In this document: piece by piece, positions 1 through 64,000 of the stretch
How positions within the stretch are numbered: position 1 is the first letter of the stretch
Layout: each line of letters opens with the position of its first letter
Assembly (NCBI RefSeq): GCF_025449215.1
Contig: NZ_CP104900.1
Span: 3,286,001-3,350,000 of the forward strand
Direction: 5' to 3'
Source of the DNA: Shewanella seohaensis
GTDB taxonomy: Bacteria; Pseudomonadota; Gammaproteobacteria; Enterobacterales; Shewanellaceae
Length of the DNA stretch: 64,000 nt
The notes under the pieces: generated by a model
Seen by the model: only the letters and a program-made list of their open reading frames with translations
What the model was told of the DNA's origin: nothing
The model's database searches: none
Program-made: the position numbers and the translations under genes

Positions 1-2229
1 ACGCTCTAAACGGGCGCTTGAGTGTTCTGGACCTTGACCTTCGTAACCGTGTGGTAACAGCATAGTCAGACCGCACAGACGGCCCCACTTTTGCTCACCA
101 GAAGACAAGAACTGGTCGATAACCACTTGCGCACAGTTAGCAAAGTCACCGAATTGGGCTTCCCAAATCGCCAGACCACCAGGTTCCGCAGTCGCATAAC
201 CGTATTCGAAGGCGAGTACTGATGCTTCAGACAATACTGAGTCAGTAATGTCGATTGGACCTTGGTCTTCAGACAAGTTACGCAGTGGTAAGTAAGTTGT
301 CGCATCGTTTTGGTTGTGCAGAACCGCGTGACGGTGGAAGAAAGTACCACGACCAGAGTCTTGACCTGTAATGCGAACACGTTGCTTGTCTTCAAGAATC
401 GTGGCGTAAGCTAAGGTTTCAGCAAAGCCCCAGTCGAGTAACTTCTCGCCCTTCGCCATCGCAACACGATCGCCATAAATTTTAGCAACGCGTGAATGCA
501 GCGGGTGGCTCTCTGGTACGTAGCTGAGCTTGTCAGCCAGCTTTTGCAGACGCTCAAGTGGCAGAGATGCTTGATACGCTTCGTCCCACTCACGGCCAAT
601 GTAAGGAGTCCAATCCACAGTGTGCAGTGTCATTGGGCGCCATTCTTTCACCACACAGTCACCTTGGTCTAAGGCGTCACGGTAGGTGTTGATCATGCTG
701 GTCACTTCATCAGCGCCGATGCTGTTTTCGGCGATCAGTTTGTCAGCGTAGATCTTACGTGGCGTTGGGTGTTTCTTGATCTTGGCATACATCAATGGCT
801 GAGTTGCACTTGGCTCGTCAGCTTCGTTGTGGCCATGACGGCGGTAACACACTAAGTCAATCACCACGTCACGTTTAAACTCGTTACGGTAATCAACAGC
901 AAGCTGTGCAACAAAGGCAACGGCTTCTGGATCGTCAGAGTTCACGTGGAAAATCGGTGCCTGAACCATCTTAGCGATGTCAGTACAGTATTCAGTTGAA
1001 CGCACATCAAAGTGGTTTGACGTTGTAAAACCAACTTGGTTGTTCACAACGATACGGATGCTGCCGCCCACTTTAAAGCCACGGGTTTGAGACATGTTGA
1101 ATGTCTCTTGCACGATACCTTGACCAGCAATTGCAGAGTCACCGTGAATCGTAATTGGCATCACCTGTAAACCGTCTTTACAACCACGGCGGTCTTGACG
1201 AGCACGGACAGAGCCCATAACCACAGGGTTAACGATTTCAAGGTGTGATGGGTTAAAGGCCAGTGCTAAGTGCACGTTGCCGCCCGGCGTTTCGAAATCT
1301 GAAGAGAAACCTTGGTGGTATTTTACGTCGCCTGAACCGTGGGTATCGGCGTGCTTACCGGCGAACTCGTCAAACAGTTCTGCTGGACGCTTACCTAACA
1401 CGTTCACCAGTACGTTTAAACGACCACGGTGAGCCATACCGACTACGATTTCTTTAGTGCCCGCTTCGCCTGCGCGATAAATGATTTCGCGCATCATAGG
1501 GACTAACGCATCGCCGCCTTCTAACGAGAAGCGTTTTGCACCAGGGAATTTAGCGCCTAAATATTTTTCAATGCCTTCAGCAGCATTTAGGCCTTCGAGA
1601 ATGCGGGTCTTAACGCTTTTATCGTAGTTGGCTTTACCTAAGGATGGTTCGAGACGTTGTTGGATCCAACGCTTCTCATCGGTATCGGTAATGTGCATGT
1701 ATTCGGCGCCAATCGAACCACAGTAAGTGGCTTTTAGCGCTTTGACTAAGTCAGCCAGCTTCATGGTTTCGCCGCCGTGGGCGAACGAGCCAGTGTTGAA
1801 CTCACGTTCCATGTCTTCTTTGGTCAGACCGTGGAATGCGGGATCTAAATCGGCAACAGGTTCACGTTTCCACAATTCTAACGGGTCGAGGTTAGCCCCT
1901 TGGTGACCACGGAAACGGTGGGCGTTGATCAGCTGTAGCACTTTAACTTGCTTAGCATCCAACTCAGGATCGGTCACACGAGCGGCGCTCTTATGACGTC
2001 CGTCCATCGCTAAACTGCGAAAATAATCACGTACTTTGGAGTGAGCCGCTTCAGGCGCGTCTTTAGAAGCACCGTTCACCGGAGGGAGATTATCAAACAC
2101 CGCTCGCCAGTCGTCTGAAACTGACTGAGGGTCCTCTTGATAGGCTTCATACATCTCTTCTACATAGGTCGAGTTCGCGCCACTCAAGTGAGACGAATCG
2201 AGCCAGGCTTTCATGATGCCTTGGTGCAT
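1..2229 (-). CDS. sucA: 2-oxoglutarate dehydrogenase E1 component (3' end outside window)
   Basis: This is the thiamine-diphosphate decarboxylase subunit of the 2-oxoglutarate dehydrogenase complex of the TCA cycle, acting with SucB and Lpd. The first 743 codons are present and the frame runs off the left edge. The start ATG at 2229 follows GGAATAGA, and the N-terminus contains KAWLDSSHLSGAN, very like E. coli SucA. Family blocks visible in order are VGMAHRGRLNVL, FNPSHLEIVNPVV, ITIHGDSAIAGQG, VVNNQVGFTTS and CYRRHGHNEADEP. It lies downstream of sdhCDAB on the same strand, the usual sdh-suc order, but a hairpin terminator separates them. Confidence 0.97.
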   Translation of the reverse strand, partial: MHQGIMKAWLDSSHLSGANSTYVEEMYEAYQEDPQSVSDDWRAVFDNLPPVNGASKDAPEAAHSKVRDYFRSLAMDGRHKSAARVTDPELDAKQVKVLQLINAHRFRGHQGANLDPLELWKREPVADLDPAFHGLTKEDMEREFNTGSFAHGGETMKLADLVKALKATYCGSIGAEYMHITDTDEKRWIQQRLEPSLGKANYDKSVKTRILEGLNAAEGIEKYLGAKFPGAKRFSLEGGDALVPMMREIIYRAGEAGTKEIVVGMAHRGRLNVLVNVLGKRPAELFDEFAGKHADTHGSGDVKYHQGFSSDFETPGGNVHLALAFNPSHLEIVNPVVMGSVRARQDRRGCKDGLQVMPITIHGDSAIAGQGIVQETFNMSQTRGFKVGGSIRIVVNNQVGFTTSNHFDVRSTEYCTDIAKMVQAPIFHVNSDDPEAVAFVAQLAVDYRNEFKRDVVIDLVCYRRHGHNEADEPSATQPLMYAKIKKHPTPRKIYADKLIAENSIGADEVTSMINTYRDALDQGDCVVKEWRPMTLHTVDWTPYIGREWDEAYQASLPLERLQKLADKLSYVPESHPLHSRVAKIYGDRVAMAKGEKLLDWGFAETLAYATILEDKQRVRITGQDSGRGTFFHRHAVLHNQNDATTYLPLRNLSEDQGPIDITDSVLSEASVLAFEYGYATAEPGGLAIWEAQFGDFANCAQVVIDQFLSSGEQKWGRLCGLTMLLPHGYEGQGPEHSSARLER

Positions 2230-2365
2230 TTCTATTCCTTTCAAACTTTATACACGTGCTTAGCCATAGTTTTTATATGCAATCTCAAGCAATTACCTTC
2301 GACGCATAAATTTTGCCGCCCCTAGATATCCAGATTTCACGGCGCGTTGTCTTCCATTACATACA

Positions 2366-2403
2366 CAAAAGAGCCACCTTCTATACCCAGAAAGTGACTC
2401 TTC
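2366..2403 (-). terminator. Hairpin terminator after sdhB
   Basis: Read on the minus strand, AGAGTCACTTT and AAGGTGGCTCT form an 11-bp stem with GT wobbles, followed by TTTT. It lies between sdhB and sucA, so it probably attenuates sdh transcription before suc. Confidence 0.7.
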
Positions 2404-2443
2404 GAGAGCTATATTATTATTGATTTAAGCTCGGGTTCTCGCA

Positions 2444-3151
2444 TTACACAGCTCGCTTAAGTAGCATTGACTTAATGTGTCCAATTGCTTTCGTCGGGTT
2501 GAGTCCTTTCGGACACACATCAACACAGTTCATGATGCCATGGCAACGGAATACGCTGTATGCATCGTCAAGCTCAGAAAGACGCTCTTCGGTCGCGGTA
2601 TCGCGGCTATCGATCAAGAAACGATAAGCATGCAACAGGCCGCTTGGTCCGACAAACTTGTCTGGGTTCCACCAGAATGATGGACAAGCCGTTGAACAAC
2701 ACGCACACATGATACACTCATAAAGACCATCTAAGTGCGCACGCTCTTCTGGCGATTGCAGATGCTCACGAGCTGGCGTCTTTTCATCGTTGATCAGGAA
2801 CGGTTTGATCTTCTCATACTGCTTGTAGAACTGAGTTAAATCAACCACTAAGTCACGCACAACAGGCATACCCGGCAGTGGACGTATTTCCAGTTTCTTA
2901 CCTTTGAAGGTAGAAATAGGCGTAATACAAGCCAGACCATTCTTACCATTCATGTTCACGCCATCACTACCACATACACCTTCACGGCATGAGCGACGGA
3001 ACGCCAACGTTGGGTCCTGTTCTTTTAACTTGATCAGTGCATCAAGCACCATCATGTCAGAGCCTTCAGCCACTTCAAGGCTGTAATCCTGCATGTAAGG
3101 TTTTGTATCTACATCAGGATTGTAACGATAAACTGCAAATTCCAATTTCAT
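2444..3151 (-). CDS. sdhB: Succinate dehydrogenase iron-sulfur subunit
   Basis: SdhB carries electrons from the SdhA flavin to quinone through three Fe-S clusters at the inner face of the cytoplasmic membrane. The 235 residues match the family length. The [2Fe-2S] ligands lie in CREGVCGSDGVNMNGKNGLAC (from about residue 55). The C-terminal ferredoxin part has CIMCACCSTACPSFWWNP and CHGIMNCVDVCPKGLNP. It is the last gene of sdhCDAB, 11 bp after sdhA. Confidence 0.98.
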   Translation of the reverse strand: MKLEFAVYRYNPDVDTKPYMQDYSLEVAEGSDMMVLDALIKLKEQDPTLAFRRSCREGVCGSDGVNMNGKNGLACITPISTFKGKKLEIRPLPGMPVVRDLVVDLTQFYKQYEKIKPFLINDEKTPAREHLQSPEERAHLDGLYECIMCACCSTACPSFWWNPDKFVGPSGLLHAYRFLIDSRDTATEERLSELDDAYSVFRCHGIMNCVDVCPKGLNPTKAIGHIKSMLLKRAV

Positions 3152-3162
3152 CTTTGCAACTC

Positions 3163-4929
3163 CTAGTAGGTACGTTTCTTCGGCGGGAATGCTTCACGTA
3201 ACTTAGGCGCCATATTCACAGCACGACGGTCCATGGTTTCAGTCACAGGGTCAAACAGGGTGTGACATAACCAGTTATCATCATCACGCTCTAAATAGTC
3301 TTCGCGTGAGTGCGCCCCACGACTCTCTTTACGGAAGTTAGCCGCGTAAGCCGTGGCGATGGCCGTTGCCATCAGGTTGTCTAACTCTAAACATTCAATA
3401 CGTTGAGTGTTGAATTCACGAGAGTTATCAGACAATTTGGCATTTTCTAAACGCTTACGGATAGCTTTTAACTGCTCTAAACCTTCTGCCATTGCATCGC
3501 CACGGCGGAATACAGAGAAGTTTAATTGCATGCAAAGTTGTAAATCTTTACGGATTTGCGCTGGGTCTTCGCCAGACTTGTTGCTTTCCCAGCGGTTTAA
3601 GCGTGCTAAAGTCGCTTGAATTTCCGCATCGGTAGCATCTTTAGGATCAGCAGTCTCATCCAGTGCCTTACCCAAGTGTTGACCCGCTGCGCGGCCAAAG
3701 ACCACTAAGTCAAGTAGCGAGTTACCACCTAAACGGTTGGCACCGTGTACCGATACACAGGCAATTTCGCCTACGGCGAATAAACCAACCACATCTTGCT
3801 CGCTGCCGTCTTCATTCTTACGAATCACCTGACCGCTCACCTTAGCAGGTAGACCACCCATCATATAGTGACAGGTTGGCAGAACAGGGATTGGGCCATC
3901 GGCCGGATCGATATGCGCGAAGGTACGAGACAGTTCACATACGCCAGGTAGACGTGCTTCGAGGGTCTCTTTACCTAAGTGATCAAGTTTCAGCAAGCAG
4001 TGAGGACCTAATGGGCCATCGAGACCACGACCTTCACGAATTTCAGTCATCATAGAACGTGCAACCACGTCACGCGATGCTAAGTCTTTCGCGTTTGGCG
4101 CATAACGCTCCATGAAACGCTCGCCGTCTTTGTTTAGCAGATATCCGCCTTCACCACGACAGCCTTCAGTGACCAGTACACCCGCGCCGGCGATACCGGT
4201 TGGGTGGAACTGCCACATTTCCATATCTTGCATCTGCACACCAGCGCGCATCGCCATACCGACGCCGTCACCCGTGTTGATGTGAGCGTTAGTGGTAGAG
4301 GCGTAGATACGGCCAGCACCACCTGTCGCGAGTACAGTGGCTTTGGCTTTGAAGTAAACAATCTCACCGGTTTCGATTTCGATTGCAGTACAGCCAACGA
4401 TAGCACCATCTTCGTTTTTCACGAGATCCAGTGCGTACCACTCAGAGAAGACTTGGGTCTTATGCTTAACGTTCTGCTGGTATAGGCAGTGGAGTAGCGC
4501 GTGACCAGTACGGTCGGCCGCAGCAGCGGTACGAGCTGCTTGCTCGCCACCGAAGTTTTTAGACTGGCCGCCAAAAGGACGCTGATAGATCTTACCGTTT
4601 TCGAAACGAGAGAATGGTAGACCCATATGCTCAAGCTCGATAATGGCTTCTGGACCGGTTTGACACATAAATTCGATAGCGTCTTGGTCACCGATAAAGT
4701 CGGAACCTTTTACCGTATCGTACATGTGTTGTTCCCAATGGTCTTCATGGGCGTTTCCTAGGGCTACGGTAATACCACCCTGGGCTGAAACGGTATGAGA
4801 ACGCGTTGGAAATACTTTAGATAACAGCGCGCAGCTCTTACCTTCTTTAGAAATCTGTAGTGCAGCTCGCATACCCGCGCCACCGGCGCCAATCACTACA
4901 GCATCAAATTCACGAACTGGAATACTCAC
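3163..4929 (-). CDS. sdhA: Succinate dehydrogenase flavoprotein subunit
   Basis: SdhA oxidises succinate to fumarate using covalently bound FAD. The 588 residues match E. coli. The FAD Rossmann motif [14 protein letters not shown] is at residues 11-24. The covalent flavin histidine is in [10 protein letters not shown] (His45). The family blocks [21 protein letters not shown] and [19 protein letters not shown] are present. It directly abuts sdhD and is followed by sdhB in one operon. Confidence 0.98.
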
Positions 4930-5277
4930 TTAAACACCCCACACAATAACAATGCCAGCAGCCAGATAACAAAAGACGGTGACGACGAAGGTGAACTGTA
5001 AAACACCGCGTAACGAAGTGCACTTGACGTAATCCGTCAATACTTGCCATACACCAATCCAGGCGTGAACAAGCAGTGCAACCAGCGCAAGCAGGGTAAA
5101 CACTTTCATTGGCAGAGCGCTAAACAGGCCGTGCCAAACGTCATAGGTGAGAGGGGAACTACATGCAATAAAGCCAACCATGAAAATGGTATAACAGGCG
5201 AGGATTACTGCACTAGCGCGTAGTAGAATAAAATCATGAACGCCACTGCGTCCAAGACTCGCTGCATTTGTTACCAT
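4930..5277 (-). CDS. sdhD: Succinate dehydrogenase membrane anchor subunit D
   Basis: SdhD is the second membrane anchor of complex II and shares heme b and the quinone site with SdhC. From the ATG at 5277 the product is 115 residues, the same as E. coli SdhD, and begins MVTNAASLGRSGVHDFILLR, close to the E. coli N-terminus. Three hydrophobic segments are visible, and HAWIGVWQVLTDYVK matches the conserved anchor block. A longer in-frame extension to 5436 lies inside sdhC and is not the start. The gene overlaps the end of sdhC by 7 bp. Confidence 0.95.
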   Translation of the reverse strand: MVTNAASLGRSGVHDFILLRASAVILACYTIFMVGFIACSSPLTYDVWHGLFSALPMKVFTLLALVALLVHAWIGVWQVLTDYVKCTSLRGVLQFTFVVTVFCYLAAGIVIVWGV

Positions 5278-5666
5278 ACCCATAACCCCGCTAAAATTGA
5301 AAAGGCTACCGTCAGTACAAATACAGCTTTCGCTGAGGCGGTGCCCGAAGCCAACTCTTCCCAACGACCGGTATCCATTACTAAGTGGCGTAGGCCACCG
5401 AATAAGTGATAAGCCAGTGCAGTCAAAATGCCCCACATGATGAACTTCACAACGAAGTTATCAAACAGAGATTGTACGCCTGCGAAACTTTCAGCGGAGG
5501 CTAAAGATGAATTTAGCAACCAGATAAGAATGCCGACGGCAAACAGCATGATGACACCGGAAACACGGTGTAGGATTGACGCAATCGCTGTTGCAGGAAA
5601 GCGAATGGTCTGCAGATCTAGATGGACAGGTCTTTGCTTTTTCACGTTCTGCTCACTCTGCTCCAT
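5271..5666 (-). CDS. sdhC: Succinate dehydrogenase cytochrome b556 subunit
   Basis: SdhC is the cytochrome b subunit of complex II, a membrane protein with three helices. The 131 residues include NVKKQRPVHLDLQTIRFPAT and ASILHRVSGVI, both near-identical to E. coli SdhC. The heme-ligand region is FIMWGILTALAYHLFGGLRH. It is the first gene of sdhCDAB and is transcribed away from gltA. Confidence 0.96.
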   Translation of the reverse strand: MEQSEQNVKKQRPVHLDLQTIRFPATAIASILHRVSGVIMLFAVGILIWLLNSSLASAESFAGVQSLFDNFVVKFIMWGILTALAYHLFGGLRHLVMDTGRWEELASGTASAKAVFVLTVAFSILAGLWVW

Positions 5667-6082
5667 TGAGCATTATTTTTGTTATGTGAACCGCTTTTGT
5701 ACAAACTTTAAACCGAGGGGTAAATCAGGGCAAAAGTAAACACAAAAGCAAAGTTTAAACAAACAGATAACTATTTGAACACTCACTTATTTAACATGTA
5801 AACAAAGGGTGTTTTAACATCATCGTTTGCAGCCATTATTAGGCGGAGGCAAGTATACTCGCGCGAAATGTCAAATACAAACATCACAGAATGCAAATTT
5901 TGTTTTTTTAAGGATATTTTCACCTAAGTGCCAGCTGCACCAAGGAAAGTAAAGAGATTTATACCATGGTCTAACAAATTTAAACGCTTATTTAAATTGA
6001 AATGTGATCTAGAATGGCTGTAAAGTAATGGCGGTTTGACATGCCGCACTCACAGATAAGAACGAAGTAAGGAGAACGGGGT
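5667..6082. promoter_or_regulatory. Divergent control region between sdhCDAB and gltA
   Basis: This 416-bp AT-rich stretch has no credible ORF and separates the two divergent TCA units, so both promoters should lie here. A good ribosome binding site, AAGGAGAACGGGGT, sits before gltA. A half-site-like TGTGAACCG is near 5685, but I cannot assign a regulator from sequence alone. Confidence 0.6.
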
Positions 6083-7369
6083 ATGGCTGATTTAAAAGCC
6101 AAATTAGAATTACCAGGGAACGACTCGATAGAATTGCCAGTAAAGCAAGGATCCGCTGGTTTTGACGTAATCGATATCAGTAAACTTGGCAGCAAGGGTT
6201 ACTTCACTTTTGATCCAGGTTTTCTCGCGACAGCCTCCTGTGAATCTGCAATTACCTATATCGATGGCGATCAAGGTATATTGTTACACCGCGGCTATCC
6301 AATCGAGCAACTCGCCGTTGACTCAGATTACTTAGACCTGTGTTACCTGCTGCTTTACGGTGAACTGCCGACGAAAGAGCAATATGCTGAATTTGTACAC
6401 ACAGTAAAAACCCACACTATGGTTCATGAGCAACTCGCCTTCTTCTTTAGAGGTTTCCGTCGTGATGCTCATCCTATGGCGATGTTATGTGGTGTCACTG
6501 GTGCATTGTCTGCATTTTATCAAGACTCACTCGATGTCAACGATCCTCGCCACCGCGAAATCGCCGCTTATCGCTTAGTCTCCAAAATGCCAACGATTGC
6601 CGCTATGTGCTACAAGTACTCTTCTGGCCAGCCATTCGTTTACCCACGCAATGACTTAAGCTACGCAGGCAACTTCTTAAGCATGATGTTTGCCGTTCCT
6701 TGTGAAGAGTACAAGGTAAACCCAATCGTTGAACGTGCTATGGACCGTATCTTCATTCTACATGCGGATCACGAACAAAACGCGTCAACGTCAACCGTAC
6801 GTTTAGCCGGTTCTTCAGGCGCGAATCCATTCGCGTGTATCGCTGCGGGTATTGCTTCTCTATGGGGCCCTGCACACGGCGGCGCGAACGAAGCTTGTCT
6901 ACAAATGTTAGAAGAAATCGGTTCAGTGGACCGTATTCCTGAATTCATCGCCCGTGCGAAAGACAAGAACGACCCATTCCGTCTGATGGGCTTCGGACAC
7001 CGTGTTTACAAAAACTTTGACCCACGTGCCAAAGTCATGCGTGAAACCTGTCACGAAGTGTTAAAAGAGCTGAAAGTACAAGATCCATTATTAGATGTTG
7101 CAATGGAACTTGAACGTATCGCACTGGAAGACGAGTACTTCATTTCGAAGAAACTCTATCCAAACGTCGATTTCTACTCTGGCATCATCATGAAAGCCAT
7201 TGGTATTCCAACTAGCATGTTCACTGTACTGTTTGCATTAGCACGTACCGTGGGTTGGATTGCTCACTGGAAAGAAATGTTGGATCAACCAGGTCACAAG
7301 ATCAGCCGTCCACGTCAGCTATATACTGGCGAGACTGCGCGTGACTTCGTTAGCCAAGATAAACGTTAA
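6083..7369 (+). CDS. gltA: Citrate synthase (type I, hexameric)
   Basis: GltA condenses acetyl-CoA with oxaloacetate to form citrate, the first TCA step. The product has 428 residues against 427 in E. coli. The conserved active-site blocks are HADHEQNAS (His near 227), [17 protein letters not shown] (His near 306) and PNVDFYSG (Asp near 362). The start ATG follows AAGGAGAACGGGGT. It is a single-gene unit with its own terminator, divergent from sdhCDAB. Confidence 0.98.
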
Positions 7370-7385
7370 ACTGCATTTATCGATA

Positions 7386-7409
7386 AAAGCGCCCTCTGGG
7401 CGCTTTTTT
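7386..7409 (+). terminator. Intrinsic terminator of gltA
   Basis: AAAGCGCCC and GGGCGCTTT form a stem around a TCT loop, followed by a T-run, 17 bp after the gltA stop. Confidence 0.9.
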
Positions 7410-7652
7410 ATTGATATTTTTTATCCCCGCCCTTCTCTCTCCCATCAGTCCCGCTAGCACAATAGCCAATCTCCCCCACAGGTTATTTAGCATTTCTCAT
7501 CACTTTTTAAACTTTTTAGCTACATTTAGTAAGTTTGCCTAATCCACAATCTCATAATTTTAAGTTAATCTACTGAAATTAATGTATTTTTAATTTTGGC
7601 ATGTTTTTCGCTTTAAGATGGCATCACAAAAATGACAACAGGTAATACTCTT

Positions 7653-8729
7653 ATGGAAAAGTCAAAAATTGCTAAGTTCGCCCTACCCGTGCTGTTAGTG
7701 TCAATGTTAGCGGCATGCGGCGAAGAGGAAGTGGCTAAAAAAGAAGAACAATATGCCATCCCCGTCGAAACCACTACCGTACTGCAGGGTAATGTGTCTT
7801 CGTTTTATAGCACTACGGCGACCCTCGAAGCTCCGCAGGAAGCCAATGTCGTCAGCCGCATTGCCGGCCTTATCGAAGCCATTAATGTCGAAGAAGGTGA
7901 CCGGGTACAAAAAGGCCAAATCCTCGCGGTTATCGATGCTAAACGTCAGCAATACGATCTCGACCGCTCCGAAGCCGAAGTGAAAATCATCGAGCAAGAG
8001 TTAAACCGTTTAAAGAAAATGAGCAACAAAGAGTTTATCAGTGCCGACTCGATGGCCAAGCTTGAGTACAACCTACAAGCTGCTATCGCCAAACGCGATC
8101 TTGCCGAACTACAAGTCAAAGAAAGCCATGTGGTCTCCCCCATCAATGGCATTATTGCTAAGCGTTATGTGAAGGCCGGTAACATGGCGAAAGAGTTTGG
8201 GGATCTGTTTTATATCGTCAATCAAGACGAACTGCACGGGATTGTGCATTTACCCGAGCAGCAATTAACTAGCCTGCGTTTAGGCCAAGAAGCCCAAGTC
8301 TTTAGCAATCAACAGAGCAAAAACGCTATCCACGCGAAAGTACTGCGCATCAGCCCAGTGGTCGACCCACAGAGCGGCACCTTTAAAGTGACGTTAGCCG
8401 TACCGAATCAGAATGCCCATTTAAAGGCCGGTATGTTCACTCGGGTCGAATTGAAGTATGACACCCATGAGAATGTAATAACCGTGCCCTACAGCGCCCT
8501 GATCAACCAAGACAACAGACAAGCCCTGTATGTGATTGACGGCACGAGCGCAGACCATCGCGCCAACCGCCGTGAAGTCGAAATTGGTTACCGTGAAGGC
8601 GACGCGGTGGAAGTGGTCTCCGGCCTCAAACCCGGCGAACAAGTCGTGACCCGTGGCCAGCAAAATTTGAAAGACCAATCCTTAGTTGAAGTCATTACCC
8701 CACTCCATTTGGCCTCAGCGAAGAACTGA
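7653..8729 (+). CDS. RND efflux periplasmic adaptor lipoprotein (MFP family)
   Basis: This membrane-fusion protein should link the two downstream RND permeases to an outer-membrane channel. The start at 7653 is chosen over an in-frame ATG at 7632 because it follows ACAGGTAATACTCTT and gives a proper signal: MEKSKIAKF, a hydrophobic core and the lipobox MLAACG. The lipoyl-like hairpin is visible at VVSRIAGLIEAINVEEGD and VKESHVVSPINGIIAKRYVK, with a coiled-coil segment between. Adaptor beta-barrel and proximal domains follow (GTFKVTLAVPN, GLKPGEQVVTRGQ). It lies 12 bp before the first permease. No outer-membrane factor is encoded nearby. Confidence 0.93.
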   Translation: MEKSKIAKFALPVLLVSMLAACGEEEVAKKEEQYAIPVETTTVLQGNVSSFYSTTATLEAPQEANVVSRIAGLIEAINVEEGDRVQKGQILAVIDAKRQQYDLDRSEAEVKIIEQELNRLKKMSNKEFISADSMAKLEYNLQAAIAKRDLAELQVKESHVVSPINGIIAKRYVKAGNMAKEFGDLFYIVNQDELHGIVHLPEQQLTSLRLGQEAQVFSNQQSKNAIHAKVLRISPVVDPQSGTFKVTLAVPNQNAHLKAGMFTRVELKYDTHENVITVPYSALINQDNRQALYVIDGTSADHRANRREVEIGYREGDAVEVVSGLKPGEQVVTRGQQNLKDQSLVEVITPLHLASAKN

Positions 8730-8741
8730 TAGGAGTCTTTC

Positions 8742-11700
8742 ATGTCAATCATCAGCACCTCAGTTAAACGGCCTGTCACAGTATGGATGTTCATGCTGGC
8801 CATTATGTTATTCGGTATGGTAGGGTTTTCGCGCTTAGCGGTAAAACTCCTACCCGATTTAAGCTACCCCACCTTGACCATTCGAACCATGTACGACGGT
8901 GCTGCGCCCGTTGAAGTGGAGCAACTGGTTTCAAAACCCATTGAAGAAGCCGTCGGTGTGGTGAAAGGCTTGCGTAAGATAAGCTCTATCTCCCGCTCTG
9001 GCATGTCCGATGTGGTACTCGAGTTTGAATGGGGCACCACAATGGATATGGCAAGCCTCGATGTGCGCGAAAAACTCGACACTATCGCCCTGCCACTGGA
9101 TGTTAAAAAGCCATTATTGCTGCGCTTTAACCCCAATTTAGATCCAATTATGCGCCTCGCGCTGTCAGTCCCGAATGCATCAGAGGCCGAACTCAAGCAG
9201 ATGCGTACCTACGCGGAGGAAGAACTTAAACGCCGTTTAGAAGCCCTTTCAGGTGTAGCTGCGGTGCGTTTATCCGGTGGTTTAGAGCAGGAAGTGCATA
9301 TTCAGCTCAATCAGGAAAAATTATCCCAGCTCAATTTGAATGCCGATGATATTAAACGCCGCATCAACGAGGAAAACATCAACTTATCTGCGGGTAAAGT
9401 GATCCAAGGCGACCGCGAATATCTGGTTCGTACCCTTAACCAATTCAATTCATTGGAAGAACTGGGGCAAGTCATCGTCTATCGCGACGCACAGACCTTA
9501 GTACGTCTATTTGAAGTTGCCACCATTACCGATGCCTTTAAAGAGCGTAGCGATATCACCCGTATCGGCAGCCAAGAGTCGATTGAACTGGCTATCTATA
9601 AGGAAGGTGATGCCAACACGGTCGCGGTGGCCAAGAAGCTGCGCGATGAGCTAGTCAAAATCAACCAAGATCCTAAGCAAAACAAACTGGAAGTGATTTA
9701 CGACCAGTCCGAGTTTATTGAGAGTGCCGTAAGCGAAGTCACCTCCTCTGCGCTAATGGGCAGCATTTTGTCTATGTTGGTGATTTACCTGTTCCTGCGC
9801 AATATTATCCCGACGCTGATCATCTCAATCTCCATCCCCTTCTCGGTGATTGCCACCTTTAACATGATGTACTTTGCCGATATCAGCTTAAACATCATGT
9901 CATTAGGCGGTATTGCGCTCGCTATCGGTCTCTTAGTCGACAACGCTATTGTGGTGCTGGAGAACATCGACCGCTGCCGTAGCGAAGGCATGAACAAGTT
10001 AGATGCGGCAGTGACAGGGACTAAAGAAGTGGCGGGTGCGATTTTCGCCTCGACCATGACCACGCTTGCAGTGTTTGTCCCCTTGGTATTTGTCGATGGT
10101 ATTGCGGGCGCCCTATTCTCTGATCAAGCCCTCACAGTGACCTTTGCCCTACTCGCATCACTCTTGGTGGCATTAACCTCAATTCCAATGCTGGCCTCCC
10201 GCGAAGGCTTTACAGCACTGCCAGAACTCATCAAGAAAACCCCGAAGGAGAAACCCACTACTAAGCTCGGTAAGTTAAAACACTATAGTGCGACGGTATT
10301 TTCCTTCCCGATTGTGTTGCTCTTTAGCTACTTACCGAGTGCATTGCTGACTTTAGCGTTAGTGATTGGCCGTTTCTTCTCTTGGCTGCTTGGGTTAGTG
10401 ATGCGCCCACTCAGCAGTGGTTTTAACTTTGTTTACCACGCTATCGAGTCGGTTTATCACAAACTATTGGCAATGGCGCTGCGTAAACAAGTCGCCACTT
10501 TGTTACTGACCATAGGGATCACTGGCGCCTGTATTAGCTTGCTCCCCGCCTTGGCATGGAGCTCATCCCACCGATGAACCAAGGGGAGTTTTATGTGGAG
10601 ATCCTGCTGCCTCCTGGCACTGCGGTCGGTGAAACCGATAAAGTACTGCAACAACTCGCGATGTCGATTAAAGATAGACCCGAAGTCAAGCATGCCTACA
10701 GCCAAGCGGGCAGCGGCGGCCTAATGACCTCTGATACCGCACGTGGTGGCGAAAACTGGGGACGTTTACAGGTCGTACTGAGCGATCACACGGCTTACCA
10801 TCAGGTGACACAAGTGCTGCGTGATACCGCGCGCCGCATTCCAGAGCTGGAAGCTAAAATCGAGCAACCTGAACTCTTTAGCTTTAAAACCCCATTGGAG
10901 ATTGAGCTTTCGGGTTACGATTTACACTTACTTAAGCGCAGTGCCGATAATCTGGTTAAGGCGCTTTCCGCCTCCGATCGCTTTGCCGATGTGAATACTA
11001 GCCTGCGTGATGGTCAGCCAGAACTCAGCATTCGCTTCGACCATGCTCGCTTAGCCGCCTTAGGCATGGATGCGCCCACAGTCGCCAATCGTATTGCCCA
11101 GCGCGTTGGCGGTACAGTTGCCAGCCAATACACAGTCCGCGACCGCAAAATTGATATTTTAGTGCGTAGCGAACTGGATGAGCGGGATCAAATCAGTGAT
11201 ATCGATGCACTCATCATCAACCCGAACAGCCAGCAACCGATTGCCCTAAGCGCCGTGGCCGAAGTGTCATTGCAATTAGGCCCCTCGGCGATTAACCGCA
11301 TCAGCCAACAACGAGTGGCCTTAGTATCGGCCAACCTTGCCTATGGCGACTTAAGTGATGCGGTGGCCGAAGCGCAGCAAATTTTGTCTGCACAGGTGTT
11401 GCCCGCCTCGGTTCAAGCACGCTTTGGTGGACAAAATGAGGAAATGGAGCATTCATTCCAATCACTGAAGATTGCGCTGATCCTAGCGGTTTTCCTGGTG
11501 TACTTAGTGATGGCGAGTCAATTCGAATCACTGCTGCATCCGCTGCTAATTTTATTCGCCGTGCCGATGGCGCTGGCAGGTAGCGTGCTTGGTCTTTATA
11601 TCACCCAAACCCATTTGAGTGTGGTGGTGTTTATCGGCCTTATCATGCTCGCGGGGATTGTGGTCAACAACGCCATCGTACTGGTAGATAGAATTAATCA

Positions 11701-12004
11701 GCTGCGCACCGGAGGCGTGGACAAGCTTGAGGCCATTAAGGTCGCGGCCAAATCCCGTCTGCGCCCGATTATGATGACCACCTTAACCACCACCTTAGGT
11801 TTGCTGCCAATGGCGTTAGGTTTAGGCGATGGCTCAGAAGTCCGCGCACCGATGGCGATTACTGTGATCTTTGGTCTGAGCCTCTCGACCCTGTTGACCC
11901 TGATTGTTATCCCTGTGCTCTATGCCCTGTTTGACCGTAAAAAGTTTGAACATACCGCCACAGCGCAAGACAACACGGCAGAAACCGCGGAGGCTCGCCT
12001 ATGA
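8742..12004 (+). CDS. RND efflux permease, first of a pair (one-base frameshift)
   Basis: This is a proton-driven inner-membrane RND pump of the AcrB/HAE1 superfamily, about 1087 residues if the frame is restored. The first part begins SVKRPVTVWMFML and contains the TM4-type block GLLVDNAIVVLENIDR. It stops early near 10577. The second part resumes with MELIPPMNQGEFYVEILLPPGT and ends with TM blocks such as VVNNAIVLVDRINQLRTGG. The two halves join exactly if GG at 10553-10554 were GGG, giving LPALGMELIPP. It overlaps the second permease by 4 bp (ATGA), so the products are probably translationally coupled. Substrate unknown. Confidence 0.9.
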
Positions 12005-15000
12005 ACCTCACCCGTTTAGCGATAAAACGCCCAGTCACCACCAGCATGTTTTTCTTTGCTATCTTGCTGTTTGGTCTGGCTTCTAGCCGCCTACTGCCGC
12101 TCGAAATGTTCCCTGGTATCGATATTCCGCAAATCGTGGTGCAAGTGCCTTACAAAGGCTCAACCCCAGCGGAAGTCGAGCGCGATATCACTAAGGTGCT
12201 CGAAGAGTCCCTCGCCACTATGGGCGGTATCGATGAGCTCGAATCTGAGTCTTCCCAAGAAGGCGCTGAAATCGAAATCAATATGAAATGGGGCGAAAAC
12301 GTTGCGACTAAAAGCTTAGAAGCGCGGGAAAAAATCGATGCGGTGCGACACTTATTACCCAAGGATGTTGAGCGGGTGTTTATCCGCCAATTCTCCACCG
12401 CTGACATGCCGGTATTGACCATACGGATTTCGAGCGACCGCGAGCTTTCTGGCGCATTCGACTTGCTTGATAAACAGCTCAAGCGCCCGCTGGAGCGGGT
12501 CGAAGGGGTGTCTAAAGTCAATCTCTATGGGGTTGAGCAAAAGCAGATTGAGGTCAGGATCAATGCCAACCGCCTCGCCGCCAGTGGCTATTCGGCAACC
12601 GAGTTACAGACACGTCTCGGCCGCGAAAACTTTGTACTCAGCGCTGGCACCTTAAGGGAAAGTAATCTGGTTTATCAGGTGTCTCCTAAGGGCGAATTTC
12701 GTAATTTAGAGGACATTAAAGCCCTAGTGCTATTACCGGGGCTGACCTTAGGTGACGTTGCCGATGTGCAATTTGCGCTACCTGAACGGGTCGAAGGTCG
12801 TCACTTAGATAAGCATTACGCTGTGGGTCTGGATGTGTTTAAAGAATCCGGCGCCAACTTAGTGGAAGTGTCTGATCGGGTATTAAAGGTGATTGAGCTT
12901 GCCAAGCAAGATCAACAATTCCAAGGTATCCGCTTGTTTATCATGGAAGATCAAGCCTCTGGGGTAAAATCTTCCCTCTCGGATCTGCTGCTGTCGGGAT
13001 TAATCGGCGCCTTGCTGTCTTTTATCGTGCTGTATTTATTCCTGAGAAACTTCAAGATGACCTTGATTGTGGTGTCCTCAGTGCCGATTTCGATTGGTAT
13101 GACACTGGCCGCCATGTACCTGCTAGGTTACAGCTTAAACATTCTGTCGATGATGGGGCTGTTATTAGCGGTCGGTATGCTTATCGATAACGCTGTAGTG
13201 GTCACCGAGAGTGTGCTGCAGGAGAAGCAAGGCAAAGCCACCAATAGCGCAGAGGATAATGAAAACGCGGTCATGACAGGGGTCGATAAGGTCAGTCTTG
13301 CCGTACTTGCGGGCACTATGACCACGGCTATCGTGTTTTTACCCAATATCTTCGGGGTAAAAGTCGAGCTCACCATCTTCCTTGAGCATGTGGCGATTGC
13401 GATTTGTATTTCGCTGGCGGCCTCACTGTTAGTGGCTAAAACATTAATTCCATTGATGTTGACTAAGTTTCACTTCGATATCGCGCCAGAGAAAGCACCG
13501 GGTAAGTTGCAAAACTTCTACAACCGTAGCCTCAATTGGGTGCTGCTGCGCCTTGGCGTTCAGGCCTAATTTCGGTGGCCATTTTGGTCTCTACCGCCCT
13601 GCCGCTGTCGATGGTCAAGCAGGATCAGGAGGACAGCCAAAGCAAGGAGCGTATTTACATCAACTACCAAGTAGAAGGTCGCCATAATCTCAATGTGACC
13701 GAAGCAATGGTGAGCCAAATGGAAGAGTATCTTTATAATAATAAAGAGGAATTCCATATCGACTCAGTGTATAGCTACTATGCACCTGACGATGCTTCCT
13801 CGGTGATTTTGCTGAAAAAAGACCTACCTATGCCACTGGATGAGTTAAAGAAGAAAATCCGCAGCGGTTTTCCTAAATTCTCCATCGCGAAACCTCAATT
13901 TGGCTGGGGTAATGATAATTCGGGCGTACGTGTCACGCTCACAGGTCGCTCCACCTCGGAGCTTATCCATTTGAGTGAGCAAGTTTTACCCCTGCTCTCC
14001 AATATCAAAGGCTTAGTGGATGTACGCTCCGAAGTGAACGGTGCGCAGCAGGAAGTGGTGATCCGCATTAATCGGCAGATGGCGGCACGACTGGATTTAA
14101 AACTCAACGAAGTGGCCTCTAGCATCTCCATGGCACTACGTGGTTCACCGCTGCGCTCATTTAGGCACGATCCCAATGGGGAGCTGCGTATCGAAATGGC
14201 CTATGAGAAGGAATGGCAAAAATCCCTCGAGAAGCTCAAGCAACTGCCCATCGTGCGTATCGACCAACGCCTGTATACCCTTGATAACCTTGCCAGTATC
14301 GAGATTTTACCTAGGTTCGATACCATCAAGCACTACAATCGCCAAACCTCGCTTTCAATCGGCGCGAACTTAGACAAGCTCACCACAGAGGAAGCCCAAA
14401 CTAAGATCAAACAGGTGATGGAAAACGTGCGCTTCCCGAATGGTTATAACTATTCGCTGCGCGGTGGGTTTGAGCGTCAGGATGAAGATCAGAGCGTCAT
14501 GGCTATCAATATGCTGCTTGCTATTGCCATGATTTACATCGTAATGGCGGCGCTGTTTGAATCTTTATTATTACCGACGGCGATTATCACCTCGATTCTG
14601 TTCTCGATCACAGGCGTCTTTTGGGCTTTGCTGCTCACAGGCACGCCTATGTCAGTCATGGCCATGATAGGGATCTTGATTCTCATGGGAATTGTGGTGA
14701 ATAACGGCATCGTATTGGTCGACCAAATCAACCAAATGACGCCTGAACTCGATAAGCTGTCAGATACCATACGTGAAGTTTGTATTACCCGTCTGCGCCC
14801 AGTGCTAATGACGGTAGGAACAACAGTGCTGGGCCTAGTGCCACTGGCGATGGGCGAAACCCAAATCGGCGGCGGTGGTCCACCCTACTCACCGATGGCT
14901 ATCGCCATTATCGGCGGTTTGTCGTTCTCAACGGTGACGAGTCTGTATTTGGTTCCCTTGTGCTACCAACTGCTCTACAGAATGCGTTATCGCGCCGCGG

Positions 15001-15056
15001 TGCGCCTAGGTGAATCAAACCGCATCGCCCAAAAACTCTTACCTTGGACGGTATAG
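12001..15056 (+). CDS. RND efflux permease, second of a pair (one-base frameshift)
   Basis: This second RND permease is distinct from its neighbour and about 1018 residues long once repaired. It begins with LAIKRPVTTSMFFFAILLFG and has the TM4-type block GMLIDNAVVVTESVLQEKQG. The C-terminal part has LIMGIVVNNGIVLVDQINQM-type sequence. The frame breaks near 13569. Restoring a third C at 13565-13566 gives VQALISVAILVSTALP and joins both halves. Two unlike permeases behind one adaptor recalls heteromeric MdtBC-type pumps; that is inference. Confidence 0.9.
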
Positions 15057-15107
15057 TGAATTGATGTTTGCGATTTAAGTTCGCATTCCACTTGGAAAGT
15101 AAAGAAT

Positions 15108-15126
15108 CCGCCTTCTTAGAAGGCGG
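15108..15126. repeat. Hairpin near the RND-side end of the IS200 element
   Basis: CCGCCTTC-TTA-GAAGGCGG is a perfect 8-bp stem. A second small GC stem, GCCCCTGGAAGGGGC, follows at about 15136-15150. It could be the IS end hairpin or serve as terminator of the RND operon, although no strong T-run follows. Confidence 0.6.
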
Positions 15127-15162
15127 CTTTGATTGCCCCTGGAAGGGGCTATTTCCTTACAC

Positions 15163-15599
15163 CTACTTCATCTGTAGCGACAATTGAGCATCATGCTCTA
15201 GATCTTGCTTATCTTGATGGCGAACATAGCGTCTTATGATTTCCTCATTTACGCCTACCGTATCAACAAAATAACCCCTCGCCCAAAAGCTATTTCCCCA
15301 TAACTTCTTACGAACATGAGGGAATTGTTAAAAAGCCTTATTGCGCTCCTACCCTTCAATATCCCCATTAATGTGGATACTGACAACTTTGGGGGAATTA
15401 TCACGACTAGATGCACATGATCTATCTGGACGTTTAATTCTAAGACCTCACAACTTTTCATATTGCATAGAATATAAATCGACCTGTAGAGCTCTTTACC
15501 AAGGTTACCTTTTAGAATTTTGAATCTGTACTTAGGCGTCCAAACGATATGATATTTACAACGCCAGTAAACATGTGATGAACTTCTGTAATCGCCCAT
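15163..15599 (-). CDS. tnpA: IS200-family transposase TnpA (one-base frameshift)
   Basis: This Y1 HUH transposase is about 145 residues when repaired. The intact part has SSSHVYWRCKYHIVWTPKYR and the HUH motif in VQIDHVHLVVIIPPK. The frame breaks near 15326; with one extra A on the minus strand at 15325-15326 the remainder reads through ARGYFVDTVGVNEEIIRR, which contains the catalytic Tyr region, to LSLQMK at 15163. As written it would be inactive, but the break is in a short A-run like others in this window. Confidence 0.88.
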
Positions 15600-15684
15600 G
15601 TTTCTCGCTTCCTCTTACTTGTGGTGAATAAGAAGGTCTCTTTTAACATGGGCGTTATTCAGGCTATAGCCTTAAGGGACAATC

Positions 15685-15709
15685 ACCACCGCCAGAGGCG
15701 GTGGTTTTG
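15685..15709 (+). repeat. Hairpin near the distal end of the IS200 element
   Basis: ACCACCGCC-AGA-GGCGGTGGT is a perfect 9-bp stem followed by TTTT. It probably is the subterminal hairpin of the element and may also stop transcription. Confidence 0.65.
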
Positions 15710-15721
15710 GGATGACAATAA

Positions 15722-15757
15722 AAGGCTGGCTTGCATCAAAACAAGCCAGCCTATTTT
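15722..15757. terminator. Bidirectional terminator after the yqfB-like gene
   Basis: AGGCTGGCTTG and CAAGCCAGCCT form an 11-bp stem with AAAA on the left and TTTTTT on the right, so it can stop the minus-strand gene that ends at 15784. Confidence 0.8.
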
Positions 15758-15783
15758 TTATTAATAGCGCTTAATCAATAGCG

Positions 15784-16116
15784 TTAGTCAATAGCGTCTG
15801 CCGTTGTACTCAAAACACAAAAGCGAATTTGAAATAACTGCTCAAGGCCGGGATAAATCTCTTGGATCACTCGGCGCAGCTCTGGCAGCGTCATATTCTC
15901 CTGCGCTGCATGTTGCTCTGTCAGCGCAGAAAACAACACAGGCACAACCTCAATGACCTTGATATCACAAAACCAACGGTCAGCTTCGAAGGTCGATACT
16001 GGCAAAATTTGTCCAGCGAACACATGGGACTCGGCTTCATCCCTTAAGGTAATGGTCTTAGCTCCCGATAAAATATCTGGCTCGAAACGCTCAAAGAAAG
16101 TGATTTTGGTTAACAA
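15784..16116 (-). CDS. yqfB: ASCH-domain protein, YqfB-like N4-acetylcytidine amidohydrolase
   Basis: The sequence contains ITFFERFEPDILSGAKTITLRDEAESH, the signature of the small ASCH family of E. coli YqfB (103 residues), which hydrolyses N4-acetylcytidine. Further matches are FEADRWFCDIKVIEV, LTEQHAAQENMTLPEL and EIYPGLEQLF. I prefer the TTG start at 16116, because GGAGG lies just upstream and family similarity begins there; an in-frame ATG at 16140 would add eight residues. The C-terminus is somewhat longer than in E. coli. It is a single-gene unit with its own terminator. Confidence 0.85.
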   Translation of the reverse strand: MLTKITFFERFEPDILSGAKTITLRDEAESHVFAGQILPVSTFEADRWFCDIKVIEVVPVLFSALTEQHAAQENMTLPELRRVIQEIYPGLEQLFQIRFCVLSTTADAID

Positions 16117-16140
16117 AGCGCCTCCATAACAAACACTCAC

Positions 16141-16423
16141 GTAGTATGCGGAACTTAACGACTGTTAAATCTGCATTTATTTACTTAAACCGTTTAAAGG
16201 TCAATACTTTACTGATCGTCAATATAGCGGTTATGGCCATGGGTGAACAGTACGGTAAACAAAATAGCTCATACTTTAGCGCGGTAATACCCAGCTAAAA
16301 CTTAGCCACCATCCTCTTAGGCAACAGCAAAACATGGAGAGATTGGCAATATTCAGTTAGAATCCAGCTTTAATTGAGCCACTGGACTCAGCCTGTATAG
16401 GCAAAAACCGAATTAGAGATGTT
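16141..16423. other. Intergenic region without a gene
   Basis: No credible ORF or RNA was found. It should carry the promoters of the divergent yqfB-like and DUF2986 genes. Confidence 0.5.
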
Positions 16424-16642
16424 ATGAACAAGAAGCAAAAGATCGTTAAGAAGATGGCTAAGCGCGAAAAAGCCAAACAAAACAAAATCGAGAAACCCAA
16501 AGTGGGTGCAAAACCGCGTTATATTTCTAAAGCGGAGCGCGCGCGTCTCGAAGCCGAAACGCCTGAAGCAGTAGCTTTAGAAGCAGCGCAAGATAGCGCA
16601 GGTACCGATGCATCTAGCGCGGAAGATAAGGCTGCGAGCTAA
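16424..16642 (+). CDS. Small basic DUF2986-type protein
   Basis: This 72-residue protein is lysine-rich at its N-terminus (MNKKQKIVKKMAKREKAK) and carries KPRYISKAERARLE, the conserved part of DUF2986, a small family found in Shewanella and Vibrio with no assigned function. The C-terminal third is alanine and acid rich and probably disordered. It stands alone, with a terminator shared with the convergent MATE gene. Confidence 0.8.
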   Translation: MNKKQKIVKKMAKREKAKQNKIEKPKVGAKPRYISKAERARLEAETPEAVALEAAQDSAGTDASSAEDKAAS

Positions 16643-16719
16643 GCCGCTTTGTGTCGTGACGCTCAGAATGCTCGCACTCGCATAAAACGCTTTCCCGTGA
16701 ATGCGGATATGCCAAACAT

Positions 16720-16750
16720 AAAGGCCACTTTTTAGTGGCCTTTATGTTTT
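16720..16750. terminator. Bidirectional terminator between DUF2986 and MATE genes
   Basis: AAAGGCCACT-TTTT-AGTGGCCTTT forms a 10-bp stem with T-rich sequence on the right and A-rich sequence on the left, between convergent genes. Confidence 0.85.
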
Positions 16751-16768
16751 ATCAGTTTTTATGACTCT

Positions 16769-18331
16769 TTAGGGCGTATTAGGTTTCGCTTTATCAAAAT
16801 CCACCGCAGCCGTGGCCGCCTCGCATTCCTGCTCTTCGGTCAATTGCCCCATTTGCACATGGGAGGATGAAAACGGACTCGTAGATGAAGGCAGATTTTG
16901 GCCAACACAATTAGCAATTTCTTCCTCATCCCCCGCCAGCAGTTGTTGGCACTTAGCCTGCGCCTCTTCGGTATCGTTCCCCAAGGGCTGTGCTGCGTTT
17001 GCGCGGCTTGCCAGTGCGACTTTATCGACTAATCGGTAAGCCACCCACACACCCATGATCCCAAACAGAATCGAACCCAATACTTGGCCGATTAACACAC
17101 CGTATACCCCGCCCCACTGCGCGCCAAAATACACGAATGGCACAGTGCCTAACGTCGCTTTACCAACGTTAAACAAGGTAGAGTATTTGGCTTTGCCCAG
17201 ATTATTAAACGAAGCATTGGCCACAAATAAAATGCCTGAGAAGGTAAAAAACACCGCGATATAGCTACAGAAAAACTCGATAAGCGCCGCGCTATCGCCT
17301 TTCATATCGAATAGGCTCACCACCTGCGATTTGAGCAAGAACAGTAGCAGCGACATCACTACCACATACAAGGTACAAAATTGAATCGCCTTGGTTAAAC
17401 TTTCGCGCACCCGGTCGAATCGACCCGCCCCAAAGTTTTGCCCAACAATCGGCCCAATGGCGCCGGATAACGCAAAAATCATCCCAAAGGTGACCGGGAC
17501 TAACCTGCCAAGCACCGCCCAACCGGCCACATAGGCATCACCGAAATCCGCAATCGCGCGGGTCACAAAGGCGTTACCAATGGGCGTAGCGATATTCGTC
17601 AGCATGGCAGGCCCGGCAATGGCGAAAATCGGTTTGAGATCGGCAACAAAATAGCTGAAGTTAAATTTGCCCAGCAGTTGATGTTTTACCACCACACCGC
17701 GCCCGGCAATGATAAAGACCGCGATACGGGCAAGCACCGATGCCAGTGCCGCGCCTTCAATCCCCATGGCAAACAGGAAAATAAAAATCGGATCCAGCAC
17801 CGCATTAACGCCGCCGCCCGCTAAGGTCGACATCATCGACAGCTTCGCATCCCCAACGGCACGCAGCGCACCGCCAAGGGCCATCGCAAGGCAAATAAAG
17901 GGTAAAGAAGGCACCAAAATGTACAGATAACTCTCGGCCAGTTCCGCGGTATGGCCGCTCGCCCCTACCAAAGTCACTAATTCGGGGATAAAACAGGTCA
18001 CCACCACACTCACAAAAAGGCTGATTAAGGTGGTCACCGCCGCACTATTGAGCAAGAGGCGTTTAGCCAGCTCCACATCCTTTGCACCAATCGAGCGGGA
18101 AACTAACGCGCCGAGCGCAATCGACAGGCCGATACCGATAGAAGTCGTAAAAAACGAAATACTGCCCGCATAGCCCACCGCCGCGGCCAGTTCATGTTCG
18201 CCGAGTAAACTTAAGAAGAAAATATCGAGTAAATCGACCACAAATAAGGCAGAAATCCCCACGGCAGCGGTCGAACTCATCACGAGGATATGACGAAGAA
18301 TCGAACCTTCAACGAATTTGGCTTGGGTCAT
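16769..18331 (-). CDS. MATE family multidrug efflux transporter
   Basis: This 520-residue inner-membrane protein has about 12 hydrophobic segments and the MATE pattern: N-terminal VDLLDIFFLSLLGEHELAA, then GIGLSIALGALVSRSIGAKD, and in the second half FALSGAIGPIVGQNFGAGR. MATE proteins export cationic drugs in exchange for Na+ or H+. After the last helix there is an unusually long hydrophilic tail of roughly 70-80 residues (Cys-, Glu- and Ser-rich), not typical of the family. Substrate unknown. Confidence 0.93.
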   Translation of the reverse strand: MTQAKFVEGSILRHILVMSSTAAVGISALFVVDLLDIFFLSLLGEHELAAAVGYAGSISFFTTSIGIGLSIALGALVSRSIGAKDVELAKRLLLNSAAVTTLISLFVSVVVTCFIPELVTLVGASGHTAELAESYLYILVPSLPFICLAMALGGALRAVGDAKLSMMSTLAGGGVNAVLDPIFIFLFAMGIEGAALASVLARIAVFIIAGRGVVVKHQLLGKFNFSYFVADLKPIFAIAGPAMLTNIATPIGNAFVTRAIADFGDAYVAGWAVLGRLVPVTFGMIFALSGAIGPIVGQNFGAGRFDRVRESLTKAIQFCTLYVVVMSLLLFLLKSQVVSLFDMKGDSAALIEFFCSYIAVFFTFSGILFVANASFNNLGKAKYSTLFNVGKATLGTVPFVYFGAQWGGVYGVLIGQVLGSILFGIMGVWVAYRLVDKVALASRANAAQPLGNDTEEAQAKCQQLLAGDEEEIANCVGQNLPSSTSPFSSSHVQMGQLTEEQECEAATAAVDFDKAKPNTP

Positions 18332-18662
18332 GGGGTTGTTTTACCTTGATCTATTGGATGGACTGACATCAAATCCAGTCTGCGGCTCTCGCCACTTAAG
18401 CAGTCTCTTGAGTTAGTAAGCCTACCATGAGGCAGCGCACATAATAAATCATTTAAACGATTTCGTTTGTTACGAATAACTTACACTCTCAGGCCTTTGC
18501 TCTCACAATCAGCCTGTTCGGTACGACTGACTCCAAGCCATGTAACCCTGTCGTGCTTAAACCAAATCACTCACTCCAAACCACTTAAGCCCAATCAGTT
18601 ATTCCACATCCGTGGCTCTAGATTATCGTGTCTTGCTTACTTGCTTAGCTTACTTGCTTAGC
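18332..18662. other. Intergenic region with a short tandem repeat
   Basis: There is no credible gene. Near 18634-18665 the unit CTTGCTTAGCTTA is repeated, directly before the end of the AraC gene. The left half should contain the MATE promoter. Confidence 0.45.
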
Positions 18663-19574
18663 TTAGGTCGATGATAGCCAGTGGATATCGACATCTCGTT
18701 TGGGGGAATTACCAAATAGGCGCGAGTATTCACGGGAAAATTGCGATGGACTCTCATAGCCGACACGATAGGCGGCTGCGGCGGCATCTATGCTCTCGCT
18801 TAACATCAATCGGCGAGCCTCCATCAAGCGTAACCGTTTTTGATATTGCAGCGGACTCATCGAGGTCAATTGGCGAAAATGATGGTGAAAGGTCGATTTA
18901 CTCATTCGGGTCATATCGGCTAAATCATCAATGCTAAAATGTTGGGCAAAATTCACCTTAAGCCACTCGATAGAATGGGCGATGCGTAAACCATGGCTGC
19001 CCGCCGAGACAATTTGCCTTAAGCGCGCGCCCTGCTCACTAATAAGCACACGCCAGTAAATCTCTCTTTTAATCAGAGGCGCAAGCACAGGAATCGATTC
19101 AGGCTCATCGAGTAAGGCGACTAACCGGCTGAAAGCATTCAACAAGCTTGGGGTGGAATGGCCTAAAATCATGCCTTGATCGGTAACCGTATCCTTATGC
19201 CTCGCCAAGGGTGTTTGCAACATTAAGTCACTCATCACCGCCAAATCGAGTTTCAGCACGACACCGAGGTAAGGTTTTTCAGCACTGGCCTCTAACACTT
19301 GCATGGTGGCGGGTAACTCTAAAGAAGTGATTAAGAATCGACTCGGATCGTAGATCAATACCTGCTCCCCGAGGGTCATGCTCTTCGTACCTTGCACCAC
19401 AACTGCAATACTTGGCTCGACAATACAGACCGAATTGGAGGTGGGCGCATTCTGCCGATAAAACTCAAGCCCTTCGACCTCAGACGATGCCCATTCGACG
19501 CCAAGGGTTCTTTTGGCCACATTGTCGGCAAGCCCTTGGGATAAACAGGCCATCATTTCTTCATCTTGCATCAT
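18663..19574 (-). CDS. AraC-family transcriptional regulator (AraC_N type)
   Basis: This 303-residue regulator has an N-terminal cupin-like AraC_N domain (GLEFYRQNAPTSNSVCIVEP, SMTLGEQVLIYDPSRFLITS) and a C-terminal pair of helix-turn-helix motifs (SIDDLADMTRMSKSTFHHHF and AAYRVGYESPSQFSREYSRL). The arrangement is that of YqhC-type regulators, which control aldehyde reductases. It is divergent from a secreted cupin gene, and the neighbourhood also holds an alcohol dehydrogenase, so regulation of this cluster is likely. The ligand is unknown. Confidence 0.9.
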   Translation of the reverse strand: MMQDEEMMACLSQGLADNVAKRTLGVEWASSEVEGLEFYRQNAPTSNSVCIVEPSIAVVVQGTKSMTLGEQVLIYDPSRFLITSLELPATMQVLEASAEKPYLGVVLKLDLAVMSDLMLQTPLARHKDTVTDQGMILGHSTPSLLNAFSRLVALLDEPESIPVLAPLIKREIYWRVLISEQGARLRQIVSAGSHGLRIAHSIEWLKVNFAQHFSIDDLADMTRMSKSTFHHHFRQLTSMSPLQYQKRLRLMEARRLMLSESIDAAAAAYRVGYESPSQFSREYSRLFGNSPKRDVDIHWLSST

Positions 19575-19773
19575 TCGTTTTCCTCCAGTATCGCAAGGTA
19601 TTAGTCCTTCTAATTTATCTTACTCGCAACTTATCGCGTTAGCATACGAAATGCCTAACTCTTGGAGAATTAGGCAAGCATTACCGACGAATGAACTACC
19701 CTGCGCGCCTGCAAGCGGCAAGAATAAAGGATCCGAATAAGTGATTTTTTTGCCATTGAATAAGGATGAATCG

Positions 19774-20301
19774 ATGAAACCCATGCATTTTGGATTAGGC
19801 TCCCTGCTATTGTTAACGCTTGGCGTTCAGGCAGCAGAGCCAGTACTAGCATCAGTGCCTGTGTCAGAGGCAAGACCTAAAACCGTGATTACTGCTGAGC
19901 AAATCAGTATTGCCCGCAATGGCACTCAACTCCCTGTGACAGGGCTCGAAGACTATTTTACCGGTCCAGTGCGCGTAGAGCCTTTATTCCAAGCCAAGGG
20001 CGAAGGTCGCGCATCTGGCGCCTTAGTCACCTTTGAGCCGGGCAGTCGCACCCATTGGCATACTCATCCCGTGGGGCAAACCTTAATCGTCACTTCTGGA
20101 ATGGGTTGGGTGCAGCAAGAAGGTCAAACACGCCTTGAAATTCATCCAGGGGATGTGGTGCAGATCCCTGCGAATGTCAAACATTGGCATGGCGCGACGA
20201 GCATTACGCCCATGACGCATATCGCCATACAAGAAGCCAACGCGGGTAAGGTGATCACATGGCTAGAAAGTGTCTCCCCAGCTCAATATGACAAGCCCTG
20301 A
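19774..20301 (+). CDS. Secreted cupin-domain protein
   Basis: From the ATG at 19774 (ribosome site AAGGATGAATCG) the protein has 175 residues with a Sec signal peptide ending near GVQAAEP. A single cupin domain follows: GSRTHWHTHPVGQTLIVTSG supplies metal-ligand histidines, and IHPGDVVQIPANVKHWHGA is the second motif. Close relatives sit beside AraC regulators and aldehyde-related oxidoreductases; their reaction is mostly unknown. A cytoplasmic paralogue lies at 20874-21309 in the same cluster. An upstream GTG at 19741 would hide the signal peptide and is rejected. Confidence 0.85.
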   Translation: MKPMHFGLGSLLLLTLGVQAAEPVLASVPVSEARPKTVITAEQISIARNGTQLPVTGLEDYFTGPVRVEPLFQAKGEGRASGALVTFEPGSRTHWHTHPVGQTLIVTSGMGWVQQEGQTRLEIHPGDVVQIPANVKHWHGATSITPMTHIAIQEANAGKVITWLESVSPAQYDKP

Positions 20302-20322
20302 ATCAAGCTTAGCGACTCTTCG

Positions 20323-20367
20323 CCAAAGCAAGCTAAACCAAAGCAAGCTAAACCAAATCAAGTTAAA
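20323..20367 (+). repeat. Three tandem copies of a 15-bp unit
   Basis: CCAAAGCAAGCTAAA occurs twice exactly and a third time as CCAAATCAAGTTAAA, between the cupin and cyclophilin-like genes. Confidence 0.9.
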
Positions 20368-20397
20368 AACGCCATGACGTAATCTCAGGAGACTTCG

Positions 20398-20784
20398 ATG
20401 AACATTAGTGTGACCGCAAACGGCAAAGCGTATCGATTTACCCTCCTCGATAATCCAACGGCAAAGGATTTCTACGCCAGCTTACCCCTAAAGCTAACGC
20501 TTAAGGACTATGCCAATACGGAAAAAATCGCCATGCTCGAGCAAAAGCTCACCAAAGCGCAGGCCCCCAAAGGCACCAGCGCTAAACGTGGCGATATCAC
20601 CTATTATGCCCCTTGGGGTAACTTAGCTCTGTTTTATAGGGACTATGGGTATGCCGATGGCTTAATCCCGCTCGGCACTCTTAGTAACGAGACGAGTCAA
20701 GAGATGAGCAAAGCAATTAGTGAAGAATTTATCGAACTGCTTAGCGGCGACGATCTCGATGTGGTGTTCGATAAACAGCCCTAA
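20398..20784 (+). CDS. Cyclophilin-like fold protein
   Basis: This 128-residue protein resembles the cyclophilin-like family represented by small stand-alone proteins beginning I-x-V-x-A-N-G-K. Visible family blocks are LKDYANTEKIAMLEQKL, RGDITYYAPWGNLALFYRD and GLIPLGTLS. The start ATG follows CAGGAGACTTCG. It has no signal peptide. The catalytic role is uncertain. It lies behind the secreted cupin gene and may be co-transcribed with it. Confidence 0.75.
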   Translation: MNISVTANGKAYRFTLLDNPTAKDFYASLPLKLTLKDYANTEKIAMLEQKLTKAQAPKGTSAKRGDITYYAPWGNLALFYRDYGYADGLIPLGTLSNETSQEMSKAISEEFIELLSGDDLDVVFDKQP

Positions 20785-20811
20785 TCATCAAAAGCACAAC
20801 ATCAAAAGCAA

Positions 20812-20841
20812 AAAAGGCGACACTGAGTTCGCCTTTTATTT
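20812..20841. terminator. Bidirectional terminator between convergent genes
   Basis: AAAAGGCGA and TCGCCTTTT form a 9-bp stem followed by ATTTTT. Confidence 0.85.
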
Positions 20842-20873
20842 TTAAATTCCGAGCACTTGCGCCAGTGATTGAG

Positions 20874-21309
20874 TTACTCGCCGACACTGCCGCCATTTAA
20901 GTACACAGTATCAGTAACAGGCTCAAACCAATCAACAGGTTTACCATCAAGCGCCTCTTGAACGGCCACATGCTGCATGGAAGATGATGCTGTTGCACCA
21001 TGCCAATGACGCTTACCACAATTACACCAAATCAAATCCCCTGGGCGAATCGTGGTGCGCTCCCCCTTCACACTGGGTCCAGCCTTCACCTTGGGTGACC
21101 AATAGCATTTGCCCGAGTGGATGGCTATGCCAATGGGTTCGTGCGCCCGCTGAAAAGTTCACTACGGCCATACCCACCCGCGCTGGTGGCGGCGCATTAA
21201 ATAAGCTGCTGATCACCACCTCACCGGTAAACCATTCACTCGGTCCTTTAATCGGCTGTTGCGATCCTGCGGGGATCAGTGTCATGGATGCTGTTTCTAA
21301 GGTATTCAT
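20874..21309 (-). CDS. Cupin-domain protein (one-base frameshift)
   Basis: This cytoplasmic cupin of about 144 residues is split by one extra base. It starts at the ATG at 21309 after AAAGGAGTTTTTG and reads LIPAGSQQPIKGPSEWFTGE and ARTHWHSHPLGQMLLVTQG. The frame then breaks and resumes with ERTTIRPGDLIWCNCGKRHW and HGATASSSMQHVAVQEALDG. Reducing the five-base run at 21062-21066 to four rejoins it as GWTQCEGERTTIRPGD. It is a paralogue of the secreted cupin at 19774 and precedes neither start of its neighbours closely; it probably ends the minus-strand unit hydrolase-dehydrogenase-cupin. Confidence 0.82.
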
Positions 21310-21415
21310 CAAAAACTCCTTTGCTGACGTTGTCTGAAGCTGATTTAAAAGTGATGGCGGCATGGGGAATGGTCCGCAAACCGCTCTTTTAACAAATGAA
21401 ATAACCATCTTAAGC

Positions 21416-22462
21416 CTAGAAGGAAGATGCCTGCATATCGATCACAAATCGGTAATGCACGTCGGATTTTCCCAACCGCTCGAAGGCGTCATTAATCTGC
21501 TCCATTTTGATCATCTCGACCTCAGGCAAAATGTTCATCCGGCCGCAGAAATCGAGCATCTCCTGAGTCTCGGCAATGCCACCAATGAGTGAGGCGGCAA
21601 TACGGCGACGTCCCATCACCATAGGCACAGTATTTACTTCAGCAATCGGCCCCACTTGACCGACTAAGGTGAGCGTGCCATCCACATTCAATAATGGCAG
21701 GTACGGGGTAATGTCATGCTTTGTTGGCACGGTATCGATGATAAGCTCGAAGCGATTAGCGGCTTGCTGCATGCGCTCAAGATCTGAAGAGATCAAAAAG
21801 TCACTCGCACCGAGTTCAAGCGCATCGCTGCGCTTACTTTCCGAGCGGCTTAGCACAGTCACATGGGCGCCCATCGCGGCCGCAAGTTTGATCGCCATAT
21901 GGCCTAAACCGCCCATACCAATAACAGCAACTTGACTGCCAGGCCCAACGTTCCAAGTTCTTAACGGCGAATAGGTGGTGATCCCCGCACAGAGTAAGGG
22001 CGCGACTTTAGCAAGGTCGAGCGATGCCGGAATACTCAGCACAAACTCTTGGCGCACTACGATATGCTTGGCATAGCCGCCTTTGGTAAGCTCTTGGGTG
22101 TGTCTATCGGCACTGTTGTAGGTTTGGGTAAAACCCTGCTCACAAAACTGCTCTTCACCGTGGTGACAGTGGGTACATTCCTGACAACTGTCGACCATAC
22201 AGCCCACAGCGACATGATCGCCCACCTTGTATTTGTTCACTTGGCTGCCCACTTGCACCACGCGGCCAACGATTTCATGGCCTGGTACAGTAGGATAAAC
22301 CGTCCAGCCCCAATTGTTTTTCACTGTATGTAAATCGCTATGACAGACGCCGCTATAGAGAATTTCGATAGCGACATCGTTGTCCCGTAATTCACGGCAT
22401 TCATAGTGATAAGGTTCAAGCGGGCTTTTCGCCGACGCTGCGGCATATCCAATGGTTTGCAT
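21416..22462 (-). CDS. Zinc-dependent NAD(P) alcohol dehydrogenase (YahK-like)
   Basis: This 348-residue medium-chain dehydrogenase belongs to the cinnamyl-alcohol/YahK branch, which usually reduces aldehydes with NADPH. Catalytic zinc residues are in GVCHSDLHTVKN and PGHEIVG. The structural zinc cysteines are in CQECTHCHHGEEQFC. The nucleotide fold has VAVIGMGGLGHMAIKLA. It lies between the alpha/beta hydrolase and the cupin on the same strand. The natural substrate is unknown. Confidence 0.9.
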   Translation of the reverse strand: MQTIGYAAASAKSPLEPYHYECRELRDNDVAIEILYSGVCHSDLHTVKNNWGWTVYPTVPGHEIVGRVVQVGSQVNKYKVGDHVAVGCMVDSCQECTHCHHGEEQFCEQGFTQTYNSADRHTQELTKGGYAKHIVVRQEFVLSIPASLDLAKVAPLLCAGITTYSPLRTWNVGPGSQVAVIGMGGLGHMAIKLAAAMGAHVTVLSRSESKRSDALELGASDFLISSDLERMQQAANRFELIIDTVPTKHDITPYLPLLNVDGTLTLVGQVGPIAEVNTVPMVMGRRRIAASLIGGIAETQEMLDFCGRMNILPEVEMIKMEQINDAFERLGKSDVHYRFVIDMQASSF

Positions 22463-22556
22463 ATTTCATCCCCTGTGGATTGAGGCAGAAACGTAGAATG
22501 ACACGCTTCTGCGAGAAATAATCAAGGCCAGCAAAAGCGCTGGCCCGTGAGCTAAA

Positions 22557-23474
22557 TTACAGATATTGAGTGAAAAACTGCGTCAACTTATCGAAGGGGA
22601 TCAGGTTCACTCTGTCATACAAGTCAACATGGCCAGCACCTTTTACCAGATAGAGTTCTTTAGGCTCCGCTGCGAGGCTGTAGGCTTCTTGGCTAAACTC
22701 CAGTGAGTGCGCTTCATCGCCAGCAACAAATAACAAGGGGCGCGGAGAAATAGACTCAATATCGTTAAATGGATAGAAATTCATAAACTTAGTGTTACTG
22801 CTCAGGGTCGGATGCGTCGTCAGCTCAGGCGATGATCCCGCTGGCGTAAACTCTCCCCTTGGGGTGCGATAGAAATCATAAAACTCCTTAGCAATGGGGT
22901 GAGAGTTTTCATCGATTTCATGGGGCGTACCGCCAGTGTATTGAGTTTGACCGCCGCTAAACTCCACATAACGCTGCGCGGCCGCCTCGGCGATCATTTG
23001 TTGGCGCTGCGCTAAGGTCAACGACTTGCCATAGAGATGACGGCTAAATCCGCCCATGTCATACATGCTGACGGTAGCAATGGCTTTCATGCGTGGATCA
23101 ATTTTCGCGGCGCTAATGGCAAAACTACCGCTGCCACAGATCCCGAGCACGCCAATGCGCTCTCTGTCGGCAAACTCGCTAGTGCCCAGAAAGTCTACCG
23201 CGGCGCTAAAGTCTTCAGCGTACATGTCTGGCAGCACGGCATTGCGGGGATTGCCCTCACTCTCACCCCAGAAGGATAAGTCGATGGCAATAGTTACAAA
23301 ACCACGATCGGCCAGTTGCTGGGCATAGAGCACGGCGCTTTGTTCTTTTACCGCACCCATAGGGTGGCCTACGATAATGGCGGCGCGTTTTTCGCCTGCC
23401 TTCATATCCTTAGGCAAATAAAGATTGCCCGTGACATTCATCTTGTATTGATTTGGAAAAGTTACTTTTTGCAT
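22557..23474 (-). CDS. Alpha/beta hydrolase (dienelactone-hydrolase-like)
   Basis: This 305-residue alpha/beta hydrolase has the oxyanion region IIVGHPMGAVKEQ, the nucleophile elbow GICGSGSFA, a late acid in LLFVAGDEAHS and a catalytic His in VKGAGHVDLYD. Relatives such as E. coli YcjY have unknown natural substrates. It is the first gene of the minus-strand group with the zinc dehydrogenase and cupin, about 95 bp apart, which suggests a shared operon. Confidence 0.85.
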   Translation of the reverse strand: MQKVTFPNQYKMNVTGNLYLPKDMKAGEKRAAIIVGHPMGAVKEQSAVLYAQQLADRGFVTIAIDLSFWGESEGNPRNAVLPDMYAEDFSAAVDFLGTSEFADRERIGVLGICGSGSFAISAAKIDPRMKAIATVSMYDMGGFSRHLYGKSLTLAQRQQMIAEAAAQRYVEFSGGQTQYTGGTPHEIDENSHPIAKEFYDFYRTPRGEFTPAGSSPELTTHPTLSSNTKFMNFYPFNDIESISPRPLLFVAGDEAHSLEFSQEAYSLAAEPKELYLVKGAGHVDLYDRVNLIPFDKLTQFFTQYL

Positions 23475-23970
23475 AGTCAGGGTTTCACTCCGATAAAATT
23501 GTTAGCACCATGGGATAAATCACCCTAATGGCCCGATGTTGCCGCAAAGGCCGACAAGCTGGTATTTATCAACAATGCCGTTATCAGCAATGCCGCCAAA
23601 GACAGCGCGCCGTTTGATACCTTCATATTCAGCCCTTAATAGGGAACAGACATGTCGCTTAAGCGAGATGAGTTAAGTGTCGCGGCAACTCATGCTGAAA
23701 TTGTCGACAAAATGACCACGATATTGAAGCCATGAAACTCGTGGTTACTTGCCTAAAACTCCAAAAATGCGGAAATCACGCAGTGAGAGATAAGGAAATG
23801 GATGCCAGATAAGGCAGCAGAAATGTCGCGATCTGCTGTATGTATCGGTTTAACGCGAATACCCGCGAGGGCAAATTAGGTGTACAAAAAGGCCAACGGG
23901 GAGTCGTTGGCCTAAGCGTTTATCAAATATTAAATCTATGGCGAAGAGCTGCGCCAACGGGCCTAGCAAA
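23475..23970. pseudogene. Gene-free stretch with decayed coding remnants
   Basis: No intact gene is present in these 496 bp. A 27-residue reading frame at 23652-23735 (+) gives LKRDELSVAATHAEIVDKM, which resembles the C-terminal tail of arylsulfatases. A second frame around 23530-23639 (+) gives DVAAKADKLVFINNAV and then stops. Both look like leftovers of deleted genes. This is weak, short-match evidence. Confidence 0.35.
23886..23913 (-). terminator. Terminator of the MFS gene
   Basis: On the minus strand AGGCCAACG and CGTTGGCCT form a 9-bp stem followed by TTTT, 58 bp after the MFS stop. Confidence 0.85.
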
Positions 23971-25281
23971 CTAGAGCGTCACGCGGCTCATCTGGGTCTG
24001 GTGATAACGCAACCGACCGATAGCTAAGGCGATTAATGCAAGGAGTGTTAATGATCCCATCACCACTCCCTGCCACTCGGCTTTATGCCAAAACAGCATC
24101 AGGTAAGGCCCGCCCAGCGCGGCGCCTAAGTAATAGCAACATAAATACAGCGAAGTCGCTTTAGCGCGGTCGCGGCTTGCGCGCATCGCCACAAAGGAGT
24201 TGCAGCAGCTGTGGGTTAAGAAGAAGCCACAGGCCGTCATCAAAAAGCCTAGGCTAATCGTGACTGGCGTATCGAACAGGGTCAATAAACTGCCCAGCAA
24301 CATCAAACACCAAGACCATTGATATAACTTGTGCTGACCAAATTTTGCCAGCCACTTGGCAGTAAAATAGGAGGCCACGGTACCACTGGAATAACACAGG
24401 AAGATCAAGGTCGCTTGGAAACGGCTCCACTCGTAGGGTGCGGCCATCAAATGCAGCTGAATAAAGCTAAATTGATTCACCATCATCATAAAAGTGATCC
24501 CCCCGATGGCATAGGCTAAACGCATCTGCGGATCGGTTAGGTGATGGCTAAAGCCATAAATATCCTGTAATAAACGTGCCCGTTTTGACAGTGTTGGCGA
24601 GGTGGCTTGTCCGCCCGATACCGCCTGGGCATCGGCCCCAGAAGGCAATAAATAACTGGTTAAGGCAACACCCGCAAGCGTGACTAAAAACAGCAACCAC
24701 ATGGACTCTTGCCAAGATAAAAACTGCGACATCACCCCGCCCAGTAACCGACCGACAATCCCGCCGATGCTATTGGCCATGATATAAATGCCCGCCGCTT
24801 TGAGCATAGTGCTTGGCGAGAGTTGCTCCTTAAAATAGGCCATGGCAATGGCGGGGACCGCCGCTAACAGCACGCCCTGTAAAAAGCGTACGTAGACAAG
24901 AGCATTAAAATCCCCAGCCCAAATCAACAGCAGATTCGAAAGTGCCAGTAGCCAGAGACTCACTACAATCGGCGTGTGGCGGCCAATTCTGTCGGACACA
25001 ACCGCATAAATTAACAGCGAAAACGCCAGCGAAAAGCTGGTAACCGAGAGGATAAGCGTTGCCTTAGAGCCAGATACCGCAAAATGCTCGGCGATCAGCG
25101 GTAACATGCCCTGCATCAAATACAGATTGATATACACCACCACGGAAGCCACACACAGGGCCCACATCAGTCGGGTATCACGTTGTTTACTGTCGATAAT
25201 AGTGTCTAACACGGCTTGCACTTTTGGCCTCGATAACGCATCACACTTAGGATAGACAAAGATTAGCACTGGGCATAACAT
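23971..25281 (-). CDS. MFS transporter, YnfM-like
   Basis: This 12-TM major facilitator transporter has up to 436 residues. The signature between TM2 and TM3 is VSDRIGRHTPIVV, and other helices include YVRFLQGVLLAAVPAIAMAY and IYIMANSIGGIVGRLLGG, as in the YnfM/YdhP-like exporter group. The N-terminus is uncertain: the ATG at 25281 has no ribosome site, and a GTG about 60 bp inside (VQAVLDTII) follows AGG. It is divergent from a LysR gene, an arrangement also seen at E. coli ynfL-ynfM, so LysR control is likely. Confidence 0.88.
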   Translation of the reverse strand: MLCPVLIFVYPKCDALSRPKVQAVLDTIIDSKQRDTRLMWALCVASVVVYINLYLMQGMLPLIAEHFAVSGSKATLILSVTSFSLAFSLLIYAVVSDRIGRHTPIVVSLWLLALSNLLLIWAGDFNALVYVRFLQGVLLAAVPAIAMAYFKEQLSPSTMLKAAGIYIMANSIGGIVGRLLGGVMSQFLSWQESMWLLFLVTLAGVALTSYLLPSGADAQAVSGGQATSPTLSKRARLLQDIYGFSHHLTDPQMRLAYAIGGITFMMMVNQFSFIQLHLMAAPYEWSRFQATLIFLCYSSGTVASYFTAKWLAKFGQHKLYQWSWCLMLLGSLLTLFDTPVTISLGFLMTACGFFLTHSCCNSFVAMRASRDRAKATSLYLCCYYLGAALGGPYLMLFWHKAEWQGVVMGSLTLLALIALAIGRLRYHQTQMSRVTL

Positions 25282-25493
25282 AACAATAATAGATAATTTA
25301 TATTGAAATTATTGATTTTTGTTATAGCTAACAGTTGCGATACACCCTGTTATCGGCCAAGCAATGCGAGATACGACAGTACAGGGTTGTAGCGCATTAT
25401 TAACCCTTAAAGCACAGTGCCCTCAAGCATAAGAATAATCGTGCATAAGTGCGCTTGAGCATAAGTACCATCCAGCATAAAAGATGAATCATC

Positions 25494-26375
25494 ATGGATA
25501 TACGCCAACTTAAACATTTAGATGCACTGGCCAATACCGGCAGTTTTACCGCCGCGGCCAAGAAGCTCAATATGGCGCAGCCGGCTCTAAGCCAAAGCAT
25601 TAAACGGCTCGAGCAGTCGCTTGGGGTGACTCTGATTAATCGCACCAGCAATAAGAATGACAAGCACCTCGCGCTCACCGCCGAAGGCTTAGTGCTGCAT
25701 CAACATGCCACTATGATCCTAAAACAAATCAAACAGGCCGAAGCGCAAATCCGCGCTATGGCGAATCTCACCTCTGGGGAAGTGAGGATCGCGGTGCCGG
25801 GCATGCTGGGCTCCTTCTATCTGCCCTCTCGACTTATGGCGTTTCGCCATCAATATCCCGAGTTAAAGCTGTCACTGTTCGAAGGCGGTACCCGTGACGC
25901 TCTGCGGATGTTACAGCAGGAAGAGGTGGATATCGCCATCATCACCGCCCAAGATTTACAGAGTGACTTCGATAGTCAATTGTTGATCCGTGAGCAGATG
26001 GTGATCGCCATGGGCGCCGAGCACCCGCTCGCCGATCATCCAGCCGTCAGCCTCAACGACTTCTTTGACCATGAATTAGTGATGTTTAAAACCGGCTATT
26101 TCCACCGGGAATGGATCCTCTCCCAGGCCAAAGAATTGGGTAAAAAGCCCAATATCGCCTTTGAGACCAACCTAATTAACTTAATCAAACAGATTGTGTC
26201 ACAGGGATTTGGGATCACTAGCGTGCTCGAAATGGCCATCAGTCCAAAAGATGACATTCTCGCCAAACCCTTTGACCCACCGGTGTTTTTAAATCTGCAT
26301 ATCGCGTGGAAAAAACAGCGCCCCGTCAGCCAAGCCGACCGCGCCTTTGTGGAATTTTTAATGAAAAACCGTTAA
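25494..26375 (+). CDS. LysR-family transcriptional regulator
   Basis: This 293-residue LysR regulator has the N-terminal helix-turn-helix LKHLDALANTGSFTAAAKKL / MAQPALSQSIKRLEQSLG and a periplasmic-binding-like effector domain from about residue 90 (EVRIAVPGMLGSFYLPSRLM). It is divergent from the YnfM-like transporter and probably controls it. Effector unknown. Confidence 0.92.
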   Translation: MDIRQLKHLDALANTGSFTAAAKKLNMAQPALSQSIKRLEQSLGVTLINRTSNKNDKHLALTAEGLVLHQHATMILKQIKQAEAQIRAMANLTSGEVRIAVPGMLGSFYLPSRLMAFRHQYPELKLSLFEGGTRDALRMLQQEEVDIAIITAQDLQSDFDSQLLIREQMVIAMGAEHPLADHPAVSLNDFFDHELVMFKTGYFHREWILSQAKELGKKPNIAFETNLINLIKQIVSQGFGITSVLEMAISPKDDILAKPFDPPVFLNLHIAWKKQRPVSQADRAFVEFLMKNR

Positions 26376-26387
26376 CAAAAAGCAATA

Positions 26388-26415
26388 AAAAGGGCCGATT
26401 ACTCGGCCCTTTTAA
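26388..26415. terminator. Bidirectional terminator, LysR and subtilase genes
   Basis: AAAAGGGCCGA-TTAC-TCGGCCCTTTT forms an 11-bp stem between convergent genes. Confidence 0.9.
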
Positions 26416-26460
26416 TGCGTCACCTAACGCTTAAGGTGAAATCATTTAACTCATCGCAAA

Positions 26461-29400
26461 TTAACGCTGTTTACGGCGACCAAAGGCAAATGGCAGCAGT
26501 AATAAACTTAACCAGCCTAAAGCACCACCGTCATCCTTCTTCGGCGGAGTATCGGTAATCGATACCGACACTAAGCTCGAATCGCTGTTGCCGTGGTTAT
26601 CGGATACGGTCAGTTGGAATGACACGGTTTGTGCCGCACCATTCACACTTGGCGCCACTAAGTTTAATTTGGCCGCTGCGGGGTCAAAATTAAAGCTGGT
26701 GCCACCTAACTGCGTCCACTTGTAGGTCAGCGGATCATTGTTCGCATCCGATGATTTGCTCGCATCGATAAACAGCGGCTTACCTTCTTGGACTGTGGTT
26801 GGCGCTTCAACCTTAGCAACTGGCGCCACTTCAGACACATCAAACTGGTAACTTTGAGTCAGGGTTTCTGACGAGGCATTGTTGACCTTGTTTGTTAGGC
26901 TTAACTGATTATCGACACTCGCCTTACGTGGAACCAACTCAAAGCTGATGTCTTTCGCGTCAGCGCCCGATGGCATCTCGACCGTCCAAGTGATCTTATT
27001 ACCATCTTGCTTACCGTCATGGCTGATGTTAGCCACTTCATGGCCTTCAGGCAGCATAGCTTCTAAGTTATACACACGTGTTTCTTGGGTTCTGTTGGCT
27101 TCGATGCGGGTTTTCATCATCTTCGCCACGCCCGGTGTCAACTGACCACTTAGCGCATTGCCCAGAGGCGATAGCACATCATCACCGACACGTTCAAAGA
27201 CAACGGGTAACTTCACTGGCGCCACTTTGTCATCACCCGTGGTGAGGGTCAGCATGGCTAACCCATCGTCACCCACTTTGAGCGCATCCTTCCACGCCAG
27301 CTTGACGTCGAAGTCCTTAGTATCGCCAGAAAGCGTCGCCGTTAGGTTATCCGCTGCGGTTTCATTGTTGTAGAAGGTTAATTGCTTCAAACCAAACACG
27401 TCATCGGCCGTCGCGGATGAGGCGCTGTAGTTTTGCACAATCACATAGTAACTGCCCTTCACCGGATTATTGAGTAAGACACTTTCCTCTGAACCGTCTT
27501 TAGCCGATGAACCCACTCGCACAAGTTTGCTGCCATCGTTTTTATCGAGTAGCACGTACATATCGAGATCAGGCGATGTGGTGTAGCTAATTGAAGTACG
27601 GAAGAACAGTGCATTCTCATTCACGTCAAACTTAAACACTTTGACGCCATCGGCGAGATCATCAGTGTATGAGGCATTGTTCGAGTCTTGCTTCACGCTT
27701 GACTCAATGGTTTGGCTCAGCTTAAGGCCCGTCACTTCGGCGCCCACGCTGGCAAAATCTACCGCCTTTAAGCCTTCAAGATTGATTTCATCCGCATTAC
27801 GGGTCGCTTCAATGTTCACTAAATTGGGCAGGTTACGCTTACCAATCTTAGCGGCAATCGGCATAGTCGCCGTTGGGAAGCTTGCCGACTCGAGCACTAA
27901 GTTGCCAAAGCCCCAATCTGCGCCCACTTGCGTCACATCGGCGGTCACGGTAATAGTTTGGCTCGCGCCTTTTTTCAGGGTAAAGCTTTCTGGCGACACT
28001 GTTAATGCTAACTTATCGGTCACCGCTTGGCCCTTCGCCGTCCAACTACCATCTTGGGTTGCGGTTACGGTACGGGTCCAAGTACAGGTATTCACGCAGC
28101 GAGAATCGGCCATGCTTGGCACGTTTAACTTACGTGGGTCGCCGTTCACAACTGGGTTGGCTATTTCATAGTTCAGGGCACTTTCGTCCATCACTAAACC
28201 CGTTTTAGCCGCTAGATCCACACGTATACGGCCAGCGCCCACATCGAACGGATCGGCAACGGTTTTAGCATCGGCTTTTTCATCGCCTGCGCGGTCGTAG
28301 CGGTCAGCATTAATGCGGAGCGGATATTGTCCGGTGTCCAATCCTTGTGCAGTGACTTTAACAGCGCGCCCGCACCCGCAACATGGGGGCTTGCCATTGA
28401 AGTGCCCGACATTAAGGTAAAATCGGCAGGATTTGTACCCGATTTATCATGGCCAAATTGTTGATCAGCATAAGCAGCGTAAATATCCGTACCTGGAGCG
28501 GCCACCGAAGGCACAATCACATCATTGGTCGCATTTGGGCCAATCAGTGAACTGGCAGATAACACATCGGCCTCACGGCTAATCGCTTGCGGTGTCGGGG
28601 TTAAGGTTAGCTCTACTGCTGGATTGGCGGCCATGGCCTCGAGTAAGGCTACGCCATCGGTATTTCCAATAAATACCGCAGGGACATTTAACTTCTCCAA
28701 TGCCGACATGGTTAAACGCGCATTGCCTTCACCATCACGGTTGTACACGATAACCGCTTTAGCGCCCGCCGTTAATGCACCCGATACTTTAGTGGCGAAA
28801 TCACATGAGCCCCGTTTGATAACGGCAATTTTGTCTTTAAAGGCATCGGCAGGGAATACTTTACAGCCTTCCACATTGGTCGCATCAACTGCGCCTGCAA
28901 ATACGGGCAGTCCTTTCACAACGTCGGTTTGCACAGGGCCAGAGCCAGGGGTGAACTCAAAAGTCTTACCATTAAACTCCAGCTCACGTACCACTTCACG
29001 ATTGTGAGTCGAGTTAGCTACCGAGGTATACCAAGGTGCGTTTTTAGACGATGAATAAGGTACCTGCGCGATGTTTGCCCGGGTGTTACCCGCCGCAACC
29101 GCAGCAAAAATACCCGCATTACGCGCCGCTAAGAAGCCCTGCTCTGTCGCGCTGTTCCATGGATTGCCGCCGCCACTGATGGAGAAGTTGATCACGTCTA
29201 CGCCATCTTTAATCGCATCATCAATCGCTTTTAAAATCGGTGCTGTTGAACAGCCATTGTAAGTATCTTCTTGATCGCCAGGCTTACAGACTTGATAGGC
29301 AATAATGTTTGCGTGGGGAGCCACGCCGGACATTTGCGCAAACGTTAAGCCAGTCGGGATCCCCGAACCTTCGAGTTTACCTACTTCTCCCTCAACATAA

Positions 29401-30362
29401 GGTACATTGAGCAGAATGTTTCCTGCCGCGGTGCTGGCAACGTGGGAGCCATGACCACCGTAATCTTCGCCGTTTTTAGCGGGCGGCGTCGCGCCGAAAA
29501 CCTTTTCATCATCATAGACATCGGTGATTTCAGGGTAGCTGCGCACACCAATCAGCTTGTCGTTACACATGCTGGCAAAATCGGTTTTACAGTCACCAAC
29601 ATAAATCCCTTGACCTAAGGGGTTGGTGTGATCGTAACCATCTTCACCCACATCGGCGAAAGAGGCGTGATCAGAGTTAATCCCTGAGTCGATAATCGCC
29701 ACAATCACGCCTTCACCCATGGCCTTAGTGCCCGTTGCACTACCGTCCCACACCTTTGGGGAGCCGATCAGTGCCTGACTCACATCGGTTTCGAGCTGTT
29801 CGATTTTCTCGCGCTCGATATAAACCACTTCAGGTAATTCGGCCAGTTTGATGGCTTGCGCCTGAGTCATACGTACGGCAACACCGTTGATGGCGTATTG
29901 GTAAGTGGTCAGCGGCTCAAGACGGCTACCAATGGCCGCGCTGGCACTTGTTAAAAAGCGCTCTTGCTTGACCTTGAGGAAACTGACGTAATTTTTGACT
30001 TCAGGTGCAGCGGCATTCAGTTTGACATTACCTGTCTTACCAGAGCTTTTTGCCTGTGAGGTCGACTGTACATGTTGTGGGCTAGTGGCCTTAAAGCCTG
30101 GAATATCCCCCTGATAATTCGCGACCGCGCTGTCACGTAATCTCACGATATAGGTATATTCTCCCTCGGCTAAATCTGGCTCAGGAATAAATTTTACATC
30201 TTGGTTGTTAACCGCTGTTAATTGACCTCGGGTCGAATCATTTGATAATTCCGCTGGAATATCTAACTGTAACGTTTCACCAGTTGGCGATAATACGGTT
30301 TGCGCATTTGCCGCAGCCGACAGCAATGCCATAGACACCGCTAGTGCAATTTTTGTTTTCAT
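26461..30362 (-). CDS. Secreted subtilisin-like serine protease with GlyGly-CTERM (one-base frameshift)
   Basis: This is an S8 protease of about 1300 residues when repaired. It has a signal peptide (MKTKIALAVSMALLSAAANA), an inhibitor-I9-like propeptide, then the catalytic triad Asp in AIIDSGINSDH, His in GGHGSHVAS and Ser in MSGTSMASPHVAG. A PA-type insert lies before the Ser. Beta-sandwich and PKD/cadherin-like domains follow (PTTVQEGKPLFIDASKSSDA). The C-terminus GGALGWLSLLLLPFAFGRRK is a GlyGly-CTERM tag, normally cut by rhombosortase. The frame breaks at the five-base run 28276-28280; a sixth base restores AMKKADAKTVADPFDVGAGR. Confidence 0.92.
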
Positions 30363-30970
30363 GTTCGCTTCCTTCGCTATATTAAAATTACTGCCGAAAG
30401 TTCCATTTTTAATATTTATTCAGTACAGCAACATCATAAAATGACTGTAACTGAGAGAACTTTACCGCAGCGTTTTAACACGCAGTGATACATATTGAAA
30501 CACCTTATTAACCGAATAATTACCCATAAAATCAATTAATAAGAATAGCGTACCCAATAAACATTCATCGCTTACCGGTTAACGGAATGCAAGCTGGTTT
30601 ACACTGCGAAAGGGAGTTTTAGCAAGTGCTTAAAAAGCAAATAAAATTTATTATCACTCATTAATAAATCCTTTTATTAAATGATAATTAACAGTATGAG
30701 AAACTGATAAACAAAGATGAAAACGGATTAGTTTTAGATGAAATAATTTCAAGCAGACATAATTTCTCACAATTAAGGCTGTGATGAGTTAGAAGATTGC
30801 ATGAACAAATAACCAGCATGTTATTTAACGAATGTCGTACTTATTTATCTAAGTCACAGTCATACGAAACACACTGTACGAAATACGCAGTACACAATAT
30901 GCAGTATGGCCACCCAGTAAGACCGCCGGATAAAAGAACTGAAAAAATTGCTGAGTAAAAAAAGCAATAA
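30363..30970. other. AT-rich intergenic region upstream of the protease
   Basis: About 600 bp with no credible ORF on either strand. It should contain the protease promoter. Near 30865-30905 a short ACGAAATACGCAGTACACAA-type sequence recurs loosely, but no defined site was recognised. Confidence 0.5.
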
Positions 30971-30993
30971 AAAAGGGGATTAACTCCCCTTTT
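30971..30993. terminator. Terminator after the small lipoprotein gene
   Basis: AAAAGGGGA-TTAAC-TCCCCTTTT, a 9-bp stem with T-tails on both strands, downstream of the minus-strand lipoprotein gene. Confidence 0.85.
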
Positions 30994-31041
30994 CGATAAA
31001 ATGCAATCACGCATCCTGCCAATAGGCTTTAAAACATTCGA

Positions 31042-31445
31042 CTACTGCTCAGTGCGAACCGCTTTCATCAATACTTCAGTGGTGTATTTATCATTGTTAA
31101 TCACAGGGAAGCGGTCATAGGTTTGAAAAATCACCTTATCCTGATACTTGATCATGGCCACCACGCCGTAATTAATGCGTTTATCGATAGATTTCGCCGG
31201 TAATAAGAACTTAAACGGCACAGGCGCCCTAGCGATATTAAAGCTCTTTTGGGCAATAATGACGCCGGGCGTGTTCAAATCGATGATCGCAATGGTAATT
31301 TCACTGCCTTGGGGCAGGAGAATTTTTCCAAATAGCCCGCCGCCCCATTAACCACCACCGGAGGATCGGGTTGAACCGTCACGCAGCCACTTAAGGCAAA
31401 TGTCACCAGTAAAAATGACATAAACAACTTTATTTTCATCAACAT
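31042..31445 (-). CDS. YbaY/YscW-type lipoprotein (one-base frameshift)
   Basis: This small lipoprotein is about 134 residues when repaired. It starts at 31445 after AAGGAAGTTAAT, with a signal ending in the lipobox ALSGC. The frame breaks at the four-base run 31343-31346; a fifth base restores GLFGKILLPQGSEITIAIID and the rest, SFNIARAPVPFKFLLPAKSI and INYGVVAMIKYQDKVIFQT. This beta-sandwich pattern (P-x-F-x-x-x-Y/L and R-Y-x-V-x-A) is that of the YbaY/YscW family. Function is unknown. It directly follows tesB on the same strand, a pairing also seen for E. coli tesB and ybaY. Confidence 0.8.
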
Positions 31446-31446
31446 A

Positions 31447-32313
31447 TTAACTTCCTTTTACCATACGGATCAGCCCCTCTTGAGTCGTCGAGGCGACAAG
31501 CTCACCCTGCTGATTAAAAAATTGGCCTCGTACATAACCTCGCCCACCACTGGCGGTTGGACTGTCGATACTGTAGAGCAACCATTCTCCCATATTAATT
31601 GGGCGATGGAACCACATCGCATGATCGATTGTTGCCATGCGGATCCCCGGCGTTAAAAACGACACGCCATGGGGCTGAGCCGCCGTGACTAAAAAGTTAA
31701 AGTCAGAGGCGTAGGCCAGCAAATACTCGTGAATATGGGCATCCGTTGGCATTGGCCCATTCGCCCTTAGCCACACATAGCGATAGGGTTCGGTTTCTTT
31801 GGGCGCGAAGGGATGCAAAGGATTGACTAACCGCATCTCAATCGGCGCGTCTTCCATAAATTTTTCGAGAATGCGCGCGGGCACTTTATCCCTTAAGGTC
31901 ATCGCCAGCTCGTTTTGATTCAATAACCCTTCAGGGCCCGGCACCTCAGGCATTTGGGCCTGATGGTCAAAGCCCGCTTCGGGCTCTTGGAAGGAGCAGG
32001 TCATATGAAAAATCGGCCGACCCTTTTGTATTGCACTCACGCGTCTGGCACTAAAACTGCCGCCGTCACGCATATTTTCCACTTCATAGACTATGGGGAG
32101 CTTCTCATCCCCTGCGCGTAAAAAATAAGAGTGTAGCGAATGCACTTTACGCTCGGCTGGCACGGTTTGCTTAGCGGCGCTCAGGGCCTGCCCCATCACT
32201 TGGCCACCAAATACATGCCCAAATCCTAAGTCTTGGCTTTGACCACGAAACAGCCCGATTTCAATTTGCTCGAGGGATAATAATGATAAGAGATCGTCTA
32301 ATACCTGACTCAT
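31447..32313 (-). CDS. tesB: Acyl-CoA thioesterase II
   Basis: TesB hydrolyses medium and long acyl-CoAs to free acids and CoA in the cytoplasm. The 288 residues (E. coli 286) form a double hot-dog. Family blocks are [49 protein letters not shown] and, in the second domain, [20 protein letters not shown]. It precedes the YbaY-like lipoprotein gene with a 1-bp gap, probably an operon. Confidence 0.95.
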
Positions 32314-32427
32314 GGGATCCTACTGAAAATTAGCAACTAATGCCCAAGGGTAACTCAGTTAGACTAGGGCTGACCAGTAGAGAGTCGATAGCTTATTGCA
32401 TCTTGTGGCTTCTGCACGCCCAAAGCA

Positions 32428-33381
32428 CTACTCAATCTTAATATGATGCTCAAGGGCACTCTGTTTTGACCAAGCCAACACTTTATCTTCGCCGCAGGTA
32501 TGCAAATTAATCGGAAAGGCATAATGCAACTCGGGCCAGTACTTGATCAGTTTATCCGGTGTGCACAACCCATCACTGAAATAGATGGACTGAAATTCGG
32601 CAAACATCCCATGACTCACGCTGCCCGCCCCCGCGAGCAGATGCTGGCCATTCGGTGCGGCACGACTGACTAAAAATGCCATAGTCGCAGTTACCGTATC
32701 AAAGGAAAATAGCGGTTGAATCGCTGGGGCTAAGTGTTTATCGGTCATGGCCGTGAGCGCCTGCGGGCACAGGCTATTGATATGGATGTTATATTGCTCG
32801 CCCTCTAAGGAAAGGCTATTCACCATACCGACGAGGGCCATCTTGGCGGCGCTGAACGGAACCTGATGTAAGTCGCCAAACAACGCCGACACCCCTGTGG
32901 TCATCAAAATTCGGCCATAGCCATGGGCCTTCATCAATGGCCACAGGGCTTGGGTAAGATAAAAACTGCCGTTCACATCCACATCAAACTGTCGCTGCCA
33001 GTCGGCTTGTTGGATATGCTCGAAGGAGCACGCGCCGTAAACCCCAGCGTTATTGATCAAAATATCCACGCGTTGCCAATCTTGCTGTAGGCGATTCACC
33101 ATCGACTTGACGTCATCCTGCTGGCTAACATCCACTTCAAAATACAGGCATTCTGCCCCGAGCTTTAAAATGGCCTGATGGGTTTGCTGCAGCTCTACGT
33201 TAGTTGCATGAGTTAAGTTAAAAGAGCTAGTTGCCCTCAATGCCTCGCCTTGGGATGGACTTCCCTTAGGTTGGTCAACTAATACCAGTTTGGCGCCCCG
33301 CTCAGCCAACATAATGGCATAGGCTCTCCCTAGCCCGGAGCCTGCTCCCGTTACCAACGCCACTTGATTATCGAAACGCAT
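32428..33381 (-). CDS. Short-chain dehydrogenase/reductase lacking the catalytic Tyr
   Basis: This 317-residue SDR has the cofactor motif VTGAGSGLGRAYAIMLAERG, a basic/acidic cofactor region LVLVDQPKG and ILINNAGVYG. The active-site stretch reads VSALFG...VPFSAAKMALVG, so the usual YxxxK is FxxxK. The codon is clearly TTC on the minus strand and lies in an unbroken frame. The C-terminal 70 residues after the Rossmann fold are longer than in standard SDRs. The nearest resemblance is to hydroxyacyl-CoA/multifunctional-enzyme-type SDRs. Without the Tyr it may be inactive or have another role. Confidence 0.85.
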   Translation of the reverse strand: MRFDNQVALVTGAGSGLGRAYAIMLAERGAKLVLVDQPKGSPSQGEALRATSSFNLTHATNVELQQTHQAILKLGAECLYFEVDVSQQDDVKSMVNRLQQDWQRVDILINNAGVYGACSFEHIQQADWQRQFDVDVNGSFYLTQALWPLMKAHGYGRILMTTGVSALFGDLHQVPFSAAKMALVGMVNSLSLEGEQYNIHINSLCPQALTAMTDKHLAPAIQPLFSFDTVTATMAFLVSRAAPNGQHLLAGAGSVSHGMFAEFQSIYFSDGLCTPDKLIKYWPELHYAFPINLHTCGEDKVLAWSKQSALEHHIKIE

Positions 33382-33705
33382 CCTATCGTATCCTTATCAT
33401 TGACATTAACGCTAAACGCCACACAAAACCTTTCACCTCACAGCTCTGGTTATTGCAAAAATAGGGGTGAAGTTCATCGGCTTAACCGATGTTTGGCAGT
33501 GGATCACAGGGGATATAAAAACACAGGCATAGTGGATTTTCTTTGAACTTGGCGACAAATCTTTCTCCTGAAAGCGAAACATCTGTGCGCCAATTCAAAC
33601 TCTATTACATGCGTGTATTAGATAGTACTCACTTTAACGCAAATTCTTGTTATGCTATGACGCTGTTCACTACCCAATTCTTTTCTTAGATAACGACTGG
33701 ACATC
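33382..33705. other. Intergenic region between divergent SDR and menA
   Basis: No credible gene in 324 bp. It should contain promoters for both genes; no specific operator recognised. Confidence 0.45.
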
Positions 33706-34579
33706 ATGAATCCTTGGATTTTAGCCATCAGGCCCCGCACCTTACCCGCGGCAATCGGTCCCCTATTAATCGGTAATATTCTGGCACTGCACCTTGAGCG
33801 TTTTAGCTGGTTAATTGCCGCCACCTCGATGTTGTGCGCCATCCTATTGCAGATCGCCGTCAACCTCGCCAATGACTACTTTGACTTTAAAAACGGCATC
33901 GATACTGCTGAACGACTCGGCCCGGTTCGCGTCACCCAGAGTGGCATGATCCCCCCATAAAGTCCGTAATGCGATGATCCTATGCTTAGTGCTGGCATTA
34001 ACCGTAGGCTCGTATTTGATTTGGCACGGAGGCTGGCCGATTGCGATTTTAGCGGCGGCGGCCATTTTAGGCGCCCTCGGCTACAGCGGCGGCCCGTATC
34101 CTCTGGCATCACACGGGCTAGGTGAAGTCGCCGCCTTCGTGTTTTTTGGTTTAGTGGCTGTGGTCGGCAGTTATTATCTGCAGGCGGGTGATACCAATAT
34201 GAATGCCTGGCTACTTGGCTGTGCCATTGGCTTATTTAACGCCGCCATTATGTTGGTCAACAACACCCGTGATATTCGCACCGACACCCAAGCGGGCAAA
34301 CATACGCTCGCGGTGAGGATTGGCGAGGCGCAGGCCAAAGTTTTGTATCAAGCCTTAATTTACTTGCCCTTTGGTTTAGTGATCGCAGGATTCTTACTGG
34401 GCATTCTGCCGGGCTTACCGGTACTGCTGGCGGGCTTATCCCTGCTTATCGCCCGTAAACTCAGCAGCGATTTCTATGCTGTATCGGGTGAAGCGCTCAA
34501 TCCACTATTGGGGCGCACGGCAAAACTCACCATGATATTCAGTACCCTATTCAGTGTGGGACTGGTGTTTACCGCATAA
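33706..34579 (+). CDS. menA: 1,4-dihydroxy-2-naphthoate polyprenyltransferase (one-base frameshift)
   Basis: MenA attaches the prenyl chain to 1,4-dihydroxy-2-naphthoate, making demethylmenaquinone in the membrane. When repaired it has 290 residues. It starts MNPWILAIRPRTLPAAIGPL. The first Asp-rich motif is NLANDYFDFKNGIDT and the second NNTRDIRTDTQAGKHTLA. Several TM helices follow. The frame breaks at a run of six C at 33951-33956; five C give SGMIPHKVRNAMILC and join both halves. Menaquinone is needed for anaerobic respiration, so a true knockout would be surprising in a Shewanella. Confidence 0.92.
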
Positions 34580-34672
34580 ACGGGAATATCAACGTCTCGA
34601 GATTGTCCCAAAGTTGAGTTAAAGACCAGCCCGCAAGGCGGCTAGATAAAAATAGACCAAGCTTAAAATACA

Positions 34673-34719
34673 AAAAGGTTCGTCACGATGCGTTTAATAC
34701 GCAACATGACGAACCTTTT
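34673..34719. terminator. Bidirectional terminator after menA
   Basis: AAAAGGTTCGTCA and TGACGAACCTTTT form a 13-bp outer stem, with TGCGT/ACGCA extending inside; it lies between convergent menA and the dioxygenase gene. Confidence 0.88.
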
Positions 34720-34730
34720 ACTTTTAGAGG

Positions 34731-35540
34731 TTAGGACCAGAGGTAACCCGATATTGCTGTGTTAAATAACAGGCCACTAAATTGATGTGTGGCTTTTGGC
34801 GTCTGCAAATGCGCCGCCCCAAAACACACATGCAAAGGAATTAAGTGCTCTTCCCTTGGGTGGCTAAAACGTGCCTCCGGCGCCGATTGCCAATCGATTA
34901 ATTGTGCCTTGGCATGGCTATCGCCTGATGTCACGACATCGGTTAACCAAGTATCAAACCCTTGGCTGCGAGGCAACACCTTAGGATCGCTGGAGAAAAA
35001 CGCGCGCATATTGTGAAACGACATGCCAGACCCCACAATCAACACCCCTTGCGCGCGCAATGTCGCAAGAGCCTCGCCGATAGCGATATGGGCGCTCGGG
35101 TCGAGGTGCTGCACTAAGGACATTTGCACCACAGGAATATTCGCCTCCGGATACATCAACTTAAGTGGCACAAAGGTGCCGTGATCGAATGCGCGCTGAT
35201 TGTCGAGCCGCACCTCGATTCCACTCGCATTGAGCAAACCAGCAATGGTTTCGGCGAGCTGCGGCTCACCGGGCGCGGGATAAGAAAGCGTATAGGCCTC
35301 AGGTGGAAAACCATAGTAATCGAACAGCATGCCTGGATGGGGATGGCTCGACAGTGTCACCTGCGCCTCTTCCCAGTGGGCCGTCACCAATACAATGGCC
35401 TTGGGTGTTGGGATAGTATCCGAAACCTTGGATAAAAATGCCCTTAACTCCAGATGATTTGCATCATTGAGTAGCGGTAATGGCCCGCCACCATGGGGAA
35501 CAAATAACACTGGCATTAAAGCGGAATTCGCGTGCGTCAT
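34731..35540 (-). CDS. ygiD: LigB-type extradiol dioxygenase (YgiD / 4,5-DOPA dioxygenase family)
   Basis: This 269-residue protein belongs to the class III extradiol ring-cleavage dioxygenases of the YgiD type. Metal-ligand regions are VLFVPHGGGPLPL and GTFVPLKLMYPEANIPVVQM; other blocks are VLVTAHWEEAQVTL, LIVGSGMSFHNMR and HPREEHLIPLHVCFGAA. E. coli YgiD cleaves L-DOPA. The physiological substrate here is unknown. The next gene on the same strand, a DoxX protein, and the LysR gene suggest a small catechol or oxidant-related locus. Confidence 0.9.
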   Translation of the reverse strand: MTHANSALMPVLFVPHGGGPLPLLNDANHLELRAFLSKVSDTIPTPKAIVLVTAHWEEAQVTLSSHPHPGMLFDYYGFPPEAYTLSYPAPGEPQLAETIAGLLNASGIEVRLDNQRAFDHGTFVPLKLMYPEANIPVVQMSLVQHLDPSAHIAIGEALATLRAQGVLIVGSGMSFHNMRAFFSSDPKVLPRSQGFDTWLTDVVTSGDSHAKAQLIDWQSAPEARFSHPREEHLIPLHVCFGAAHLQTPKATHQFSGLLFNTAISGYLWS

Positions 35541-35610
35541 AATAAACTTCTCTTGATGAAACCGTTAGTTGTCACTTGTAAATTAGAACTTGCCAGCCTT
35601 GTGGCTAAGA

Positions 35611-36090
35611 TTAGAAAGCTGCTTTCATGTCCACCAGCTGACGTTGAAAACGCACCAATCTATCAACGGTTTCATCGAGCTTGATGATTAAAAACAACAG
35701 CGCAGATAAAGACAGTGCGGGTAACGCGCTCAGGGTGGTTTCGTAATTAAAGTGGTAATAAATGGCCCCCATCATCACCGACAGTAATGCCGTCGCCGAC
35801 AGGACTCGGTATTCACGCCAGCCAATGCCAATGGCGCCCAGCACTTCAATCACACCGATAAAATAGCCAAAACCTGTGGGCAAATTCATCACGCTAAAAG
35901 GCACATGGAAAAACGGCACGCTGAGTAACTTGCCCATGCCCGAGAATAAAAACACTATGCTCATCGCAAGTGTCACCACCACCGCCGCACGATTTAAGGT
36001 ATTGGCACAGATAAAGAGTTTTTGAGGGTCTGTCTCGGCCGCGGTTTTATCTGCATTGCCTTTGGCTAAACATAATTGATTTATCGACAT
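35611..36090 (-). CDS. DoxX-like membrane protein
   Basis: From the ATG at 36090 (GAGGTAGTT ahead) this is a 159-residue protein with four hydrophobic helices typical of DoxX: VTLAMSIVFLFSGMGKLLSV, GYFIGVIEVLGAIGIGWREY, ALLSVMMGAIYYHF and a final LSLSALLFLIIKL. The conserved FSGMGKL and GxIEVLGAI motifs fit DoxX, whose members act in redox or quinol-linked processes. In-frame ATGs further upstream lack a ribosome site. It is divergent from a LysR gene that probably regulates it. Confidence 0.8.
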   Translation of the reverse strand: MSINQLCLAKGNADKTAAETDPQKLFICANTLNRAAVVVTLAMSIVFLFSGMGKLLSVPFFHVPFSVMNLPTGFGYFIGVIEVLGAIGIGWREYRVLSATALLSVMMGAIYYHFNYETTLSALPALSLSALLFLIIKLDETVDRLVRFQRQLVDMKAAF

Positions 36091-36288
36091 AACTACCTCA
36101 TTACTCATCTCTTTTAGACTCAGTTCAGCGTAACTCTCGCTAAACGGCACCCTAAACGCAAAGTAGTGGACTCGCATTGAGCCCACTACTGTCATATGGC
36201 GGAATTATGCGCCCACAAAAAATAAATAAATATGGAATAATATCTAACATCTCCTAAAATAATTCTTTATTTGTTTAAGAGTCTTGCC

Positions 36289-37188
36289 ATGACCTTAGAA
36301 CAACTGCTGATGTTCAATACCGTCGCCCTCGCCGGCTCACTAAAGGCCGCCAGTGACAAACTTCATAAGACCCAACCAGCGATCAGTCAGAGCATTAAAC
36401 AGCTGGAATCCCAGTTAGATTTAGTGCTGTTCGACCGCCAAGGGTATCGCTTGACGCTTACCCAAGAGGGGCGAAAGCTGCTGCAATACGCCCAGCGCGT
36501 ACTGAATGAAGCGCAGGAGATGCGACAAGTCGCTAAGCATTTAGCCAAAGGTAACGAGGCCAGTATCACCTTGGCCTTCGAGGCCTCCTTTAACCTTACC
36601 CGTATCTTGCCGATGCTGGAGCGAACACAAAATGAGTTTCCGCACACTCAAATCATTCTTAAACAAGAATATTTAACCGGCGCACTCGAAGCCTTAAATC
36701 AAGGCGAAGCCGATATTGCAATTTCAGCGGGCGGCATTGATCCTGTCCGTTCCAGCCATTTTGAGCTGGCCTACTTATTTTCAGGCAGTCTGTTAGATGT
36801 GGCCTCGCCGCGTTTACTGAGTCGGCACCCTACCCTGAGCCATGTGCGCGAATTGGTGAACGAGTACCAAATTGTGATCCAAGATACTGGCACCGGCACC
36901 GCCAATATCGAATTTGGAGTGCAAGCAGGGCAACGCCGTTGGTACGTTAATGATTTTTATACAAAGAGAATGCTCATTCAGAGCGGCATGGGCTGGGGAA
37001 AATTACCACATTATTTGGTGGAGCAAGCCCTTGCGGATGGAAGTTTACTGCCACTGGAGCTGCGGGAAAGGCAAAACCTTATCCAACTCGATTACTATGT
37101 GATGCGCCCGCCCCACTCGCCCTTAGGCCCAGTAGCGCAGGCACTGTGGGAAAACCTAGTCCAATTAGCCGCAAAGCAAAGCGCCTAA
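36289..37188 (+). CDS. LysR-family transcriptional regulator
   Basis: A 299-residue LysR regulator. The DNA-binding part is MTLEQLLMFNTVALAGSLKA / HKTQPAISQSIKQLESQLDL; the effector domain starts near residue 85 (ITLAFEASFNLTRILPMLER). The ATG at 36289, after TAAGAG, is preferred over a TTG at 36271. It is divergent from doxX with about 200 bp between, consistent with control of doxX and the dioxygenase gene. Confidence 0.9.
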   Translation: MTLEQLLMFNTVALAGSLKAASDKLHKTQPAISQSIKQLESQLDLVLFDRQGYRLTLTQEGRKLLQYAQRVLNEAQEMRQVAKHLAKGNEASITLAFEASFNLTRILPMLERTQNEFPHTQIILKQEYLTGALEALNQGEADIAISAGGIDPVRSSHFELAYLFSGSLLDVASPRLLSRHPTLSHVRELVNEYQIVIQDTGTGTANIEFGVQAGQRRWYVNDFYTKRMLIQSGMGWGKLPHYLVEQALADGSLLPLELRERQNLIQLDYYVMRPPHSPLGPVAQALWENLVQLAAKQSA

Positions 37189-37257
37189 ACAATCAATCTA
37201 GGTAACACACGCTCAAGATATGTCGATAGAATAAGCATTTATGGAGCAGTCACAGAA

Positions 37258-37575
37258 CTAATGGCGGAGCAGATTCAACCATTCTTGGGAATTGGCCAAA
37301 ATAAATTGATACACGCTGCCATCATCCAAAGTGATTTTTATCGCATCAGAAGTCACTGGTAAAATGCCGCCGCCCTTACCCCAACAGGATTCAACCTTGG
37401 CGATATCCTTTCTTTGCAGCTGATATGGCCCGAGTCCTAAGGTTTTATTGTAGGGGGAAAAACAAACCATCTGATCGGTGACAGTTAACTGGCCATCGGC
37501 TCGCGCCACACCATCTTGCGCCGTCGCGATAGCAGATCTGATTAGGTTTTCTTGCATAGTTGGGCTTTGTTGCAT
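37258..37575 (-). CDS. Small protein with a GRAM/PH-like pattern
   Basis: I do not recognise this 105-residue protein firmly. It has no signal peptide or TM segment. The spacing of short hydrophobic strands (GQLTVTDQMVCFSPY, YQLQRKDIAKVESCWG, SDAIKITLDDGSVYQFIL, then a C-terminal helix SQEWLNLL) is that of GRAM/PH-like domains. It lies between a convergent LysR gene and an accessory pair of unknown genes. Confidence 0.55.
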   Translation of the reverse strand: MQQSPTMQENLIRSAIATAQDGVARADGQLTVTDQMVCFSPYNKTLGLGPYQLQRKDIAKVESCWGKGGGILPVTSDAIKITLDDGSVYQFILANSQEWLNLLRH

Positions 37576-37807
37576 AGCTTCACTCCATCGAATAGTGCTA
37601 ACAGCATAATTTCCAACATACCAAACACTGCGGGGATGTCAAGTTTTCGATATTCACTTGCACTCTACTACTCATAACAGGCTCTTACGATTGCCCTTCA
37701 CGAAAGCACCTGACGAAAGCTCATCACAAAAGCCCATCACATTAGCCCCTAAAGCTGACGCATACACGATTAGGGATAAAAATAGGTTAACTATGAGTAG
37801 AAACAGA

Positions 37808-38337
37808 TTACTGCTCAAAATAAATGGCAGCCTCTTCACGCACATGATCCGAATTAAGCGCCCAAAACGATTCGGAGATAATGGGTCTATCACTGTCAGA
37901 TATCCAAATAATCCAATAACTCACATCGGGAAACTGCCCTATCACCTTTTTCATGGCCGCCAAATACATGCCATAGAGTTGCTCCATAAACTCCAGCGCG
38001 ACCTCTGTGTAACAAAAATCCCCATCCGTCACTGTGTAAGCCTGTGAAAATACTTGATATAAGGCTTTGTAAGCATGCTTAACCTTCGCGAAATGATCAT
38101 CGTGCCATTCGAGCCATTCATCGGGAATGTATCGGCTGTAAGTATCTGTGGGGTCGGCTAAATCAGACTCACAATTCGTCACCGCAATGGGATACGCCAT
38201 TTCCAGATCTTCCCCAGCAATAACGCATAACCGTAGGGGGATTTTTGAGCACTTGCCGCCTTGATAGAAGCAATAAGTTCAGCCTCAAAGAGCCGTTGAA
38301 TAGTTGCGAGTGATTGAATAATATCGGTTTTCATCAT
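37808..38337 (-). CDS. DUF4303-like protein (one-base frameshift)
   Basis: When repaired this is a 176-residue soluble protein starting at 38337: MMKTDIIQSLATIQRLFEAE, then KSPYGYA, a break, and AGEDLEMAYPIAVTNCESDL, WLEWHDDHFAKVKHAYKAL and a C-terminal ESFWALNSDHVREEAAIYF. The order YGYAL-P-x-A-NxE and the terminal Phe/Trp-rich helix fit the DUF4303 family, which has no known enzyme activity and appears near accessory loci. The frame is restored by adding a T (minus strand) at 38222-38223. It is followed on the left by a GRAM-like gene and preceded by another unknown gene. Confidence 0.65.
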
Positions 38338-38445
38338 GTTGATACTGTAAAAGCCTATCGTTGGTTTAGCCTATCATCTGCGGTCGCTGTGACCTAATTT
38401 GTCCCAAATCACGCTCAGTTATGCCTACACGGCGAATACATTCGC

Positions 38446-39156
38446 TCAGCGTTGATAATAAACAATTGACCAAAAATCAAACTGTTCACCTTTGGCGGCG
38501 CACCAATCCGGAAAAGGCTCATCCCCAGCAAGCGTGGAATACTCCTCCCAGCAATTAACCATCGACAGGTAATAATCATGCCTGTTTTGCAGCCTTGATT
38601 TACGCTCAATCGTCTGTAATCGCGTGATTAATGCTTGTGCTGACGCTAGCGAGTCTTTTGCCCGTGATATATCACCCAGCAACACAGATTCCGATAGATG
38701 GTGGGTCTGAAAATCGACACTGTTTAAGTGAGACAACGCGACTTGAGTGAGGCAAATTTCATCGCTAGGCTCGAGCGCTAACGCTCTTTCATAGGAATCG
38801 GTATCCCCAGCAATAAAGCCTAACCATTTGTGGGGGATGGGATTGTTAGGCTCATCTAACGTCCATTGGGTCAGCACGCCTTTTAGTAGAACGATGAGGG
38901 GATAAGCGAGTAACTGGTGTGTTTCACTGTGCCCAAAACCTAAGGAGGATAGCTCCTCTGCGATGTGCCTCTGCTCAGCCAAGGACAGGCTCTTACAGTG
39001 CGACACGAATTGGTTTACCGTCGCAATCGCTTGCTTCTTTAGCCCTTGTTCTTTTTGCAGGCAATATTGACCAAAAAGTTCATACCCCTTCAGGGCCGAA
39101 TACTGAGTCCCTATCGCCTTTAATCCTTCAAAGTTATCGCTATTCCAGTAGTTCAT
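38446..39156 (-). CDS. Hypothetical protein, 236 residues
   Basis: I do not recognise this protein. The ATG at 39156 gives 236 residues with no signal or TM segment. Sequence is helical, with Trp-rich stretches near the C-terminus (MVNCWEEYSTLAGDEPFPDW, FDFWSIVYYQ) and a central ALALEPSDEICLTQVALSHL stretch that resembles a tetratricopeptide-like helix pair. It lies next to the DUF4303-like gene, with which it may form a two-gene unit. Confidence 0.6.
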   Translation of the reverse strand: MNYWNSDNFEGLKAIGTQYSALKGYELFGQYCLQKEQGLKKQAIATVNQFVSHCKSLSLAEQRHIAEELSSLGFGHSETHQLLAYPLIVLLKGVLTQWTLDEPNNPIPHKWLGFIAGDTDSYERALALEPSDEICLTQVALSHLNSVDFQTHHLSESVLLGDISRAKDSLASAQALITRLQTIERKSRLQNRHDYYLSMVNCWEEYSTLAGDEPFPDWCAAKGEQFDFWSIVYYQR

Positions 39157-39320
39157 AAGGTACTTCAATCAGTATTTAATCGCCTATGATTGCCCATATT
39201 GAGTCTTGCGGTAAACCAAATTTTGCCAATTAAAAAATAAATTTCCCACTAGGATATTGAATAATATAGTTTTACTGGATAAACCTTGATGTTCAAAACA
39301 GCACTAAATATCACAAAAAT

Positions 39321-39350
39321 AAAGGCCCCTATTTAGGGGCCTTTGTACAA
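39321..39350 (-). terminator. Terminator of gnd
   Basis: AAAGGCCCC and GGGGCCTTT form a 9-bp stem; on the minus strand it is followed by ATTTTTG, just past the gnd stop. Confidence 0.9.
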
Positions 39351-39355
39351 TTTAT

Positions 39356-40882
39356 TTAGAGTTTGATTAATACCCTGTTTGGGGCACTCCAATCTAAATG
39401 ATATTTCTCGCCAGCGGGCTTATCTAAGCGCTCAAAGGTATGGGCACCGAAAAAGTCCCTTTGACCTTGAAGCAAGTTTGCTGGCAGGGTTTCGCTGCGG
39501 TAACTGTCGTAATAGGCCAATGCCGAACTAATACAAGGCACGGGGATCCCTTGCATCACTGCCGCCGCCACAGCACTGCGCCACTCGGTTTGTTTTTCCG
39601 ACAAGGTAGTTGCAAAGGTGTCGGCCATCAATAAACAGCTTAAGTCCGCATTCGCTTGATAAGCTTGAGTGATAGATTGCAAGAAGGTGGCACGAATAAT
39701 ACAACCCGCACGCCAAATCTTCGCGATTTCAGCAAAATCGAGCTGCCATTTTTGCTCCTGCGCCGTCATCGCCATGAGTTGGAAACCCTGGGCGTAGCAA
39801 CACACTTTAGCGCAATAGAGCGCACTCTCTAAGGCATCGATTAAAAAGGCTTTTTGAGCATCATCCATCGCCACAGAGGCAGGACCTGAGAGCTTTTTAC
39901 TGAGCTCAACACGGAGGGATTTTTGGGTGCTGACCGCGCGCGCATAAACCGCTTCGGCAATAGTGGGAGCCGGACAACCAATTTGCAAACTGCTTACCGC
40001 AGTCCATAGGCCTGTGCCCTTTTGCCCTGCTTTATCGAGGATCATCTCAACTAATGGCTGACCCGTTAGCGGATCCGCCTGTTTGAGCACCTCGGCGCTG
40101 ATCCCCATCAGATAGCTGTTTAAACTGCCCTTATTCCAGCGTTCAAACACCTCACCCACTTGTGCTGCACTCATGCCTAAGCCATCGTGCATTAACTGAT
40201 AGGCTTCGCAAATCAGCTGCATATCGGCGTATTCAATCCCGTTATGCACCATTTTCACATAATGTCCGGCGCCAGCAGGACCAATATAGGTCGTGCAAGG
40301 CTCACCTTCGGTCACGGGATTACCCGGCTCAAACCGCTCAATCGGCAGCCCTGTTTGAGGATCAACCTTAGCGGCAATGGCCTTCCAAATCGGCGCCACA
40401 TGCTGCCAAGCACCAAGATCGCCACTTGGCATTAATGAAGGGCCAAAACGAGCACCCACTTCTCCGCCCGAAACCGCCGAGCTGAAGAAGATAAATTTCC
40501 CTTGGTAACGCTTTTCGCGCTCAACGGTATCCGTCCAAAGACTGTTGCCCGTATCGATAACGATGTCGTCCGCTTCGATACCGGCAGAAATCAAGGCATG
40601 ACATACCCCATCCACAGGCGCACCCGCAGGGACAGACAGCACGAGAATACGGGGTTGAGCGAGGCTTGCTAACATTTCTGAAAGATTAGCACAGCCTGTA
40701 ATACGCAGATCCTGTCCTACACGTTCTTGTTTTTCTTGCTGTAAAACACCGTTGACTTTAACAGGATCGAGGTCGAAGGCACTGACGCGATATTGATTGT
40801 CGGCAATGTTTAGCGCGAGGTTTTTGCCCATCACGCCAAGGCCAATCACGCCAATGTCATTAAGATTGCTGTGGTTTTGCAT
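39356..40882 (-). CDS. gnd: 6-phosphogluconate dehydrogenase, decarboxylating (long form)
   Basis: Gnd oxidises 6-phosphogluconate to ribulose 5-phosphate, CO2 and NADPH. From the ATG at 40882 it has 508 residues, about 40 more than E. coli Gnd. The NADP motif is IGVIGLGVMGKNLALNIADN. Substrate and catalytic blocks are SSAVSGGEVGARFGPSLMPS, GAGHYVKMVHNGIEYADMQL and DFFGAHTFERLD. Part of the extra length is an insertion near residue 170-190 (DPQTGLPIERFEPGNPVTEG). A GTG start seven codons upstream has no better ribosome site. Confidence 0.96.
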   Translation of the reverse strand: MQNHSNLNDIGVIGLGVMGKNLALNIADNQYRVSAFDLDPVKVNGVLQQEKQERVGQDLRITGCANLSEMLASLAQPRILVLSVPAGAPVDGVCHALISAGIEADDIVIDTGNSLWTDTVEREKRYQGKFIFFSSAVSGGEVGARFGPSLMPSGDLGAWQHVAPIWKAIAAKVDPQTGLPIERFEPGNPVTEGEPCTTYIGPAGAGHYVKMVHNGIEYADMQLICEAYQLMHDGLGMSAAQVGEVFERWNKGSLNSYLMGISAEVLKQADPLTGQPLVEMILDKAGQKGTGLWTAVSSLQIGCPAPTIAEAVYARAVSTQKSLRVELSKKLSGPASVAMDDAQKAFLIDALESALYCAKVCCYAQGFQLMAMTAQEQKWQLDFAEIAKIWRAGCIIRATFLQSITQAYQANADLSCLLMADTFATTLSEKQTEWRSAVAAAVMQGIPVPCISSALAYYDSYRSETLPANLLQGQRDFFGAHTFERLDKPAGEKYHLDWSAPNRVLIKL

Positions 40883-40981
40883 TATATAATTCCCACGGGT
40901 CACAGAGGTTAGAAATAACCAATTTGGAGGTGTAATTATATCGGGCTTTGTAACTTAATTACCAGAGACAATAGACGATGC

Positions 40982-41072
40982 ATACGATTGGTAATCTCGA
41001 TTACCGTCTAAGATGCGTTGTTTTTTCAGGAGAATATTCCTAGATTTCTTCAAACATCTTTACCAATCGTAT
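40982..41072. repeat. Separated inverted repeat between sugE and gnd
   Basis: ATACGATTGGTAA (40982-40994) and TTACCAATCGTAT (41060-41072) are perfect 13-bp inverted copies about 65 bp apart. A smaller GGTAATCTCGATTACC palindrome overlaps the first arm. They lie in the gnd upstream region and could be an operator pair. Confidence 0.7.
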
Positions 41073-41110
41073 ACATCTGGGGCGAGCGCTTCCTTGGGGA
41101 AGTGAATTGA

Positions 41111-41425
41111 TTAATGAGCGAGTTTTAAACCGAGTACGCCAAGCAAAATGAGGATTAAACTGACAATTTTCAGCAGGCTCACCCCTTCACCTAAGAGAAT
41201 AATGCCCGCAATCGCGGTGCCCATGGCACCGATGCCAACCCAAACCCCATACGCCGTACCTATTGGCAGCTGTTTAACCGCCAGCCCCAATAACAGCACA
41301 CTCACTGTCATGGAGAACACAGTAAAGACACTCGGCCAGAGGCGGCTAAATCCGTCGGTGTACTTAAGCCCTATGGCCCAACCAATTTCAAATAGCCCAG
41401 CAAGAATTAATAGAAACCAGCTCAT
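41111..41425 (-). CDS. sugE: SMR-family guanidinium exporter (SugE/Gdx)
   Basis: This 104-residue, four-helix small multidrug resistance protein has Glu13 in LAGLFEIGWAIGLKYTDGF and the GdX-type sequence LPIGTAYGVWVGIGAMGTAI, then LLGVLGLKLAH at the end. Gdx proteins export guanidinium in exchange for protons. The guanidine-II riboswitch directly upstream supports that role over drug export. It works as an antiparallel or dual-topology dimer in the inner membrane. Confidence 0.95.
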   Translation of the reverse strand: MSWFLLILAGLFEIGWAIGLKYTDGFSRLWPSVFTVFSMTVSVLLLGLAVKQLPIGTAYGVWVGIGAMGTAIAGIILLGEGVSLLKIVSLILILLGVLGLKLAH

Positions 41426-41436
41426 AGAGAACTCCC

Positions 41437-41490
41437 ATACGGGGTCGTCCCCAAATTGATATCGGCGTATTTAGGGTCGTCCCTAAGCCG
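41437..41490 (-). ncRNA. Guanidine-II (mini-ykkC) riboswitch
   Basis: Two small hairpins lie in the sugE leader on the minus strand, each with an ACGA tetraloop: TTAGGGACGACCCTAA (41471-41486) and GGGGACGACCCC (41441-41452). Tandem hairpins with ACGR loops are the defining pattern of the guanidine-II riboswitch. The spacer is 18 bp. The second hairpin sits just before GGGAG, the ribosome site of sugE, which suggests translational control: guanidine binding pairs the two loops and exposes the site. Confidence 0.93.
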
Positions 41491-41698
41491 TTGTGAGTAT
41501 ATTTACATCGAATGTTTATTTAGATCGAAAGTATGTTTGGATCTAAAGCATTGAGGCAGACAAAGGTGCCTGATGAGGAAGCTAAGATCCAATGTCCTAA
41601 ACGCCCGATGCCAAAGCAGAACCTTTAGGATGCGGGCTAGACTAGCAAATAGTGATGTATAAGAGCAAGCCTTGGACTTTAGCGATTTCATCCAAAAT

Positions 41699-41743
41699 AA
41701 AAGCGATAGTCTGATGGGACTCTCTCATCAGACTATTGCTTTA
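41699..41743 (-). terminator. Terminator of the acyl-CoA synthetase gene
   Basis: A 17-bp stem with one wobble, AAAGCAATAGTCTGATG pairing with CATCAGACTATCGCTTT on the minus strand, followed by TATTTT. Confidence 0.85.
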
Positions 41744-41793
41744 TCTTGGCTTTACTGCCCCTATTTAAGGACGCTCACGACTACCTAGTCAGA

Positions 41794-43700
41794 TTACCCC
41801 ACGAGAGCATCGGCATAACCCATGCGGGTTAAGGTTGTGCGGACTAAATCGAGTGTCTGCGGATCTTCAATAGTCGCTGGCGCCGTATATTGCTGATTAT
41901 CGGCAATTTTACGCATAGTGCCGCGCAGGATTTTGCCCGAGCGGGTTTTCGGCAGCTTTTGAATCGCACTCACCAACCTAAAGGACGCGACGGGACCAAT
42001 TTCTTGACGAACGAGGGCAATTAACTGTTTATGCAGCTCCTCGTCCGTAATGGTCACCCCTTTTTCAGCACCACTAAGCCCAAGGGCACTTGACCTTTGA
42101 GTTTATCGTCGACGCCAATCACGGCCGCTTCGGCCACATCGGGATGCTGGCACAACACCTCTTCAAACCGCCCGGTGGAGAGTCTATGGCCAGCTACATT
42201 AATAATGTCATCGATACGGCTCATGATATACAGATAGCCATCTTCATCCATGTAACCCGCATCCCCAGTGAGGTAATAACCTGGGTACATAGATAAGTAA
42301 CTGTCTTGATAGCGTTTATTATTTTGCCAGAGCGTAGTGAGTGTGCCCGGTGGCAGCGGCAATTTGATGACCACATTACCAGAGACATTCGCCGCCACTT
42401 TGGCGCCCATCTCATCGACCACATCGACCTCATACCCTGGGACGGGTCTGCCAGGCGATCCCGCTTTAACGGCAATCGGTGCCACGCCCATCAGGTTTGC
42501 CGCCACAGGCCAGCCCGTTTCAGTTTGCCACCAATGGTCGATAACCGGTTTATGCAGTTTCGCTTCGGCCCAATGCAAAGTATCGGGATCGCAGCGCTCC
42601 CCTGCCAAAAAGACATTCTTCAAGCAGCTTAAATCAACACCTTGGATAAATTCGCCGTCGGGATCTTCGCGCTTAATTGCACGGATCGCCGTGGGCGCGG
42701 TAAAAAAGCTTTTGACTCGATACTTAGCAATCGTGCGCCAAAAGGCGCCGGGATCCGGCGTACCTACGGGTTTACCTTCGTATAACAAGGTTGTCGCCCC
42801 GACAAGCAGCGGACCATAGACAATATAGGAGTGTCCCACAACCCAGCCCACATCCGATGCTGCCCAAAACACATCCCCTTGGGCAATATCATAAATATTG
42901 GCCATGGACCAAGCCAATGCCACCGCATGGCCGCCATTGTCTCGCACCACACCTTTGGGTTGACCCGTGGTCCCTGAGGTATAAAGCACATACAGGGGAT
43001 CGGTGGCTTTTACCGTCACACAATCGGCACTATCGCTAGTACATAAGGCGGTTTGCCAATCCTTATCGCGCCCCGCTTGCATCTGCGCTTCATATTGGGG
43101 GCGATTTAAAATCAAGCAGTGCTCTACTTTGTGCACCGCTTCATTTAATGCTTTGTCCAGTAAGGGTTTATAGGGCACCACGCCTGAAGGCTCAATCCCG
43201 CAGGAGGCAGACATTACCAACTTTGGTTTGGCATCATTGATCCGAGTCGCCAGCTCATTGGCCGCAAAGCCGCCGAAGACCAGCGAATGAATAGCGCCAA
43301 TGCGCGCGCAGGCAAGCATGGCATAGGCGGTCTCGGGCACCATGGGCATGTAGATGACCACACGGTCTCCCTTAGTCACGCCAACACTTTGCAAATAGCC
43401 CGCAAGCCTTGCCACTTGGGCCTGCAACTCACGGTAAGTAATGCTGTATTCGGTTTCAGTCACAGGGCTCACGTAATGAATAGCGATTTGCTCACCACGC
43501 CCCGCCAACACATGCCTGTCCACCGCGTTGTAGCAAGTGTTTAACTCGCCATCGCTGAACCAGTGATAAAACGGTGCCTCGCTTTCATCTAATATTTGTT
43601 TGCTCGGCGTCACCCAGTCTAAGGCCTTGGCGGCTTGTTGCCAAAATGCCTGTTTATTCGCAATGGATGTCTGATGTAATTGTTGTCCAACATCTGTCAT
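41794..43700 (-). CDS. prpE: PrpE/ACSS3-type acyl-CoA synthetase (one-base frameshift)
   Basis: This AMP-forming acyl-CoA synthetase activates a short acid, most likely propionate, to its CoA ester. When repaired it has 635 residues. Visible motifs: YVLYTSGTTGQPKGVVRDNG (P-loop), HWWQTETGWP, YYLTGDAGYMDEDGYLYIMS and, near the C-terminus, LPKTRSGKILRGTMRKI with the catalytic Lys. The start at 43700 follows GGGAGGCCTT. The frame breaks at the five-base run 42061-42065; a sixth restores VLKKGVTITDEELHK. Acetate or another short acid is possible; the symbol is by family resemblance. Confidence 0.85.
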
Positions 43701-43926
43701 AAGGCCTCCCATCATGACACTCACCCATGTCACCACAGATGAAACTCTCCCCTTCCTTCCCTCAGGGATTATGACCTGCCCTGCGCTATTCCCCCATTAG
43801 ACTAAGGGATATAACCGCTAAAATTGTTAAACATGTTGGATAATTGTACATCTCGCTTGCTGTGCGAAATGATTCAACTTAGTCTTATGTCTTTAATGGT
43901 TTTTTTCATGGAAAGAAATACTCATT

Positions 43927-45609
43927 ATGATGCGCTTCAAACAATTCAAACCTGCCTTACTCCTGATCCTCAGTCTCGTTAGCGCGAGCAGCTTTGCGTC
44001 AACCCAACAGCTAGAGACTTTACTCGAACCCTTATCTATTGGTGAGCGAGCGAAAGTCGACAACACTCAGGTCATTAGTGCCAAGTTGCTGTCGCGGGTC
44101 TACCAAGTACGTCAATATCAGCCGCTTTGGCAAGATAGAGACTACGCGGGCACTATGCTCGATGTGATAAAAAGTGCCGATGATGAAGGATTGTCGAAGG
44201 AAGATTATCACTACTCCAAGCTAGTCGAACTTTACCAACAGCTCAGTGCCTCGAGTTGGCAGGATGAATACCGCAGCAATGTATTTGAAGTGCTCCTAAG
44301 CGATGGGATCATCACCTACGCCATTCATTTACTGAATGGCAAAGTAAACCCCAGTATGCTCGGCAAAACCTGGAATTATGATGAAACCCATCTCGATTTC
44401 GACACCACATTAAAGCAGCTCGAAGAACACATTAAAGCGCACACTGTGGCTGACGCTATTGCAGGCTTAGCGCCTAAGATTGCACCCTATCACCAGCTTA
44501 AACAGTATCTTGCCCAGTACAAAGACTTGGCGGCGCGTTATCCTTTTAGCCCCATACCCTATACGGAAGTCATCAAACCGGGTAGTACTTCCCCCTCGGT
44601 ACAAGGTATTGCCACACGGCTAACCGAGTTAGGTTACTTAGCTGCAAGTGCGCCAGCGGACAATAGCGCCGCCCAGAACCAGCCCTTAACATACGACAGC
44701 ACGCTTGAAGCCGCGGTGCGTCAATTCCAAACCGACCACAGTCTCAAAGCCGATGGCGTGATTGGTGCGGGCACTATGGCGGCGCTCAATGTGCCCTACT
44801 CGCAACGGGTCGATCAGATCCGTATTAACCTCGAGCGTGCGCGCTGGTTATCGGCAAACTTGCCCGCCAATTACCTGATCGTTAACTTAGCAGGTTATGA
44901 GCTGTTACTCTTTAAAGACAATAGCTTAAGCTGGCGAACCGACATTATCATCGGCAAAATTAACGCTAAAACGCCGCTGTTTAAATCCAAGTTAAAATAC
45001 GTGGTCGTTAATCCAACTTGGACTGTGCCCCGCAGCATCTCGACAGAGATCATCAATCACTTACGTAAAGATCCCGATTATTTACAGAAGAAACACTTTA
45101 AAGTAGTCGAAGGCTCGGGCACGCCCGTCGATGCAAGTGGTATCGATTGGCATAGCATGACGCGCAAAAACTTCCCCTACTGGTTTGTGCAAGACCCTGG
45201 TGAAGATAACTCTCTAGGTTTAGTTAAGTTTATCTTCCCTAACCAATACTCGATTTATCTGCACGATACGCCAGCTAAAAGTCTGTTTGAACAAACGGAT
45301 AGAGCCTTCAGTCATGGCTGTATTCGAGTCAAAGATCCACTCGTGCTGGCGGATAAATTGCTAAGTGCCAATGCCAATTGGTCAAGTAACACGCTCAGTA
45401 GCAAATTGAGTGAGGGAAAAACGGAAAACCTGTTCTTAGATGAACCCTTAGACATTTTGATCATGTATTGGACCGTCACCTTAAAGGACGGGAAAATCAA
45501 GTTTTACAATGACATATACAAACGCGATCCGGTACTTATCGAGGCGTTAAACCGCCCAACCTATGAGGGTGTGTTAGCCGATGATGGTTTACTCAACACT
45601 ATGGAGTAA
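43927..45609 (+). CDS. L,D-transpeptidase, YcbB/LdtD-like
   Basis: This 560-residue periplasmic enzyme forms 3-3 crosslinks in peptidoglycan. It has a signal peptide (LLLILSLVSASSFASTQ), an N-terminal scaffold typical of YcbB, a peptidoglycan-binding domain near residues 215-280 (GIATRLTELGYLAA, AAVRQFQTDHSLKADGVIGA) and a YkuD catalytic domain with HDTPAKSLFEQTDRAFSHGC followed by IRV, where the Cys is the nucleophile. The start has two adjacent ATGs. It stands alone between the synthetase and liu loci. Confidence 0.93.
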   Translation: MMRFKQFKPALLLILSLVSASSFASTQQLETLLEPLSIGERAKVDNTQVISAKLLSRVYQVRQYQPLWQDRDYAGTMLDVIKSADDEGLSKEDYHYSKLVELYQQLSASSWQDEYRSNVFEVLLSDGIITYAIHLLNGKVNPSMLGKTWNYDETHLDFDTTLKQLEEHIKAHTVADAIAGLAPKIAPYHQLKQYLAQYKDLAARYPFSPIPYTEVIKPGSTSPSVQGIATRLTELGYLAASAPADNSAAQNQPLTYDSTLEAAVRQFQTDHSLKADGVIGAGTMAALNVPYSQRVDQIRINLERARWLSANLPANYLIVNLAGYELLLFKDNSLSWRTDIIIGKINAKTPLFKSKLKYVVVNPTWTVPRSISTEIINHLRKDPDYLQKKHFKVVEGSGTPVDASGIDWHSMTRKNFPYWFVQDPGEDNSLGLVKFIFPNQYSIYLHDTPAKSLFEQTDRAFSHGCIRVKDPLVLADKLLSANANWSSNTLSSKLSEGKTENLFLDEPLDILIMYWTVTLKDGKIKFYNDIYKRDPVLIEALNRPTYEGVLADDGLLNTME

Positions 45610-45822
45610 GCGCTAATAATCGCGGCATTTGATACAAGTTGTTTGCTCAATCCACAGCGCTGCGTTGCCCAATAGTAAGACGAGGGCAACGCGGCACTTC
45701 CCGCTTCACCAGAGCCTTTCCCTCTCGCGCTTACATCATTAATATCAATAGTTTGAACTGAAGCCGCTCGAGCGAGTGGCAACAAGAATTGACAAAAAAA
45801 TCAGACTAACCACGTCGCAATC

Positions 45823-45838
45823 TTTACCTTTACGTAAA
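45823..45838. promoter_or_regulatory. Probable LiuR operator
   Basis: TTTACCTTTACGTAAA contains the perfect palindrome TTTACGTAAA and lies 43 bp before liuR. It resembles the LiuR sites described for Shewanella by comparative genomics; binding here is inferred. Confidence 0.5.
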
Positions 45839-45880
45839 CTTCATATATCTTGCATAAAAATGATTAACTAAGGTGCCTGA

Positions 45881-46279
45881 ATGAGCGCAACTAACACGCC
45901 ACAAACGACTTATTCGATCAGTGATCTCTCTAAAGAGTTTGATATCACGACCCGAAGCATTCGTTTTTACGAAGACCAAGGCTTACTTAAGCCAAAACGT
46001 CGCGGTCAAACCCGCATTTACAGTCTCAAAGACAGGGTTCGACTCAAACTTATCCTGCGCGGCAAGCGCCTTCTCCCTCGCAGAAACCCGTCGCCTATTC
46101 GAACTCTACGATGCCGACAAGAGCAGCACCACCCAGCTCAATACCATGCTTGCCCTAGTGGAAGAGAAAAATCCGCACTGCAGCAGCAAATGGACGACAT
46201 TAAAGTGGTACTGATGGAGCTGAATTCGGCCGAGCAGCAATGCCGCCTCGCCCTAGAAGAAAGCAAGGCCAAGGCCTAA
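45881..46279 (+). CDS. liuR: MerR-family regulator LiuR (two internal frame changes)
   Basis: LiuR is the MerR-type regulator of branched-chain amino-acid degradation. The N-terminal winged helix is intact: YSISDLSKEFDITTRSIRFY and LLKPKRRGQTRIYSLKDR. After RLKLILRGKRL the expected GFSLAETRR is out of frame: about 5 bp are missing near 46069-46075, then SLAETRRLFELYDADKSS reads in another frame until a missing A in the run 46167-46171 brings the original frame back for QQQMDDIKVVLMELNSAEQQ. As written the helical middle (about residues 63-97) is garbled. Confidence 0.85.
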   Translation: MSATNTPQTTYSISDLSKEFDITTRSIRFYEDQGLLKPKRRGQTRIYSLKDRVRLKLILRGKRLLPRRNPSPIRTLRCRQEQHHPAQYHACPSGREKSALQQQMDDIKVVLMELNSAEQQCRLALEESKAKA

Positions 46280-46432
46280 TTCCTTCGAGGCTTGCGAGCA
46301 TAGCATTAATCAACACCTCAGTTGGTACGACCGCGTGACAGGGATAAATCACGCACTGTAAGACGGTTTTAAAGACTCAAGCACCTAATAATCATAAAAA
46401 TATAAATTAGAACCTTAGATAGGACACAAGCA

Positions 46433-47602
46433 ATGAACTCACTCTACACCAGTCTCAATTTTGGCCTAGGCGAAGAAGTCGATATGCTGCGCGATGCGGT
46501 GCAAGATTTCGCTAAACACGAAATCGCCCCCATTGCCGCTAAAGTCGACCACGACAATGCCTTCCCTAACGAAATTTGGCCCGTGCTCGGTGGAATGGGA
46601 CTCTTAGGTGTTACTGTGCCTGAGGAATACGGCGGAGCAAACATGGGCTATCTTGCCCACGTGGTCGCCATGGAAGAGATTTCCCGTGCCTCGGCCTCTA
46701 TCGGGTTAAGTTACGGCGCCCACTCCAACCTGTGTGTCAACCAAATTAATCGCAACGGTAATGCTGAGCAAAAAGCCAAGTATTTACCAAAGCTGGTCAG
46801 CGGTGAACATATCGGCGCTCTGGCGATGAGTGAGCCCAATGCAGGGTCAGATGTGGTTTCTATGAAGCTGCACGCCCGTAAAGAAGGCGACCGCTATATC
46901 CTCAATGGCAACAAAATGTGGATCACCAACGGTCCCGATGCCAATACCTATGTAATTTATGCCAAAACCGACTTAACCAAAGGCGCACACGGCATCACGG
47001 CCTTTATCGTTGAGCGTGGTTTTAAAGGTTTCAGCCAAGCGCAAAAACTCGACAAACTGGGGATGCGCGGTTCAAACACCTGTGAACTGGTGTTTGAAGA
47101 TGTCGAAGTGCCAGAGGAAAACATTCTCGGCGGCCTCAACAATGGCGTCAAAGTGCTGATGAGCGGCTTAGATTACGAGCGCGTCGTGCTGTCAGGCGGC
47201 CCGCTGGGGATCATGAACGCCTGTATGGACATCGTCGTGCCTTATATCCACGAGCGTGAGCAATTTGGCAAATCCATCGGTGAATTCCAATTAGTACAAG
47301 GCAAATTAGCCGATATGTACACCGGCATGAACGCCGCCAAAGCCTATGTGTATAGCGTGGCGAAATCCTGCGATCGCGGTGAAACCACCCGCAAAGACGC
47401 CGCGGGCGCCATTCTTTACAGCGCGGAGCTGGCGACCAAAATGGCACTGGATGCCATTCAATTGCTCGGCGGTAACGGATACGTCAACGAGTATGCCACT
47501 GGCCGCTTACTGCGCGATGCCAAACTCTATGAGATTGGCGCCGGCACCTCAGAAATTCGCCGTATGCTGATTGGCCGCGAGCTCTTTAACGAATCGAAAT
47601 AA
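46433..47602 (+). CDS. liuA: Isovaleryl-CoA dehydrogenase
   Basis: LiuA oxidises isovaleryl-CoA to 3-methylcrotonyl-CoA with FAD, passing electrons to ETF; it is the first liu step after leucine decarboxylation. The 389 residues have the acyl-CoA dehydrogenase blocks [52 protein letters not shown] (with the base Glu in the position typical of isovaleryl-CoA dehydrogenase) and [20 protein letters not shown]. It follows liuR and leads liuABCDE-sco. Confidence 0.95.
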
Positions 47603-47702
47603 GCAGCCAAGGGCGAGCGGCGCATGACGAGCTTTAGCCTTTCATGCCCCTCGCCCACCGAGCCAACTGATACTGAGTTACCGCTTTATAAGGACAATCA
47701 AA

Positions 47703-49309
47703 GTGACGCAATTAAGCAGTCGTATCAACGCCCGTAGCGATGAATTTAAAGCCAAATCCGACGATATGGCCGCCCTCGTGGCCGATCTCAAAACCAAACT
47801 CGCCAAAATTGAACTCGGTGGCGGCCCCGTTGCCCTAGAGCGCCATTTGGCCCGCGGTAAACTCCTTCCTCGTCAACGGGTTGAGAAACTCCTCGACGCA
47901 GGTTCGCCCTTTTTAGAATTGTCGCAATTTGCGGCATTTGAAGTCTATGACGAAGAAGTCCCCGCCGCAGGCATTATCGCCGGTATCGGCCGAGTGAGTG
48001 GCGTAGAGTGCATGATTATCGCCAACGATGCCACGGTCAAAGGCGGCACTTACTACCCTATCACGGTCAAAAAACACTTAAGGGCACAAGAGATTGCCAG
48101 TCGCTGTCATCTGCCCTGTATCTATTTAGTCGACTCGGGCGGCGCTAACTTGCCCCGTCAGGATGAAGTATTCCCCGCTCGCGACCATTTCGGCCGGATT
48201 TTTTACAACCAAGCGCAAATGTCCGCCAAGGGCATTCCACAAATTGCGGTGGTGATGGGCCTATGTACCGCGGGCGGCGCCTATGTGCCTGCCATGGCCG
48301 ATGAATCGATTATCGTTAAAGAACAAGGCACTATCTTCTTAGCTGGGCCGCCATTAGTTAAAGCCGCGACTGGTGAAGAAGTCAGCGCCGAAGAACTCGG
48401 CGGCGCCGATGTACACACTAAAATTTCAGGTGTCGCGGATCACTTAGCCCAAAACGATGAGCATGCATTAGAGCTTGCCCGCCGCGCAGTACTGCGTCTG
48501 AACCATCAAAAACAAATTACTAGTTTACTGAGCCCGGTTAAGCCACCTAAGTTTGATATCAGCGAACTCTACGGCATCGTCGGCACCGATCTGAAAAAGC
48601 CCTTCGATGTCAAAGAAGTGATCGCCCGCATCGTCGACGACTCCGATTTCGATGAGTTTAAGGCCAACTATGGCGCAACCCTAGTTTGTGGTTTTGCCCG
48701 TATTCTGGCTATCCCGTGGGGATTGTGGCCAACAACGGCATTTTATTCTCAGAATCGGCGCAAAAAGGCGCGCACTTTATCGAGCTATGCTGCCAGCGCA
48801 AGATCCCGCTGCTGTTCCTGCAAAACATCACCGGCTTTATGGTGGGTAAAAAGTACGAACACGAAGGTATCGCTAAGCACGGTGCCAAGATGGTGACCGC
48901 AGTCTCCTGCGCCAATGTGCCTAAATTCACAGTGATTATCGGTGGCAGCTACGGCGCGGGTAACTACGGTATGTGCGGCCGCGCGTTCGAGCCGACCATG
49001 ATGTGGATGTGGCCCAATGCACGCATCTCTGTGATGGGTGGCGAGCAAGCCGCTGGCGTATTAGCGACAGTGCGCCGTGACGGTTTAGCCCGTAAAGGCG
49101 AAGAATGGTCTGCTGAGGACGAAAAAGCCTTTAAAGCACCGATTATTGCCCAATACGATAAAGAGGGTCATCCCTACCATGCCAGCGCCCGCCTGTGGGA
49201 TGACGGCATTATCGACCCGGCGCAAACCCGTGATGTGGTGGGCCTTGCCCTGTCAGCCGCATTAAATGCCCCTATCGAAGACACCCGTTTCGGCGTCTTC
49301 CGTATGTAA
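47703..49309 (+). CDS. liuB: 3-methylcrotonyl-CoA carboxylase, carboxyltransferase subunit (one-base frameshift)
   Basis: This subunit moves the carboxyl group from biotin to 3-methylcrotonyl-CoA. It has 535 residues when repaired. The first part has [37 protein letters not shown] and [17 protein letters not shown]. The frame breaks at GG 48707-48708; GGG restores [20 protein letters not shown], followed by [36 protein letters not shown] and [18 protein letters not shown]. Gene order and length match liuB. It partners LiuD. Confidence 0.93.
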
Positions 49310-49353
49310 CGCATCTTGCGATGCCTTACGTATCACTCATAGAGGGAATTACT

Positions 49354-50214
49354 ATGACGGGAATAATAATGACTGACACACAACACCAGAACACTAGCAC
49401 TCAATCCTTAGGCAATTTGCAGCACGTCAGCTATGTGCTGAATAATGGCGTGGGCGAGTTAATCCTTAACCGAGCAGAAGTGCACAACGCCTTCGATGAG
49501 GTGATGATCAGCGAAATGATTGCTGTCCTCGGTTATTTTGCCGAGCACAAAGACTGCAAACTCTTGGTATTAAAAGCCAATGGCAAAAACTTCAGTGCAG
49601 GCGCCGACTTAAACTGGATGCGCAAACAAGCCAAGATGGATTTTGATCAAAACCTGAATGACGCCAAGGCGCTGGCTAAGCTGATGCAGGATTTAGATAC
49701 CTTTCCAAAACCCACTATCGCCTTAGTCCAAGGCGCTGCCTTTGGCGGCGCACTTGGGTTAATTTGCGCCAGTGATATTGCCATCGCCACTGAGCGCGCA
49801 AGCTTCTGCTTAAGCGAAGTCAAACTAGGGCTTATCCCTGCGGTAATTAGCCCCTACGTTGCCCGCGCCATGGGTAATCGCGCCTCACGCCGCTATATGC
49901 TGACCGCGGAGCGTTTTGATGCGCAAACGGCGCTCAAACTCAATGTTATCCATGAAATAAACGATGATTTAGCGGCCGCAGCCCAACCGATTATCACCGC
50001 GCTGCTCGCCAACAGCCCGCAGGGAATGGCATGGGTAAAGACCCTACTCGCCCGCCTCGAAGACGGCGTGATAGACCAAGATACGATTGATTACACCAGC
50101 GAGCGCATCGCCCGCATTCGGGTATCTGATGAAGGCCAAGAAGGTTTAAACGCCTTCTTCGAAAAACGTCAGCCGAACTGGCACACGCCAACAGATACTC
50201 AAGGAGTTCTTTGA
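49354..50214 (+). CDS. liuC: Methylglutaconyl-CoA hydratase
   Basis: LiuC hydrates 3-methylglutaconyl-CoA to HMG-CoA. It is a crotonase-fold enzyme of about 286 residues from the ATG at 49354, which follows GAGGGAATTACT (an ATG at 49369 is also possible). Family blocks: LILNRAEVHNAFDEVMISEM, NGKNFSAGADLNWMRKQAKM (oxyanion hole) and VQGAAFGGALGLICASDIAI. The stop overlaps the liuD start as TGATG. Confidence 0.93.
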   Translation: MTGIIMTDTQHQNTSTQSLGNLQHVSYVLNNGVGELILNRAEVHNAFDEVMISEMIAVLGYFAEHKDCKLLVLKANGKNFSAGADLNWMRKQAKMDFDQNLNDAKALAKLMQDLDTFPKPTIALVQGAAFGGALGLICASDIAIATERASFCLSEVKLGLIPAVISPYVARAMGNRASRRYMLTAERFDAQTALKLNVIHEINDDLAAAAQPIITALLANSPQGMAWVKTLLARLEDGVIDQDTIDYTSERIARIRVSDEGQEGLNAFFEKRQPNWHTPTDTQGVL

Positions 50215-52253
50215 TGTTGACTAACAGCATGTTCACTAAGCTTTTAATTGCTAACCGTGGTGAAATTGCCTGCCGCATTATCAAAACCGCGCAGGCCATG
50301 GGCGTTCGCACCGTAGCCTTATATTCCGATGCCGATAAAAACGCCCGCCATGTTGCCATGGCCGACGAATCGTTTTACTTAGGTGGCAGCGCCCCGGCGG
50401 ATTCTTACCTCAAGGGCGACTTGATTATTGAAATCGCCAAAAAAGCTCAGGCGCAAGCCATTCACCCAGGTTATGGTTTTTTATCGGAAAACGCCGACTT
50501 TGCCCGCAAGTGTGAGGCGGCCGGTATCGTGTTTGTTGGCCCTGGCAGCGATGCCATCGATGCCATGGGCAGCAAGAGTGCAGCCAAAGCCATTATGACG
50601 GCGGCTCAAGTGCCTTTAGTGCCGGGTTACCATGGCGACGATCAAACCGATGCCACCCTCAAGGCTGAAGCCTTAAAAATCGGCTTTCCGATGCTGATTA
50701 AAGCCGCCTACGGTGGCGGTGGCAAAGGCATGCGTATCGTTGAGCATGAAGGCGAAATCATGGACGCCATCAACTCGGCGCGCCGTGAAGCGGCCTCGTC
50801 TTTTGGCAACGATAAGTTATTGATGGAACGTTATTTACGCCAACCGCGCCACGTCGAAGTACAAGTGTTTGCCGACACCTTTGGCAATGCAATTTACTTA
50901 TCGGATCGCGACTGCTCGATTCAGCGCCGCCATCAAAAAGTGGTCGAAGAAGCCCCTGCCCCAGGTTTAAGTGATGAACTGCGCGCCCAAATGGGTGAAG
51001 CCGCCGTCGCTGCCGCCAAGGCCATCGATTATGTCGGTGCGGGAACCGTTGAATTCCTGTTAGATACCGACAATAGCTTCTACTTTATGGAGATGAATAC
51101 CCGTCTGCAGGTAGAGCATCCTGTGACCGAAATGGTGACGGGCCAAGACTTAGTCAAATGGCAGTTAATGGTCGCCAGTGGTCAGCCGTTACCGCTCAAA
51201 CAGGACGAAGTGCGTATCCATGGACACGCCTTTGAGGTACGTATTTACGCCGAAGATCCGCAAAATGAGTTTTTACCCGCCAGCGGTAAGCTCAACTTCC
51301 TGCGCGAGCCCGAGCAAAGCAAATACGTGCGTATCGATTCCGGCATCCGTGAAAACGATGTGATCAGTAATTTCTACGATCCTATGATAGCCAAGCTCAT
51401 CGTGTGGGATGAGTCGCGTCCGCGCGCGCTACAGCGCCTAGTGCATGCCCTCGAGTCCTACCAAATCAGCGGGCTTAAGCACAATATTGAATTTTTGGCG
51501 AATATTGCCGAGCATCCTGCCTTTGCCAAGGCGGATTTTAGCACCGACTTTATCAACCGTTACGGCGATGCGCTGATTGGCAGTGCTTCGAGCGAAACCG
51601 ATACGGCTATCGCTTTTGCCGCGCTGTATCAAGTACTTGCCCGTAAAGAAGCCGCCAAGGCACAGGCAATTAATAGCGCCGATCCTTACTCGCCTTGGGG
51701 CCAAGTCAGTGGCTTTAGACTCAACAGCGTTAGCCAGCATACTATTGCCCTGCTCGACGATGCCCACGAATTACAACAATTGGTGTTATTAGACTTTGGC
51801 GATCACTACCAATTATCCCAACCCGCAGCAGAGGGCCAAGTGAGCAAGTCCCTGAGTGGTGAGCTTAAGCAGGATTTACTGTTAGCCGAAATCAACGGCC
51901 ATAAGAGTAAAGTGCCCGTCAGCGCTCAGGGCGATGATTTTACACTGTTTTTACCCTCAGGCAGTTATCACTTCAGGGCGGTAAAAACCCAAGTGGTTGA
52001 GGCCGAATCCAGCAATGAAGATAAACTCAAGGCCCCGATGAACGGCACAGTCGTCACCCACTTAGTGGAAGTCGGTGCAGAGGTGAAGGCGGGACAAGGG
52101 CTACTGGTGATGGAAGCGATGAAGATGGAATACACCATCGAAGCGCCCTTCGACGGTATTGTTACCGAGTTCTACTTCAAGGCGGGCGAGTTAGTGAGCG
52201 ATGGCGCCGTGCTGCTCCATGTTGAGCCCAAAGCCCAGAGTGAGGAAGCCTAA
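50214..52253 (+). CDS. liuD: 3-methylcrotonyl-CoA carboxylase, biotin subunit
   Basis: This 679-residue subunit carries out ATP-dependent carboxylation of biotin and holds the biotin carrier. It has the biotin carboxylase N-domain (KLLIANRGEIACRIIKTAQ), the ATP-grasp loop KAAYGGGGKGMRIV, DRDCSIQRRHQKVVEEAPAP and EMNTRLQVEHPVTE. The biotinyl domain has VMEAMKMEYTIEAP, with the modified Lys near residue 640. The ATG at 50214 has AAGGAG seven bases upstream and is translationally coupled to liuC. Confidence 0.96.
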   Translation: MLTNSMFTKLLIANRGEIACRIIKTAQAMGVRTVALYSDADKNARHVAMADESFYLGGSAPADSYLKGDLIIEIAKKAQAQAIHPGYGFLSENADFARKCEAAGIVFVGPGSDAIDAMGSKSAAKAIMTAAQVPLVPGYHGDDQTDATLKAEALKIGFPMLIKAAYGGGGKGMRIVEHEGEIMDAINSARREAASSFGNDKLLMERYLRQPRHVEVQVFADTFGNAIYLSDRDCSIQRRHQKVVEEAPAPGLSDELRAQMGEAAVAAAKAIDYVGAGTVEFLLDTDNSFYFMEMNTRLQVEHPVTEMVTGQDLVKWQLMVASGQPLPLKQDEVRIHGHAFEVRIYAEDPQNEFLPASGKLNFLREPEQSKYVRIDSGIRENDVISNFYDPMIAKLIVWDESRPRALQRLVHALESYQISGLKHNIEFLANIAEHPAFAKADFSTDFINRYGDALIGSASSETDTAIAFAALYQVLARKEAAKAQAINSADPYSPWGQVSGFRLNSVSQHTIALLDDAHELQQLVLLDFGDHYQLSQPAAEGQVSKSLSGELKQDLLLAEINGHKSKVPVSAQGDDFTLFLPSGSYHFRAVKTQVVEAESSNEDKLKAPMNGTVVTHLVEVGAEVKAGQGLLVMEAMKMEYTIEAPFDGIVTEFYFKAGELVSDGAVLLHVEPKAQSEEA

Positions 52254-53201
52254 ATGTCTGCGCTGGATCTTTCGAACTTAAGCGCGACCTCGGTAAGCGC
52301 CAGCTCGGATAGGGTTAGCCTGTTCGAGATGGGGCCACGTGATGGCTTGCAGAATGAAGCCGCCGTCCCGACACAGGCCAAAGTCGCCTTGATTGAATCC
52401 CTCGCCGATGCGGGCGTGAAGCGAATTGAAGCAGGCAGCTTTGTGTCACCCAAATGGGTGCCACAAATGGCCGATAGCGGCGAAGTATTGCGCCAAATTC
52501 GCCGTCAAGCGGGCGTGGTTTACAGCGCCCTCACCCCCAATGTCAAAGGCTTGGAGCTGGCGCTGGATGCAAAAGCTTCCGAAGTCGCTATCTTTGGTGC
52601 GGCGTCACAAAGCTTTAGCCAACGCAATATCAACTGTTCGATTGAAGAGTCGATTGAACGCTTTATCCCGTTGATGGACATGGCAAAAGCCGCCAATATC
52701 CCAGTGCGTGGCTATGTGTCCTGCGTTTTAGGCTGCCCCTATGAAGGGGAAATCGCGGCGAGCGAAGTGGCAAGAGTGTCTGAAATCCTTTACAAAATGG
52801 GCTGTTACGAAATTTCGCTCGGCGACACTATCGGTGTAGGCACGCCGTTAAAAGCCCGTAAAATGCTGCAAGCCGTGATGGAGCGAGTGCCGGTAGAAAA
52901 ACTCGCCCTGCACTTCCACGACACCTATGGCCAAGCATTAGCCAATATTACCGCCTGCCTCGACTTAGGTGTGCGCAGCTTTGATGCCTCAGTGGCGGGC
53001 CTAGGTGGTTGCCCGTATGCAAAAGGCGCATCGGGCAATCTGGCGAGTGAAGACTTGGTCTATATGCTCCACGGGCTCGGTTTGAAGACGGGTATCGATT
53101 TAGAAAAACTGGCATTAGCGGGTTTTGGGATCAGCAAACAATTAAATCGTCTTAATGGCTCTAAAGTCGCCAATGCAATCTTGCAGGGCGCTAAAGCCTA
53201 G
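52254..53201 (+). CDS. liuE: Hydroxymethylglutaryl-CoA lyase
   Basis: LiuE cleaves HMG-CoA to acetyl-CoA and acetoacetate, the last liu step. The 315-residue TIM-barrel enzyme has [20 protein letters not shown] at the metal site, [14 protein letters not shown] and the lyase signature [17 protein letters not shown], with the catalytic Cys. It starts immediately after the liuD stop. Confidence 0.96.
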
Positions 53202-53269
53202 ACTCAAGCGTCGAGGCGCTAAACATACCTAGCGCCTTGAGGACTGAATAACAGTAAAAGGACATAAAA

Positions 53270-53974
53270 ATGGCAGGACTCAATAAAGTCGTCAGCAGCT
53301 ATGAAGAAGCGTTAGCAGGTTTATCCGATGATATGACCATTATGGTTGGCGGTTTTGGCCTGTGCGGTATTCCTGAAGGCTTAATCAATCAAATGGTTAA
53401 GATGGGCGTTAAGGGCTTAACCGCCATTTCAAACAACGCTGGTGTGGATGATTTCGGTCTGGGCTTATTGTTAAAACATCGCCAGATTTCGACCATGATC
53501 GCCTCCTACGTAGGTGAGAACGCCACTTTCGAACAGCAAATGCTCTCGGGCGAACTCAATGTGATTTTAACGCCGCAGGGCACGCTGGCGGAAAAATCCG
53601 CGCGGGCGGTGCCGGTATTCCGGCGTTTTTCACCGCCACAGGCTACGGTACCCCCGTGGCGGAAGGCAAAGAAACCCAGTGAAATCAAAGGCCGTCATTA
53701 TGTGTTAGAAGAGTCTCTGACTGCCGATTTTGCCCTCGTTCGCGCTTGGAAGGCCGATACTATGGGTAACTTAGTGTTCCGCAAAACCGCCGCTAACTTT
53801 AACCCTATGATGGCGACTGCGGGCAAAATCACGGTAGTGGAAGCCGAGTTTATTGTGGAGCCGGGCGAGCTCGATCCTGATCATATCCATACACCCGGCA
53901 TTTATGTTGATCGCGTCATCCAAGGCAAGTTCGAGAAACGTATCGAGCAGCGCACGGTAAAAGCGGCGAAATAA
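53270..53974 (+). CDS. scoA: 3-oxoacid CoA-transferase subunit A (two compensating indels)
   Basis: ScoA with ScoB transfers CoA from succinyl-CoA (or another donor) to acetoacetate. The frame is open over 234 residues, but residues about 109-136 are garbled: the run of five A at 53592-53596 is one short, and one base is extra near 53675-53677. Between these points another frame reads the family sequence KIRAGGAGIPAFFTATGYG. Intact parts include GGFGLCGIPEGLINQMVKMG, ISNNAGVDDFGLGLLL and ADFALVRAWKADTMGNLVFR. Confidence 0.92.
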   Translation: MAGLNKVVSSYEEALAGLSDDMTIMVGGFGLCGIPEGLINQMVKMGVKGLTAISNNAGVDDFGLGLLLKHRQISTMIASYVGENATFEQQMLSGELNVILTPQGTLAEKSARAVPVFRRFSPPQATVPPWRKAKKPSEIKGRHYVLEESLTADFALVRAWKADTMGNLVFRKTAANFNPMMATAGKITVVEAEFIVEPGELDPDHIHTPGIYVDRVIQGKFEKRIEQRTVKAAK

Positions 53975-54084
53975 GCAACGCTGAACGATTAACTACGCAA
54001 GCTAAAGCGACAGAGTCTAAGCCCTAAATAAAGACCGAAAAATTGAGGCCAATAGCGACTCTAGGTAAAGGAAGGATAAAGATC

Positions 54085-54741
54085 ATGGCATTATCAAGAG
54101 AACAACTGGCACAGCGCGTTGCCAAAGAATTACAAGACGGCTACTACGTCAACCTCGGTATTGGTATTCCCACGCTCGTGGCCAACTACATTCCCGCAGG
54201 CATGGAAGTGATGCTGCAATCGGAAAACGGCCTGCTCGGCATGGGTGAATTTCCGACGGAAGAAACCATCGATCCGGATTTAATCAACGCCGGCAAACAA
54301 ACCGTTACCGCGGTAAAAGGGGCCTCGTTTTTCTCCTCCGCCGAAAGCTTTGCGATGATCCGTGGCGGCCATGTGGACTTAACCGTACTCGGCGCCTTTG
54401 AGGTCGATGTGAATGGTTCCATTGCCTCATGGATGATCCCAGGCAAGCTCATCAAGGGCATGGGCGGCGCAATGGATTTAGTCGCGGGTGCGGAAAATAT
54501 CATCGTCACTATGATGCACGCCGATAAGTACGGCAACTCTAAGCTGTTACCCGTGTGCGAATTGCCCCTCACAGGTTACGGCTGTATCAAACGTGTTGTC
54601 ACCGATTTAGCCTTTATCGAGATTAAAGATGGCGCCTTCCATCTGTTAGAGCGCGCCCCCGGTGTCAGCGTTGAAGAAATTGTCAGCAAAACCGCTGGCA
54701 AATTAATCGTGCCTGACCATGTACCAGAGATGGTGTTTTAA
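54085..54741 (+). CDS. scoB: 3-oxoacid CoA-transferase subunit B
   Basis: ScoB carries the catalytic Glu in LQSENGLLGMGEFP. The 218-residue product from the ATG at 54085 (ribosome site AAGGATAAAGATC) also has YVNLGIGIPTLVANYIPAGM, GGHVDLTVLGAFEVDVNGS and KLIKGMGGAMDLVAGA. A longer in-frame start at 54043 has no ribosome site. It is the last gene of the liu operon and is followed by a strong terminator, so the operon turns isovaleryl-CoA into acetyl-CoA and acetoacetyl-CoA. Confidence 0.95.
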   Translation: MALSREQLAQRVAKELQDGYYVNLGIGIPTLVANYIPAGMEVMLQSENGLLGMGEFPTEETIDPDLINAGKQTVTAVKGASFFSSAESFAMIRGGHVDLTVLGAFEVDVNGSIASWMIPGKLIKGMGGAMDLVAGAENIIVTMMHADKYGNSKLLPVCELPLTGYGCIKRVVTDLAFIEIKDGAFHLLERAPGVSVEEIVSKTAGKLIVPDHVPEMVF

Positions 54742-54848
54742 GCGTTCTTTAAAATGCGCAAATAACCTATAGCAATAAGGCTTGAAACTTACGTTAAATT
54801 GAAGCTTTAGCCTAAAAAGTGTTGAGCGTTAACCGATTTTTTAGTTTT

Positions 54849-54881
54849 AAAAAGCCCAGAAGATGATTCTGGGCTTTTTAT
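54849..54881 (+). terminator. Terminator of the liu-sco operon
   Basis: AAAAAGCCCAGAA-GATGA-TTCTGGGCTTTTT, a 13-bp stem ending in a T-run, follows scoB by about 110 bp. Confidence 0.92.
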
Positions 54882-55387
54882 TGCTTTGCTTAACTGTCGA
54901 GTGCAACAGCACTTATGCTCTGGCGACACGCCGTAAACCCATCCTTGGGGGCTCAACGAAAAAGTCCCTTTTTCCGATGGTCGCCAATGCATCAGCGCTG
55001 TTTGCTGCAATGTTCTGCGTATTCAACCCTGCTTTATACATCGTGTGCATTGGTGACTTGTATAGCCGTTTTACCTCACAGTTAGCCACCCTGTATGCAG
55101 TTGCGGTAAACTTGCCGCAGCCTAAATAGTAAGGATGCTCAAGTTGTTAGCTAAATATCTTAATGTTGGTGAGAAATAAGTCTTATACTAAACTGTCAAT
55201 TATCCCTGCTAGAACCGTTTAAGATTAAACGTGGCCAAAAATACAGATTCATACTAGTTGCTACTACCAAGTCCAAACCAAGCTACAACTGAGTATTAAA
55301 GTATCATACTCGTTGTAACTCACTTCGGGACATTTTCGAGTTAAAGACTTAACTCTAACAAGTCTGTTTTGGATAAAAATTTCTATG
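54882..55387. other. Non-coding spacer with a possible ORF relic
   Basis: No secure gene lies in these 506 bp. A frame from about 54895 to 55129 (+) reads ALATRRKPILGGSTKKSLFP, then MVANASALFAAMFCVF. It has no good ribosome site and overlaps the liu terminator at its start, so I do not call it a gene. GAGTAT...ATACTC near 55291-55312 is a weak inverted repeat. The stretch marks the boundary between core genes and the AT-rich island. Confidence 0.4.
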
Positions 55388-55460
55388 GATTAACGCCGCG
55401 CTCACCGATAAATTAGGAGCACAGCGAGTAATTTATCCGAGTGCAGCGCCTTGTTATAAG
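55388..55460 (-). repeat. attC-like recombination site (integron cassette site)
   Basis: On the minus strand this 73-bp imperfect palindrome begins CTTATAAC-AAGGCGCTGCACTCGG and ends CGGTGAGCGCGGCGTTAATC. AAC and GTT are the core trinucleotides of the outer (R-type) sites. The arms (GCGCT...CA..CGGATAAATTA against TAATTTATCGGTGAGCGC) pair with a few extra bases on one arm, as in folded attC sites. The loop is CTCGCTGTGCTCC. Length lies within the usual attC range. R-site consensus (RYYYAAC, GTTRRRY) is met imperfectly. Confidence 0.72.
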
Positions 55461-55491
55461 TCGTTTTTCTTTACAGTCGTATATAGAGAAA

Positions 55492-57389
55492 TCAATTAAA
55501 AGATTTTAGGCTTTTATTTGACTCGCTATATTCCTCACCAACTATATAATCCTTTGACCTTAAACTTTCATCAATATTTTTTGTCGCAAAGACCAATTGA
55601 AAATCTGTTTCGTAACGGGATAGAGCCTCAACAACGACCTTTTGAAAGTTCTTCGAGCGGTCATCTTCCATCCCGCCATTTTCAATACCATCGAGAACCA
55701 AGAATCTGGGGAGGCGTACATATGTTTTTTCAAGTGCTGCCATCAACAGAGCAACATGAAAAGCGTTATTTAACAAGACTATTCCACTTTCTGAGAAGGC
55801 TGTTTTTCCATTCACTGATACACTATTGGCAGCAAAATCAAACTCTGCATACTCTGCATTTTTAAATTCCTTTTCTGAACCATTATCTTTTCGAAGCAAC
55901 TCACAAAGCTTCTCGGAGATAAGCGCCTGAATTTCCGGCTCACGCTTAAATCTTTGTTTTCCTATCAATTCTATTTTGTCACTAAGCCTGTTAACTTCAG
56001 ACTGAACAGTGTCTCGCTCACCACGCAATTCGATTAAAGACTGATGAAGCTCAGCAATTTTATCTAATGTTTGAAGTTTTTCTTCGAGTTCACCTGTTAG
56101 CCGGTAAAGATCAAATAGCTGCCTTTCTTTGCTTGCATCGACAGAGCTCATGCTTGCAGTAACTTTGCTAACTTGTTTCCTGAATAAGCTTCTTAATTCC
56201 TTTCGCTTATTTGTAAGATCCGTTAGTTTTTGCTTTTTCTTTTCCAATAACTTTTCAGATTCACGAAGCTGGATTGCTATTTCATTCTTCATTCTAAGGA
56301 GACTATTCGAACTATCTGTTGACTCTATCGGCTCACCACATAAGCTACAGCAGTCCTTGGCTTTTTCTTTGAGTGATTTATGGCAACTTGGACACGATGA
56401 GAATTTGAATCCATCAATCAAACCTCCAACTTTAATTGAGTCTCTTAGCGCACACTGTTTGTCAATAAGCTCAGATACAAACTCTTCAGAGTCAAGTATA
56501 TTGTAATTCAATTGCTGAATTTCAGTTTCTACCTCTAACAGTTTGTTCCGAATTGCTACGCTTTCTTTTGCAGAGGATTCTGTTTCTTTTTTATCAGAAC
56601 TGTATGAAATCAAAGACTTCTCTTTAACATCTATAATTTCGACATTAATAGAGGCAATTTTATCTAATATATTTTTTTCTGTTCTTCAATGGTTCCGACA
56701 CCCTCACCAAAAGAAGTCTTTCCAACGACCGACTGAATTGCCTGAAGTTTTGCAATTATCTTTTGTAGATTCTTTTCTTCTTCAATAAGTTTTATCTTTG
56801 CGTCATAAAGTTCATTATCGTATAAGCCTAATAAGTATTTACCTACAGATTCCCTTTTGAATGCAGAATCGAACGGCTCATTGTTAAATATGGCACTAGA
56901 AGTATTTGATTGGTCTGCATAAATTAGTCGATATACTTGATGTAAAGTTACATTGTTATTGTTTGCATCTGCTTTTGCTTCGGGCAGGCCAAGTACTTCA
57001 AACATTTGTTGAGAAAAACTCGGTTTGCTTCCTATTGAATACGGATAATTAAACCAATTTGTGAGAGGAGAGGCTAATGCCACATCCATTTCTGAAAAAC
57101 AAAAATCCATTGATTGCTTATCTGAACCATTGTTTTTACGCCTAATGGTAACGGGACTGCCATTGACTTTTAACTCAACATAAATATTGTCACAAAGACC
57201 CGCTTCTTCTTTCCAATTTGGGACTTCGTATCCTAGTCCATACATTAAAAGTTGAATTACGGAGGTTTTGCCAGAACCATTCTTACCAGACAATACATTA
57301 ACGCCATGATGAAAGGCTTCATCAAAAGCGACTATAGAGCCTCTTTTTACATGAAGCCTCTCAACCTTCAAAGTAGGTTTAATTAACAT
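55492..57389 (-). CDS. Rad50/SMC-like ABC ATPase of an ABC-3C-type system (one-base frameshift)
   Basis: When repaired this is a 632-residue ABC ATPase. Walker A is LSGKNGSGKTSV (residues 34-45). A long coiled coil surrounds a four-Cys hook, CPSCHKSL and CCSLCGEP, as in Rad50. Walker B is in LPRFLVLDGIENGGMEDDRS near the C-terminus, then LVFATKNIDESL. The frame breaks at the seven-base run 56672-56678; an eighth restores EEQKKNILDKIASINVEIID. Its start overlaps the middle-component gene by 11 bp. Such ATPases are the motor or sensor of ABC-3C conflict systems; the function here is inferred. Confidence 0.8.
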
Positions 57390-57882
57390 CGTATCTATAA
57401 TCCATTAAGCTTGTTATTTTTTTTAGTCCATCAGAACCCGTAACTGAGATCGATATTAAATTTTCAACAATAAAATCAATTGCTTGACTAGATATGCTAT
57501 TTTCTTTTGATTCAGCTAAGCTCTTTAATCCTTCAGGAATATTTTCGAGGTAGACATTATATTCCGAGGAGTTATTACCTGTTTTCAACACCCCAAGAAC
57601 AACTAGTCGCTCAATAGCAAGAAAATGTATTTCTTTCATCGCATTGAAGAGACTTTTTGGTTCAAAATTCTGATATCGGTTTTTGTAACTTTTAAACTCA
57701 TTTTTATCGGTAAATTTATCTCTTGGAACAGATAGTTTTTCAATATGTGCAGGATTTGCGATTAAGAAGTCAAATAAACGCAGTGCATCACTTTCTAGAC
57801 TTTCAGCTTTCCAAGAAATTAGTAATGCCGTCATGCGCAGAAGTGTATGGTTTGGATCCAGAGCTTTGTTATATAAAAGCAT
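57379..57882 (-). CDS. ABC-3C-type middle component
   Basis: The ATG at 57882 overlaps the previous stop as TAATG and has GGAG upstream, giving 167 residues. It begins MLLYNKALDPNHTLLRMTAL, a pattern typical of middle components of ABC-three-component systems, followed by a helical region (DALRLFDFLIANPAHI) and a likely winged-helix part (FNAMKEIHFLAIERLVVLGV). No catalytic motif is visible. Middle components are thought to link the ATPase with the partner protein; assignment rests on position, length and the N-terminal pattern. Confidence 0.65.
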   Translation of the reverse strand: MLLYNKALDPNHTLLRMTALLISWKAESLESDALRLFDFLIANPAHIEKLSVPRDKFTDKNEFKSYKNRYQNFEPKSLFNAMKEIHFLAIERLVVLGVLKTGNNSSEYNVYLENIPEGLKSLAESKENSISSQAIDFIVENLISISVTGSDGLKKITSLMDYRYDVN

Positions 57883-58421
57883 TATTTCCACTCCAAGTGG
57901 CAATTCCCCGTAAGGAAATAAACCATGCCATTGATTTGACGATTGAAAATTTCTAAAACATTATCACCTAGGTGAGCTTGAATTTCTTTCTCAAGATGCG
58001 TTCTGAAAAGTAGCTTCAATGCTGCTTCTTCCCTTACATCAAGTAACCTTATTTTAATATTTGCGTTAAAAATAGACTCAACTTCGGCCAATAGATAAGT
58101 AATGATTTTCTGAGCCGACTTGTAATGCTGATTCCGAATAATTAACTTACTAACTTCTTCCTTTAGTTCCTCTCCGACATCAACCAAATAACCAAACCCA
58201 GCATCTTCAAGTTTTTCAGTCAAATCTCGAATATCGTAATTTTCATTACTATAGTGAGTCAGCTCATCAATAATTACATAAGTCACTTGTTGATTTGACT
58301 TTTCTTCAACATACTTTTGCGACAGCAAATCCATCTGTGTAGGAGCTGGTAAGATATTTGTTATCTTGTCTCGTCCAACAACATCTCCGCCGGCCGTAAT
58401 ATTTCTGAGCCAATTAAACAT
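57882..58421 (-). CDS. ABC-3C-type partner protein with N-terminal GGDVVGRDK motif
   Basis: This 179-residue protein starts MFNWLRNITAGGDVVGRDKI. The GGDVVGRDK segment is a short motif that recurs before effectors or scaffolds in bacterial conflict systems. The remainder is helical and acidic, with ESIFNANIKIRLLDVREEAA and FRTHLEKEIQAHLGDNVLEI, as in the C-terminal partner domain of ABC-3C systems. It has no TM helix. It begins directly after the stop of the small membrane peptide and overlaps the next gene by 1 bp. The mode of action is unknown. Confidence 0.65.
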   Translation of the reverse strand: MFNWLRNITAGGDVVGRDKITNILPAPTQMDLLSQKYVEEKSNQQVTYVIIDELTHYSNENYDIRDLTEKLEDAGFGYLVDVGEELKEEVSKLIIRNQHYKSAQKIITYLLAEVESIFNANIKIRLLDVREEAALKLLFRTHLEKEIQAHLGDNVLEIFNRQINGMVYFLTGNCHLEWK

Positions 58422-58583
58422 TTACTTTTGAACCTTATCTCGGCCTACAACGTCGCCGCCAGCTCGTACATTTTTAAAGTTGCTTTTACTTCCAGATCTG
58501 AAGCTGATTACAACTTTTATTCCAAGCCCTAGTACAGCCAGAATAGCTACAGCTATTAAGCCAATTGTTATTAAATTATCCAT
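58422..58583 (-). CDS. Small membrane peptide with GGDVVGRDK motif
   Basis: This short gene encodes 53 residues: an N-terminal helix (LITIGLIAVAILAVLGLGIK) and a C-terminal soluble tail FKNVRAGGDVVGRDKVQK. The ATG at 58583 follows AAAGGTACTGAA. Its stop is directly followed by the ATG of the partner gene, which carries the same GGDVVGRDK motif, so the two were probably split or duplicated from one module. It could be the membrane anchor or sensor of the system. It is easy to miss because it is short. Confidence 0.72.
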   Translation of the reverse strand: MDNLITIGLIAVAILAVLGLGIKVVISFRSGSKSNFKNVRAGGDVVGRDKVQK

Positions 58584-58673
58584 TTCAGTACCTTTTGAAC
58601 TAACTTATGTAATCGCACAGACTGATAAACCCGTTTGGGAGTTAGCGCTAGTGCTGCTGATTATGAACTCAGA

Positions 58674-58681
58674 CTTATAAC
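58674..58681 (-). other. Putative upstream boundary of the cassette
   Basis: GTTATAAG on the minus strand is the exact inverse complement of CTTATAAC, the start of the attC-like site at 55460. In an integron cassette these two sequences are derived from the two ends of the same circle and match in this way. It lies 91 bp before the first island gene. Confidence 0.55.
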
Positions 58682-58692
58682 ATTTTATTCCT

Positions 58693-58733
58693 ACGCATGC
58701 GCGTTTACCTCATTAGACCTGTGAAAACGCGCA
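58693..58733. repeat. Inverted repeat with ACGCGCAT core
   Basis: TGCGCGTTT (about 58698-58706) and AAACGCGCA (about 58725-58733) are inverted copies around a 17-18-bp loop, beside the cassette boundary. Confidence 0.65.
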
Positions 58734-58786
58734 CGGTTAACTATCTGTATGCAAACAACTTATCAGCTTTCTGCCAAATATACCAT

Positions 58787-58816
58787 CTGGCAAAACGCGC
58801 ATGCGCGTTTTGCCAG
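58787..58816. repeat. Perfect 30-bp palindrome
   Basis: The left arm CTGGCAAAACGCGCA is followed directly by its exact reverse complement. The central ACGCGCATGCGCGT is shared in part with the inverted repeat at 58693-58733. There is no T-run and no gene end next to it. Confidence 0.9.
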
Positions 58817-59083
58817 ACCTATGAACTAAAAGCAAGATACTATAGTCAATTGATTTTATAGCGTTTTATTTATTGCGTATGGAATTAGTGCGCACTGATT
58901 TTGTCTAAAAATAATACCAAAACACCTAAATTTAAATATGACTGTATAGCCATACATTATTAGCCGTTTAGCGGTAGGGCCAAACATAGGTAACTAGATG
59001 AAAATTTGTATAGCAGCAGGAGTGGGAATTCTCGATTGAGCTAACTAACCGAAATCGGAATGGGGCATTAGCTTTTTTGGCAA

Positions 59084-59248
59084 ATGAACAGTTCAATGAT
59101 CGTAAAGATTGCCATTGTTGCAACTGTGACCGTTGGCGGCATGGATGCCGCCGGCGAGCCTATAGGGATATATTCACGGCGTGTCACAGGGGAAACAGTG
59201 GCAATGCATATATCGCAATATCCGATTCAGCCGACTTGTTTTGGGGCA
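59084..59248 (+). repeat. Direct repeat copy 1
   Basis: First copy of a diverged non-coding unit beginning ATGAACAGTTCAATGATCGT, containing GTTGGCGGCATGGATGCC, GGCGTGTCACAGGGGAAACA and ending CCGACTTGTTTTGGGGCA. No sustained reading frame is shared by both copies. Confidence 0.88.
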
Positions 59249-59264
59249 AAAAACTTTTAGCCAG

Positions 59265-59546
59265 ATGAACAGTTCAATGGTCGTTAAGATTGTCATTGTT
59301 GCAACTGTGACGTTGGCGGCATGGCCGCTCTTTCACATCTAACCCATAAGGATATGGGAAATGCCACTATGATGTCGGGAATATCATAGGCCATGTGAAC
59401 GCGGCATTTACACTTCCATGTGTTGCAGATGCCGCCGTCGAGCCTATAGGAATACTTCTTGTAAAATAAAAGGACGGCGTGTCACTGGGGAAACAGTGGC
59501 AATGCATATATCGTAATATCCGGTTCAGCCGACTTGTTTTGGGGCA
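59265..59546 (+). repeat. Direct repeat copy 2 with a 103-bp insert
   Basis: Second copy beginning ATGAACAGTTCAATGGTCGT. After GTTGGCGGCATGG about 103 extra bases (59325-59427) are present, then GATGCCGCCGTCGAGCCTAT onward matches copy 1 again, to CCGACTTGTTTTGGGGCA. The two copies are 16 bp apart, a tandem duplication with later divergence. Confidence 0.88.
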
Positions 59547-59745
59547 TAATGGGCTTAGAAATAGCAACGTACCTATGAGCTCACTGCCATTTCAGTATGA
59601 GACTTTATTACTCTCCCACTCTTAATAAACGCAGTCACAAACATATGGGTGATTATGTTGCAACGACAGGGAGCGACGGATTGATGATGCGGCCGATGAC
59701 GTGTTAACCCACACATTAACCAGAATACAAACCAGAGGACAAAGG

Positions 59746-60348
59746 ATGTACCAGATTGCGATTGTGATATTTGATGAATTTACCGATATCGATTTCTTTT
59801 TAATGCGCGATATTCTCGGCCGCACAACAACCGATTGGACAGTCAAAGTGCTAGGCACTAAACCTAGCCACAGGTCGAGTTTGGGAATGACGGTAGAAAC
59901 CCATGGTCATGTCGCGCAAGTCGCCGAAGCTGACGTGGTATTATTCAGCAGTGGTTACAAAGGCGTACCTGCCGCACTTGCGGATCCTGAGTTTATGTCG
60001 GCCCTTAAATTAGATCCCGCACGGCAATTGCTTGGCAGTATTTGTGCGGGCTCATTCTTCTTTGCCAAGTTAGGCTTACTCGACAATATCTCAGCAACAA
60101 CTCACCCCGATGCCAAACCCGCATTAGTGGCCATGGGTGTGGAGGTGGAAGACTCCGCTCTGGTGATCAATGGCAATATTGCCACTGCGGGAGGTTGTTT
60201 GTCCTCACTCTATTTAACGGGTTGGGTAGCGGAGCGTTTATTTGACAGTGCAAAGCGCCGCGAAATTCATCGGCAACTGCTCCCCGCAGGCCAAGCCGAT
60301 GTTTTTGACGCTTTAATCGAATCCTCGATTGCCTCAGCGATTCGCTAA
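59746..60348 (+). CDS. DJ-1/PfpI family protein
   Basis: A 200-residue class I glutamine-amidotransferase-like protein of the DJ-1/PfpI group. The strand motif is QIAIVIFDEFTDIDFF, and the nucleophile elbow is LLGSICAGSFFFAKLG with a central Cys. SATTHPDAKPAL and TAGGCLSSLYLTGWV complete the core. The ATG at 59746 follows GAGGACAAAGG; an upstream frame start at 59701 has no site. Members include isonitrile hydratases, proteases and redox sensors; the role is open. Confidence 0.88.
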   Translation: MYQIAIVIFDEFTDIDFFLMRDILGRTTTDWTVKVLGTKPSHRSSLGMTVETHGHVAQVAEADVVLFSSGYKGVPAALADPEFMSALKLDPARQLLGSICAGSFFFAKLGLLDNISATTHPDAKPALVAMGVEVEDSALVINGNIATAGGCLSSLYLTGWVAERLFDSAKRREIHRQLLPAGQADVFDALIESSIASAIR

Positions 60349-60379
60349 CACAGCGCCTCAGGATAAAAGGCCTTCAATA

Positions 60380-60691
60380 ATGACACTCAAAGCACTACTC
60401 AATCAGTTAAAAACCGAACACAAACTCACCAGCGCAGCCGAACTGGCGGCGCTATTGGCGCAAGATGAAGCGCTAGTCCAGCAGATCAAACAGGCGGATG
60501 CGCAGTATTGGGTCAACTTTAGCAAGCAGACCTTTGATGGTTGGTACTGCATCGCTACGCCATCGAATGCCAGCTACCATGTGTACTATCAAGAGCGTGG
60601 ACAACATTGCTGGGGAGAAGAGGTATTTAGCGATCAATACTTGGCCATAGCCACCGTGATATTTGCTTCAGGACTGTTCCATGCTGAATAA
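60380..60691 (+). CDS. Hypothetical protein, 103 residues
   Basis: I do not recognise this protein. From the ATG at 60380 it has an N-terminal helical half (LKALLNQLKTEHKLTSAAEL) and a C-terminal half rich in Trp and Tyr (FDGWYCIATPSNASYHVYYQ, GQHCWGEEVFSDQYLAIATV). It has no signal or TM segment. It starts 31 bp after the DJ-1 gene and is probably co-transcribed with it. Confidence 0.65.
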   Translation: MTLKALLNQLKTEHKLTSAAELAALLAQDEALVQQIKQADAQYWVNFSKQTFDGWYCIATPSNASYHVYYQERGQHCWGEEVFSDQYLAIATVIFASGLFHAE

Positions 60692-60916
60692 ATACATCAG
60701 TGCTAAGACTTAATAGCTTTTGATGAATCTAGCGGCATAACACTTAAAGCCAAGGCTTTATGCCTAAACCCGATTCAGACCCCATAACAAAGCCATCAAT
60801 CTACCGCGACTTACAATATTGATGGCTTTTCATCTGAGTGACTTACTGTTAAGGTGATGTTTTTATGAGCAATTGATATTCTAGTTCACCACATCAATAG
60901 CTGCGGAGTATTCACT

Positions 60917-61672
60917 ATGGACTGGTTACTGATCGCCCTCGCAGGCTTACTCGGCGGCATGTTAAATGCGGTGGCGGGCGGTGGCAGCTTTATCACCTTA
61001 TTTGCCCTTGTGTTTGTGGGCGTACCGCCACTGTTGGCTAACGCGACGGGCACTGCCGCCCTGCTTCCCGGTTACCTTGCCAGTGCCTGGCGTTTTCGAA
61101 AAGAGATTGAATATCCAGCAAATCTTAACCTAAAAACCCTGTGCTTGATCGCCATTGCGGGCGGATGCCTAGGCGCTGCGATTCTGCTAAGCACCAGCGA
61201 GCAAGTGTTCGCTTATCTCATCCCTTGGCTGATTTTGCTGGCCACACTCGCCTTTATTGGTGGACCTTGGTTACTGAAAAAACGCTTAGCGAATGCCAGC
61301 ATCACCCGAGTGAATACCGTCAAGCCACTGACTGCAATGATGATTCTGAGTCTCGTCTGTATTTATGGTGGCTATTTTAACGGGGGATTAGGGATTATTT
61401 TACTCGCCACCTTTGGGTTACTCGGCCAAACCCAATTACATGGGATGAACGGGCTTAAAAATTTACTCTCCGCCCTACTCACCACCATTGCCGTGGTGAT
61501 TTACGCCCTAGGTAATCTGATTGACGGGCAATATCTATTACTGCTTGCCATTATGGCGATTATTGGCGGCTATCTTGGCGCCGCGCTGGCTTATCGCATT
61601 CCCCAATCCCTGTTGCGGGGTTTTATTGTGCTTGTCGGTTTCGCCATGAGTGTGGGATTTTTTATGCGTTAA
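60917..61672 (+). CDS. TSUP family permease (TauE/SafE-like)
   Basis: This 251-residue inner-membrane protein has eight hydrophobic segments in two similar halves. The first half has GMLNAVAGGGSFITLFALVF and the second ICIYGGYFNGGLGIILLATF, the paired Gly-rich motifs of the TSUP/TauE family that move sulfite, sulfonates or related anions. The substrate is unknown. Confidence 0.92.
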   Translation: MDWLLIALAGLLGGMLNAVAGGGSFITLFALVFVGVPPLLANATGTAALLPGYLASAWRFRKEIEYPANLNLKTLCLIAIAGGCLGAAILLSTSEQVFAYLIPWLILLATLAFIGGPWLLKKRLANASITRVNTVKPLTAMMILSLVCIYGGYFNGGLGIILLATFGLLGQTQLHGMNGLKNLLSALLTTIAVVIYALGNLIDGQYLLLLAIMAIIGGYLGAALAYRIPQSLLRGFIVLVGFAMSVGFFMR

Positions 61673-61770
61673 CGCCTTTGCGTTAGCCTAAAATATGTCA
61701 ACCTCAAGAGTCATGTATTGGCAGAATACCTGCTTAATAGAAATCTAGGTACTGGATAACACAAGGAAGC

Positions 61771-62214
61771 ATGATGGGCTTTATTGCAATTAGACAAGCA
61801 CAGATAACAGACCTTAACGCCATGGCTAACTTACTGTTGCAGCTGGGTTACAGTGCCAGCGAGAAGGAGTTACGGCAATATCTCGATGCTCCCAAAAGAT
61901 CGGATGAAATCTATCTCGCCGAGTCTGAGGGAGACATAGTTGGGCTGATAAGTTTGATCTTTTTTGATTATTTTCCCTCGCAGCAGCAAATCTGCCGCAT
62001 TACCGCCTTAGTGGTGGCTGAAGCGAGTCGAGGTTTAGGCGTGGGGACGCAACTGATTGATTTTACCAAAGACAGAGCAAGTGAGCGGGGTTGTCGCCAG
62101 CTTGAGGTCACCACCTCTATGCGCCGCGAGCAGACCCAAGCCTACTATGAGTCCGTTGGCTTTGAGAAAACCTCCTTTCGCTATATTCAAGCCGTTGACG
62201 TTACCCCAAAGTGA
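61771..62214 (+). CDS. GNAT family N-acetyltransferase
   Basis: This 147-residue acetyltransferase has the acetyl-CoA loop in RITALVVAEASRGLGVGTQL (V-x-x-x-x-R-G-x-G-x-G/A type), an N-terminal IAIRQAQITDLNAMANLLLQ and a C-terminal AYYESVGFEKTSFRY. The acceptor substrate is unknown. Two adjacent ATGs can serve as start. Confidence 0.9.
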   Translation: MMGFIAIRQAQITDLNAMANLLLQLGYSASEKELRQYLDAPKRSDEIYLAESEGDIVGLISLIFFDYFPSQQQICRITALVVAEASRGLGVGTQLIDFTKDRASERGCRQLEVTTSMRREQTQAYYESVGFEKTSFRYIQAVDVTPK

Positions 62215-62230
62215 TTTCGCCCAAAGAGAT

Positions 62231-62290
62231 TTAGCCCAAATAAAATAGGCGCTTAAGTAAACTTAAGCGCCTATTTTATTTGGGCTAAGT
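62231..62290. terminator. Bidirectional terminator with a perfect 27-bp stem
   Basis: Arms 62231-62257 and 62262-62288 are exact reverse complements around a TAAA loop. The central part AAATAGGCGCTTAAG/CTTAAGCGCCTATTT with flanking T-rich sequence acts as terminator for the convergent GNAT and RND genes. Confidence 0.92.
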
Positions 62291-62302
62291 GTTCGCGTGG
62301 GA

Positions 62303-64000
62303 TTAATCCTGCGCCAACTCCTTATCTAATTGCTGGGCAATCGCTTCTGGAGAACCGCTGTTACGGGCAAAGAGGCCGTAGGCGGTTGGGATCACAAAGA
62401 TAGTGAACAAGGTCGCCAGCATAATGCCCGAAAGCACCACCACACCAATCACGAAGCGGGTTTCCGCCCCCGCACCAGCGGCCAATACCAGAGGTACGGC
62501 GCCCGCGGCAGTGGTAATCCCCGTCATTAGGATGGGGCGTAAACGCTGACAAGAGGCTTGAATAATCGCGCGATCGAAATCAACGCCCTTATCCCGCAAC
62601 TGGTTGGCAAATTCGACGATAAGAATACCGTTTTTCGCCGCAAGGCCCACCAGCATAATAATCCCAATCTGGCTGTAGATATTGAGACTCTGCCCCGTAA
62701 ACCACAGCCCTATCAAGGCGCCAACCGTGGCCAGCGGTACCGTCAGCATGATCACCATAGGGTGAATATAGCTTTCGAACTGCGCCGCTAATACTAGGAA
62801 TACAATCCCCAGCGCCAGCAGGAATACAAAGTACATTGAGCTGCCAGACTCTTGATAATCCAAAGATTGTCCCTTGTAGCTGATCACCGCTTCCGCAGGC
62901 AGGTAAGCACGTGCCACTTGATTGAGGTAATCCAGCGCTTCACCTAGGCTATAACCATCCGCCAAGCTGGCTTCGATAGTGATCGCACGCATACGGTTAT
63001 AACGGTTAAGGGAGCTGGCATCGGCAAACTCTTCGACCGTGACTAAGTTCGACAGAGGGATCAGCTCCTTGGTCCGTTCGGAGCGAACATAGATATTTTG
63101 CAGATCGGCCGCGGTATTTTGGTTACTGCGTTCCCCTTCCACAATCACATCGTACTCTTCACCATCACGCATAAAGGTGGTGACTAAACGCGAGCCCAGC
63201 ATCGATTCTAAGGTGCGGCCGATATTGGAAATCGATACCCCAAGGCTGGCCGCCCTGTCCCTGTCGATCACCACTCTAAGCTGCGGTTTGGTTTCTTTAT
63301 AATCGTGGTCAAGGCCAAGCAGTTTAGGATTTTCCGCCGCCTTTTCCATCATAATGTCGCGCCAGCGGGCCAACTCTTCATAGCTTGGACCACCAATCAC
63401 AAACTGCACAGGTTTACCCACGCCACGGCCAAAGGCTTGACGCATCACAGGGAAAGCTTGTACACCGGCTAAATCCGCGAGGCGCTTGTTAATATCGCCT
63501 ATCACTTCTTTCATCGGGCGACGTTGTCCCCAATCTTCGAGCACGATAATCGCCATCCCGTTAGAGAAGTCGGCGGCGCGGCCAAAGCCACGGGGCGCAC
63601 GGATCAGCAAGCGTTTAATGTCGCCCGAGTCCACCAACGGCATTAAACGGTTTTCCACTTCGTTCATGTAGGATTCGATATATTCGTAACTCGCGCCCTG
63701 CGGCCCGTTCACCATCAAAAATAACGAACCCCGATCCTCCTGCGGCGCAAATTCCTGCGGCACTTTTTGGGCGAGCAACACACTGCTCCCGAGCGCAATC
63801 AAGACTAATATCGACATCAGCACAGGTCTTGCCATCGCCTTCTCAAGCGAGCTTTGATAGCCACGGGAAATCCCCGTCATAATGCTATCGACCTTACGCA
63901 CTAACCACGAATCCTGCGACGCGGGTTTAAGCAGCTTAGAACACATCATCGGGCTTAAGGTTAAGGCCACGATACTGGAGAAGATCACCGCCGCGCTCAT
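62303..64000 (-). CDS. RND multidrug efflux permease, C-terminal part (5' end outside window)
   Basis: This is the last 565 codons of an AcrB/HAE1-type pump; the frame continues past the right edge, so the start is missing. It has TM-region SIVALTLSPMMCSKLLKP, the periplasmic docking block PQEFAPQEDRGSLFLMVNGP, GMAIIVLEDWGQRRPMKEVI and C-terminal TM blocks MLVGLAAKNGILIVEFANQL and GITTAAGAVPLVLAAGAGAE. It differs clearly from the two RND permeases at 8.7-15 kb. Substrate unknown. Confidence 0.95.
   Translation of the reverse strand: MSAAVIFSSIVALTLSPMMCSKLLKPASQDSWLVRKVDSIMTGISRGYQSSLEKAMARPVLMSILVLIALGSSVLLAQKVPQEFAPQEDRGSLFLMVNGPQGASYEYIESYMNEVENRLMPLVDSGDIKRLLIRAPRGFGRAADFSNGMAIIVLEDWGQRRPMKEVIGDINKRLADLAGVQAFPVMRQAFGRGVGKPVQFVIGGPSYEELARWRDIMMEKAAENPKLLGLDHDYKETKPQLRVVIDRDRAASLGVSISNIGRTLESMLGSRLVTTFMRDGEEYDVIVEGERSNQNTAADLQNIYVRSERTKELIPLSNLVTVEEFADASSLNRYNRMRAITIEASLADGYSLGEALDYLNQVARAYLPAEAVISYKGQSLDYQESGSSMYFVFLLALGIVFLVLAAQFESYIHPMVIMLTVPLATVGALIGLWFTGQSLNIYSQIGIIMLVGLAAKNGILIVEFANQLRDKGVDFDRAIIQASCQRLRPILMTGITTAAGAVPLVLAAGAGAETRFVIGVVVLSGIMLATLFTIFVIPTAYGLFARNSGSPEAIAQQLDKELAQD

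Follow-up and report, generated by a model that had tools for sequence, protein, structure and literature searches.

A four-gene integron cassette of Shewanella seohaensis at one of many integrase-less attI copies that may be served by an integrase in trans

Introduction

Here we report that a four-gene ABC-three-component cassette in the genome of Shewanella seohaensis abuts a copy of the Shewanella-type attI site that lacks an adjoining integrase gene, at which it would have been captured, and that this copy belongs to a set of dispersed docking units, each comprising an attI, one to several attC-ended cassettes and a conserved array-end sequence. We consider it very probable that cassettes are captured at such units by an integron integrase acting in trans, which would come from a resident intI in some genomes and from a plasmid or phage in others. 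IntI would recombine the attC of a circular cassette with a dispersed attI at G/TT, so that one integrase could fill many chromosomal sites. A broader proposal, for which we see the case as evenly poised, is that of a many-site integron in Shewanella-type bacteria, in which one integrase class serves transposable integrase-less attI units at fixed places; these units would act as separate hot spots for the exchange of cassettes, which are often defence-related, and would also have reached a conjugative enterobacterial plasmid.

The usual description of an integron is of one integrase, one attI and one array, and sedentary chromosomal integrons, such as those of Vibrio, combine one platform with one long array. 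The latter share attI, attC, cassettes and a LexA box at PintI with the system described here, which differs in having numerous short arrays, spread over numerous attI copies. Dispersed attI copies would allow each new cassette to come first in an array of its own, would explain many of the single cassettes known from Shewanella, and would provide a list of testable exchange hot spots.

Scattered single cassettes in Shewanella, and an attI preceding one integrase-less prophage array, are already known. The available parts of one survey report 115 single Shewanella CALINs/SALINs in 41 genomes (PMC9229058), which resemble the present units in being single or few cassettes scattered through the genome at a distance from intI; those main-text parts mention neither attI at the sites nor a conserved array end, and say nothing of conserved positions or cargo turnover, all of which are found here. 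The closest precedent is prophage M16-3, where a Shewanella-type attI with the same core precedes a cassette array that has no adjoining integrase (PMC9892861). That is one array in one cryptic prophage, whereas each of four genomes here has 6 to 14 integrase-less copies, several of them at conserved chromosomal places and with differing cargo. Insertion at attG, mentioned in an excerpt of PMC12901181, likewise leaves cassettes far from intI, but an attG is a chance genomic site, and here a complete copy of attI is the target. The open-licence literature searched contained no multi-copy attI units that occupy conserved places and show cargo turnover, and the available excerpts of PMC2426708, PMC3053210, PMC3108266, PMC10011109 and PMC10127599 contain nothing on dispersed attI copies. 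Since attI detection by IntegronFinder is, according to an excerpt of PMC9024848, limited to class 1 integrons, integrase-less attI units are easily missed.

Results and discussion

Table 1. Features of the cassette, its docking site and the surrounding element (positions in the window)
Feature	Position	Strand	Description
Whole inserted element	55165-59619		Imperfect terminal inverted repeats GTTGGTGAGAAATAAG.. / GTGGGAGAGTAATAAA..
Array-end sequence	55315-55393	minus	TTANCCCATAGAWATTTTTATCC.. with GAGTTAA..TTAACTC hairpin
attC site	55388-55460	minus	R'' CTTATAAC, L'', extrahelical G, L', R' GTTAATC; covariance model R1
Integron gene cassette, 3287 bp	55394-58680	minus	TTATAAG (58680) to ..GGCG (55394), G/TT on both sides
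Gene 4, SMC-like ATPase	55492-57389	minus	Two frames, 56664-57389 and 55492-56613
Gene 3	57379-57882	minus	ABC-3C middle component 5 (PF20291), 166.3 bits, cut-off 25
Gene 2, 179 aa	57882-58421	minus	ABC-3C C-terminal domain 9 (PF20285), 106.4 bits, cut-off 27.9
Gene 1, 53 aa	58422-58583	minus	Hydrophobic N-terminal stretch; C-terminal AGGDVVGRDKVQK; no family match
attI copy, no adjoining integrase gene	58681-58832	minus	Cleavage point G58681/T58680; 87% identity to the attI beside intI in G013
Conserved attI extension	58833-59209	minus	About 80-89% identity in many copies (G000, G015, G024)

An oversized cassette with an attC site

The initial annotation of the window (the whole 64-kb stretch analysed, from genome G000) proposed a single oversized cassette of about 3.3 kb with four genes, closed by a 73-bp palindrome shortly after the ATPase stop (55492). 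The palindrome, its strand and its distance from that stop are as claimed, as is the lack of an integrase gene in the window, and the proposed boundaries lie no more than 2 bases from the exact ends (Table 1). G/TT bounds the cassette at both ends, and the R'' box is complementary to the cassette's own 5' end (CTTATAAC at 55453-55460, GTTATAAG at 58674-58681), bearing out the matching ends that had been described.

Covariance model R1 was trained on 16 attC sites from other loci, with the window excluded; these sites show strong covariation and the R''/R', L''/L' box layout with its extrahelical base, in cassette orientation. The model matched 55388-55459 on the minus strand at 42.9 bits (E 1.2e-8 for the 64-kb window), a decisive result for the suspected attC; the sole other match up to E 5 reached 12.1 bits, and with filters off nothing else in 55300-58900 exceeded 6.5 bits. 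The model was used because plain folding and a home-made motif-and-stem scan were too weak alone: the hairpin folded modestly above chance (z -2.8 and -2.4), and in the scan four shuffles peaked at 11.4 to 12.4 and the attC reached 13.2, with a palindrome elsewhere in the window (25282-25323) scoring higher, at 13.9. An Rfam scan of 54700-59700 returned nothing useful. With one attC and no intI nearby, the locus is a SALIN.

The same cassette occurs in Shewanella oncorhynchi (L144) at 91.3% identity over 3285 bp, the match being limited to the cassette unit, where it is the second of a different array and has the same boundaries as in the window; a near-full unit stands alone in a Halomonas MAG (L145). 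This recurrence in different contexts indicates movement as a unit. Judged by its sequence, the four-gene unit is thus a true, single, oversized integron gene cassette with a genuine attC, as the initial annotation held.

A Shewanella-type attI beside the cassette

The approximately 150 bp preceding the cassette are recognisable by homology as a copy of the Shewanella-type attI, matching 25 of the 28 positions (3 mismatches) of the core taken from PMC9892861. Of 43 other attI loci tested, 42 carry that core with 0-3 mismatches. Seven of 30 fetched intI loci have an attI homologue of about 150 bp adjoining intI, with 62-87% identity, and so does G015; in phage M16-3 the same attI lies beside an annotated integron integrase and a LexA site. 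At the sensitivity used, no attI of this type was detected beside intI in the remaining 23 loci, so the Shewanella-type attI may serve part of the genus's integrases only. The attI extension aligns with the PintI region of intI platforms, and carries a candidate LexA-box-like sequence (ACTGTATA.., ~58940-58957) where those platforms have PintI. No integrase gene lies beside the window attI, so the locus is not a complete integron.

The initial annotation had also suggested that the unit is either a stray cassette or of a lone-attC type. A single attC and a window without an integrase gene would suit a cassette stranded at a chance secondary, attG-like site. We regard this as very improbable and already contradicted: the insertion site is a 150-bp attI copy, for which reason attG insertion was rejected, and the far side carries a conserved array end that also closes three intI-bearing arrays. 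The genome, moreover, does contain a gene for an integron integrase, albeit broken. A search of the genome for intI gave a single match above the family cut-off (G000:C1:4532677-4533558, 368 bits), outside the window at a distance of 1.19 Mb and frameshifted near codon 26; the intI of G015 has the same lesion.

Dispersed units share one architecture

Full attI copies number 10 in S. seohaensis itself, 14 in G024, 9 in G015 and 7 in G013, and most are attI-cassettes-array end units without an integrase. The array-end sequence lies 3' of attI in 27 of 38 attI-bearing stretches, including the intI platforms L134, L137 and L007. Nearly all attC matches (87 of 92, at 45 loci) are downstream of attI, upstream of the array end where one was found and on the cassette strand, an arrangement that is partly by construction because unit ends make up 15 of the 16 training sites. 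When three genomes were searched, 28 of the 39 listed matches had a correctly oriented attI copy no more than 8 kb upstream and 11 had no recognised attI upstream. Because this whole-genome attC search scored the best 150 of about 1100 candidates, the numbers are minimum counts, and the window's own attC was missed for the same reason. Five of 28 units had no attC match ending at the array end (L044, L054 and L067, with L036 and L140 doubtful). Cassettes are co-directional with replication in 31 of 40 cases, orthologous copies being counted several times. A cassette promoter scan gave fewer matches than shuffled sequences, and no such promoter is claimed. The same layout is also present on plasmids, including an IncC plasmid of Enterobacter, so integrase-less units can travel.

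The window points to one way in which the units may first have been dispersed. The inverted repeats of the larger element, together with flanking 7-bp direct repeats (TCTTAAT, 55158-55164 and 59620-59626), suggest that it was transposed; it occupies the same place in G024 and is missing from G015, G002 and G029. Such ends would also be expected of a transposon family with variable passengers, whose hairpins are terminators and not recombination sites. That reading seems to us barely credible, given that the hairpin shows covariation and the box arrangement of an attC and marks the cassette ends in a second context, and that L043, another element with ends of this kind, lacks a clear target duplication. 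Inverted repeats were found between the outer flanks of 8 of 27 units examined and are of several different kinds; no common transposon end is therefore established.

Cargo differs between genomes at the same places

Eight cargo comparisons at six orthologous places showed zero similarity, with no more than 4 nt shared past the attI end; the orthologous site of the window unit in G024 is among those holding different cargo. At non-orthologous attI copies, L033 in G000 and L048 in G024 share a related first cassette (81% identity over 379 nt from the first base). The initial annotation had predicted an empty site with the flanks joined at G/TT; none appeared among the listed matches (best 6 candidates per genome) in 129 genus genomes, nor, within the same limits, was there a clear case of an empty attI-array-end junction. 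The few matches crossing the junction, of which G000:1933195-1933365 (query 61-232) is an example, were read as chance similarity of the next cassette.

Cargo turnover could instead be due mainly to homologous recombination, in which chromosomal DNA arriving from other strains replaces whole units through their conserved flanks, attI and array end, the integrase having acted only long ago. Orthologous units of G000, G015 and G024 have flanks that for the most part share 90-97% identity, the attI copies within G013 show 97-100% identity along about 145 bp, the outcome expected of gene conversion, and the resident intI is broken. We nevertheless find this explanation unlikely, as the window cassette stands second in a different array in S. 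oncorhynchi with its ends unchanged and a related cassette stands first at the non-orthologous attI copies just described. A tract of G013 from attI -145 to +330 is shared, at 100% identity or nearly so, by the intI platform and two units without integrase, with 96% identity at a third; the covariance model recognised no attC at its end, so it may reflect unit duplication or gene conversion and is not counted as integrase work.

A resident integrase is often lacking: among the 39 genus genomes with no intI match (E 1e-60), 19 have at least 5 matches to a joined attI/array-end query, which indicates that many units persist without one. These unit-bearing genomes, the broken intI of G000 and G015 and the broken ATPase of the window cassette would all fit relics, that is, duplicated integrons that lost intI and are decaying with their cassettes frozen. 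Frozen relics are quite improbable, however, since the cargo differs between genomes at the same place and attI cores are so well kept across loci. Capture at dispersed attI copies by an integrase in trans would accommodate both the differing cargo and the shared cassettes.

Gene content of the cassette

The cassette carries an ABC-three-component, Lamassu-like operon that probably has an anti-phage role. A middle component, an ATPase and a partner bearing a C-terminal domain in one operon identify it as ABC-3C, with the ATPase broken in the window: gene 4 is frameshifted at an A-rich run, and its reading frame is open in L144, L145 and L146. Gene 3 encodes 167 aa from an ATG or 174 aa from an upstream TTG. 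Middle component 5, the CTD9 partner and an LmuB-like ATPase are shared with known ABC-3C/Lamassu systems, from which the operon differs in its extra 53-aa peptide and in having no LmuA among the matches listed; with pieces of an LmuB-like ATPase and a weak match to LmuC (19.9 bits), it falls short of the LmuA, LmuB and LmuC set of Lamassu. By eye, the motif AGGDVVGRDK is common to the 53-aa peptide of gene 1 and to gene 2.

Recognition of the cassette's attC site

The initial annotation had described the island as one oversized integron gene cassette ending in an attC-like palindrome, and the palindrome, its strand and its matching ends were all found in the window sequence, which spans 3286001-3350000 of contig C1 of the source genome, G000. 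Folding and a motif scan placed this site only mildly above chance. We built an attC covariance model from 16 aligned sites of other loci (15 unit-terminal, one internal), with the window excluded and the attC box layout written onto the alignment. In that alignment 86.6% of 232 cells pair. Two-sided changes number 48, a count that none of 500 shuffles reached (shuffled mean 16.6), and the pairing signal is lost when the partner is slid by 1-3 columns; because the structure was derived from the same 16 sequences on which it was tested, these values are biased in its favour. Across the 64-kb window the model accepted the palindrome as its one good site (42.9 bits, E 1.2e-8) and returned just one further match up to E 5, at 12.1 bits. 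An unfiltered search of 55300-58900 gave no other match above 6.5 bits, and the cassette therefore has one attC. By the measure of this model, the window attC is real. A separate palindrome at 25282-25323, slightly above the attC in the simple motif scan, is absent from the model's window matches.

Coordinates of the cassette, its surroundings and the related loci
Feature	Record	Position	Strand	Remarks
Gene cassette, four-gene ABC-three-component operon	window	55394-58680 (3287 bp)	minus	begins TTATAAG at 58680, finishes GGCG at 55394
attC site	window	55388-55459	minus	
attI copy	window	58681-58832		
Array end	window	55315-55393		
attC matches flanking the cassette	L144, Shewanella oncorhynchi	5127-5228; 8446-8516		5127-5228 was among the model's training sites
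Cassette copy	L145, Halomonas MAG	5224-8506		
intI of the source genome	L007	7604-8562		G000:C1, about 4532.6-4533.6 kb
Stretch with an integrase-less Shewanella-type attI unit	L163, NZ_AP019818.1	62437-76584		IncC conjugative plasmid, Enterobacter hormaechei, human source

The cassette in other genomes

A single-protein scan, which reaches close relatives only, yielded three further loci. In S. oncorhynchi the match spans 170-3460 of a query in which the cassette is 171-3457, at 91.2% identity (comparison of cargo gave 91.3% over 3285 bp), and the cassette, with attC matches on both sides, is the second in an array beginning at a different attI copy (83.7% over 135 nt, final bases diverged). 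The Halomonas MAG, from another genus, holds nearly the entire cassette at 88.5% identity with a weak attC (19.6 bits, E 0.069) and no attI or array-end match around it, a candidate for cassette insertion outside integrons. In Alteromonas (L146) the operon alone matches, at 74%, with no attC match by the covariance model. As judged from these sequence comparisons, the window cassette moves as one unit.

The operon encodes a peptide of 53 aa that includes a hydrophobic stretch (gene 1), an ABC-3C CTD9 protein (gene 2), middle component 5 (gene 3) and an SMC-like ATPase whose pieces are labelled LmuB-like by PADLOC models (gene 4); an AGGDVVGRDK motif, spotted by eye, is common to genes 1 and 2. 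Membership of these families points to an anti-phage function. The ATPase frame, open for 637 codons from stop to stop in all three related loci, is disrupted at an A-rich run in the window, where the operon may be dead in its present form.

A copy of attI as docking site

The sequences on both sides of the cassette are repeats across the genus. Of 30 fetched loci of the integron integrase gene, intI, 7 have the 150 bp that precede the cassette right beside intI, with identities of 87% in G013, 80-83% in G097, G085 and G060, and 62-66% in three more; at the sensitivity used they were not detected beside intI in the other 23. An attI homologue also lies beside intI in G015, and in the source genome an IS element, which we take to be of ISL3 type, stands between the two. 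In the record of Shewanella phage M16-3 the annotation gives an integron integrase and a LexA site; the attI sequence comes next, and then small genes with attC matches between many of them.

A published study gives a 28-nt core for the Shewanella-type attI (PMC9892861). The window copy differs from this core at 3 positions, and 43 other attI loci show 0 mismatches in 14 cases, 1 in 16, 2 in 10, 3 in 2 and 7 in one (L034). Integrase-less copies stay similar through a LexA-box-like ACTGTATA at the position expected for the intI promoter region, PintI, and then diverge from the intI platforms. Going by this homology, the docking site of the window cassette is an attI copy.

At four units of the source genome and G015 (L007, L035, L039 and L055) an IS element, presumably IS110-like, sits precisely at the attI end (..AATAAAAT/AATGAAATGG..), as if it targeted attI.

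Abundance and architecture of attI units

Integrase-less arrays and single cassettes are known in Shewanella: earlier reports describe CALINs in most Shewanella and, in 41 genomes, 115 orphan cassettes occurring singly (PMC9229058), and one integrase-less prophage array beginning with attI (PMC9892861). Outside class 1, attI sites are called poorly described and not detected (PMC9024848). For multi-copy attI units at conserved places we found no earlier report in the literature searched, an open-licence collection, which is weak evidence of absence.

Full attI copies (at least 140 nt) number 10 in the source genome, 14 in G024, 9 in G015 and 7 in G013, one copy each in the source genome, G015 and G013 being the intI platform. 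A joined attI/array-end query is matched by at least 76 of 129 genus genomes (six candidates scored per genome), and attI by at least 18 of 295 genomes of the order (two candidates scored per genome), 13 of the same genus and 5 of another family. The array-end pattern is present in 29 of 38 attI-bearing stretches and, after two poor cases (L140 and L036) were discarded, is directly preceded by GTT in 26 of 27. At 45 loci, 87 of 92 attC matches are on the cassette strand downstream of attI and, wherever an array end was recognised, lie ahead of it. In 23 of 28 units an attC match reaches up to the array end (15 of them training sites). Whole-genome searches of three genomes placed 28 of the 39 attC matches listed, an incomplete set, within 8 kb downstream of a correctly oriented attI. 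The stretches around several of the other 11 have array-end matches, mostly weak, and no good attI match.

Among cassettes at the attI copies of the source genome, G013, G015 and G024, where orthologous sites are not independent, 31 of 40 are co-oriented with replication (7 of 7 in G013). An intergenic repeat at window 59061-59549 (CCGTTGGCGGCATGGATGCCGCC..) has many copies in these genomes, at times inverted on both sides of a unit.

Different cargo at the same chromosomal places

Units occupy the same chromosomal positions in different genomes. Eight comparisons at six orthologous sites (the window's unit/L044, L033/L047, L034/L054, L035/L046/L065, L040/L051 and L062/L056) revealed no nucleotide similarity of cargo. 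Identity extends 0-4 nt past the attI end, the zero values coming from pairs that involve L034, which has an altered attI end, or L035, with an IS at the junction; at the array end it spans 0-7 nt in the seven comparisons with both ends known, as no array end was recognised in L056. In a seventh pair, L038/L048, common DNA begins only farther downstream, and the array ends are unrecognised.

At the window's site, G024 has the same flanks around other cargo, including a TIR-Mrr protein, and the entire element is absent from G015, G002 and G029. In the window the element's ends are imperfect inverted repeats, flanked by a 7-bp direct repeat. This suggests that the docking element arrived first and that its cassettes changed afterwards.

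The DMP19 cassette of L033 (source genome) and its relative in L048 (G024) sit at non-orthologous attI copies; they are 81% identical across 379 nt starting at the first base. In G013 the intI attI (L133) and two integrase-less copies (L066 and L140) share a tract from attI -145 to about +330 (about 475 bp) with an identity of 100% or close to it, and a third integrase-less copy (L067) has it at 96%; the copies diverge within a few bases after ATCG/TTA, each into different DNA. It is doubtful that this tract is a shared cassette, because the model does not recognise an attC where it ends (at most 2.0 bits on the plus strand, fold z -0.7).

We ran 20 cassette proteins, picked by eye from unit ORFs plus one from L144, against Pfam. 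Six passed the curated cut-off (DMP19, DUF6559, NADAR, TIR with Mrr, T5orf172 with MUG113, and DUF5677), four matched below it (HSDR_N, trypsin-like, GIY-YIG and Mrr) and ten had no Pfam match. With PADLOC, 7 of 8 unit proteins matched (candidate-defence families, SIR2 and a weak TIR effector). Defence-like cargo is common, but not universal, in this small sample.

Integrase genes, plasmids and phage

An integron integrase was found at E 1e-60 or better in 58 of 97 genus genomes, and 19 of the 39 without such a match have at least 5 matches to the joined query. The intI of the source genome, a single 4.75-Mb contig, is frameshifted near codon 26, and that of G015 (L137) carries the identical lesion; in G024 the intI matches sit on a separate contig, C2. 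The array at the source genome's intI platform holds genes resembling type I restriction-modification.

Matches to attI occur in 18 plasmid records (11 from Shewanella, 2 from Pseudoalteromonas and 5 from enterobacteria) and in one Shewanella phage (two records). The enterobacterial plasmid unit L163 comprises attI, a fosG cassette, a sugar O-acetyltransferase cassette and an array end, with an attC match behind each cassette; the sole annotated integrase in the stretch viewed is an upstream 634-aa 'site-specific integrase'. Two small genes accompany that integrase gene just upstream of the unit, and enterobacterial plasmid matches were also seen in Citrobacter, E. coli and Moellerella. In a plasmid of S. 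baltica OS195 (NC_009998.1) an attI unit with two attC matches and an array end lies just downstream of another ABC-3C operon, annotated with middle component 1.
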